IMG/VR virus record: IMGVR_UViG_3300030098_002588 | Coordinates: 1-30,271 of that record | Direction: 5' to 3' (one strand) | DNA from: a virus | Length of the DNA stretch: 30,271 nucleotides | Program-made: the position numbers and the translations under genes | Notes under the pieces: model-generated | What the model was told of the DNA's origin: nothing | Databases searched by the model: none | The model's input: the letters and a program-made list of their open reading frames with translations, nothing else | Shown here: positions 1-30,271 of the stretch, piece after piece | How the letters are laid out: each line of letters opens with the position of its first letter | Numbering within the stretch: position 1 is the first letter of the stretch

Positions 1-24
1 ATCGGATAATCTTTATATTAAAAA

Positions 25-42
25 GGGAGACCGAAGCCTCCC
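25..42 (-). terminator. Rho-independent terminator with UUCG loop
   Basis: Read on the minus strand, a seven-pair stem closes a UUCG tetraloop and is followed by five T residues. It lies just after the stop of the 68-residue gene and should end the capsid transcription unit. The stem contains one G-U pair. Confidence 0.85.
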
Positions 43-53
43 TGTGTATGTGT

Positions 54-260
54 TTATTGTACTTGAGCTGCTACAACAAAACAAGTATCGACTATTTCAT
101 CGCTACTTACTGTTCCTACAGTTGAATACGCTAAACGTAAATTTTTTGTGATTGATTTAACACCTGAAACGGTGCCAGCATCACTAGTTCTTGCGACGGA
201 AAGTCTTTCAGCATCTGTTGTGCAGACACCATAACCTCCTACGCCTTCTGGGACTGCCAT
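54..260 (-). CDS. Small protein downstream of capsid, unknown function
   Basis: A 68-residue protein with an ATG start and no family I recognise. It is rich in Val, Ser and Thr, has no obvious membrane segment, and contains two cysteines. It follows the 135-residue gene by 18 bases and is closed by a strong terminator, so it is the last gene of the capsid unit. That position suggests a small virion or head-tail accessory protein, but nothing in the residues proves this. The next gene in the T7 order, tail tube, would lie beyond the left edge. Confidence 0.7.
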   Translation of the reverse strand: MAVPEGVGGYGVCTTDAERLSVARTSDAGTVSGVKSITKNLRLAYSTVGTVSSDEIVDTCFVVAAQVQ

Positions 261-278
261 AATTATTTATTGTATTGT

Positions 279-686
279 TTAAGTTACCTTTCCAATTAGT
301 CTGGAAAAAGTTTGGTTGTCATTACCGTCATTAGTTATTTGTAATGCAGATCCATTCCTTTCAGAAGCAATGTTAAAAGTATCATCATTTACTCTTACAA
401 CATATAGTACATCACCATCTGCATATGTTTTAGCAGAACTAACTAATGCAGTACCACCTTCTGTATTATATATAAGAATATCATTAGTAGTTAAATTATG
501 ACCAACTGATGTAAATACACCAGGACTAGCTTGAGTAATACCATCTTGGTCTATGGTCATAGTTTTGTAATCAAGGTGTGTTCTACCTACTACTACAGGA
601 GCAAATGGATCTTTAGTTATAGAAACTACTCCACCGACACCTGTATGCTTTTCTACTGTATTCTGTGTACCAGGTTTTAAAGGCAT
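279..686 (-). CDS. Probable head decoration or accessory virion protein
   Basis: A 135-residue protein starting at ATG, 12 bases after the capsid stop. The start is preceded by an AAGAGG ribosome binding site. The sequence is rich in beta-forming residues, Thr, Gly and Asn, with repeated short hydrophobic strands and no signal peptide. Small Thr/Gly-rich proteins directly after the capsid gene are commonly head decoration proteins, which is the basis of the call; I do not recognise a specific family. Its initiation region (AAGAGG, then AATC before ATGCC) is nearly the same as that of the 168-residue gene at 1878-2384. Confidence 0.75.
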   Translation of the reverse strand: MPLKPGTQNTVEKHTGVGGVVSITKDPFAPVVVGRTHLDYKTMTIDQDGITQASPGVFTSVGHNLTTNDILIYNTEGGTALVSSAKTYADGDVLYVVRVNDDTFNIASERNGSALQITNDGNDNQTFSRLIGKVT

Positions 687-698
687 GATTTATACCTC

Positions 699-1712
699 TT
701 ATGTTCTGTCAGAAATCAATTCAATCGCAGCAGCAGGGTTAAGTGTACCGACACCCATTGCTAAACGTCCAACAATAACGTCTCCTTGGTAAAGTACTGA
801 AACATCCCCTGAAGTTACTTGAACTTGAGGACCGATTGCTTCAACAACACCAGCAGCATCTTTGTAGTAGATTAAACCACAGTGCTTAGAGAAGTCTCCA
901 TTGTATGCATTGTTCTCACCAGTTTCAGCGTTTACTGTACCAGCTAGGAATGGTAGATTATTAGAACGTCTGATCTGAATACCAGCGATCTCATATAGAC
1001 CTTCACCAGAATTTAGATTACCTTGTCCATTACCAAAGTCTCTATTAAGGATATTAGTAGATACCTGAGAAACTAGAGCATAGTACTGTCTTGGAGATAG
1101 TACAGCTGTTCTACCTTGCTTAGGCATATTCTTTTCATCAAGAATAGAAGCTGCTTCAAAGAAAGCATCTACTAGTGCTTGAGCATCATACTCCTTAGTT
1201 ACACCTAATTGGATCTGAGAACCACCAGGCTCAGGACCAGGAGATGCCTCGATAGGATGTGACTCACGAGCTGCTAAAGCAATCGTTCTGAAGATTTTCT
1301 TATCATATGCTTCAGCTAAAGCATGACCGATCTTCTTACTGATTTCTCCTCTAAGTGAGTAATGAGCAAGTGTTTCATCTAAGTCATAAATGAAAGCTGA
1401 ACCGATAAGGAGATCATCACAATTGATTGTCTTCTCAGCTACTGGAGGATCACCCGAACCCAATATAGGGGTTCCTGGCTCATGATAAGCAGCGGTCATT
1501 CTTCCTGTGAAGATGAACTGTAAACTCTTACCGTTCTTTAGTGTACGTCTTTGTACTGTATCTCTTGCAATTGTTGCTGACTCATAAGCTTTAAATAGCT
1601 CACCTGAGAACAGCTTGAGGTAGGTGTTATACTTAGTATCATAATCACCGCCCCATGTACTAGATACAGCCTTATTAGCTGAACCTAATACCGATTGTGT
1701 GGCATTAGCCAT
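699..1712 (-). CDS. Major capsid protein (T7 gp10-like)
   Basis: A 337-residue protein close in length to T7 gp10A, which forms the icosahedral shell. The N-terminus (MANATQSVLGSANKAVSSTW) and internal segments such as IARDTVQRRTLKNGKSLQF, FTGRMTAAYHEPGTPI and PRQYYALVSQVSTNILNRDF are typical of cyanopodovirus capsid proteins of the HK97 fold. The ATG start is conserved in kind. Unlike T7, where scaffold directly precedes capsid, here hli, psbA, ndhI, a beta-barrel gene and two virion-like genes lie between them. A structured leader with a terminator-like hairpin (1839-1865) lies upstream, so capsid probably has its own transcript end or start there. Confidence 0.95.
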   Translation of the reverse strand: MANATQSVLGSANKAVSSTWGGDYDTKYNTYLKLFSGELFKAYESATIARDTVQRRTLKNGKSLQFIFTGRMTAAYHEPGTPILGSGDPPVAEKTINCDDLLIGSAFIYDLDETLAHYSLRGEISKKIGHALAEAYDKKIFRTIALAARESHPIEASPGPEPGGSQIQLGVTKEYDAQALVDAFFEAASILDEKNMPKQGRTAVLSPRQYYALVSQVSTNILNRDFGNGQGNLNSGEGLYEIAGIQIRRSNNLPFLAGTVNAETGENNAYNGDFSKHCGLIYYKDAAGVVEAIGPQVQVTSGDVSVLYQGDVIVGRLAMGVGTLNPAAAIELISDRT

Positions 1713-1743
1713 TATCTTTTAATTAATGTATGTGTTTACTTTC

Positions 1744-1755
1744 TTACGCACGTAA
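1744..1755. promoter_or_regulatory. Inverted repeat in the capsid leader
   Basis: TTACG, CA, CGTAA forms a short inverted repeat about 35 bases upstream of the capsid ATG. Similar TTAC..GTAA palindromes occur at 25902-25913. It could be an operator or a small hairpin; no function can be assigned. Confidence 0.3.
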
Positions 1756-1838
1756 ATTTTTTGATCATTTTTTGTGGTCTATCCCACCGTCTAGACGGCT
1801 AAAGGGTATCCTGCGTACAGGGCCAAAAGCCAAAAGAA

Positions 1839-1865
1839 AAGGAGTCCGACTCTGAGGTGCTCCTT
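1839..1865 (-). promoter_or_regulatory. Leader hairpin, copy A of a shared 15-base loop
   Basis: On the minus strand AAGGAG and CTCCTT enclose the 15-base loop CACCTCAGAGTCGGA, followed by a T-rich run. The same loop with one change is held by a different stem at 3040-3070. Copy A lies between the stop of the 168-residue gene and the capsid ATG, so it may act as a partial terminator, a processing site or a translational leader. Downstream on the minus strand, still before capsid, there is also a 12-base palindrome, CCGTCTAGACGG. Confidence 0.6.
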
Positions 1866-1877
1866 ATCTGAGTTTGT

Positions 1878-2384
1878 TTAGAACTTCTTATATTTTAAAT
1901 ATGAACCTGCTTTTAAAAAGCATTTATTACCAACCGCATCTTCTACTGTGTTAGCTGACCATTTGTATTCAAAATTACCTGCAGTACTTGAATTGATAAT
2001 AGTAAGAGTATATCTTAAAAATCCAGTAATATTAGCAGATCCATCAGTTGCAACATCTAATACACCAGTATTGGTTGTAGATTCTTCTACATAAATATGT
2101 GCAGATCCATCAACTTTACGACCATCTACATCCCATCTTATTATTGATCCTGTAGGTCCAACTAATTGGTATCTGAAATCTTTATTTTGATGTGCGAAAT
2201 ACCAGATACCTAACTCACCTATAATTCTTTCATTTTTACCTAGTGCAATCGTAAAATCAGATTGTGCTGCTACTGTATTACTGTTATTGACAGAATCAGT
2301 ATCATTTGCTAATATACTTTGATAATTAACTGCACTTGATGAATAAGTTACTGTACCTGCTGTTGTGTTTGTATATAATGGCAT
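1878..2384 (-). CDS. Virion-like protein, paralogue of the preceding gene
   Basis: A 168-residue protein clearly related to its upstream neighbour. Both begin MP-x-x-TNTT, followed by TV-x-YSS, share the core GK-x-ERIIGE, and end AGS-x-x-x-YK-x-F. The middle has diverged. Composition (Asn, Thr, Ser, aromatic residues, predicted beta strands) fits a capsid decoration or fibre-like head protein, which is inferred from composition and position only. ATG start, two bases after the upstream stop, with AAGAGG as ribosome binding site overlapping the end of the upstream gene. Confidence 0.75.
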   Translation of the reverse strand: MPLYTNTTAGTVTYSSSAVNYQSILANDTDSVNNSNTVAAQSDFTIALGKNERIIGELGIWYFAHQNKDFRYQLVGPTGSIIRWDVDGRKVDGSAHIYVEESTTNTGVLDVATDGSANITGFLRYTLTIINSSTAGNFEYKWSANTVEDAVGNKCFLKAGSYLKYKKF

Positions 2385-2386
2385 GA

Positions 2387-2938
2387 TTAGAACCTCTTAT
2401 AATTAATCCATGATCCAGCTAGTAGAACAGGTGCTCCATCTATACCACCTGCTTGAAAACTTAATGTACCATTTTTACCTTCGTTACCTATAGCTGAAAA
2501 TTTAATAGTTGCAGCTAAAGGTGAGTCATCTGAGCCTGCATTTAGTCTTATTATAGCACCTCTACCTGTATTATTGTTTGGTGAAGCATCTGAAGCTGTA
2601 CCACCTTCTAGGTTTGCATTCTCAGCATTATTAGAATCTACAACATCACCTATACAAGCTACTACAGAATAATTAAAAATAGTATCTAGATAAGCATTAG
2701 CAGAATCTACATTTTGAAATCTAAATGAAAATTCATTAGCATTATTTGAAGTGTAAAAAACATTTACTTCACCAATGATACGCTCATATTTACCTATACT
2801 TATTTTAAATTCATCTATAATACCAGTAGTTTCAGTTAAACTAGCTCCTAATGTTAAATTATTTTGTAAAACTTTCGTCTCCCAAGTAGGAGAAGAATAT
2901 ACCACAGTATTTTTTGTGGTATTTGTATGAAAAGGCAT
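2387..2938 (-). CDS. Virion-like protein, first of a tandem pair
   Basis: A 183-residue protein paralogous to the 168-residue product immediately downstream (shared N-terminal TNTT motif, central IGKYERIIGE and C-terminal WINYKRF-type ending). It is rich in Asn, Gly and Ser, without signal peptide or membrane helix. The gene begins a unit after the beta-barrel gene's terminator and a structured leader. The tandem copy arrangement suggests duplication followed by divergence of the middle portion. I infer a role on the virion surface; no named family is recognised. Confidence 0.75.
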   Translation of the reverse strand: MPFHTNTTKNTVVYSSPTWETKVLQNNLTLGASLTETTGIIDEFKISIGKYERIIGEVNVFYTSNNANEFSFRFQNVDSANAYLDTIFNYSVVACIGDVVDSNNAENANLEGGTASDASPNNNTGRGAIIRLNAGSDDSPLAATIKFSAIGNEGKNGTLSFQAGGIDGAPVLLAGSWINYKRF

Positions 2939-2961
2939 AATTATTTCATTAATCGAATCTA

Positions 2962-2978
2962 GTATAGTTCCGCTATAC
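2962..2978 (-). other. Short perfect hairpin upstream of the tandem virion genes
   Basis: GTATAG, CGGAA, CTATAC forms a six-pair stem with a five-base loop ending about 23 bases before the ATG of the 183-residue gene. Upstream in the same leader, AATTCCCTTGACC and GGTCAAGGAATT can pair as a longer stem (about 2990-3040). The leader is therefore heavily folded. Confidence 0.5.
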
Positions 2979-3039
2979 CAGTTACTAAATTCCTTGACCG
3001 ACTACAACGGACCGTAGCGGGTAAGGGTCAAGGGAATTA

Positions 3040-3070
3040 GTCAGAGATCCGACACTGAGGTGTCTCTGAC
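3040..3070 (-). promoter_or_regulatory. Leader hairpin, copy B of a shared 15-base loop
   Basis: GTCAGAGA and TCTCTGAC form an eight-pair stem around CACCTCAGTGTCGGA, a loop that matches copy A (1839-1865) at 14 of 15 bases and in exact length while the stems differ. It lies in the leader of the tandem virion genes. A conserved loop on non-conserved, self-complementary stems indicates an RNA-level element. Confidence 0.65.
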
Positions 3071-3105
3071 CGATGGTAGTTTAAGTGCATACTTTCTACC
3101 AATAT

Positions 3106-3137
3106 AAAAAAGGATAGTAATCCGAAGACTACTATCC
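3106..3137 (-). terminator. Rho-independent terminator after the beta-barrel gene
   Basis: An eight-pair stem (GGATAGTA with TACTATCC) extended inside by TC/GA around a UUCG loop, followed by six T residues on the minus strand. It lies 22 bases after the stop of the outer-membrane protein gene and should end the hli-psbA-ndhI unit. Confidence 0.88.
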
Positions 3138-3159
3138 ATAATTCATTAAAGCGTTTCAC

Positions 3160-3516
3160 TTAGAAGCTGAACTTTGCTCCTAGCTTTGTACCGAAGGTGT
3201 TATCAGCGTCTTCCACTTGTGCGAAAGATACTTCACCATAGAGGCCAAGTTTATCTGTAGCAGAGACAGAGCCACCAAGCTTCCCAGAGAAATTAGACTC
3301 TGAATCAACCCCATCAACAGCATCAATCGTCTTACCACCTTGTACGTAGTAAGCAATATTGCCGACAGAGTTTTCATAACCCAAGTGTAGATCTGTAGCA
3401 CGAGATGTAAAATCAGAGCCAGTGTAGTTAGCGTTTGTTTCGACGTTAACATAAGGTCCAGCCATTGCAGGTGTAGAAACAAGGGCGGTTGTTAGGACAA
3501 GTGCAAGTTTTTTCAT
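3160..3516 (-). CDS. Small outer-membrane beta-barrel-like protein with signal peptide
   Basis: A 118-residue protein. Residues 1-19 form a signal peptide: MKK, a hydrophobic stretch, then a TPAMA cleavage-like site before GPYVN. The rest alternates polar and hydrophobic residues in short strands, and the last residue is Phe (AKFSF), the usual C-terminal signal of Gram-negative beta-barrel proteins. At about 99 mature residues it could form an OmpX- or OmpA-like eight-strand barrel at most. A phage product exported to the host outer membrane could change receptor exposure, block superinfection or alter permeability; these are inferences. ATG overlaps the TAA of the 37-residue gene (TAATG), so the two are translationally coupled. 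Confidence 0.75.
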   Translation of the reverse strand: MKKLALVLTTALVSTPAMAGPYVNVETNANYTGSDFTSRATDLHLGYENSVGNIAYYVQGGKTIDAVDGVDSESNFSGKLGGSVSATDKLGLYGEVSFAQVEDADNTFGTKLGAKFSF

Positions 3517-3629
3517 TAAATTAAATTAGTTGTGTATTTAGTGTAAGTGACACCACGATACTTGAGTTTCATTGCCTTTTGAAATTCCTGTTGCTCTTTA
3601 ATACGAGCTTGGAGTTCTACTTGTGACAT
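3516..3629 (-). CDS. 37-residue peptide resembling DUF4278
   Basis: ATG at 3629 follows a good ribosome binding site (AGAGG, seven bases upstream). The product begins MSQVELQARIKEQQEFQKAM and then has MKLKYRGVTYTKY, which resembles the short cyanobacterial DUF4278 domain (pattern MKLxYRGVxY). The N-terminal 20 residues look like an amphipathic helix. The stop overlaps the ATG of the beta-barrel gene by one base. Function is unknown; the match to DUF4278 is by eye from a short segment. Confidence 0.6.
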   Translation of the reverse strand: MSQVELQARIKEQQEFQKAMKLKYRGVTYTKYTTNLI

Positions 3630-3706
3630 AATAAATCCTCTAGTACCAAGACCCCGTTCCATGCCTTGGTTTCATGCGTCCATGAATGATGGATGAACGG
3701 ACGTGG

Positions 3707-4144
3707 TTAATGTGGATCCATTTTACCTTTAGGTAAATAGGTAAGTTCTTTTAATACCTTTACACTTGGATCAAGTGTTACGTTTGTAGGTAGACGACCT
3801 AATGCAACATTGTCAAAATTCAAACTATGTCTATCAAATGCAGCAAGTTCATATTCTTCTGTCATTGATAAGCAATTTGTTGGACAATACTCAACACAGT
3901 TACCACAAAATATACAAGCACCAAAATCAATAGAATAATTTCTTAGTTCTTTTTTCTTTGCTTCCTTATTCATCACCCAATCGACGACTGGGAGATTAAT
4001 GGGACATACCCTTACACATACTTCGCAAGCAATACACTTATCCATTTCAAAGTGTATACGTCCTCTATATTGAGTAGAGGGTATTAGTTTTTCGTAAGGA
4101 TATTGAACTGTTATTGGTCGTCTACCCATATGGTCAAAAGTCAC
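3707..4144 (-). CDS. ndhI: NdhI, NDH-1 iron-sulfur subunit (short form)
   Basis: Encodes the two-[4Fe-4S] subunit of cyanobacterial NDH-1, which carries electrons from ferredoxin to plastoquinone in cyclic and respiratory flow at the thylakoid membrane. Both cluster motifs are intact: [12 protein letters not shown] and [12 protein letters not shown], around residues 37-48 and 76-87. Also conserved are [31 protein letters not shown] and [16 protein letters not shown]. From GTG at 4144 (AGGG ribosome binding site) the product is 145 residues; host NdhI is roughly 200 or more. It stops just after LPKGKMDPH, so the host C-terminal tail is missing. NdhI-like codons continue upstream of the GTG to 4225 without a usual start codon. 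It lies 76 bases after psbA and is probably cotranscribed with it. Confidence 0.93.
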
Positions 4145-4225
4145 TGCTAGACCCTGTAAGATATACTTAGCAGAGTCAACAGTATCCTTTATATATTTTG
4201 TTAAAGTGTTTAAGATTTGATTAAC
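4145..4225 (-). other. NdhI-like coding sequence upstream of the GTG, no start codon
   Basis: In the ndhI frame, 27 codons between a TAG at 4226-4228 and the GTG at 4144 read ...[18 protein letters not shown], matching the N-terminal amphipathic region of cyanobacterial NdhI that leads into VTFDH. No ATG, GTG or TTG occurs among them; ATC and ATA codons do. Either the protein starts at a rare codon such as ATC, or the N-terminus has decayed and translation starts at GTG. Confidence 0.7.
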
Positions 4226-5288
4226 CTATAGAGATTGTTTCAGGTGTATCTACTGCAGCTAAATCAAGTGGGAAATTGTGTGCATTTCTTTCATGCATTA
4301 CTTCCATGCCAAGGTCAGCGCGGTTCAGGACATCAGCCCAAGTTGGCACTGTTCTTCCACCTGCATCGACGACGGACTGGTTAAAGTTAAAGCCGTTGAG
4401 ATTAAAAGCCATAGTGGAGATTCCCATAGAGGTAAGCCATATGCAAACGACGGGGAAAGTAGCAAGGAAAAAGTGTAGACTCCGGCTATTATTAAAAGAG
4501 GCATACTGAAAGATAAGTCTCCCAAAGTAGCCATGAGCCGCAATAATGTTATACGTCTCTTCTTCTTGACCGAATTTGTATCCATAGTTTTGTGAAACTA
4601 AGCCAGTCGTTTCTCTAATAAGTGAGGAAGTAACGAGACTTCCGTGCATTGCAGCGAAAAGAGCACCGCCGAATACCCCAGCAACACCGAGCATGTGGAA
4701 AGGATGCATGAGGATATTATGTTCGGCTTGGAATACGAACATAAAATTGAAAGTACCGCTAATACCAAGAGGCATACCATCACTGAAGCTCCCCTGACCG
4801 AATGGGTATACAAGGAAGACTGCAAATGATGCAGCGACTGGTGCGGAATAAGCTACACAAATCCATGGTCTCATTCCTAGTCTGTAACTAAGTTCCCATT
4901 GGCGTCCCAAGTAAGCTGAGATACCGATGAGGAAGTGAAAGACGATGAGTTGGTAGGGTCCACCGTTGTAAAGCCATTCATCGAGATTGGCTGCTTCCCA
5001 GATGGGATAGAAGTGGAGTCCGATTGCGTTTGAGCTGGGTACGATTGCACCTGATATGATGTTGTTTCCATAAATAAGTGAGCCTGCAACTGGTTCACGT
5101 ATTCCATCAATGTCTACAGGTGGTGCTGCTACGAATGCTATTAAGAAACAAGTAGTTGCTGTTAAGAGTGCGGGAATCATAAGAACACCAAACCACCCCA
5201 AGTAGAGGCGGTTGTTGGTGCTAGTAACCCAGTCACAAAAGCTATTCCAGTTGGTTGATAAAGGTTTAGTTAATGTGGCTGTTGTCAT
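4221..5288 (-). CDS. psbA: Photosystem II D1 protein
   Basis: A 355-residue D1, the reaction-centre subunit that binds P680, pheophytin, QB and part of the Mn cluster. Five transmembrane segments, [20 protein letters not shown], the QB and stroma-side loop with [33 protein letters not shown] and the C-terminal NFPLDLA are all conserved, including the site where CtpA cuts after DLA. The removable tail ([11 protein letters not shown]) is a little shorter than usual in hosts. Position 130 is Gln (GRQWELSYR). Phage D1 replaces damaged host D1 during infection. ATG starts immediately after the hli stop, making hli-psbA-ndhI one unit. Confidence 0.98.
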
Positions 5289-5486
5289 TTAAAAAATGCC
5301 GGGGATTATTTGTCCTGTTGTTATGTATGCACCTAGAGCTGCTACGATTCCAAGCATTGCTACTCGTCCGTTAAGCTCTTCAGCGATGTGCATAGGATCG
5401 CCTTCGTGATTATGATTTTCCATAAGTTGTATGGGAGGTTCTTTTGCGAAGATGTTTTGTTTACCGTATTCGGTTGTTGTGGTCAT
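5289..5486 (-). CDS. hli: High-light-inducible protein
   Basis: From ATG at 5486 the product is 65 residues. The C-terminal half has the chlorophyll-binding helix signature AEELNGRVAMLGIVAALGAY followed by TTGQIIPGIF, the usual ending of these single-helix LHC-like proteins. They sit in the thylakoid membrane, bind chlorophyll and protect photosystem II under light stress. A TTG nine bases further upstream is in frame, but the ATG is preferred because it begins the usual MTTTTEYG-type N-terminus. The gene abuts psbA and is preceded by a strong hairpin. Confidence 0.95.
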   Translation of the reverse strand: MTTTTEYGKQNIFAKEPPIQLMENHNHEGDPMHIAEELNGRVAMLGIVAALGAYITTGQIIPGIF

Positions 5487-5496
5487 TGAATTCAAA

Positions 5497-5541
5497 GGTA
5501 GGTGAATGGCGAGGATGAAAGTTCAGGTCGCCATGACTACC
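5497..5541 (-). other. Stem-loop directly upstream of hli
   Basis: GGTAG pairs with CTACC and ATGGCGA with TCGCCAT around a 15-base loop, ending about 11 bases before the hli ATG. The stem begins at the stop of the AT-hook-like peptide. It could be a weak terminator, an RNase site separating scaffold mRNA from hli-psbA, or a translational control element. Confidence 0.55.
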
Positions 5542-5612
5542 TACTTCTTCTTGGTACCCTTCTTAGGTGGTCTACCTTTCTTAGTACCGTATGTACCAAC
5601 TCCTCTAGGCAT
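5541..5612 (-). CDS. 23-residue basic peptide with AT-hook-like core
   Basis: ATG to TAG, 23 residues: MPRGVGTYGTKKGRPPKKGT followed by KKK. The core KKGRPPKKG matches the AT-hook pattern (GRP flanked by Lys), which binds the minor groove of AT-rich DNA. Similar micropeptides (MPRG.GTYG.K.GRPPKK) occur in other cyanophages as I recall, which favours a real gene despite the length. It lies between the 50-residue gene and hli. DNA or RNA binding is inferred from the motif only. Confidence 0.55.
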   Translation of the reverse strand: MPRGVGTYGTKKGRPPKKGTKKK

Positions 5613-5660
5613 TTGGTTTCTTGTATATAGGTCTGGGTTTTAGTTTTGTTTTAGTCATAG

Positions 5661-5813
5661 TTATTTCACCTTCTGGTTGGTTCCGTAGCCTTCGTTGAAT
5701 GATTTCAGGGTTCCATCAGCATTCATCTTTTTTCTACGGAGACGTTCAGCATTTAGTCTTTGCTGTTCCTTGGCTGACTCCCATATCTGCTTAGCATCTT
5801 TATAATTTGGCAT
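5661..5813 (-). CDS. Small protein between scaffold and hli
   Basis: ATG at 5813, TAA at 5661-5663, 50 residues. The product is polar and basic, begins MPNYKDAKQIWESAKEQQRL, has a run RLRRKK in the middle and should be mostly helical. It begins three bases after the scaffold stop and belongs to the same unit. I do not recognise a family; a virion-assembly accessory role is suggested only by position. Confidence 0.6.
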   Translation of the reverse strand: MPNYKDAKQIWESAKEQQRLNAERLRRKKMNADGTLKSFNEGYGTNQKVK

Positions 5814-5815
5814 AG

Positions 5816-6607
5816 TTAAAAATTAAGATCTGAGTTATCAAGTTTGCTTATGACGTCTTGTCTATAAGCTGGATCATTTTCATAACGAGGATCACTCATT
5901 GCTGCTACCAATTGAGCTTGACTTTGGAATACTTCTCCAGATGAGCTTGGTGCTTTACCTTGTAGCATTCGTCCTTCGTAGCCATTGACCTCGTTGTATT
6001 TAGATTGCATAGCAGTGATACCCATCTTGATGGCAGCTACATTGCCACTATCTATTAGGTTGTCAAAGGCATCTATCTCATGGTCTGGTAAGTTTGCAGC
6101 AGCCCAATTAGTTAGTTGGTCATAAGCTTGTTCACCACCAGCAGCGTTTTGTATTTCATTAATACTTGAATCACTTAACTCAACTGCTTGAGTTTGCTGA
6201 GCTTGTGGATTGTTCTTCTGTATTTCAAGGTAAGCATTAACAAGATCCTGACTACTCATCTGGGAGAACTTAGAGATAGTCTCAGGTGTCAGCTCTCCAT
6301 CATTTGCATAGTATTCAGCCGAGGCTTCCTCTATCAGACTGACTGCAGGAGACGCATCAGGTACCTCCTCATCAACTCCTTCTCCTTCTGCTTCGTAGTC
6401 TTCGCTTTCTTCTGTGTCATCATCACTACCTAGTTTCTTTTGTAGTTCCAGATAAGCCGACTCAAGATCTTCAGCGTTCTTATACTTACCTGCTAATAGT
6501 TGTTCTTGTTGAGCTTGTAACTCTTCACCAACTGCTAACGAGTCTTGTTCCTCTTCAGTTAAAACTTCAGCATCTGGTGTGTTGTCATACGTTAATGTCT
6601 CTGCCAT
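5816..6607 (-). CDS. Capsid assembly scaffold protein (T7 gp9-like)
   Basis: A 263-residue, strongly acidic protein (many Glu and Asp in the first 90 residues, e.g. EEEQDSLAVGEELQAQQEQL and DDTEESEDYEAEGEG) with a helical middle and the C-terminal segment DPRYENDPAYRQDVISKLDN that is typical of T7-like scaffolds. It directs assembly of the procapsid with the portal and capsid proteins and is not kept in mature virions. Its ATG follows the portal stop without spacer, as in other T7-like phages. Confidence 0.92.
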   Translation of the reverse strand: MAETLTYDNTPDAEVLTEEEQDSLAVGEELQAQQEQLLAGKYKNAEDLESAYLELQKKLGSDDDTEESEDYEAEGEGVDEEVPDASPAVSLIEEASAEYYANDGELTPETISKFSQMSSQDLVNAYLEIQKNNPQAQQTQAVELSDSSINEIQNAAGGEQAYDQLTNWAAANLPDHEIDAFDNLIDSGNVAAIKMGITAMQSKYNEVNGYEGRMLQGKAPSSSGEVFQSQAQLVAAMSDPRYENDPAYRQDVISKLDNSDLNF

Positions 6608-8170
6608 TTACTCTATAGGTGGTTGTTCTGGTTGTTGCATTCCTTGCATGTTCTCACTGTCAGCTAGTTTTGAATTAGCAAACTGACCAGCTTGTTCTAG
6701 TAAGGTCTGATTCTGTTGGATATTCATAGCCTCTTGCTTCTCTTCTTCCATCTGTTCTGGAGACTTAACAAGATTCAATACATCTATACCTTGTGCAGCA
6801 GCTAAACGTTTAATAGCTTCCTCTGGGTTTATGTATCTCATCAATGCCTCTGGACCAAGTGTCTGAGCAATGGTTGCTATGAACATATTCAAGCTTTCTC
6901 TATCCTGACCACGACCTAATGCATTAATACCTGCAACGATCTTGGGTCGTACTAAATCTTTAGGTAGCTTAGGTATCTCATTGGATCTCTGTAAGACCAA
7001 CAAGGTTCTAGCTAGGTATGGTATTAGGAATGAGACAGTAAGTAGAGAGAATATACCGCCGAGTTGTTGTTCAAGTTCTAGCTGTGTAAGCCTTACCTCT
7101 TCTGCTGTAACTCGTTCTGCATTCCTTACGTTCATCACAAGGAAGGCTTCTAGTAATCTCTTCTCTATCTGTTGAGCCATCTGTGCAGCAGTAGCAAAGT
7201 CAGCAGTCTTACCTACCTGAACTACTGTTACGTCTTCAGCTCGCCCTTGAACTATTGCACCATTAGCTGCTTTAGCTATGGTTGCTGGCTTAGTTGTTGA
7301 GCTAGGAGAGACAAGGAAGATAACCTTACTTGCTGCTGCTGCTCCTTCAACTAGAGCTTGTGATAATCCCTCTAAAGACTTTAGGTCTCCAAGAAATTCT
7401 TCTACCCTTCCACGTCCATACTGCTCTCCATCTACCTCATTAAAGGTCAACACAAGCCATGGGCTTGCATTCTTAGGAGCAGAACTTCTAGTGTCTGGGA
7501 TTATTTTGTCGTGACATTCTTGATGCCAGATCCATCTGCCGTTCTCTAGTTTCACGTACGTGTAAACTTCGACATCTTCAGATCCTGCACCCTGAGATTC
7601 ATCACTAACAGAGTTCGGGGTTTTAACTGGAAGGTCATAACCGAGAACATCTTTGTTTATCAACTCCTTTGTAACTATTTCTAGGACGTTACCGTTTCCA
7701 TCTCTGTTGACGACGTACCGATTCAGTGGGTAGTTCTTTATTCCATCTTTACCCATGAATAACAAAGCGTTACCACCAACAATTAAATGTTTAAGTGCTT
7801 GGTGGATAACTACTCTGTCATTTGATGCAGCGATATAGTCCATGACCATGCGCTCCATCTTGGAGAATGAAAGATCTAATTCACTACGTGCCTCTGCTGG
7901 TATATCTTCACCTAACTTATCGTCCCTTACCTGTAGCTTAAAGAATGTGGCTTGGGGAGGTAGCGTTGCAAGCATTAGCTTTGCTGCTAAGGCAACACAA
8001 CACTTGGCTCCCACTGATTGCCAAGGTACATTTAAGGTTTCATGTGTAGGTCTTGAAGAAAGATCGTCTGTTATTAGGTATGGTAACGTGAGTTTTGAAC
8101 ATTCAACTGCTTTGTCTAGGAATTGTCGTCGAGCTGTTTGCAGTTGATTGTACCTCTCACGAGCGAACAT
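6608..8170 (-). CDS. Portal (head-tail connector) protein, T7 gp8-like
   Basis: A 520-residue protein of the T7 portal family, which forms the dodecameric ring through which DNA is packaged and ejected. The N-terminal segment RERYNQLQTARRQFLDKAVE with LTLPYLITDD, the QSVGAKCCVALAAKLMLATL segment, WLVLTFNEVDGEQYGRGRVE and the NVRNAERVTAEEVRLTQLEL segment are family hallmarks. The length is close to T7 gp8 (536). ATG overlaps the stop of the upstream proline-rich gene (TGATG). Confidence 0.95.
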   Translation of the reverse strand: MFARERYNQLQTARRQFLDKAVECSKLTLPYLITDDLSSRPTHETLNVPWQSVGAKCCVALAAKLMLATLPPQATFFKLQVRDDKLGEDIPAEARSELDLSFSKMERMVMDYIAASNDRVVIHQALKHLIVGGNALLFMGKDGIKNYPLNRYVVNRDGNGNVLEIVTKELINKDVLGYDLPVKTPNSVSDESQGAGSEDVEVYTYVKLENGRWIWHQECHDKIIPDTRSSAPKNASPWLVLTFNEVDGEQYGRGRVEEFLGDLKSLEGLSQALVEGAAAASKVIFLVSPSSTTKPATIAKAANGAIVQGRAEDVTVVQVGKTADFATAAQMAQQIEKRLLEAFLVMNVRNAERVTAEEVRLTQLELEQQLGGIFSLLTVSFLIPYLARTLLVLQRSNEIPKLPKDLVRPKIVAGINALGRGQDRESLNMFIATIAQTLGPEALMRYINPEEAIKRLAAAQGIDVLNLVKSPEQMEEEKQEAMNIQQNQTLLEQAGQFANSKLADSENMQGMQQPEQPPIE

Positions 8171-8424
8171 CAGTTAAGACCCCCACCTTTATACATACCT
8201 GCATTTAATTTTGGTGCAAGCTTAATAGCTTGTGATCCAGTACCTTTTGCAAAGTTACTTCCCTTCTTTTTAGAACTCTGACTCTTAGCTCTCCTTACCT
8301 GTGGGTTTAAATCCTTTACTACAGGGTCAGGTGCTGGCGTAGGAGGGGTAGGGGGTAATGGTGGTGGTGGTGCTGGAGGTAATGGTGGTGGTGGTGCTGG
8401 TGATTTTTGATTAAATAAGCACAT
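8170..8424 (-). CDS. Proline-rich small virion-associated protein
   Basis: An 84-residue protein with MCLFNQKS at the N-terminus, then about 30 residues made mainly of Pro (runs of PPPLPPAPPP), then a basic tail (VRRAKSQSSKKKGS) ending in Gly-rich sequence. Proteins beginning MCxF with a Pro-rich stretch occur just before the portal gene in many T7-like cyanophages and resemble small tail-associated proteins in the T7 gp6.7/gp7.3 position. That placement, rather than detectable homology, supports a role in the virion. It shares one base with the portal ATG. Confidence 0.7.
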   Translation of the reverse strand: MCLFNQKSPAPPPPLPPAPPPPLPPTPPTPAPDPVVKDLNPQVRRAKSQSSKKKGSNFAKGTGSQAIKLAPKLNAGMYKGGGLN

Positions 8425-8615
8425 TAGATTTCTTCATCCATTATTGATCTGATGTATTCAATGACGCTGGCTTGACCAGCTCGATACATAATTGTTTGTA
8501 TGTCCTCTTTGGGATGGATTGGTTTCCAACCAAAGTTTTCCTCAAGCCTATTAATCAGCTCATCCAACCTATCGTTGTGGAGCTTAAGCGTATTGAGGGA
8601 GATTCCGGTTGTCAT
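8424..8615 (-). CDS. Small conserved protein after ribonucleotide reductase beta
   Basis: From ATG at 8615, 63 residues beginning MTTGISLNTLKLHNDRLDEL and ending IEYIRSIMDEEI. Mostly helical and acidic, with a MYRAGQASVIEY segment. It overlaps the 3' end of the reductase beta gene by 32 bases and the start of the Pro-rich gene at its own end. A TTG six bases upstream is in frame but ATG is preferred. No family recognised. Confidence 0.65.
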   Translation of the reverse strand: MTTGISLNTLKLHNDRLDELINRLEENFGWKPIHPKEDIQTIMYRAGQASVIEYIRSIMDEEI

Positions 8616-9300
8616 GTTCAAAGAAGGCAGGCATTCTTCCTGCTTTGGTAGCGTTTAGTTGTGGTGCTTTCCCCTTATACATAAGGTTGTCGCTTGTTTC
8701 GAGCCAAAATTTTCTGCTCAAATATTGATCGCTGTTCTCATACTTAAGAGGTTGCATGATCCAGTTGATCGTTGCTTTACGTAGCTTGTCTAGCGACGGG
8801 CTAGGGTCATGCCCCAGCTCCGCACAGACAAGTGAGTTAGTTGCAACATGAATCTGCTCGTCCCTTGAGATGTCTGCTGAAACCGTTGCCAGACCTGCGT
8901 CACCATTGAATCTAAAGAACGGTAGGAGTACGAAGAATATCGCTCTCTCTATCACTAACGCTTTAGTAATGGTGTGGTCAGGATGACTATTCCATGCGTC
9001 TCTTAATAGGAATGCTTCTTTCTCTGCAGTCTCATTAACACCATGGGCATTGACTATATAGTTTAATGCTAAGTCATGCCTCTCTTCATCTACTACGTTC
9101 GACTCTAGAAGCTTTCGTGAACGAGAAGGTACATCCTTCTCAAGAGCGTCGGTGATAAAATCCCCCACTGGTACTTCCATGTGACGTATTGCCAAAGCAC
9201 GGAAGATGGTCTCTTCAGCTCCTTCTTTAAATTTTCCTCTTGTTGTTTGGACAGGATTCCATGTTCGCTTCCTTGCGAGTAACTTCTCATACGGGTTCAT
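8584..9300 (-). CDS. nrdB: Ribonucleotide reductase class I, beta subunit
   Basis: A 238-residue ferritin-like subunit that holds the dimetal cofactor and generates the radical used by the alpha subunit. Metal ligands by alignment are Glu42, Glu72, His75 (DEERH), Glu119 (ERAIFF), Glu148 and His151 (RDEQIH). Four residues after His75, where classical subunits have the radical Tyr, there is Leu79; the nearest Tyr is at 81. The protein is much shorter than bacterial NrdB (about 375). ATG overlaps the alpha stop by four bases (ATGA), so the subunits are translationally coupled. This short form is typical of podovirus cyanophages. Confidence 0.92.
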   Translation of the reverse strand: MNPYEKLLARKRTWNPVQTTRGKFKEGAEETIFRALAIRHMEVPVGDFITDALEKDVPSRSRKLLESNVVDEERHDLALNYIVNAHGVNETAEKEAFLLRDAWNSHPDHTITKALVIERAIFFVLLPFFRFNGDAGLATVSADISRDEQIHVATNSLVCAELGHDPSPSLDKLRKATINWIMQPLKYENSDQYLSRKFWLETSDNLMYKGKAPQLNATKAGRMPAFFEHDNRNLPQYA

Positions 9301-10685
9301 TGTTGACAGTCACAGGTAATTTCTTCTGGGGTACTCAATATGTCTGCGAGGTAACTATCAACGTCTTCTTGATCTAAAGCAGCATAAGCATCTGACTTAT
9401 CTTGCACGTCTGACATCACTTGCAGAGAATAATAGAGAGAGGTTTGTGGACTCTTTAGCCACTCCTCTATAAATGCTTCATCGTAAGTCACCATGTCGCT
9501 CCAAGAGTTGAAGCTATAGCCATGAAGCAATCCTGTTTGGTTTAGCATGATCATTATCTGATCAGCTACCTTCTTATACGTATCCCATCCAACTTCGGAT
9601 GCGATCTCTACGTCACCATATTCATAATGTTGTACCCCAAATGTACCTGAGTCTCTATCAACTGAACGAGCTATAGGTGGTGCGATCTCTGGAGTTGACG
9701 TGAAGCCTTCGAGATCTTTACTTCTATATGAACAAGATGCAGTAGGAGCTATAGCGAATGCTCTATCCATCTCATAGTATTCCGCTTTTGCTGCAGCTTG
9801 TTGTATGCCCATATAAAGTTCCCGTGCTGCAATACCACTGGTACCTTCGACCCACTCTCCTTTGTTTACCTTCTCAAGTGAGTCACCAAACTGGGCATAA
9901 GTTATTTTGTTTTGTCTTAGGAAGTTAGCTAGTCCAAGGAATCCAAGTCCGACTTGGCGATCCTCTTCGGGCGGTTTATATTCTCCGCTAACTCCAACAC
10001 CTGTTTTGCCATGTAACTCGCACAACGAGGACATGCCTTCACTGAAAGCTGTACGCAGTTCTCCAATTTTACAAGCTCCCAAGTTGATGTGCTGTAGCAG
10101 ACATGTAGATCGTGATCCGATGAAGACTTCCAAACAGACGTTGCTGTAGATTCTGTTTCCATGTTTATCGTGCTTTATTTTGGCAAGCCAAATGTCCCCT
10201 TTGGAAATGCCTTTAAGGACGGCTCCTTTAACTTCTGAAGTTGCTTCTGCCCAGTCTTTAGGGGTGAGATTAATGCATCTTTTGACCCACGGAAGTTCAG
10301 CGCGGGGAGTATGTATGAAGTCGAGGATATCAGGACTCCCCAAATCAAGAGTAATAACGCAAGCACCGTTACGGTAGGTGCCCCCTCTCCTAAGAATTTC
10401 ATTTAGTGTTGAGTAGATTTTTGCAAATGAGACTGGTCCTGACGCAACAAGTGTGTCATTTCCTTTAATACTTTCAGTTCCTTTTGGTCTAAGTTTCGAC
10501 AAGTGGACTGCGACACCTGCTCCATTTCGTAGAGCATGTGATACAAATCTCCACGATGCTTCAATTCCATTTGGTCCCTCCATTGAATCGTCAACGACGA
10601 AAACAGTGCATGATACGGGTAGACGTGACTCTGGATCGTCGATCCATGACTGGACTCTTCCAGTTCTTGCTATTTTATTTGCCAT
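9297..10685 (-). CDS. nrdA: Ribonucleotide reductase class I, alpha subunit (short form)
   Basis: A 462-residue catalytic subunit reducing ribonucleotides to deoxyribonucleotides. Visible active-site residues: Cys26 (PVSC) and Cys195 (RSTC) as the redox pair, and Asn182-Cys184-Glu186 (NVCLEVF) with the thiyl-radical cysteine. The phosphate loop reads APTASCSYRS. The C-terminus ends CDCQQ, giving the Cys-x-Cys tail that relays reduction from a redoxin. There is no N-terminal ATP-cone, so the usual dATP inhibition through that domain should be absent, which would suit high dNTP demand. It follows the MazG-like gene without spacing and overlaps the beta gene by four bases. Confidence 0.94.
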   Translation of the reverse strand: MANKIARTGRVQSWIDDPESRLPVSCTVFVVDDSMEGPNGIEASWRFVSHALRNGAGVAVHLSKLRPKGTESIKGNDTLVASGPVSFAKIYSTLNEILRRGGTYRNGACVITLDLGSPDILDFIHTPRAELPWVKRCINLTPKDWAEATSEVKGAVLKGISKGDIWLAKIKHDKHGNRIYSNVCLEVFIGSRSTCLLQHINLGACKIGELRTAFSEGMSSLCELHGKTGVGVSGEYKPPEEDRQVGLGFLGLANFLRQNKITYAQFGDSLEKVNKGEWVEGTSGIAARELYMGIQQAAAKAEYYEMDRAFAIAPTASCSYRSKDLEGFTSTPEIAPPIARSVDRDSGTFGVQHYEYGDVEIASEVGWDTYKKVADQIMIMLNQTGLLHGYSFNSWSDMVTYDEAFIEEWLKSPQTSLYYSLQVMSDVQDKSDAYAALDQEDVDSYLADILSTPEEITCDCQQ

Positions 10686-11060
10686 TTATACTAAGTCCTG
10701 TAAGGTAGGTGGTTTATAATTTTTGCTCTTTAGAACTTTGCCGTCTTCCCTATACGTAGGCTTTCCATCCTCATCTAGTTTTGACATGTTGCTTTGATGG
10801 ACTCGACGTAGAGCTTCGTCTAAGTCCCAATTCATATTCGCTGCGTATTGGTAGCAGACATATACAAGGTCAGCTAATTCTTTAAGAGCATCTTCGTGAA
10901 GACTTAAGCTCTGTCTGAATAACATACCCTCTGCTTCTAGAAACTCTTTAACCTCTTCAAGTATTAGGTTCTTCTGTAAAGTTCTGGAAGGCAAGTTCTG
11001 GGAGTTCTGGACTCCGAACGCTTCCCTGAACTCTTTTGCTTGTTCTAGATTCGATTTCAT
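10686..11060 (-). CDS. MazG-like / phosphoribosyl-ATP pyrophosphohydrolase-type NTPase
   Basis: A 124-residue all-helical protein of the MazG/HisE superfamily. The metal-binding pattern is visible as EEVKEFLEAEG followed by DALKELADLVYV (ExxE ... ExxD). The C-terminal RVHQSNMSKLDEDGKPTYRE with VLKSKNYKPP is typical of the phage subfamily. Such enzymes hydrolyse nucleoside triphosphates or (p)ppGpp-like substrates; which substrate this one uses cannot be read from sequence. It overlaps the DUF3310 gene by over 100 bases and abuts the reductase alpha gene, placing it in nucleotide metabolism. Confidence 0.85.
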   Translation of the reverse strand: MKSNLEQAKEFREAFGVQNSQNLPSRTLQKNLILEEVKEFLEAEGMLFRQSLSLHEDALKELADLVYVCYQYAANMNWDLDEALRRVHQSNMSKLDEDGKPTYREDGKVLKSKNYKPPTLQDLV

Positions 11061-11244
11061 TAGATAGGTAATGGATGGCTTTGGTTAGATCTTCTATGTC
11101 GTCGTTCTTATAACCTGCTCTACATACATACTTGACTACGTTTCCGAGGTGGAATCCAAGTTCTTGGTCCCTAATAAAATCCCAAACATTAATGGTTCCC
11201 CTGCGGTAGTAGCTTGGTCCGTGGTCGTTGGTGGTTTCGGCCAT
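10957..11244 (-). CDS. DUF3310 family protein
   Basis: A 95-residue protein. Residues 10-65 carry the DUF3310 pattern: YYRRGTINVWDFIRDQELGF, HLGNVVKYVCRAG, EDLTKAIHYLSNEIE. Members are sometimes annotated as nucleotide kinases, without firm evidence. The C-terminal 30 residues lie outside the domain and overlap the MazG-like gene's start by 104 bases. Such a long overlap is unusual, but both starts look proper, since the MazG N-terminus MKSNLEQAKEFREAFG is family-like. Confidence 0.8.
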   Translation of the reverse strand: MAETTNDHGPSYYRRGTINVWDFIRDQELGFHLGNVVKYVCRAGYKNDDIEDLTKAIHYLSNEIESRTSKRVQGSVRSPELPELAFQNFTEEPNT

Positions 11245-11441
11245 GAATTTAATAAGTTTTGAACAGCATTTCCCAGCACCATATTCTGTTTTTGTAGTGC
11301 CATTAAGACAGTAATCAAATCCTTCTTAGTGGTTTTAGGATCATTAATTGCTATCTCAATTGACCTCAGCCGGAACTCTTGTTCCGTCGTTAACTTCATA
11401 CTCGGAGGTGGGGGTCCAGAGTATTGGTTCTTGTTTGTCAT
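11136..11441 (-). CDS. NblA-like protein (possible phycobilisome degradation adaptor)
   Basis: From ATG at 11441 the product is 101 residues; a second ATG at 11399 gives MKLTTEQEF directly. Residues about 15-65 resemble NblA: LTTEQEFRLRSIE, a linker, then an amphipathic helix ending LQKQNMVLGNAVQNLL (NblA pattern LSLEQEF.LR ... L...Y.Q.MVR......L). NblA links phycobiliproteins to Clp protease. The N-terminus has a PPPP run and the C-terminal 35 residues are Thr/Pro-rich and overlap the DUF3310 gene by about 109 bases. It overlaps the exonuclease end by 44-86 bases. The similarity is by eye over about 45 residues, so the family is probable, not certain. Confidence 0.55.
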   Translation of the reverse strand: MTNKNQYSGPPPPSMKLTTEQEFRLRSIEIAINDPKTTKKDLITVLMALQKQNMVLGNAVQNLLNSWPKPPTTTDQATTAGEPLMFGILLGTKNLDSTSET

Positions 11442-12120
11442 GGTCGTAGTCGTCTGTGGTAAGTATTCGTGCGAGCTGTGCATTGACTAATGCGTCTGCT
11501 TCAGTCAACCCTTTCTCTTCGAAGGTTTCGACTACAGCTTTCCATGTGTAACCTTTATCTTTAAAGATAGTTTCGGCACGCTTGATTCCTATAGTTGGAC
11601 AGCCTGCATATCCATCTGTATTATCTCCTGCCATTGATTGCACGAGATGCCATCTAGCACCTTCCTCTGGTGTGATGTCTACAGTTTCTTTGAAGTCATA
11701 TAGTCTGCCGGGGATTTGTCTCATGTCCTTATCAGGAGAGACAATAATATTTCCGGGGTACTTAGTAGCGTAGATACCTAAAGCATCGTCAGCTTCTAAA
11801 GTATCTTTAACTATTACTTTGTACTCAGACTTAAGTTTATTTATCACCCTTTTAAATCCACAGGGCTTTTTTCTATTTCGATGCCCCTTATATTCGGGCA
11901 GAATTTTTTTCCTAAAATTATTAGGGCTTGTAAAGAATAGGATCATCTCGTCGAATGAGCCGAATTCCCTACGAATTTTACCTAATTCACGTGTTACGCA
12001 CGAATAGGCTTCCTTGAAGGATGATGTAACGACCATAACGTCGTCTCCAAAATCAAGCTCTGTTTCAGTGGCAGCGCAACATTTGTAGACGATGTAGTCG
12101 CAGTCAATAAGTAGTTTCAT
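11356..12120 (-). CDS. 5'-3' exonuclease (T7 gp6-like)
   Basis: A 254-residue flap/5' exonuclease of the PIN-like fold. Metal-binding acidic residues are visible in MKLLIDCDYIVYK, DTLEADDALGIYAT and VSPDKDMRQIPG, followed by the helix-three-turn-helix DNA grip MAGDNTDGYAGCPTIGIKRA. In T7 this enzyme removes RNA primers and degrades host DNA to recycle nucleotides. The ATG overlaps the end of the LAGLIDADG endonuclease gene by 17 bases. Confidence 0.93.
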   Translation of the reverse strand: MKLLIDCDYIVYKCCAATETELDFGDDVMVVTSSFKEAYSCVTRELGKIRREFGSFDEMILFFTSPNNFRKKILPEYKGHRNRKKPCGFKRVINKLKSEYKVIVKDTLEADDALGIYATKYPGNIIVSPDKDMRQIPGRLYDFKETVDITPEEGARWHLVQSMAGDNTDGYAGCPTIGIKRAETIFKDKGYTWKAVVETFEEKGLTEADALVNAQLARILTTDDYDHDKQEPILWTPTSEYEVNDGTRVPAEVN

Positions 12121-12475
12121 TTAGGTGGTTAATTGCCTCTATAGCTTTTTCAGCTCTACGTTTACCGAAGTGTGGTAAGAACATTTTTAATATGCGTAAG
12201 ACTTCAGTTTTTTTACTTACTTCCCATGCCCAGAAAGGTTTATTAGTACCTTTATATGGACCATTTAAATTGCCATAACCAATAACATTGACAAATCTCT
12301 GCATGACATCTTTATCAGTCATACCTATTTTAAGATATCTATGTTTTGGTGTCTGTTTTTTTATGCAAATACTCCCTTCTCCTTCAAATAAACCTGCAGC
12401 CCAAACTATATCAGTGTACCTCTGACCAATTGCTGCCAGATTTTGCTTCTGCTGCGATAGGGCATCGTAATTCAT
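12104..12475 (-). CDS. LAGLIDADG-type homing endonuclease (single motif)
   Basis: From ATG at 12475 (GGAGAG four bases upstream) the product is 123 residues. DIVWAAGLFEGEGSICI is the LAGLIDADG helix with its acidic residue, followed by beta strands (RYLKIGMTDKDVMQRF, GYGNLNGPYKGTNKPFWAWE) and a helical end (VLRILKMFLPHFGKRRAEKA). Single-motif members work as homodimers. It is free-standing rather than inside an intron: its first 22 codons overlap the 3' end of the DNA polymerase gene in another frame and its end overlaps exonuclease. Homing into the polymerase-exonuclease junction is a common pattern in phages. Confidence 0.8.
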   Translation of the reverse strand: MNYDALSQQKQNLAAIGQRYTDIVWAAGLFEGEGSICIKKQTPKHRYLKIGMTDKDVMQRFVNVIGYGNLNGPYKGTNKPFWAWEVSKKTEVLRILKMFLPHFGKRRAEKAIEAINHLNETTY

Positions 12476-13682
12476 AATACTCTCCAGCTTTAACTGCTGA
12501 GAGTTCAAGGGTGAACTTAACGTCATTTATATCTTTGGGGTGGCACTCAAATTGCAATTCGTCGTGGATGAATCCCAATTGATGAGAGTGAACATTTATT
12601 TCTTTGAAAATTTGGTGGGCTATAACCATTTGCCGCTTAGCGACAATTCCGGCTGAGCCTTGTAAAAGGTAGTTGAGAGCCTTATGAGGGCTGTCTACTA
12701 AGATCTTGCGTCCATCTATACCTTTGATGAATCCCTGCTCTCCACGGGCTTTTACAGCCCTTAGAAGGTCGCCTAATCCATCAATAGCATCAACGTATGC
12801 AGCTCTTATTTCCTGACCTTTTTTCTTTGCTTTATTTGGTTTTAGTTGGGGGTCAACTGACAGACCTAACTTCTGATCTCCCCCGCCATACAAGAAGCAG
12901 TAGGTTACTGTCTTGACTTGTCTACGGGAAATACCAATTTTATCTGCGTTAACTTGGTGTATATCTCCATTAAGGAGGATGCTGGCATACCTGCCTCCGT
13001 CATATCGTGCAAGATAATGGGCAAGCATCCGTAACTCAATACCAGACAAATCAGCCCCGCACATAACAAGACCCGGTCCAGCAGTGAATAAAGCACGGAA
13101 TCTAGGGTCGCTCGGAGTTTGGCTAATGTTTGGTCGTCGATGTGCACAGCGAAAAGTATTAGTTGCTACTGAACAGTGATGATGTATCCGGCTAGACGTC
13201 GTAACAAGCTTCAGCCATGCGTTCACGCCTTCGCACAGAATCCCTAAAAGCTTCTTCAGCTCCAGACATCGAAGAAATTTCATCGCTATATCCGACCCAT
13301 GGTCCTTTAGAACCTTCTCGTCTATAACGGGCTTGCCGTTGGAGCTTATTGATAAGGGTGTCCATCCATAGTGAGTAGTCAAAATCCATGCGATATGATC
13401 TCTAGAGGTAACATTTAGTTCTTTTAGCTTTGTGAATTTGCATCCTTCTACATAACCTTTAGTCTGGTTATTTCTTTTAGGAGTGAATTCCGTGTCTGCA
13501 ACGAAAGCGTGCCTGTTTCGAAGTAACGCAGTAGTTTCTTCCAGTTCGCTTCTGAGATCTTGTTCAAGTTCCCATGCAGATTTCTCATCAAAATGCCATC
13601 CATATTCCTCTTGGGTAGTAAGTATTTGTGCAACCTGATGCTCTAGCCAGCACCAGTCAGGTAAGTCCGGAAGTGCTCGCAT
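12411..13682 (-). CDS. DNA polymerase, polymerase domain (T7 gp5-like, C-terminal part)
   Basis: About 423 residues from ATG at 13682 (MRALPDLPDWCWLEHQ). Family A catalytic motifs are intact: motif A VMCGADLSGIELRMLAHYLA, motif B RRQVKTVTYCFLYGGGDQ, motif C FIHDELQFEC. It ends SGSNWSEVH, like T7-type polymerases. The 3'-5' exonuclease domain is a separate frame upstream (13643-14158), overlapping by 40 bases from this ATG. A TTG at 13739 would add 19 unrelated residues. Fused by a -1 shift in the overlap, the two parts would give a polymerase of ordinary cyanopodovirus length, with the break at the domain linker. Confidence 0.92.
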   Translation of the reverse strand: MRALPDLPDWCWLEHQVAQILTTQEEYGWHFDEKSAWELEQDLRSELEETTALLRNRHAFVADTEFTPKRNNQTKGYVEGCKFTKLKELNVTSRDHIAWILTTHYGWTPLSISSNGKPVIDEKVLKDHGSDIAMKFLRCLELKKLLGILCEGVNAWLKLVTTSSRIHHHCSVATNTFRCAHRRPNISQTPSDPRFRALFTAGPGLVMCGADLSGIELRMLAHYLARYDGGRYASILLNGDIHQVNADKIGISRRQVKTVTYCFLYGGGDQKLGLSVDPQLKPNKAKKKGQEIRAAYVDAIDGLGDLLRAVKARGEQGFIKGIDGRKILVDSPHKALNYLLQGSAGIVAKRQMVIAHQIFKEINVHSHQLGFIHDELQFECHPKDINDVKFTLELSAVKAGEYYELRCPIAAEAKSGSNWSEVH

Positions 13683-14158
13683 AGTTTCATAGTTACTTTT
13701 ACGTCTTGGATGCAGTAGTCCTGCATGTCTTGTGTCCAATCCGCCCAGTCAGTCGTCTCACCAAAGTCACCTTTATACTCTCCTAGCCTGTAGCCGTATG
13801 ACTTAAGACTATGGCGTCCATATAGGTTGGTAGGCATATCCTTCCATTCCCTCTTCTTATCTATCTCATACATGTTTGGATGAAATAAACGAGAAAGAAC
13901 TAACGTATCGAATGGCTTACCTTCTAACTTAAAGTGAGGGTAGATCTTACGTATTGCGGGTATGTCATAACCAATGATGTTATGTCCGATTAGATGCTTA
14001 GCTTTAGATAACTGAACTAAACCATCAATAATGCTCGGACAATTTCCTTGGTTGTTATAAGCAGTTAGCTTGTCAGTGTCAGTGTCATAGGTAACTAGAC
14101 AATGAACTTTGGAGACCGTCTTTAATAATCCATTGGTCTCTATGTCGAATACGATCAT
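13643..14158 (-). CDS. DNA polymerase, 3'-5' exonuclease domain (N-terminal part)
   Basis: A 171-residue DnaQ-like proofreading domain. Exo I is MIVFDIETNGL, Exo II lies in HLIGHNIIGYDIPAI, Exo III is YCIQDVKVTMKL. It corresponds to the first third of T7 DNA polymerase and ends in the linker at a TAG. The polymerase domain follows in the -1 frame, starting within this gene. ATG overlaps the primase-helicase stop (TAATG). Whether the domains act as two chains or are joined by frameshifting cannot be told from sequence alone; no classical slippery heptamer stands out. Confidence 0.92.
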   Translation of the reverse strand: MIVFDIETNGLLKTVSKVHCLVTYDTDTDKLTAYNNQGNCPSIIDGLVQLSKAKHLIGHNIIGYDIPAIRKIYPHFKLEGKPFDTLVLSRLFHPNMYEIDKKREWKDMPTNLYGRHSLKSYGYRLGEYKGDFGETTDWADWTQDMQDYCIQDVKVTMKLCEHFRTYLTGAG

Positions 14159-15726
14159 TAGAAATCAGTGGATGGGTTGAACGATTCTCCGTCGTCTTCA
14201 ACGAACTGGCATGTCTCCTTGTCATACTTAAGCGTTGCAGCTACGCCCACGTCTCCGGTGTAGCGGTTCTTGAGAACTCGTAGGGTTGTAGACCTATCGA
14301 TTTCCTTCTGCTGAGCAGCTTCTAATGCCCATACGTTATCGCTTATCTGGCTTATGCTATGTGATCCTCTAAGACTAGAGAGAGACACTCTACCGCCTTC
14401 CTCCGCAGAGGTTGAGCCAGTACCTGATCTTCTCAAATGACTTACAAGAAATAAACTAATACCTGTACGTTGAACCAATGACCTTAAGTCGGTCATCACT
14501 TTATCTATACATCTACGTTCGTCCGTGATTCCATCGAGACCAGAGAGTAAGATGGATAGGTGATCAAGGAAGATGACTTTGGTTTCGAGACCGAGAGCCA
14601 TATATTCGCAACGAGAATATATAACGTTAGGGTCCATACTCCCAAAGCCATCGTAAAGATGTAAATTCCAATCAGCCAATGTATGATGGAATGCATCGTT
14701 GAGCGTAGTCGGCTCATGTTCTCCTATATGTAAGGCTTTACCTGTGGCTACTGACATTAGACCTAATGCCGTCCGGCGATTAGATTCTTCTAATGCTATG
14801 TAGCCAACTTTTTCTCCTGCGTTTAATAAGTCACAAGCTAATTGTCTACAGAATGTACTCTTACCTTGCCCAGTACCTGCACAAATAGTAGTAAGCTCCC
14901 CTGACCTCATGCCATGGGTTAGTTTCTGTAAACCTTTTATCTTGTACTCATGTTGACATGGAGGGTTAGGTGTTGTGACTAACTCTAGTAACGTTTTACC
15001 ATCAACAATACCGTCTGGCTGATAAGGATTAGCGTTAGAAATAGCATATCGAATAGACGTGGAATCTAGTTTTTGTAGTGCATCTGATGCATCCTTATAT
15101 TCAGACAACCTTGCAATCTTTACTTTACCCACAGGTAAAATAGAGGCTGCTTCATTGGCTGCCTTAATCCCGGCATCATCGTTGTCAAAGAATAGGATTA
15201 TCTCGTCGTACCCTTGAAGGTAGCGGATCTGTTTCTGTAAATCCTTTTTAGCTGAAGCCGCACCATGAGGTAATGATACATGTGCTCCAAATGGCTTAGC
15301 TTCCCACCCTGATAGGGCATCTAGTTCACCTTCATAAATAACGATGAGTTTTCCAGCACTAGGAAATAGATGCTGACCAAATAGAGTATCGGTAGTAGTG
15401 CCTTCATACTTAAACTCCTTTAATTTAGTTTTTGTTTTAAATCCCTGTAGTGTGCCGCTGCTGCTGTAATAAGGGAAGCGGAGAAGTTCGCCATCCCGAA
15501 AGACTTTGTAGAATTGGCAGGTGGCTTGGCTGATTCCTCGTTTGTGGAGTCGTTGTGCGTATCCTTGGAAATTGACATTAGTATTCATTGTGGGTGGGGT
15601 AGAGTCGCCAGCCGTGTAGAACTGGCAACTGAAACAATAGGTATGTCCGTCTGTGTAGATTGCTTTAGCATCAGAGCTACCGCACATCTCGCACGGACTA
15701 TGACGTTGAAATTCGCTATCAGACAC
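14158..15726 (-). CDS. Primase-helicase (T7 gp4-like)
   Basis: A 522-residue bifunctional replication protein. Residues 12-35 form the zinc-binding domain (CEMCGSSDAKAIYTDGHTYC with FSCQ). The primase TOPRIM segments are IVIYEGELDALSGWEA and ILFFDNDDAG. The helicase starts near residue 270: Walker A is CAGTGQGKSTFCRQLACDLL, followed by GYIALEES, KVIFLDHLSI and LFLVSHLRR. It makes primers and unwinds DNA as a ring at the fork. The GTG start overlaps the end of the small upstream gene by eight bases, an efficient coupling arrangement. Confidence 0.95.
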   Translation of the reverse strand: MSDSEFQRHSPCEMCGSSDAKAIYTDGHTYCFSCQFYTAGDSTPPTMNTNVNFQGYAQRLHKRGISQATCQFYKVFRDGELLRFPYYSSSGTLQGFKTKTKLKEFKYEGTTTDTLFGQHLFPSAGKLIVIYEGELDALSGWEAKPFGAHVSLPHGAASAKKDLQKQIRYLQGYDEIILFFDNDDAGIKAANEAASILPVGKVKIARLSEYKDASDALQKLDSTSIRYAISNANPYQPDGIVDGKTLLELVTTPNPPCQHEYKIKGLQKLTHGMRSGELTTICAGTGQGKSTFCRQLACDLLNAGEKVGYIALEESNRRTALGLMSVATGKALHIGEHEPTTLNDAFHHTLADWNLHLYDGFGSMDPNVIYSRCEYMALGLETKVIFLDHLSILLSGLDGITDERRCIDKVMTDLRSLVQRTGISLFLVSHLRRSGTGSTSAEEGGRVSLSSLRGSHSISQISDNVWALEAAQQKEIDRSTTLRVLKNRYTGDVGVAATLKYDKETCQFVEDDGESFNPSTDF

Positions 15727-15922
15727 TATCTCTTATATATTTGAATAATGCTGTGCCAAATGAAGGTAATTCTTTACCTACTGGTGAGCCGTTATTTTTA
15801 ACATACATACTAGCAATAGCTAAAGCAGACTCTAAACCAATATCTGCGAAAACAGCATCATAAATTTTAGGCATTTCTTCAGTTTCCCATTTTTCAATCT
15901 CTTTTTTGGTGGGTTTTTTCAT
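15719..15922 (-). CDS. Small protein between endonuclease I and primase
   Basis: From ATG at 15922, 67 residues beginning MKKPTKKEIEKWETEEMPKI and ending FGTALFKYIRDSV. Mostly helical with a charged N-terminus. The ATG shares one base with the endonuclease I stop (TAATG), and the end overlaps the primase GTG, so the three genes are translationally chained. A TTG twelve bases upstream is in frame but less likely. No family recognised. Confidence 0.65.
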   Translation of the reverse strand: MKKPTKKEIEKWETEEMPKIYDAVFADIGLESALAIASMYVKNNGSPVGKELPSFGTALFKYIRDSV

Positions 15923-16272
15923 TAAATTAACCAATCAATTGGTATATCGTGGTAGGCACACCATTTGATGTCGTATCGGTCACACCAAGTGGCGTACGTA
16001 GTCTTGGATTTTTTGCTGATCTTTTTAAATGGATCTTGAAATACCATTCTCAGGTCTATATCAGGATTGTCCTTTATCACAGCACGGATCTTGCGTCTGT
16101 CTTGACTATCCCAATACCCCTTACATTCCAGAATTCGTCCATTAGGTAGGATGAAATCTGGAGAGTAATGGTGTTGTATTACGTAGCAGAGCTTTTTACT
16201 TTCGTACTCGTAATCAATATTTAATTCAAATAAAAGGTCAGCAACTTTCTCTTCGAGTTTGCTGCGAAACAT
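15922..16272 (-). CDS. Endonuclease I, Holliday junction resolvase (T7 gp3-like)
   Basis: A 116-residue protein close to T7 endonuclease I in length and order. The catalytic core reads HHYSPDFILPNGRILECKGYW: Asp, Glu and Lys of the PD-(D/E)xK nuclease fold are all present, followed by RRKIRAVIKDNPDIDLRMVF. It resolves branched phage DNA and breaks down host DNA. It lies between ssb and primase, the normal T7 position. ATG overlaps the ssb stop region. Confidence 0.93.
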   Translation of the reverse strand: MFRSKLEEKVADLLFELNIDYEYESKKLCYVIQHHYSPDFILPNGRILECKGYWDSQDRRKIRAVIKDNPDIDLRMVFQDPFKKISKKSKTTYATWCDRYDIKWCAYHDIPIDWLI

Positions 16273-16847
16273 TAGAAGTCATCTGGCTCTACTGAGGCTG
16301 GGGTTCCTGCTGCTTCAGTGGTATCTATATCACCATCCTTGAAGCCTTTAGTCTTACCAAATAACTTGGCTACTCCTTTCTCGTCAAGGTCTCCCCCTAA
16401 TGAAGCACCCTCTTGTATCTTGACTATCTGTACTCCAGATAACTTAAGGCTAGTTCCATATGTAGTTCCATCACGCAATATGTAAGGCTTCTGTACGAAC
16501 CCTAGCTTGACTTGACTACCTTCAAAAACTGGAAGGTCTTCATTTGTTATTAACGTACCCTCTGAGTCTACAACGGGTGGCTTATTCTCCTCTTTCCAAG
16601 AGAACTTGATTAGGAATTGTCCGGGGTAAACTTCTTCCCATGGGGTTGGTTTTACAACTGACCTCTTTGGATTAGATAGCTTGGAAATACACCAGTCTAT
16701 GCAGTCTTTTCTCTCTTCCTCAAGCTTATCAATTATATCTTGTCCAACTACAGCCTTGAGGCTATAGCCAAACTTAGAAGGCTTAAGTATTGCATTAAAA
16801 CCAGATAAAACAACTGGCTCTTCAGTGATGTGGATGGTTCTTGACAT
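16272..16847 (-). CDS. Single-stranded DNA-binding protein (T7 gp2.5-like)
   Basis: From ATG at 16847, 191 residues beginning MSRTIHITEEPVVLSGFNAI. An OB-fold protein with strands through LIKFSWKEENKPPV and VKLGFVQKPYIL and an acidic C-terminal tail (DGDIDTTEAAGTPASVEPDD) ending in Phe, the hallmark by which T7 gp2.5 contacts polymerase and helicase. Position directly after RNA polymerase is canonical. The ATG overlaps the polymerase TAA (TAATG). A TTG six bases upstream is in frame but is not needed. Confidence 0.93.
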   Translation of the reverse strand: MSRTIHITEEPVVLSGFNAILKPSKFGYSLKAVVGQDIIDKLEEERKDCIDWCISKLSNPKRSVVKPTPWEEVYPGQFLIKFSWKEENKPPVVDSEGTLITNEDLPVFEGSQVKLGFVQKPYILRDGTTYGTSLKLSGVQIVKIQEGASLGGDLDEKGVAKLFGKTKGFKDGDIDTTEAAGTPASVEPDDF

Positions 16848-19183
16848 TAACAAAAAAAGTAAGTGGATTCAATTACGGATTCCGGTTTTAGGTCTCCAAT
16901 AATCGGCGGTTGGGTCTCTGCCTTAATCTCTCTGGCAAAGTTCTTTAGGGGTTCATGTTCTGCGAATAGGTGCATGTATGTTTTCCTTACCAATGTGGAA
17001 AGGTATTTCATATCAGTGGCTAAACACAGGACAGAATCATGTATTGTTGCTATCGGTCTATCTCCAAACTCTAAGATACTGAGATGTAATAGAGATGCGT
17101 CATAGCTGTGTATTAAATTTGGTGCAGTTGCGTTCTTGTGATGTTTAAGGTCAACACCTTTCTCTTCACCTGCAATAGCTATCTCTGTTCTCCCCATTAA
17201 TTGTGTCCTTATTGTCTTTGTTTCGTATTTCATTAGTTTTTGAACGACAATAAAACCACTAGGGGTTTCCCATTTAATAAATTTTGCACCATTTTTTATA
17301 GACTTAGATACTTCAGTTTCAATCCAACGCATGACTTTCATAGGACCGGGGACTATGTCCTCCATTGCATTCCTAACAGCTTTAACGCATTGGGTTAATT
17401 CATCCTTATCTATCTTTATGTCGTCGTCTTTTAAAGCTTCACGTATGTACGTCCTATTGCTGTAAGGCTTTGCGTTGTAAGGGATTGTCATAACACATCT
17501 CTTACATTTTTTCCTATCCCAGTTAGCTCTTAACCTCTCTGGAATATGTGGCTTACTCTTATCAGCTATAACCTTATAAGCATCTTGTGGCTTATTGCTA
17601 CCGATGACGTTAACCATCTGTGCCGTGGACTTATCGCGAGCCATTCCTGCAAGGATCTGTAACCCTGAGCAAGTAGCATCGGTTGCCACGAAAAGATGAG
17701 AGTGAACTCTTTTACCTGTATGTATGGCATACCACTCCTCACATGCAGCGAGGAACTGCCATGGCTCGTCCACATTCTCCCAGTCGCCTATGTTACCTAG
17801 AGGATCAGTAGCTACGCGCTTGATTAATTCTCTATTTGTACCATCTGCACACCAGTCAATGCGTTCTTGCCATGAGGCTTTATCCAGACCAAAGCAAGTT
17901 GCTACTTGGAAAGACAACCAGTCCTTACCTTCGTCCGTGATTAATGCACCCTTGTCGCTGATCAATAGACTTTTTCCAAAGTCAGTGTCTTGAGGCGTGA
18001 GGAAGGAGGGAATGGGATATGCACGTCCTCGGTAATCATAGGAAAAAGGTAAATACCAAGTATCATTTCTGAACTCTCTGGCAATGTTCATTGTCATACG
18101 AGTTCGACATGACTTCCTTGCTTCGTTAGCTTGTAAGTTTCTAGCTTCTCTAGCTGCTCTCTTCCACTCAGTACGTGACTCCTCGTTAGTGTCTATATCA
18201 ACTGGCTTAGGTGGTATTACATGCTGTATAACAGGACGAAATTTTCCTATGGGAACTCCTCGACTTTCTAATTCCTCTGCAACCCCCATTGTGAAAGGGT
18301 TTAGACGGTATCCAACTTCTTGGATTTTATTAAGAAACTCAATAGGAATTTCTCCCTGTATTAGCCCGTCGTACCCCCTCCTTACCATCTCGTAACAACG
18401 AGTCAGATCATTAAGGAAATATCCACCATCTTGAAGTGTTGACCACCTCCTTGGTGGTATCTTCATTGGCTTTGTTAAAGGGCTATACATCTCAGCACAT
18501 TTAACAATCTCTTCTTGGTACTTAATGAACTTTTCTGTAGGTACCAGTGTTAAGTAGGTCTTAATACCTTTACGTACATTTAATTTCTCAAAGTACCCAG
18601 TTGATTCGCAAACACATTCCAATAACCATAAACCAATCTTTGTCTTAGTTGTCTTATCCCAAGACGTCCATGGAATGATGTTCTTTTTGTGCATCAAGGT
18701 TTGAATACATTTTCTTTTGTACTCAGTACCTTTTGCTTCATGCCAATAATTTCTTTTTAATGTTTCAAATAATTCAGGTCCAGTTGATTCGTAATAAGTA
18801 AGTTGAGCTTCACCTTCTATTGCATGTCCAATTGCTAATGAAATGGTCATTACATTGTGCTTAACCTTACGAGGTGAAAACACATGATCAAATATGACCT
18901 TGAGTGCAAGTAACGCTTGTACTTGAGTATCAATTGGAAATGTGTACTTAGCGTGAAGTGCTATGTCCGTACCATTTAATAATCTATATTTGTCCTTCTT
19001 CTTATCTATGTAACAAATTAGATCTAATAAAACTGAACTAATTGCTACTGATCCATAAACAGTGGCAGATGCATAAGTCTTTTCCTCAAGATTCTTTGTA
19101 TCTTTCCTGAGTTTTTCAATACCACCTCTTACCTGTTTACGTTCAAATGCGATCTGTCTTTCGACTTCTAGTGGTGTCGGCAT
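16847..19183 (-). CDS. Single-subunit DNA-directed RNA polymerase (T7 gp1-like)
   Basis: A 778-residue T7-type RNA polymerase, somewhat shorter than T7's 883. Key motifs in order: FSYDYRGRAYPIPSFLTPQD near residue 385, palm motif A FVATDATCSGLQI near 503, motif B (fingers) KRCVMTIPYNAKPYSNR near 560, motif C IATIHDSVLC near 715, and an aromatic C-terminus (STYFFC). It transcribes middle and late genes from phage promoters. It is separated from the integrase by attP and a terminator. I looked for a Syn5-like promoter in the window and found none, so its own promoter sequence remains unknown. Confidence 0.96.
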   Translation of the reverse strand: MPTPLEVERQIAFERKQVRGGIEKLRKDTKNLEEKTYASATVYGSVAISSVLLDLICYIDKKKDKYRLLNGTDIALHAKYTFPIDTQVQALLALKVIFDHVFSPRKVKHNVMTISLAIGHAIEGEAQLTYYESTGPELFETLKRNYWHEAKGTEYKRKCIQTLMHKKNIIPWTSWDKTTKTKIGLWLLECVCESTGYFEKLNVRKGIKTYLTLVPTEKFIKYQEEIVKCAEMYSPLTKPMKIPPRRWSTLQDGGYFLNDLTRCYEMVRRGYDGLIQGEIPIEFLNKIQEVGYRLNPFTMGVAEELESRGVPIGKFRPVIQHVIPPKPVDIDTNEESRTEWKRAAREARNLQANEARKSCRTRMTMNIAREFRNDTWYLPFSYDYRGRAYPIPSFLTPQDTDFGKSLLISDKGALITDEGKDWLSFQVATCFGLDKASWQERIDWCADGTNRELIKRVATDPLGNIGDWENVDEPWQFLAACEEWYAIHTGKRVHSHLFVATDATCSGLQILAGMARDKSTAQMVNVIGSNKPQDAYKVIADKSKPHIPERLRANWDRKKCKRCVMTIPYNAKPYSNRTYIREALKDDDIKIDKDELTQCVKAVRNAMEDIVPGPMKVMRWIETEVSKSIKNGAKFIKWETPSGFIVVQKLMKYETKTIRTQLMGRTEIAIAGEEKGVDLKHHKNATAPNLIHSYDASLLHLSILEFGDRPIATIHDSVLCLATDMKYLSTLVRKTYMHLFAEHEPLKNFAREIKAETQPPIIGDLKPESVIESTYFFC

Positions 19184-19240
19184 TGATGGTAGATTTTTTT
19201 ACGGATTTTTGTTGCACTTTCGTACAGTTATAAATGAAGA

Positions 19241-19269
19241 AAGGGACTAGGTTTATTACCTAATCCCTT
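19241..19269 (-). terminator. Imperfect terminator hairpin after integrase
   Basis: AAGGGATTAGG and CCTAGTCCCTT form an eleven-base stem with one mismatch around a seven-base AT loop, followed by a T-rich but interrupted run. It lies between attP and the RNA polymerase ATG and should limit read-through from the integrase transcript. It can form on either strand. Confidence 0.6.
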
Positions 19270-19295
19270 CCACTTAAGTTAACTATTGATGTTGG

Positions 19296-19335
19296 TTTTT
19301 GAGTGCGGTGCGTCTACCAATTCCACCACGCTCCC
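19296..19335 (-). other. Probable attP: 5' half of a tRNA-Leu gene
   Basis: On the minus strand these 40 bases read as the first half of a tRNA-Leu: acceptor strand GGGAGCG, the D-arm region TGGTGGAATTGGTAGACGC, then the stem start and anticodon loop with CAA. Homology stops after the anticodon loop; no matching 3' half follows, so it cannot be a working tRNA. It sits about 100 bases downstream of the integrase gene. I recall a 42-base tRNA-Leu match beside the integrase of cyanophage P-SSP7, proposed as its attachment site. Integration into a host tRNA-Leu(CAA) gene is the likely meaning. Confidence 0.75.
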
Positions 19336-19431
19336 AAGGCTTTTCAGCGATAAAAGTGTAACAGAAGGGCTTAACATTGCACAAAAACGTATCAAATAGT
19401 GGTGAAAACAACATGCTATGGACGAGGCGCA

Positions 19432-20340
19432 CTACGCAACTGCGAAGTCTATCGCGTTTATTTTTGTTGCGAGCTGCTTATCGTTCGCGTGCATGTATCT
19501 TTCAGTGACCTTGGTTGAACTATGACCAAGTTGTTTAGCTATATCAAATATGTGAATACCACTCTGGTATAGAAGGGTGCCACATGTATGACGTAAGCCA
19601 TGGAAAGTCCATCCTTGATTTGGATAGGGCTTACCTATATGTAGAAGACACTTCTGGAAAGCTCTTCTAATGGCGTTCTGAGCTGCTTTGCTGCTGGTAC
19701 GTGTCCAATCATCCCCAAACAGGTAAGTCCTGTTTTCCTTGCACCTTCGTACAAGTATGGGAAGCAAAGAGTCATGTATGCCGCATGTCCTAGCTTGCTG
19801 ATTCTTATTCTTAGGTTTAACAACAGTGATTAGTTTCTGATCAAAATCCACACGATCTGGTCTCAGACTGAGGATCTTATCTAAACGAATACCTGTTAAA
19901 GCTGCGAATAAGATTATGTCAGCTAATGCTTCGTTCATTAATTCATCACGAGCGAACTGGTGCATCTTTTGAACTTCTTCTGCTGTATAAGCAAAGCGTT
20001 CTTGTGCATCCTCGGCTGGATTAAACTTAGTGAACTTAGGTATAGGGTGATCAAATGGTATTAAGCCATGTGTCTTGGAGTGGTTAAGCACTACCGACAC
20101 TGCTGATACATATCTATTTAAAGATCCATGCTTCAGTGGCTTACCATAAGCACCATTTTTTAACTCAATACAATCTTCAAGGACCATTCGAGCTGTAATC
20201 TTCGTGACGTCAAACTGATGACTGTGAAGATCAGTGAACTTACCTGAGTAAAGGAGCGCGGACTTCCGTCCATTCCCTTGCCAAGTAGTTTTCTTTGTGA
20301 ACTCAAGGCATTCACCCCAAGTTACTTTCTTACTCTTCAT
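19432..20340 (-). CDS. int: Tyrosine-type integrase
   Basis: From ATG at 20340 (MKSKKVTWGECLEFTKKTTW) the product is 302 residues; a TTG further up at 20445 would add 35 residues out of keeping with the family. Catalytic residues: Arg in ALTGIRLDKILSL, Lys in the beta-hairpin VVKPKNKN, His-x-x-Arg in HGLRHTCG, His in QLGHSS and the nucleophile Tyr in TERYMHA. The usual Glu of TGxRxxE is Lys here. The N-terminal part is a SAM-like DNA-binding domain. It catalyses site-specific recombination, presumably at the neighbouring tRNA-Leu half. It overlaps the MarR-like gene by 11 bases. Confidence 0.93.
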   Translation of the reverse strand: MKSKKVTWGECLEFTKKTTWQGNGRKSALLYSGKFTDLHSHQFDVTKITARMVLEDCIELKNGAYGKPLKHGSLNRYVSAVSVVLNHSKTHGLIPFDHPIPKFTKFNPAEDAQERFAYTAEEVQKMHQFARDELMNEALADIILFAALTGIRLDKILSLRPDRVDFDQKLITVVKPKNKNQQARTCGIHDSLLPILVRRCKENRTYLFGDDWTRTSSKAAQNAIRRAFQKCLLHIGKPYPNQGWTFHGLRHTCGTLLYQSGIHIFDIAKQLGHSSTKVTERYMHANDKQLATKINAIDFAVA

Positions 20341-20698
20341 AGAGTATGCGTTTGATAGTGCGAACAAGAGCTTTACCCTCTTCGCTGAGCTTGTAGATCT
20401 GCTTGCGCTGATCTGTTGGATCGCGATACTTGAGGATCCATCCAAGTCCTTCCTTGTTTAAACGATGACGACCAGAGAGCCAATCACAGTTACGAGAGAC
20501 ACTGGCTGAACTCATATCAAGTCCAACGTCAGGATCACTAAGTTGTTTCTTAGTAACGTCATCATGTGATGCTATGTATAAGAAAACAGCGACAGTTTGA
20601 CATGGAATCTCTTTATCATGACTGCGAAGAATCTCCATTACCATTAGTAACTTTGACATCGTCAGGTCTGTTAACTGCCTCCATGGATCGGGTGTCAT
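20330..20698 (-). CDS. MarR-like winged-helix DNA-binding protein
   Basis: From ATG at 20698 (AGGA five bases upstream), 122 residues. The helix-turn-helix reads VTKKQLSDPDVGLDMSSASV with SRNCDWLSG, followed by a beta-hairpin wing with GWILKYRDPTDQRKQIYKLS and a last helix EEGKALVRTIKRIL, the layout of MarR-type regulators (D-x-R in the wing). It is directly upstream of integrase and overlaps it. It is the only plausible regulator in the window and may control integrase or the early region. The target is not visible. Confidence 0.7.
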   Translation of the reverse strand: MTPDPWRQLTDLTMSKLLMVMEILRSHDKEIPCQTVAVFLYIASHDDVTKKQLSDPDVGLDMSSASVSRNCDWLSGRHRLNKEGLGWILKYRDPTDQRKQIYKLSEEGKALVRTIKRILYEE

Positions 20699-20816
20699 TG
20701 TTCCTAGACTTAGGACACCTGTACTCTACTAACAAATTACCAAGGTGTAACGATAGTTCACAGTACTTTACATCTTCGATGCCAATGTAGAAGTCGCCTT
20801 TTGAGTAGAGTTCCAT
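20616..20816 (-). CDS. Small protein upstream of the MarR-like gene
   Basis: A 66-residue product from ATG at 20816. Residues 1-40 (MELYSKGDFYIGIEDVKYCE onward) look like a folded unit, while the last 25 residues, which overlap the MarR-like gene by 83 bases, are polar and low in order (NRPDDVKVTNGNGDSSQS). It is the first gene after a good sigma-70-type promoter. No family recognised. Confidence 0.55.
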   Translation of the reverse strand: MELYSKGDFYIGIEDVKYCELSLHLGNLLVEYRCPKSRNNDTRSMEAVNRPDDVKVTNGNGDSSQS

Positions 20817-20853
20817 TTTTTTTGCAGATAGGTGAAATCTTAGTTCAGAAAAG

Positions 20854-20881
20854 ATAATAGTTAATCTTACTTATATAGCAA
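20854..20881 (-). promoter_or_regulatory. Candidate host sigma-70 promoter for the regulator-integrase unit
   Basis: On the minus strand TTGCTA (four of six to the -35 consensus) and TATTAT (five of six to -10) are separated by 16 bases, in a strongly AT-rich stretch without genes. The -10 lies about 40 bases before the ATG of the 66-residue gene. It would let host polymerase express the MarR-like gene and integrase apart from the upstream early operon. Confidence 0.5.
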
Positions 20882-20905
20882 GTCTAGTAATTATAAAATC
20901 ATGAC

Positions 20906-21031
20906 TTATTCGATCTTATACGTATCATCTGCTACTTGTTCCGTAATTAATTGTATAAGCTCTTCTTTATTGTCGTTACTATTAATAGCGTCAATTAATC
21001 TTGGTAATTCAGTCAATAATGTTTTTGTCAT
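20906..21031 (-). CDS. 41-residue acidic early protein
   Basis: From ATG at 21031, 41 residues: MTKTLLTELPRLIDAINSND then NKEELIQLITEQVADDTYKIE. AGGAG lies about 13 bases upstream. Mostly helical and acidic. An upstream in-frame start would run through the preceding gene and give an unlikely sequence. Small acidic early proteins of T7-like phages often inhibit host enzymes, but nothing here points to a target. Confidence 0.5.
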   Translation of the reverse strand: MTKTLLTELPRLIDAINSNDNKEELIQLITEQVADDTYKIE

Positions 21032-21335
21032 AGGTAAATGGCTCCTGTGGTGATAAGTGAAATGTTCCGTCCATGGAAACAAGAGTGAATGTCTCTTTCT
21101 TTGCCATGCACTGTTTGACACGCTTCTGTGCCCATTTTGTGTTGTTGTAATAGACCTCTTTAATCTTTCCTGTCTTCGGATTCTGGATTCTCATAATGCA
21201 AGACACTGAGTCAGGTATGAGATAACCATTGATCTTCCAATCCTCAAACTCTTCAAATGTCAGAGGTTGGAAAAAGTCGTCTGGCATGTCCTTGTAGGCT
21301 TGCCAATTGTTCGGGAGATACTTTCGTTTTGCCAT
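21009..21335 (-). CDS. Conserved early protein, unknown function
   Basis: From ATG at 21335, 108 residues beginning MAKRKYLPNNWQAYKDMPDD. Contains FQPLTFEEFEDWKINGYLIP, then MRIQNPKTGKIKEVYYNN and a strand-rich C-terminus. The start is chosen because residues before it resemble no protein. It overlaps the 76-residue gene by 83 bases and the 41-residue gene by 23. I recall similar sequences in early regions of other cyanophages but no function. Confidence 0.65.
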   Translation of the reverse strand: MAKRKYLPNNWQAYKDMPDDFFQPLTFEEFEDWKINGYLIPDSVSCIMRIQNPKTGKIKEVYYNNTKWAQKRVKQCMAKKETFTLVSMDGTFHLSPQEPFTYDKNIID

Positions 21336-21483
21336 GTTGAATGTCAATAAGGGTATTCTGGTGTCGATCAGCCCATCGTTTACATGTCCATGCAATGTCT
21401 TCGATGTCATCACTGTCTTTAAATGCGAAATATCTATGCTCAATAGAACCATTACTCTTGTAAATGCATTTGATTGATTGCAT
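21253..21483 (-). CDS. Small early protein
   Basis: ATG at 21483, 76 residues beginning MQSIKCIYKSNGSIEHRYFA. Contains DSDDIEDIAWTCKRWADRHQ, likely a helix, and ends PTSDI. The start lies seven bases after the upstream 34-residue gene. The C-terminal 27 residues overlap the next gene in another frame. No family recognised. Confidence 0.55.
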   Translation of the reverse strand: MQSIKCIYKSNGSIEHRYFAFKDSDDIEDIAWTCKRWADRHQNTLIDIQHGKTKVSPEQLASLQGHARRLFPTSDI

Positions 21484-21489
21484 AAGCAG

Positions 21490-21594
21490 CTACCCAAATA
21501 GGTTGACGTTGTAGTGTTTACGGATTGGCTTGTATAAAGGACTTCTCGGTCGTCTACTGTTTAAGTAGATGCGGAATAATGTGTCGTGCTTCAT
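21490..21594 (-). CDS. 34-residue basic early peptide
   Basis: ATG at 21594 overlaps the upstream TGA by four bases (ATGA). The product begins MKHDTLFRIYLNSRRPRSPL and ends HYNVNLFG, and is strongly basic. Coupled overlap on one side and a seven-base gap to the next ATG on the other support a real gene. Function unknown. Confidence 0.5.
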   Translation of the reverse strand: MKHDTLFRIYLNSRRPRSPLYKPIRKHYNVNLFG

Positions 21595-21779
21595 GCCTGA
21601 TGCTTGTGAGAATTTACATAAGCTTTAACTCTTGATCGTGCTTGTCTTATTGCCTGCGGTCTGATGCGTCCCTTTGTATTCTTTAGTATGTCTCCTTGGA
21701 TTAATTCCAAGTAGTCGTATTGCTCTGCTATACGTTGACAGTGTTCGCAGTCGCATCCGTGATGTAATGGTGTGCTCAT
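21591..21779 (-). CDS. Small Cys-containing early protein
   Basis: From ATG at 21779 (GGAAGG about ten bases upstream; the ATG overlaps the previous TGA), 62 residues beginning MSTPLHHGCDCEHCQRIAEQ. The cluster CDCEHC could bind a metal but only three cysteines are seen. The C-terminal half is basic and helical (RIRPQAIRQARSRVKAYVNS), suiting nucleic acid binding. A second ATG 18 bases upstream is possible. Confidence 0.6.
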   Translation of the reverse strand: MSTPLHHGCDCEHCQRIAEQYDYLELIQGDILKNTKGRIRPQAIRQARSRVKAYVNSHKHQA

Positions 21780-21949
21780 GGTGTTGCGACCTTCCATTCG
21801 TATTTGTCTACCATTTGGTCACAGCCTTGGCACGTAAGTCCGCACCAAGAAAAGTGATATACCCAACTAATTTCTTTACAATGTGGACATTGGATACCTT
21901 TGCCCCACCTACCAGCACGTGTATAACGCGTGATGTCAGTTAGTTTCAT
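21776..21949 (-). CDS. Zinc-ribbon early protein
   Basis: ATG at 21949 to TGA at 21776-21778, 57 residues. Begins MKLTDITRYTRAGRWGKGIQ, then CPHCKEISWV and, after HFSWCGLT, CQGCDQ: two CxxC knuckles separated by about 16 residues, a typical zinc ribbon. Such small proteins in phage early regions may bind nucleic acid or host polymerase. Four-base ATGA overlaps link it to both neighbours. Confidence 0.68.
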   Translation of the reverse strand: MKLTDITRYTRAGRWGKGIQCPHCKEISWVYHFSWCGLTCQGCDQMVDKYEWKVATP

Positions 21950-22122
21950 AGTTCAGTTACCTCTTTTCCTTGTTTGTCAAAGCATTTGTCGATCATTGGT
22001 ACACCTAAAACGCCATCGTCCTTAAGTAGTGCAAGCATGTCCTTGAACCACTTGTTATTAACTGCATGTTGTTCAGGTGTGAGAGATTGGAAGTGTTGTT
22101 CACTCCATGTTTTGATAGTCAT
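21946..22122 (-). CDS. 58-residue early protein
   Basis: ATG at 22122, TGA overlapping the next ATG by four bases. Begins MTIKTWSEQHFQSLTPEQHA, with NNKWFKDMLALLKDDGVLGV following, and ends GKEVTEL. Mostly helical and acidic. It follows the 83-residue gene by two bases. No family recognised. Confidence 0.6.
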   Translation of the reverse strand: MTIKTWSEQHFQSLTPEQHAVNNKWFKDMLALLKDDGVLGVPMIDKCFDKQGKEVTEL

Positions 22123-22124
22123 AG

Positions 22125-22376
22125 TTAATAACTTGGGTCTCCAAGTAGTAGTGGATTGGTGATTTCAAATACTTCATAGAAGTGGTTGATACTTTCGTAG
22201 ACGTTGTCATATGTCGCTGTTGAATACCTCATGTAACAGTGCTCAGCTATATGCCTAGCGTCCGTACTTGGTAGCTCAGGTAATATGTCCATTACAATCC
22301 TTAGATGTGCTTCTACGTCCTTGGTAGTAAAGGCAAAGCGATTTCTGAATATGTCCTTGTGTTGAATAGTTTCCAT
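22125..22376 (-). CDS. 83-residue early protein
   Basis: From ATG at 22376, preceded by AAGGACGTA as ribosome binding site. Begins METIQHKDIFRNRFAFTTKD and has DILPELPSTDARHIAEHCYM in the middle. Mostly helical; no family recognised. The frame stays open about 40 codons further upstream, rich in KD and QG codons that come from repeated AAGGAC boxes, but no ATG precedes it there. Confidence 0.55.
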   Translation of the reverse strand: METIQHKDIFRNRFAFTTKDVEAHLRIVMDILPELPSTDARHIAEHCYMRYSTATYDNVYESINHFYEVFEITNPLLLGDPSY

Positions 22377-22494
22377 TACGTCCTTGCGTCCTTGGTTTAT
22401 AGAGAGTGTTACGGTTACGTCCTTGCCGATGCTTGTGAACAACAAGGAGCATCCTTGATTGTGAAATGAGAGTGAAGATATACCAATGTCCTTG
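22285..22494 (-). repeat. Cluster of AAGGAC boxes
   Basis: On the minus strand CAAGGAC or CAAGGA occurs starting near 22317, 22353, 22380, 22388, 22419, 22452 and 22488 (plus-strand coordinates), mostly 27-36 bases apart. The boxes continue at lower density to about 24,100. They match the ribosome binding site core, but most are not next to a start codon. Confidence 0.6.
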
Positions 22495-22516
22495 ATATAT
22501 CCTCACTATTTATTAC

Positions 22517-22681
22517 TTAAGGTCTACATCTTGTCACCCTAAATTGTTTATCAGGGTACGCAATCTGTAGCTGTTGTAATCTAAACTCAACATCATTGTT
22601 ATGTATTAACTTGCTATCTAAGTCATGCCCAATTGCATGATTAGTACAAGTAATGAATGAATAATCTTTACCGTCTATCAT
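22517..22681 (-). CDS. 54-residue early protein
   Basis: ATG at 22681 overlaps the upstream TAA (TAATG). Begins MIDGKDYSFITCTNHAIGHD and ends KQFRVTRCRP. Mixed helix and strand character with two cysteines. Coupling to the 47-residue gene supports it. No family recognised. Confidence 0.55.
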   Translation of the reverse strand: MIDGKDYSFITCTNHAIGHDLDSKLIHNNDVEFRLQQLQIAYPDKQFRVTRCRP

Positions 22682-22824
22682 TACTGATACCCGTAGAATT
22701 TATTCATTACTGCAAGATGTAGATCTTGAGCTGAGAACTTATGAAGTGTATCGGAAAGCTTTGCTTCCTCGATTACTTCCTCGTAGTAGGTCTCATATAG
22801 AGCCTCGTTATTAATGTTTGACAT
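22681..22824 (-). CDS. 47-residue acidic early protein
   Basis: ATG at 22824, TAA at 22681-22683. Begins MSNINNEALYETYYEEVIEE and ends MNKFYGYQ. Strongly acidic and helical. It follows the hydrophobic 24-residue frame by two bases. Similar acidic small proteins are common in cyanophage genomes; the role is unknown. Confidence 0.55.
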   Translation of the reverse strand: MSNINNEALYETYYEEVIEEAKLSDTLHKFSAQDLHLAVMNKFYGYQ

Positions 22825-22826
22825 AA

Positions 22827-22901
22827 TTAAGAATCGAAATGAAATACGGCAAGATAAGTAACAACTAGCGGAGCTAGTGCTAATGGGTAGATAAAGATCA
22901 T
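22827..22901 (-). CDS. 24-residue hydrophobic peptide
   Basis: ATG to TAA, product MIFIYPLALAPLVVTYLAVF plus HFDS, almost entirely one transmembrane helix. It fills the gap between two early genes, with the stop two bases before the next ATG. A membrane micropeptide is possible; evidence is limited to length, hydrophobicity and spacing. Confidence 0.35.
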   Translation of the reverse strand: MIFIYPLALAPLVVTYLAVFHFDS

Positions 22902-22917
22902 TACTAAAGTGGAAGGA

Positions 22918-23301
22918 TTAAACAGCAATCAATTCAGTATTAGTAACTGAATGAGTAACATCTAAAGCATTCGACTTGAATGAATACCAAGCACTTGAAT
23001 CAAATTCATAGTCACGTCCATGGTCAGTGACAAACCATTCATGATTCTTTTGATAGACACCATTCTTGGTGCCATCTAAGAATTCATTAATGATTGCATT
23101 AAGACGTGACTTGGTAGTGTTAGTACGCCAACCAGCATTGCTAATACTCACATCACCATTGTCCTTGACAGTAGCTATGTGATTACCATGAAGGTAGACG
23201 TCAGAGTGAGAGTTAAATACCCTCACTACTTCCGTGTTAGAACTGCGCCAATTACCTTTGTTATTAATAGCAAAGAGCATAGACTGTTCAATCTTACGCA
23301 T
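22918..23301 (-). CDS. Conserved cyanophage protein, unknown function
   Basis: A 127-residue product from ATG at 23301. Contains GNWRSSNTEVVRVF, DVYLHGNHIATVKDNGDVSI, WRTNTTKSRLNAIINEF and VYQKNHEWFVTD. I recall this pattern (a WR.. strand, a VYLHG.. strand, then TKSRLNA and WFV) in hypothetical proteins of other cyanophages. Predicted beta-rich. It comes just after the tRNA-Asp gene. Confidence 0.7.
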   Translation of the reverse strand: MRKIEQSMLFAINNKGNWRSSNTEVVRVFNSHSDVYLHGNHIATVKDNGDVSISNAGWRTNTTKSRLNAIINEFLDGTKNGVYQKNHEWFVTDHGRDYEFDSSAWYSFKSNALDVTHSVTNTELIAV

Positions 23302-23333
23302 GAGAATTAATAACTACTCTCATTGAGTAGCAA

Positions 23334-23405
23334 CGGATGATAGGGGAATCGAACCCCTAACTATGGATAGACAATCCATGGTTATGACCATTTAACTAAT
23401 CATCC
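23334..23405 (-). tRNA. tRNA-Asp(GTC)
   Basis: All arms are complete: acceptor GGATGAT/ATCATCC with discriminator G, D-stem GTTA/TAAC, anticodon stem ATGGA/TCCAT with loop TTGTCTA (anticodon GTC), T-stem AGGGG/CCCCT with loop TTCGATT. No encoded CCA. It lies between two early genes in the same direction and must be cut from their transcript; RNase P processing would also split the mRNA. Confidence 0.92.
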
Positions 23406-23409
23406 AAGA

Positions 23410-23425
23410 AAGGACTTGCGTCCTT
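23410..23425 (-). terminator. Short GNRA hairpin before tRNA-Asp
   Basis: AAGGAC, GCAA, GTCCTT forms a six-pair stem with a GCAA loop followed by TCTT on the minus strand, between the 42-residue gene and the tRNA. It may be a weak terminator or a spacer that separates tRNA folding from the upstream mRNA. Confidence 0.45.
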
Positions 23426-23552
23426 AACTATTAACAATTAAGTCGTAAACTTCTTGCGGACAATCAGTCCACTTTTCCTTGAATACAATCCATCCCTCTT
23501 CTAATAAGAGAGGGATGTGTTTAGTATCAGTGATGTAAGTTGTAAACTTCAT
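23424..23552 (-). CDS. 42-residue early protein
   Basis: ATG at 23552, TAA at 23424-23426, one base after the upstream stop. Begins MKFTTYITDTKHIPLLLEEG, then WIVFKEKWTDCPQEVYDLIV. Acidic, with a KEKW and a cysteine. Real by spacing and composition; function unknown. Confidence 0.55.
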   Translation of the reverse strand: MKFTTYITDTKHIPLLLEEGWIVFKEKWTDCPQEVYDLIVNS

Positions 23553-23553
23553 A

Positions 23554-23874
23554 TCAAGCAGAAGCTAATGAGTCATGCTGTTGTAGTAACACTGGAAGTG
23601 TCCTTGAACTAACAGAAGAACCGACCAACTCGTAAGTCATAGCACCAGCTCTGTCGTTGTAGTTACACTGACGAACTGCATCCTTACGTAAGGACTGAAC
23701 CCAGAAACCTAGTGATAGGTTGGGTTGTAGCATCAAGTTAATTAGTTTTGTCCTTGATACATTGCGATATAGATACTCACCACCAGAGGTGAAGCGTACT
23801 AATGCAGTTGCATTAAAAGGATTAACAGCAACAAACTCAACAGCTTCGCTGTATCTTGATGAGATAATAAACAT
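23554..23874 (-). CDS. Early protein with KH-like strand pattern, unknown
   Basis: A 106-residue product from ATG at 23874. Begins MFIISSRYSEAVEFVAVNPF and contains ALVRFTSGGEYLYRNVSRTK and LGFWVQSLRKDAVRQC. The first half resembles the short KTSC-type fold (VRF..GG.YLYR..S), often found in phage and bacterial small proteins, but I treat this as a weak similarity. It lies between a tRNA-like element and the 42-residue gene. Confidence 0.62.
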   Translation of the reverse strand: MFIISSRYSEAVEFVAVNPFNATALVRFTSGGEYLYRNVSRTKLINLMLQPNLSLGFWVQSLRKDAVRQCNYNDRAGAMTYELVGSSVSSRTLPVLLQQHDSLASA

Positions 23875-23911
23875 GATAATAAATGTAAAGAATAAAAGGG
23901 ATAAATCCCAG

Positions 23912-23988
23912 AGACAGTGAGGGATTTGAACCCTCTACGACCCTATACAAATTCCATAGGTGGAAGAGTTTGTACAGCTACGCTGTCT
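23912..23988 (-). pseudogene. tRNA-like element 2 (T-arm and acceptor, degenerate 5' half)
   Basis: The minus strand has a perfect T-arm (GAGGG, TTCAAAT, CCCTC), a variable-loop-like GTCGTA and an acceptor 3' strand ACTGTCT that pairs at six of seven with AGACAGC 70 bases upstream. CCTAT/ATAGG could form an anticodon-like stem with a nine-base loop. There is no proper D-arm and the 5' half overlaps the last codons of the upstream gene. Either a tRNA remnant or a tRNA mimic. Confidence 0.5.
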
Positions 23989-24227
23989 TGTTTGAATGTG
24001 TCACGGAATAGAGTCGCAACCTGATTGATTAAGTCCTTGTACTCGGTAGTGATAGTCACGCATTTGGTGTCTTCTCTCTTACCTTTCCAGCATCCTTGTA
24101 CGTCACTGATGGTGTAACCATCGAAGCGTGTATCAATGCAGGATTTGCAGAATTCATCCCACTCTTGGTTACTAACGTAACCACCTGATGGTATGTCTCT
24201 ACCCATGAACATTTGATAAGTTTGCAT
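23943..24227 (-). CDS. Early protein between two tRNA-like elements
   Basis: From ATG at 24227, 94 residues beginning MQTYQMFMGRDIPSGGYVSN. Contains WDEFCKSCIDTRFDGYTISD and ends LPPMEFV. An in-frame ATG at 24335 would add 36 residues, but those codons run through tRNA-like element 1, so the shorter form is preferred. Features such as WKGKREDTKCVTI and ATLFRDTFKQ suggest an alpha/beta fold. No family recognised. Confidence 0.6.
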   Translation of the reverse strand: MQTYQMFMGRDIPSGGYVSNQEWDEFCKSCIDTRFDGYTISDVQGCWKGKREDTKCVTITTEYKDLINQVATLFRDTFKQDSVAVQTLPPMEFV

Positions 24228-24245
24228 AATTAAATAAGCAACTGA

Positions 24246-24293
24246 AACCCAGTCAAGGACTCGAACCTTGATGAACGCCGATGCATTCTGGGT
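24246..24293 (-). pseudogene. tRNA-like element 1 (variable-arm hairpin, T-arm and acceptor)
   Basis: On the minus strand ACCCAG pairs with CTGGGT and encloses two hairpins: GAATGC-ATCG-GCGTTC and a T-arm CAAGG-TTCGAGT-CCTTG. This is the 3' part of a class II tRNA (long variable arm, T-arm, acceptor) with no D- or anticodon arm. At 48 bases it cannot be a working tRNA; it may be a remnant or a mimic recognised by RNase P. Confidence 0.5.
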
Positions 24294-24554
24294 GATCATG
24301 TTCTCATGATGTTGATGTATGAACTCAGTTAGCACGGGCTGCTTGTTCTGATTCGTTTAGATCCTTAGCTCTCGGTTGGCTAAGTCTGTGACTTATCAAG
24401 GTCACGCTGTACTTGTCCTGTTGGGTTTCACTGGACTCATCTGTCTTGACGACAGAGCGTAGCTCTAAACTCGTTTGTATGACTCGGTTGAAGGGTCACC
24501 ACCGAATCAGATTTGTTGAGGCTGAAGGGACACCACCTCGGAGTTAAGTCTCAT

Positions 24555-24626
24555 GGATTCTGATTGAATCTTGAGAACTCTCTCACCCTCTAACGAGAGT
24601 TCGAAAGATCTCAATCTTCAAGAATC
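24555..24626. other. Long nested hairpin
   Basis: GGATTCT pairs with AGAATCC at the ends, TTGA with TCAA further in, and GAACTCTC with GAGAGTTC at the top around a 12-base loop. It can form on either strand. It may be a processing or packaging structure near the genome end. Confidence 0.45.
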
Positions 24627-24865
24627 CTATGAAAGTACAATAACCGATTGCTTCCACCTTTGCAAGCATCTCATTTGCAAGAAGTGGGCAGATCGCAGTG
24701 GTAGCAGTGGTGATAAGAATCGCTTATCTAAAACAATTGGATTGATTATCACAGTGCTGGACTGGTGTCTAGCCTTTGTGTTGAAATGAACATACAGATC
24801 GCTTGTTGCTCACCTCACGCGCGGGCGCGGTAGTTGGTATCGCGCGACTATTAACGCGCGTCGTA

Positions 24866-24998
24866 CCTGCGTTAATTGATCGCGTAAGGCGTGATGGTGC
24901 ATTCATAGTGCGGCATCATCCCAGTGATACCAAGCGATCTCAGCCAACCTCGCGCGTGCCTGCGTTAATTGATCGCGTCCGCGCCTGCGTTAATTGAT
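24866..24998. repeat. Three direct repeats CCTGCGTTAATTGAT(CGCGT)
   Basis: Copies at 24866-24885, 24959-24978 and 24984-24998; the first two share 20 bases, the third 15. They lie in an unusually GC-rich stretch full of CGCG, with TTGGTATC and GATACCAA as an inverted pair near 24835 and 24927 and a CCCCCATGGGGG palindrome at 25000-25011. Candidate protein-binding or packaging sites. Confidence 0.7.
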
Positions 24999-25053
24999 AC
25001 CCCCATGGGGGGATGCGTCCTGCCGCCCTCGTATAAGTAAAGGCTTCAGAAAT

Positions 25054-25719
25054 TTATGCCAAATTCTCACAGGCTTTAACGAAATCCTTATTGAACTTAT
25101 CCAACCCCTGATCTGTTAATACGTGATTCACCATCTTATCGAAGACACCAACAGGGATTGTGCATATATCAGCTCCTTTCTCAAATGCCAGCGCGACAGA
25201 GCGTACATCACGAATTGAGGCAGCCAAAACCTTAGTTTTTATGCATTTAGATTTGTAGAGGGAAGCTATTTGTTCTATCAGTGCAAGTCCATCAAAGGAA
25301 TTATCATCTAATCTACCCACAAAGGGAGAAACATAAGTAGCACCAGCAATGGCAGCCAGTATTGCTTGGCTAAGGCTAAAGACAAGTGTAACATTGGTTC
25401 TAATTCCTATGGTTGATAAATATTTACAAGCTTTTATACCGTGCATCGTACAGGGCAACTTTATAGTTGCTGTAGGACCATATTCCTTATGAACATTAAG
25501 ACCACGATCAATGAATTGGTCTTCAGTGTCAGCTACGACTTCAATGCTAACGTCAGGCAGATCAGGTATTTTAACTAATCTGTGATATACGTCATAGGGA
25601 TCAGTACTAAGGCTAGATTTAAGTATTAGGGAAGGGTTAGTTGTGATACCAGAGATAAGACCTGTACCAATACGTTGTACGACGTCATCTTCTGATGCGG
25701 TATCAAGGAATAATTTCAT
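25054..25719 (-). CDS. talC: Transaldolase, TalC/fructose-6-phosphate aldolase-like
   Basis: A 221-residue TIM-barrel of the short TalC family. N-terminus MKLFLDTASEDDV, then GLISGITTNPSLI, the Schiff-base lysine in TATIKLPCTM, RTNVTLVFSLSQAILAA, YVSPFVGRLDD and VLAASIRDVRSV are all family signatures. Cyanophage TalC transfers dihydroxyacetone units between sugar phosphates, raising pentose phosphate flux for NADPH and ribose, which feeds the phage ribonucleotide reductase. ATG overlaps the stop of the small membrane gene (ATGA). Expression would be late, after terminase. Confidence 0.96.
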   Translation of the reverse strand: MKLFLDTASEDDVVQRIGTGLISGITTNPSLILKSSLSTDPYDVYHRLVKIPDLPDVSIEVVADTEDQFIDRGLNVHKEYGPTATIKLPCTMHGIKACKYLSTIGIRTNVTLVFSLSQAILAAIAGATYVSPFVGRLDDNSFDGLALIEQIASLYKSKCIKTKVLAASIRDVRSVALAFEKGADICTIPVGVFDKMVNHVLTDQGLDKFNKDFVKACENLA

Positions 25720-25874
25720 TTGGTGGAAAGGATCATATGTTCTAAGTTGTCAGAAATGCGGTTATAAGAGTTAGCCACATGCATCTGACCAATCACTACA
25801 CTTAAGGTAGCTATACCCCAGAAGATGTAGTACCACTTAGACTTAATCTGTTTCGGTTGGTGTGGAGTGGTCAA
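25716..25874 (-). CDS. Small single-helix membrane protein before talC
   Basis: TTG at 25874 to TGA at 25716-25718, 52 residues beginning MTTPHQPKQIKSKWYYIFWG. A hydrophobic helix (WYYIFWGIATLSVVIG) follows a positive N-terminus, then a polar tail. No ATG is available upstream before a TAA, so a TTG start is assumed. The four-base overlap with talC supports translation. A holin-like or other membrane role is possible but not shown. Confidence 0.5.
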   Translation of the reverse strand: MTTPHQPKQIKSKWYYIFWGIATLSVVIGQMHVANSYNRISDNLEHMILSTK

Positions 25875-25901
25875 TAGATTTATAAGTGAGTGGATAGTTT
25901 T

Positions 25902-25913
25902 TTACACGTGTAA
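25902..25913. promoter_or_regulatory. Perfect 12-base palindrome TTACACGTGTAA
   Basis: Located about 30 bases before the TTG of the small membrane gene, in a stretch (25,880-26,090) without genes that also contains TACGTAGTACGTA. It could be an operator. That stretch is otherwise featureless. Confidence 0.35.
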
Positions 25914-26093
25914 ATATCTATATACATAACTACTTACGTAGTACGTAATACAATAGGGATGATTCATATATCCATTCAAGGGATATACATATCATCAGTA
26001 TTGCGTTCGTTTCACGCATTGTAGAGTGGGTAGAGGAGATACTTTCACGTAATATCATTAAGGGATATTAAGGAAAGGGATGTCTTATTAGGC

Positions 26094-26116
26094 GGGGGAG
26101 TCCACCCTTCTCCCCC
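26094..26116 (-). terminator. GC hairpin after terminase
   Basis: GGGGGAG and CTCCCCC form a seven-pair stem with a nine-base loop, 18 bases after the terminase stop. No T-run follows on either side, so it may be a transcript stabiliser or a processing site rather than an intrinsic terminator. Confidence 0.5.
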
Positions 26117-26134
26117 TATTAGCCCGTCGCACCC

Positions 26135-27868
26135 CTAAACCCAAGTGGGTACTGACTTTCCATCTGCTAACCCTCTAGCTTGTTTACGTTGATTTAGCGT
26201 CATACCCATTACTAAATGGTTTGTCGCTGCTTGGGGGTCATCGTTAAAGGATTCAAGGATGTCTTTAAACTCGTCGTCTTTACGAAGTTGTATCTGTCGT
26301 TGTGCTGAGATGCTTAAGCAGTCTGTGTAGTATTGAACAGCTTGAGCTAAGCAATCAAGTCTGTCGTCATGTTTAACGGCAAACTTTTCACGGCACATTC
26401 TAGACATCTGGTAGAAGAGCATATAGAGGAGACGTTTTTCTGGAGCTTCGTCTTTATTGGAAGAGTAGTCCCATTCAAGAACACTTCTATTAATAACCAT
26501 GCGATGCTGGTTAAAGACAGGCTCAAGTGAATCAATGATACGATCTTCCTTTCTAACGTTAGCTCTTGTCTCTTCTATGTGGATGGCTTGTTTAGTGTTA
26601 ATTAAGTGTTTCTTAAAGAGTTCAGCGACTATACCGTCACCGAAGTTAGATTCAATAAGAAGTGTTGTCGCGTTATATTTCTTACAACCTTTAAGGATGT
26701 CTAATAATGTGTCGTCGCTGTAGCCGTCTCTATAGGCTCTCATTTCGTGTAGATACAGGAAACCATTACGTTGACTAACAAAGGCTGCTGCAGTCTCATC
26801 TGCACCCTTTCCAGAGGGGTCTACGCTACATATCGTCTCTTGGTAGTCATCCCACTTCCCTACGATGTCCATAGGGCTGTAGAAGTAGTCTCCGGGTAAG
26901 CCTACGGTTGGAGCATCTTTAATTACGTTACGTGGGTCTGAGCACCATACAATGGACTCTGGAGCTTGTTTTGGATTGACTGAGGTAACAATAAGGTCAG
27001 ACATCTTAAGTGGAAACTTCTCAGCGTCACTCAAGCTTGTATCAAGCATGAACTGAAGCATGAAGTTAGACCGTCCCATGGACGCTTCACGTTGAATTAG
27101 GTCATCTTCATCAAAGCGATCTGGATCGGTACATTCCCAAGGTTCTGCCCCTTGATCTATATCTTCTTGTAGCTGTGGAGCTATTTGACCTTCATAACTG
27201 GAGAGCTTTCTGGGGTAACGACTCGGCCAAACAAATGGACGATACGACCGCTCTGCAAGCTTATTGTAAACAGTAAAGCAACTCTGAGGAGTCCCAAGGT
27301 AACAAATACGGGAATCATCTTTTGGTGTGAGAATCGATTCCGCTTCCGTACAAAGTTGAAGAAGTTTTTCACGCATCATCTCCGTCATACTGTTTCCGGG
27401 TACTTCGATATCGTCTAGTACCATCAGATCTGCGCGTGATCCAGTCAATTGCCCAGTAATCCCGACGGATTTCACTGAGGGGGCTTGGTGTGGACTGCAG
27501 TTTACGTCGAAACTTATCCGTGACCATCTTGAGTCGTCTGATTTGGGTTGTAAATGTGCTAACCATGGTGTTTCGATTATTAGTTTTTGCAGGAATATAG
27601 ACATGTTGTCTGCGCGTTCTTTAGAAGCGGAGATAATCATTATCTTCTTCTCTGGATCTTTAAATAGTGTCCACAAAACGAACGCGCCTGTAATCCATGA
27701 TTTACCGACTCCTCGGAAAGCTTGGATCTGTAGACGTTTAGGTCCGTGTTGTAAATAGTCTGCTATTGCATATTGCGCCCGTGTAGGGGACGGGAGATCA
27801 AGCTGTTCCCATAATGCTTGCAGAAACAGCTTGAAATCGTCCTGTAAGGACGTTAAAACGTCATTCAT
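26135..27868 (-). CDS. Terminase large subunit (T7 gp19-like)
   Basis: A 577-residue DNA-packaging motor. ATPase: QIQAFRGVGKSWITGAFVLW (Walker A) and SRADLMVLDDIEVPG (Walker B), with CYLGTPQ as coupling motif. Nuclease: ICSVDPSGKGADETAAAF, LLIESNFGDG and the late Asp in KHDDRLDCLAQAVQYY. It cuts concatemers and pumps DNA through the portal. No small terminase is recognisable in the window. ATG at 27868 lies 18 bases after the 347-residue gene. Confidence 0.96.
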   Translation of the reverse strand: MNDVLTSLQDDFKLFLQALWEQLDLPSPTRAQYAIADYLQHGPKRLQIQAFRGVGKSWITGAFVLWTLFKDPEKKIMIISASKERADNMSIFLQKLIIETPWLAHLQPKSDDSRWSRISFDVNCSPHQAPSVKSVGITGQLTGSRADLMVLDDIEVPGNSMTEMMREKLLQLCTEAESILTPKDDSRICYLGTPQSCFTVYNKLAERSYRPFVWPSRYPRKLSSYEGQIAPQLQEDIDQGAEPWECTDPDRFDEDDLIQREASMGRSNFMLQFMLDTSLSDAEKFPLKMSDLIVTSVNPKQAPESIVWCSDPRNVIKDAPTVGLPGDYFYSPMDIVGKWDDYQETICSVDPSGKGADETAAAFVSQRNGFLYLHEMRAYRDGYSDDTLLDILKGCKKYNATTLLIESNFGDGIVAELFKKHLINTKQAIHIEETRANVRKEDRIIDSLEPVFNQHRMVINRSVLEWDYSSNKDEAPEKRLLYMLFYQMSRMCREKFAVKHDDRLDCLAQAVQYYTDCLSISAQRQIQLRKDDEFKDILESFNDDPQAATNHLVMGMTLNQRKQARGLADGKSVPTWV

Positions 27869-27886
27869 GTACGAAAGTGGAAGGGT

Positions 27887-28930
27887 TTATTTAACAAGCC
27901 TTAGAAGACTGTTTAAAGCCTGTTTGTAGTCGGAGTAATTGTCTAGGCTTAAGGTTCCTATTACTACGTTTGAGTCGATATGTATAACGTCTATAGCCGT
28001 TTTAGAATCGTTCATCTTTATTGCCAGTGGTTCACCTTTTATTGACTTTAAATGTCTTTCAACTTTACTTTTAAAATTAACCCACTTAGGTTCTTTCCAC
28101 AAAAAAGTATTTAATGGGTCTGAGTTGTTTCTTTCAGGTGTACCCCAGACATCCCACCATCTGCTTTTTTGGTCAATATTATGTTCAATAATCCAAGCTG
28201 ATGTTCCTGTAGCTTGTACTGATCTGAATTTGGTTTCACCACTTTTAGTTGTATAACGTCTTTTAACGTAGGTAATACCATCTCTTTTATTATTAGAAGC
28301 TCTTTGTTTCTCTAAGTTTTTATAATTTTGTCTGCTTTCTTCATTTGACCAAGCAAGTCGTTTACCTCTTGTTTTGCCAGCCGATTTGTTAGTTATATTT
28401 CGTTGAGCTTGTGGTTGAGATGCTACATAAGGACCACCTTCAAATTTACCACCTTTTGCTTTAGTACCATATCGTCCACCAGTAAGTTTCATACGGTGTA
28501 GTTGTCCATCGATATCTCTGGAAAACCCTAGCTTTTCATACAACGAATATATCTGTTCAAAGTTGACATGACCTTCATGACCCTCTTGTGCTTGATATAA
28601 GAATTTCATAGAAGCACCAAAGTCCTCTAAGTGTTCTCTTGTGCCGGGTTCGTACTCACTTTTCCAAAGAGTTAAAGTTTCTTCTAGTTTCTGAAAAGGT
28701 TGTCTAGGTTCTTCTTTTAATTTGTTAAATGTATAGACAGCTTCTAAAGATTTTTTAGCAGCTTTTTCTACTTTTGCTGCTTTATGTAGTTCTGCACCTC
28801 TATACGCCTCATCTACTCCTTTAAGACCGTTCTTTATCCCGTTGCCATTAACTCCATTAACTACTCCGTTCTTTAACGCCCTCTTCCCGTTCTTAAGCGT
28901 GTGCTTAAGGACGTTTTCAATAATTGCCAT
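27887..28930 (-). CDS. 347-residue protein upstream of terminase, unknown
   Basis: Begins MAIIENVLKHTLKNGKRALK and has a low-complexity NG-rich segment near residue 25 (GVVNGVNGNGIKNGL). The middle is basic (AQRNITNKSAGKTRGKRLAW, TYVKRRYTTKSGE). The last 130 residues include AWIIEHNIDQKSRWWDVWGT with NNSDPLNTFLW, which has a faint look of an HNH-like endonuclease core but without clear second histidines. The position between tail or internal genes and terminase is where T7-like phages keep fibre and packaging genes. Function not assigned. Confidence 0.75.
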   Translation of the reverse strand: MAIIENVLKHTLKNGKRALKNGVVNGVNGNGIKNGLKGVDEAYRGAELHKAAKVEKAAKKSLEAVYTFNKLKEEPRQPFQKLEETLTLWKSEYEPGTREHLEDFGASMKFLYQAQEGHEGHVNFEQIYSLYEKLGFSRDIDGQLHRMKLTGGRYGTKAKGGKFEGGPYVASQPQAQRNITNKSAGKTRGKRLAWSNEESRQNYKNLEKQRASNNKRDGITYVKRRYTTKSGETKFRSVQATGTSAWIIEHNIDQKSRWWDVWGTPERNNSDPLNTFLWKEPKWVNFKSKVERHLKSIKGEPLAIKMNDSKTAIDVIHIDSNVVIGTLSLDNYSDYKQALNSLLRLVK

Positions 28931-28931
28931 T

Positions 28932-28955
28932 AAAAAAGCCGCCCTTGCGGACGGC
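28932..28955 (-). terminator. Rho-independent terminator
   Basis: GCCGTCC and GGGCGGC form a seven-pair stem (one G-U) with a GCAA loop followed by six T residues on the minus strand. It sits between the very basic protein gene and the 347-residue gene, ending the late unit from the right edge. Confidence 0.88.
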
Positions 28956-28977
28956 GGTTATATGTACGGTTGGGTGT

Positions 28978-30087
28978 TTACTTTCTCTTGTTCTTTTTCT
29001 TCCACTCGCGGTGCCGTTTCTGAGCTTCCCAAAGTTGTTTATCTGTAAACGCTCCTGACTTACGAGCTGGGCTATTTCTTGTCTTCTTCTCCCAGTCAAT
29101 TTGTGCCTGAGATTTCTTATTCTTCTTAGGAGCTACTGTCTTCTTGTTTGTATTGCCATATTGTTTTTCAAAAGTAATCTTTGATTTAGGAAGAGAAAAT
29201 GCATCTTTCTTTTTATTGTTCCCGCCACCTTTTTTAGATACTGGCTTATTATTATTAGCTTTATTAATCTTTACCTTATTATTATTATTCTTTCTTCTCT
29301 TCTCTGAAGCTTCTATAAGTTTTTTCTCGTAACCAGTCGCACCAAATGTTTTTAAAGGTTTATTTCTAACTCTTTGAACGACGTTAGTTACCTCTCTTGC
29401 ATGATCAACTACGTTTTCAGCTAATCCATATAGTGCAGCAGCACCAGTAGCATAGGGAGAAACTTTACTTATACCTTTTCCAAGTGTTTTAGCCCCCGGT
29501 ATTTTCTTGATTTTCTTTAATATTTTTGTAGCTCCTTTTTTAACTTTAGGTGCAGTCTCTTTTACAAATTCTTTACCCTTAGTAAATGGACTTTTTTGTT
29601 TAGGCTTTGTTGTACCTTGTCCATATCTTGTTTCCCACTTTTTAGTTTTGGGATTCCATTCTTGTTTTACGTTATAACTACCAGACGCTGCTTTTTGTTG
29701 TTTAGTTCTAGCTTTATCCCAGCGTGTCTTTTTTCTTAATTTAAGTTTTTCTTGAGCAGCTTTATTTTCTGCATCTACTTTATATTGAGGTTTACGAGTT
29801 GTAGTTAATGCACCTTTTGGTCTACTCCAAGACTTTGGTTTCTTTTTTGCTCCTATCTTTAATTTACTTGCTGTACTTTTTCCAGCAGTTTTAATGGTTT
29901 GATAAGCTTCTCTCGCTTTACCTTTTAACTGAGATATAGAAAAGCTTTTACCACCTTCGCCTTTATAAGAATTTGACTTTGCGTCGTATCTATATTGTTT
30001 ACCTTTGACGGTTACAAGTTTTACGGTGTTAGTAATCTGTCCGATTATTTCACGGAGCATATCTAACCCCGACATTGGGTCTGCCAT
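28978..30087 (-). CDS. Very basic Lys/Asn-rich protein
   Basis: A 369-residue product from ATG at 30087, beginning MADPMSGLDMLREIIGQITN. Lys dominates throughout (e.g. KETAPKVKKGATKILKKIKK, EKRRKNNNNKVKINKANNNK). One small-residue hydrophobic segment (VSPYATGAAALYGLAENVV) lies near residue 215; the rest looks extended. The charge suggests binding to DNA or packaging inside the virion, as with basic core proteins, or interaction with a cell surface. No family recognised. It is followed by a strong terminator and preceded by the HNH gene. Confidence 0.75.
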   Translation of the reverse strand: MADPMSGLDMLREIIGQITNTVKLVTVKGKQYRYDAKSNSYKGEGGKSFSISQLKGKAREAYQTIKTAGKSTASKLKIGAKKKPKSWSRPKGALTTTRKPQYKVDAENKAAQEKLKLRKKTRWDKARTKQQKAASGSYNVKQEWNPKTKKWETRYGQGTTKPKQKSPFTKGKEFVKETAPKVKKGATKILKKIKKIPGAKTLGKGISKVSPYATGAAALYGLAENVVDHAREVTNVVQRVRNKPLKTFGATGYEKKLIEASEKRRKNNNNKVKINKANNNKPVSKKGGGNNKKKDAFSLPKSKITFEKQYGNTNKKTVAPKKNKKSQAQIDWEKKTRNSPARKSGAFTDKQLWEAQKRHREWKKKNKRK

Positions 30088-30089
30088 CG

Positions 30090-30271
30090 TTAATTAATAT
30101 GTTGAAGAATGATCATTTCTCTTAGAGGTCGATGTCCAAATGTCTGACGCATCCATCTCTGCCAATTACTGCTACCTTTCCCTTGATTACAGGCTCTGCA
30201 CGCGGGTACAAGATTGCTTGTAAGATCTTCTCCGCCGTCTGTTTTAGGTTTAACATGGTCAAGTGTAAGTT
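30090..30271 (-). CDS. HNH endonuclease, C-terminal part (runs off the window)
   Basis: The last 60 codons are in the window, ending at TAA 30090-30092. They contain [35 protein letters not shown]: the His of the HNH motif, the Asn-Leu-Val step and a CxxC zinc knuckle. Such free-standing HNH enzymes act as homing endonucleases or packaging nickases. The start lies beyond the right edge. It ends two bases before the ATG of the basic protein. Confidence 0.85.

Follow-up and report, generated by a model that had tools for sequence, protein, structure and literature searches.

A covarying hairpin alternates with tRNA-like RNAs upstream of the major capsid gene of cyanopodoviruses

Two hairpins with a shared loop in a cyanopodovirus fragment

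What is the function of a 15-base loop that a phage presents twice, on two different self-complementary stems, upstream of two of its genes? The pair occurs in a 30,271-base cyanopodovirus fragment (IMGVR_UViG_3300030098_002588; this whole stretch is referred to as the window), the genes of which lie on the minus strand. All RNAs are given in mRNA sense, i.e. as the minus strand of the window. As read off the open reading frames (ORFs), the window also encodes psbA, hli, an Fe-S protein, portal, RNA polymerase, integrase, terminase and talC, and further family matches were obtained for the Fe-S protein and a cyanophage outer-membrane protein. The features surrounding the two loops are as follows.

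699-1712, minus strand: major capsid protein (MCP) gene (PHROG 267 major head protein, E 2.8e-80)
1835-1869, minus strand: hairpin module, copy A; strands 1860-1869 and 1835-1844, 15-nt loop 1845-1859 CACCUCAGAGUCGGA; based on covariation and folding
3038-3072, minus strand: hairpin module, copy B; loop 3048-3062 CACCUCAGUGUCGGA
2988-3037, minus strand: stable hairpin directly 3′ of copy B, UUCCCUUGACC...GGUCAAGGAA; kept in six relatives
2959-2981, minus strand: second hairpin of the copy B leader, CUGGUAUAG-CGGAA-CUAUACUAG
2387-2938, minus strand: ORF behind copy B, function not assigned; related to ORF 1878-2384

The original prediction described two 15-base loops identical at 14 positions, and these were found exactly at 1845-1859 and 3048-3062 (minus strand), held by the stems it had named: AAGGAG/CTCCTT at 1839-1844 and 1860-1865 in copy A, and GTCAGAGA/TCTCTGAC at 3040-3047 and 3063-3070 in copy B. 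The true stem is longer than first noted, at ~10 bp, with 9/10 positions paired in copy A and nine consecutive pairs in copy B. Every other site in the window carries at least three mismatches to the loop, indicating that the two copies did not arise by chance. Further hairpins follow 3′ of both copies, as had been proposed. The assignment of both copies to leaders of virion genes was upheld in part: it is established for copy A, which precedes the MCP gene, whereas family searches with ORF 2387-2938 behind copy B (35% identity to ORF 1878-2384 over 74 residues) gave no informative match. The leaders of copy B and of phage P-SSP7 are more stable than shuffled sequences (z about -3.2 each). The folding energy of the copy A leader by itself is unremarkable against shuffles (z -1.22), and the case therefore rests on comparison.

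Searches with Rfam 15 (cmscan) yielded no family at or near the gathering threshold at the hairpins or at the conserved element downstream of copy A (see below); tRNA and Glutamine riboswitch models did match, but either at other sites or in the tRNA versions of the leader, and all remaining matches fell below gathering. A scan for intrinsic terminators (G+C-rich stem plus T run) found none at either hairpin, and a general host (cyanobacterial) element was rejected, with model R1 matching only 2/386 and 3/201 genomes. Separately, a strong hairpin resembling a terminator, complete with T run, is located at 3112-3137 (minus strand), in the interval that separates copy B from the outer-membrane protein gene, and a Glutamine-II riboswitch (58.4 bits) at 3645-3702 (minus strand) is followed 3′ by a small ORF and the outer-membrane protein gene. 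P-SSP7, S-TIP28 and other relatives carry a Glutamine-II riboswitch immediately 5′ of the MCP module.

The hairpin is a covarying RNA

Copies in related phages proved abundant: at least 120 IMG/VR stretches contain the exact loop. Stems of 5 bp or more flank 114/121 of its occurrences among the IMG/VR matches listed, versus 3/119 in GTDB genomes, where nearly all loop matches are stemless and attributable to chance. One cellular-genome match of model R1 (L402) was recognized from its context as a phage MCP leader. Four GTDB matches have real stems (L338, L361, L368 and L329), of which L338 is a Synechococcus single cell carrying phage DNA. The other three are cyanobacterial contigs with the same hairpin on unrelated 9-11 bp stems, L361 being labeled Flavobacterium but cyanobacterial in appearance. 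The hairpins of L361 and L368 precede DUF2997/DUF1257 genes, and that of L368 adjoins HNH or collagen-like tail genes; these two probably reside in other phages or mobile DNA.

Differing stem sequence with retained pairing had been taken as the mark of a conserved RNA, and comparative analysis bore this out. In an alignment of 24 hairpins, including three from cellular contigs, all 10 pairs covary, each being changed on both sides in some sequence. Overall, 93.8% of alignment cells pair (62.1% in shuffles), and the covariation score reaches 0.992, compared to 0.316 in shuffles and at most 0.279 with the strands slid. Among 89 distinct stems, G-U combinations (81) far outnumber A-C (12), which establishes the mRNA-sense (minus) strand as the one that folds. 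With few exceptions the loop conforms to CACCUCA-NN-GU(C/A)GGA, which differs from a standard T-loop. Covariation and the abundance of copies thus support a conserved RNA in late leaders of cyanopodoviruses.

A conserved core links the hairpin to the capsid gene

Downstream of copy A, the capsid leader contains a second conserved element, referred to as the core, with the following parts.

1832-1834, minus strand: 3-nt junction N-U-U from module to core; predicted cleavage region
1773-1831, minus strand: conserved capsid-leader element; helix P2 1831-1823 with 1806-1797, P3 UACG-loop hairpin 1821-1810, GAUACC 1810-1805
1787-1798, minus strand: palindrome 1, CCGUCUAGACGG
1774-1787, minus strand: P5 hairpin GUGG-GAUAGA-CCAC; hexaloop conserved, stem differing by lineage
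1744-1755, minus strand: palindrome 2 in the window phage, UUACGUGCGUAA, with a central U-G

Across MCP leaders the core comprises P2 (GGC...GG with CC...GCC), P3 closed by a UACG-type loop, the GAYAMC bulge, a palindrome, and P5 closed by a GANAGA loop. Its four-base-loop form is present in 229/249 MCP leaders, most others having a longer P3 or a variant seen by eye. Next to its loop, P3 pairs in 30/30 cells, as compared to 45% when strands are re-dealt. Covariation of P5 is real but stems from only five distinct stem pairs. The P5 pairing GUGG/CCAC was preferred over GUCUA/UAGAC, the minimum free energy prediction, because the latter is lost in CATG-type relatives. A pseudoknot between CACC of the hairpin loop and GGUG of the core was likewise rejected, as GGUG varies and the loop does not.

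Core forms (GCC, hairpin, GAYAMC) precede the MCP gene in Syn5-type cyanophages and, as recognized by eye, in P-SCSP1d, one pelagiphage, two roseophages and one Rhizobium phage. No recognizable module was found in the core-bearing pelagi- and roseophages or in one further leader (L248); the core can therefore do without the module, which counts against the punctuation reading proposed below. The spread to pelagi-, roseo- and rhizobiophages would make the core an undescribed RNA family that marks capsid genes of very abundant ocean viruses.

The palindromes behind the core are self-complementary through their centre. In 200 distinct leader tails we counted 203 perfect palindromes of at least 12 nt (5.2 in shuffles), representing 40 different 12-mers, and 80/97 four-base "loops" are themselves palindromic. 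Single departures from the palindrome are more often U-G (30) than A-C (9), hinting at RNA-RNA dimers. Many relatives further carry GAGAG and CUCUC ~15-20 nt apart between palindrome 2 and the start codon, a pair absent from the window; its pairing could mask the stretch just 5′ of the MCP start codon.

Hairpins and tRNA-like RNAs occupy the same slot

Since sampling by the loop would have biased the comparison, leaders were collected by MCP protein, and isolates were added. In 110 non-redundant cyanopodovirus MCP leaders (a few automatic assignments were corrected by hand), the position upstream of the core is filled by the hairpin in 61, by a tRNA-like RNA in 39, by a full-length or degenerate tRNA in nine and by none of these in one. 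A tRNA or tRNA-like unit thus lies directly 5′ of the capsid mRNA in 48/110 leaders. None of the sampled MCP leaders was found to hold two modules; two flagged automatically as having both (L164 and L198) were judged by eye to be hairpins. In P-SSP7, P-SSP2, S-TIP37 and S-SBP1 the core is present and the hairpin is replaced by a tRNA-like RNA, and NATL1A-7 carries a tRNA-Gly in the slot. Among other isolates, Syn5 has a tRNA-like RNA, and KBS-P-1A and S-RIP2 have the hairpin.

The tRNA-like RNAs are 39-60 nt long and devoid of a normal anticodon arm; their acceptor-like helix and their T arm, with the loop UUCRANN or UGCRANN, are in most cases accompanied by a small inner hairpin. They were assigned by a pattern search checked against shuffles: strict folds occur in 39/48 such leaders, as compared to 0.2 per composition-shuffled whole genome, and 0/39 encode CCA. 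In 32/44 T-type modules the acceptor and T helices total 11-12 bp, with most mini forms splitting them as 5-6 + 6-7 bp rather than 7+5. This total matches the 7+5 stack whose length RNase P measures (tRNA dimensions as in PMC4919913). The hairpin offers ~10 bp plus a possible CC/GG step inside its loop. Rfam tRNA scores descend stepwise (70.5, 70.3, 49.4, 45.8 and 32.3 bits) to mini forms without a match. Likewise, a tRNA covariance model match with a decoding anticodon is found in L123 and L143, more weakly in L184, L187 and L095, and in no mini form; neither hairpin copy of the window matches the tRNA model. ARAGORN assigned unusual anticodons, ACA and CAA, to tRNAs otherwise resembling one lineage.

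Exchange between the two kinds of module was repeated. The MCP tree requires at least 23 hairpin/tRNA switches, 17 of them forced by well-supported branches; the figure of 23 is a count on this tree rather than a rate, and the switches are not strictly independent because MCP and leader may recombine. Relatives with swapped modules share 75-96% identity 3′ of the module, versus 48-62% across it: 96.1% versus 62% for L130/L186, 96.0% versus 56% for L095/L134, and 88.6% versus 54% for L184/L181. By eye, L244 compared with L245/L246 shows the same pattern. Identity begins at the first base after the module, placing the switch point at the module's 3′ edge. The spacing is also kept, with 3 nt from the end of the module helix to P2 in 52/52 hairpin leaders and 7/9 tRNA leaders. 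Hairpin and tRNA-type modules are thus interchangeable in front of the capsid gene.

The layout recurs at other sites

The window contains a further site at which a tRNA stands before a gene.

23335-23405, minus strand: full tRNA before an early ORF (Rfam tRNA, 64.3 bits), followed by UU and a hairpin, in the layout of the capsid leader
23314-23331, minus strand: hairpin GCUACUC..GAGAGUAG after the full tRNA, 13 nt before the ATG at 23301

P-SSP7 has the same hairpin as 23314-23331, there behind a tRNA-like RNA at 975-1044, and in copy B the hairpin module precedes a different stable structure that lacks the capsid-leader core. As these three sites repeat the pattern, the general layout seems to be a module, a short U-rich joint, a stable hairpin and a gene. 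P-SSP7 (L220) also has a third tRNA-like fold near its left genome end (603-647), with no obvious hairpin behind it. A tRNA-like match at 24247-24293 of the window is located inside an ORF and is probably due to chance.

The modules as candidate punctuation marks for tRNA-processing enzymes

The exchange with tRNAs favours a role in processing over one as a ligand-type regulator. We consider it reasonably probable that the hairpin is one of several interchangeable, tRNA-mimicking punctuation modules, at which host tRNA-processing enzymes would cut the late transcript. Gene order and the Syn5 promoters suggest module and capsid message to be part of one co-transcript. To the host, the modules would display an acceptor/T-arm helix like that of a tRNA; RNase Z would then cut the long late transcript at the 3′ edge of the module, and RNase P perhaps at its 5′ edge. 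The capsid mRNA so released would begin 2-3 nt before a stable helix, which may hide its 5′ end from RNase E-type, 5′-end-dependent decay. A tRNA-like mark would recruit cutting enzymes found in every host and could stand in for the numerous promoters and RNase III sites by which T7 divides its late RNA. The RNA polymerase of Syn5 is reported to serve over 37 kb from a single promoter (PMC3950665). Such a phage must shape gene output post-transcriptionally; infection with P-SSP7 increases RNase E (PMC9692554), so that protection of the 5′ end would pay.

Given its 10-bp stem and non-T-loop, it is by its interchangeability that the hairpin itself becomes a candidate substrate of tRNA enzymes. 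We are evenly divided on a stronger form of this proposal, namely that the 35-nt hairpin is a non-tRNA mimic of the tRNA elbow and acceptor helix, adequate for RNase P and RNase Z. It would then end a series leading from tRNA via degenerate tRNA and tRNA-like RNA to hairpin, the forms having been repeatedly exchanged, and cyanopodoviruses would divide their transcripts by tRNA mimicry.

Since its loop departs from the standard T-loop, the hairpin may instead act with a different nuclease or a binding protein. In this view the module would serve RNase E, some other nuclease of the host or an RNA-binding protein of the phage in processing or stability, and tRNAs would substitute only by virtue of being compact, stable RNAs. 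The nearly invariant loop resembles a specific protein site, copy B appears to work with a different downstream structure, and the rise of RNase E in P-SSP7 infection (PMC9692554) would fit as well. However, any stable hairpin should then suffice, yet the alternatives are always tRNA-like with a T-loop, mostly have an 11-12 bp helix and leave the spacing nearly unchanged. In addition, by the standards of RNase III a stem of 10 bp is short. On balance we regard this explanation as rather unlikely.

Alternatively, module and core could form a single RNA fold that controls capsid translation. The fixed 3-nt spacing, the conserved unpaired nucleotides of the core, and the palindromes and GAGAG/CUCUC near the start codon would all suit such a translational or tertiary regulator. 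But the slot is filled by three unrelated sequences, the core persists without a module in roseo- and pelagiphages, and copy B has the hairpin without the core, which makes the proposal distinctly unlikely. It is also improbable that the module constitutes the 3′ end of the upstream mRNA (psbA or its neighbours), a tRNA-like end that protects it or receives CCA: although the module lies behind psbA or small ORFs in many phages, and a mature 3′ end would need processing as CCA is not encoded, the upstream genes and flanks are unconserved (0.09 bits per position) while the downstream element is constant.

That the 15-nt loop is a phage promoter with incidental stems, the alternative raised in the original prediction, is very improbable: its length and invariance are promoter-like and a promoter precedes the capsid gene of T7, but covariation of 10/10 stem pairs with a G-U bias, the lack of the loop sequence in 48/110 relatives and the unconserved upstream sequence contradict it, no promoter of the Syn5 type (ATTGGGCACCCGTAA) or other conserved DNA block was found 5′ of the leader, and the Syn5 promoter itself, the one cyanopodovirus promoter described in the literature covered, differs in sequence from the loop and has two sites in the Syn5 genome (4928 and 44796), none near MCP. 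Equally remote is the notion that the tRNAs are ordinary acquired decoding genes located before MCP by accident, for although NATL1A-7, L143 and the Rhizobium phage RHEph01 carry intact-looking tRNAs there, the majority are either degenerate or without a normal anticodon arm, and the hairpin with which they alternate is unable to decode.

Relation to known RNA systems

The literature covered, which is part of the whole, contained no earlier description of the hairpin/tRNA interchange. The closest parallel to the proposed punctuation modules is the tRNA punctuation of mitochondria, in which RNase P and RNase Z cut around the tRNAs of a polycistronic RNA and thereby free the mRNAs. In both cases an mRNA within a long co-transcript is immediately preceded by a tRNA or tRNA-like unit, degenerate or miniature tRNAs are tolerated and CCA is not encoded. 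Unlike in mitochondria, the setting here is a DNA phage in bacteria, the tRNAs are largely degenerate, a dedicated hairpin takes their place in more than half of the relatives, and cleavage is a prediction. T7, of a related phage group, also divides its late transcripts (by class III promoters and RNase III sites), and a capsid leader that begins with a hairpin is common to both; cyanopodovirus leaders, by contrast, have a tRNA-like module in place of an RNase III-sized duplex or a promoter signature. MALAT1 mascRNA and the TMERs of gammaherpesviruses are tRNA-like elements cut by tRNA enzymes. The phage modules would share with them the use of a tRNA-like structure as a cut mark within a longer RNA, but are unrelated in sequence, bacterial, modular and exchangeable for a hairpin. 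The Glutamine-II riboswitch (RF01704, downstream-peptide motif) is, like the hairpin, a structured RNA of the same phage gene cluster, but a separate one, as its model matches neither hairpin.

If correct, the punctuation model would account for the abundant capsid message that T7-like marine phages draw from a single long transcript despite having very few promoters. It would likewise give a reason for their tRNAs and broken tRNAs, which are of no use in decoding. The modules would moreover provide a natural series of minimal tRNA mimics, down to a hairpin of ~35 nt, for probing the requirements of RNase P and RNase Z. Outside the cyanophages, the Rhizobium phage RHEph01 has a tRNA-Asn (L223, 773-846) upstream of its MCP gene together with a core-like motif, suggesting that the placement of a tRNA before the capsid gene may extend beyond this group.

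Follow-up and report, generated by a model that had tools for sequence, protein, structure and literature searches.

A T7-like cyanophage ndhI between psbA and a Glutamine-II riboswitch, with neither an ATG start nor a C-terminal tail

A T7-like cyanophage genome carries an ndhI gene that has lost both its ATG start and its C-terminal tail and is nonetheless kept under selection as a protein, in a position between psbA and a Glutamine-II riboswitch. The genome is the IMG/VR record IMGVR_UViG_3300030098_002588, positions 1 to 30,271, and the whole 30,271-nt stretch analysed is referred to here as the window. Our best overall reading, which we hold at a probability of about 0.6, is that ndhI was inserted once, was trimmed at both ends, and would now be translated from a weak start into a low level of functional NdhI feeding the host NDH-1 complex.

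The window belongs to a T7-like cyanopodovirus, as judged from a T7-type RNAP encoded elsewhere in it, a Gp10-like capsid, a T7-type scaffold and a conserved gene order. On the minus strand this order runs portal, scaffold (PF05396), hli, psbA, ndhI, small ORFs and Gp10-like capsid. A first-pass annotation of this DNA had described a podoviral ndhI directly behind hli-psbA, and the T7-like genes on both flanks, together with the T7-type RNAP, bear out this context. An assembly break between psbA and ndhI does not explain the arrangement, since the junction is unbroken both in the window and across several independent contigs. The features of the locus are as follows.

5289..5486, minus strand: hli; start ATG 5486, with TTG 5495 also possible; weak Pfam match
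4221..5288, minus strand: psbA (D1), PF00124; stop TAA 4223-4221, 4 nt before the ndhI start
4225..4230, minus strand: Shine-Dalgarno (SD)-like TATAGG within the psbA 3' end, 8 nt before the ATC
4214..4216, minus strand: putative non-canonical start codon ATC of ndhI; ATC or ATT in 7 contigs
3707..4216, minus strand: ndhI, 169 codons plus stop; probable start ATC 4216-4214
3645..3702, minus strand: Glutamine-II (Downstream-peptide) riboswitch RF01704; 58.4 bits against a gathering threshold of 33, E=7e-12; 4 nt past the ndhI stop
3516..3629, minus strand: short downstream peptide ORF, DUF4278 (PF14105), behind the riboswitch
3160..3516, minus strand: cyanophage outer-membrane-like beta-barrel protein (PF24653)
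3112..3137, minus strand: intrinsic-terminator-like hairpin with a TTCG loop and T run; consensus match only
699..1712, minus strand: major capsid protein, Gp10A-like (PF21703); downstream flank of the ndhI locus

The hairpin at 3137-3112 fits the end of an hli-psbA-ndhI-DP-OMP (AMG) transcript before the capsid gene, and co-expression of ndhI with psbA and hli is plausible.

Other parts of these genomes gave several separate observations. DNA polymerase is apparently split in the window (12411-14158, minus strand) into overlapping ORFs 13643-14158 and 12411-13739, which are separate in L165 and L168 too; an ORF at 12104-12526 may encode a homing-endonuclease type protein, and a tRNA-Asp (GTC) gene lies at 23333-23406 (minus strand). 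A reading frame at 19283-19432 (minus strand), beside the integrase gene and ending in ERGGIGRRTALKNQHQ, is of the type that results from translation of a tRNA 3' end; we presume that this end may be an attP site, as in P-SSP7. One of the other podovirus contigs with ndhI, L010, contains a Group I intron (RF00028, 99.9 bits) at 1499-1728, just upstream of its capsid-gene match.

The gene is an ndhI, as first annotated. When the minus-strand frame 4225-3707 was aligned with a host-type NdhI, as had been proposed, it matched that of T. elongatus (6hum_I) without gaps at E=3.8e-89, far above any ferredoxin. Both CxxCxxCxxxCP motifs of the [4Fe-4S] clusters (N6a and N6b) are present, and all eight Cys ligands are invariant. 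K84, K87 and K89 of the window protein correspond to Lys86, Lys89 and Lys91 of T. elongatus NDH-1L NdhI, which contact ferredoxin (PMC7021789), and are likewise invariant in the alignment. The N-helix, which holds NdhA and NdhL (PMC6992706), is encoded and conserved in podoviral ndhI, and would be translated only from a start at or near ATC 4216. From these sequence features it is plausible that the product works as an NdhI and increases or sustains cyclic flow. AlphaFold models of the window and host proteins reached pLDDT values of 33 and 40, respectively; this confidence was too low and the models were discarded. The first-pass annotation was also right that ndhI had been seen in marine viruses, as the gene is on record there (PMC10452541) and is present in P-TIM68 and P-TIM40.

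Scanning IMG/VR gave 143 relatives of the gene, 80 of which were kept. For eleven sequences, including the window, the genome is T7-like and ndhI is flanked by hli/psbA on one side and the capsid gene on the other, and in one of the podoviral contigs (L018) psbA is absent upstream of ndhI. The remaining viral copies resemble ndhI of the myoviruses P-TIM68 and P-TIM40; for most of these contigs the label myovirus denotes the absence of T7-like genes plus kinship to the P-TIM phages, not a full genome. In a maximum-likelihood tree, podoviral ndhI is monophyletic (96/89) and sister to myoviral ndhI (99/90), within a viral clade (99/85) that leaves the hosts outside, although the root serves for drawing only and gives no direction between the podoviral and myoviral groups. 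No podovirus isolate record of the phage collection searched contains ndhI, and pattern scans for more psbA-ndhI junctions returned two matches only (L174 and L175), both unrelated. Six IMG/VR podovirus contigs (L199-L204) break off inside ndhI, and the gene is probably under-counted because assemblies tend to break at psbA-ndhI.

The presumed insertion site is marked by the riboswitch, a class described previously (PMC2864571, PMC6698751). In the window, and in eight of the nine other podoviral contigs that have it, it begins about 4-6 nt past the ndhI stop, the exception being L010, where this distance is ~100 nt. All seven podovirus records without ndhI that were checked have the riboswitch at the same locus, after psbA, hli or a small ORF; in the two myoviral ndhI loci scanned (L001 and L007), it was not found. 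The simplest reading is that ndhI is a cassette placed between psbA and the riboswitch with loss of its ATG and tail. Given that ndhI is absent in all isolates tested, we infer insertion rather than repeated loss of the gene.

The start of the gene required revision. Of the interval first assigned to it, 3707-4225, the end of the frame stands, but position 4225 marks no start codon, only a GTT preceded by an in-frame TAG. Homology to the starts of other NdhI proteins is first seen at ATC 4216, and no ATG, GTG or TTG occurs in the window frame ahead of GTG 4144. Most of the closest relatives similarly have none ahead of ATG(-31), with the exception of a single TTG at -41 in L005. At position -60, the initiator Met of many myoviral NdhI, an ATC or ATT is found in seven contigs (the window, L003, L004, L005, L006, L187 and, with ATC, L188). 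These seven contigs are related to one another and were drawn from a few IMG samples. At -56, TTG or GTG is found in five sister copies, at or near the upstream stop. Overall, the start position of 12 podoviral contigs is ATC/ATT in seven, TTG in three, GTG in two and ATG in none, counts that share one podoviral origin and hence are not independent. In comparison, ATG starts 72 of 72 myoviral and 80 of 80 host ndhI genes.

The stretch of codons before the first usual start shows homology to NdhI and is very probably translated, since its pooled pN is 0.044 against a pS of 0.250 among the AUH members; in pairwise comparisons the N-terminal pN is also lower than pS (p 0.0002 to 0.065). Synonymous divergence itself is low at this end, with pS of 0.10-0.23 over the first 20 codons and mostly 0.4-0.85 downstream. 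Of five pairs tested, four show this difference significantly (p 0.0001 to 0.012) and the pair of the window and L187 does not (p 0.53); it has no counterpart in the N-termini of myoviral ndhI used as controls. The pattern points to constraint on the RNA around the ndhI start, and recombination near psbA could contribute to it. Two specific elements were considered at this site and rejected. For an overlapping promoter, promoter-like counts were no higher than in shuffled sequence and the window contains just one copy of the conserved AT-rich stretch; for an RNA hairpin, the minimum free energy was not below that of shuffles (z 0.52) and the alignment fold consists mostly of invariant pairs.

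One tentative proposal, which we would put at somewhat under even odds, is that the clade keeps AUU/AUC under selection, with the host initiation factor IF3 and psbA termination jointly setting a low NdhI:D1 ratio on one mRNA. Start codons of this kind are known from infC, where AUU or AUC is repressed by IF3 in other bacteria, and the non-canonical start of Streptomyces sigR is likewise IF3-repressed (PMC5472188). Host infC supplies no precedent for the AUH starts, as all six picocyanobacterial genomes checked use ATG for this gene. Alternatively, the AUH start may be used but be no more than a neutral scar of the insertion, so that coupling to psbA suffices and the codon has no tuning role. 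A single insertion event apparently cost the gene both its start and its tail, and the TTG and GTG codons of the sister subgroup, at or near upstream stops, suit such coupling. Neutrality sits poorly, however, with a third base that switches between C and T and is never G in any of the 12 contigs, though ATG is one base away, and with the constraint at synonymous sites of the initiation region. We consider this alternative unlikely, if still a serious one.

Considerably less probable is a true start inside the frame, at GTG 4144 of the window or at ATG 4129, yielding an NdhI without the N-helix that might act as a soluble carrier or else as a dominant-negative subunit. In their favor, they are the earliest canonical starts of the frame, and GTG 4144 has an AGGG 7 nt ahead of it. 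But this GTG is possible only in the window, the relatives compared having GTT or GTC; ATG 4129 has no SD; and the N-terminal codons are conserved as protein.

The shortened C-terminus reported at first pass is real and is common to the whole podoviral clade. The window protein terminates at MDPH with 0 aa beyond it. Residues past MDPH number 0-1 in podoviral copies (counting all members that reach the relevant ends), 12-30 in myoviral copies and at least 26 in host copies where measured. A scan for ndhI 3' ends beside the riboswitch returned 14 contigs, each of which has its MDPH end at the riboswitch; because the pattern required such an end, the result documents recurrence and does not bear on whether other forms exist. 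In the solved chloroplast NDH complexes, plastid NdhI lacks the tail and measures only 163-172 aa, so that the tail is dispensable for NDH function in general and its loss is probably minor. The missing ATG and tail could also suggest a decaying passenger without function, but the pN/pS of ~0.05 over the ndhI body, the intact cluster ligands and ferredoxin-binding lysines, and retention across a divergent clade make this very improbable.

At the psbA-ndhI junction, TATAGG and the ATH that follows are invariant in alignment A1, and TATAGG is at the same time the end of the psbA frame (SIG-stop or TIG-stop). L187 has an altered psbA 3' end, with an ALSIG-stop-like remnant in which TATAGG still precedes the ATT, and this argues that TATAGG serves ndhI and speaks against a frameshift fusion. 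TATAGG is likewise retained in L171. Short ORFs end just before the start in L187, and translational coupling is therefore possible there too. Where the psbA 3' end has been replaced, in L187 (8080-8170) and L171, a small basic ORF (MPKGPGTYGTKVGRPKKTTKKK) lies between psbA and ndhI. A D1-NdhI fusion through +1 frameshifting or stop-codon readthrough at the psbA end, to which the close overlap of the two genes and the conserved CTATAGGTTA at the junction might point, was rejected and is the least credible explanation of all, because psbA of L187 ends upstream with unrelated sequence and the small ORF intervening, L018 has no psbA before ndhI, and the D1 C-terminus is lumenal and processed while NdhI works on the stromal side.

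Under the single-insertion reading that we favor, ndhI would have entered a cyanopodovirus lineage early and once, between psbA and the riboswitch that follows the AMG block. Trimming would have cost the gene its ATG where it meets psbA and its dispensable C-terminal tail where it meets the riboswitch. In the subgroup of the window, ribosomes fresh from psbA termination would initiate at AUC or AUU with an SD (UAUAGG) supplied by the psbA end, and in the sister subgroup at a UUG or GUG codon lying on or close to the upstream stop. Such weak starts would hold NdhI far below D1 from the same mRNA, a low dose that would match one NdhI per NDH-1 complex versus the fast-turnover D1. The phage NdhI may then join host NDH-1 at its ferredoxin-binding tip, supporting cyclic flow from Fd to plastoquinone as well as the supply of ATP.

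Should the AUH start be in use, the phage would set separate protein doses on one AMG transcript without extra promoters. On the tentative IF3 proposal above, the arrangement would amount to dosage control by start codon within a viral photosynthesis operon, set against a glutamine riboswitch. The photosynthesis block adjoins a sensor of nitrogen status. Manipulation of cyclic electron flow would extend from T4-like to T7-like cyanophages, until now credited mainly with PSII genes. There is also a practical consequence: gene finders using ATG, GTG and TTG would cut ndhI to GTG 4144, with loss of the membrane-binding helix, or miss it. What is more unusual here is that the absence of an ATG is conserved and that the gene abuts the riboswitch.

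The kind of gene is known, and its podoviral form is new as far as the literature and collections searched show; we found no description of this form, its start or its insertion site in that literature. The ndhI genes of P-TIM68 and P-TIM40 share the protein family, the viral clade and 80-86% identity, with psbA nearby in P-TIM68, but lie in T4-like phage genomes, start with ATG and have tails of at least 12 aa. Like NdhI of cyanobacterial NDH-1L (6hum_I) and plastid NDH, the podoviral protein has two [4Fe-4S] motifs and the ferredoxin-binding hairpin lysines, and its gene encodes an N-helix that would be present with a start at or near ATC 4216; it is about 25-45 aa shorter at the C-terminus than cyanobacterial NdhI and close to plastid NdhI in length. 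P-SSP10, 9515-10a, NATL1A-7, P-SSP7 and their relatives have the same portal-scaffold-hli/psbA-riboswitch-capsid order but no ndhI, the riboswitch directly following psbA, hli or a small ORF. The RF01704 element has a DUF4278 downstream peptide here as elsewhere, but here it sits immediately downstream of a gene for electron transfer, within a phage AMG block. Finally, podoviral ndhI resembles infC in an ATT/ATC start kept among relatives, in this case with a spaced SD; unlike infC and sigR, it is a phage metabolic gene without an IF3 feedback loop, and the use of its start is putative.
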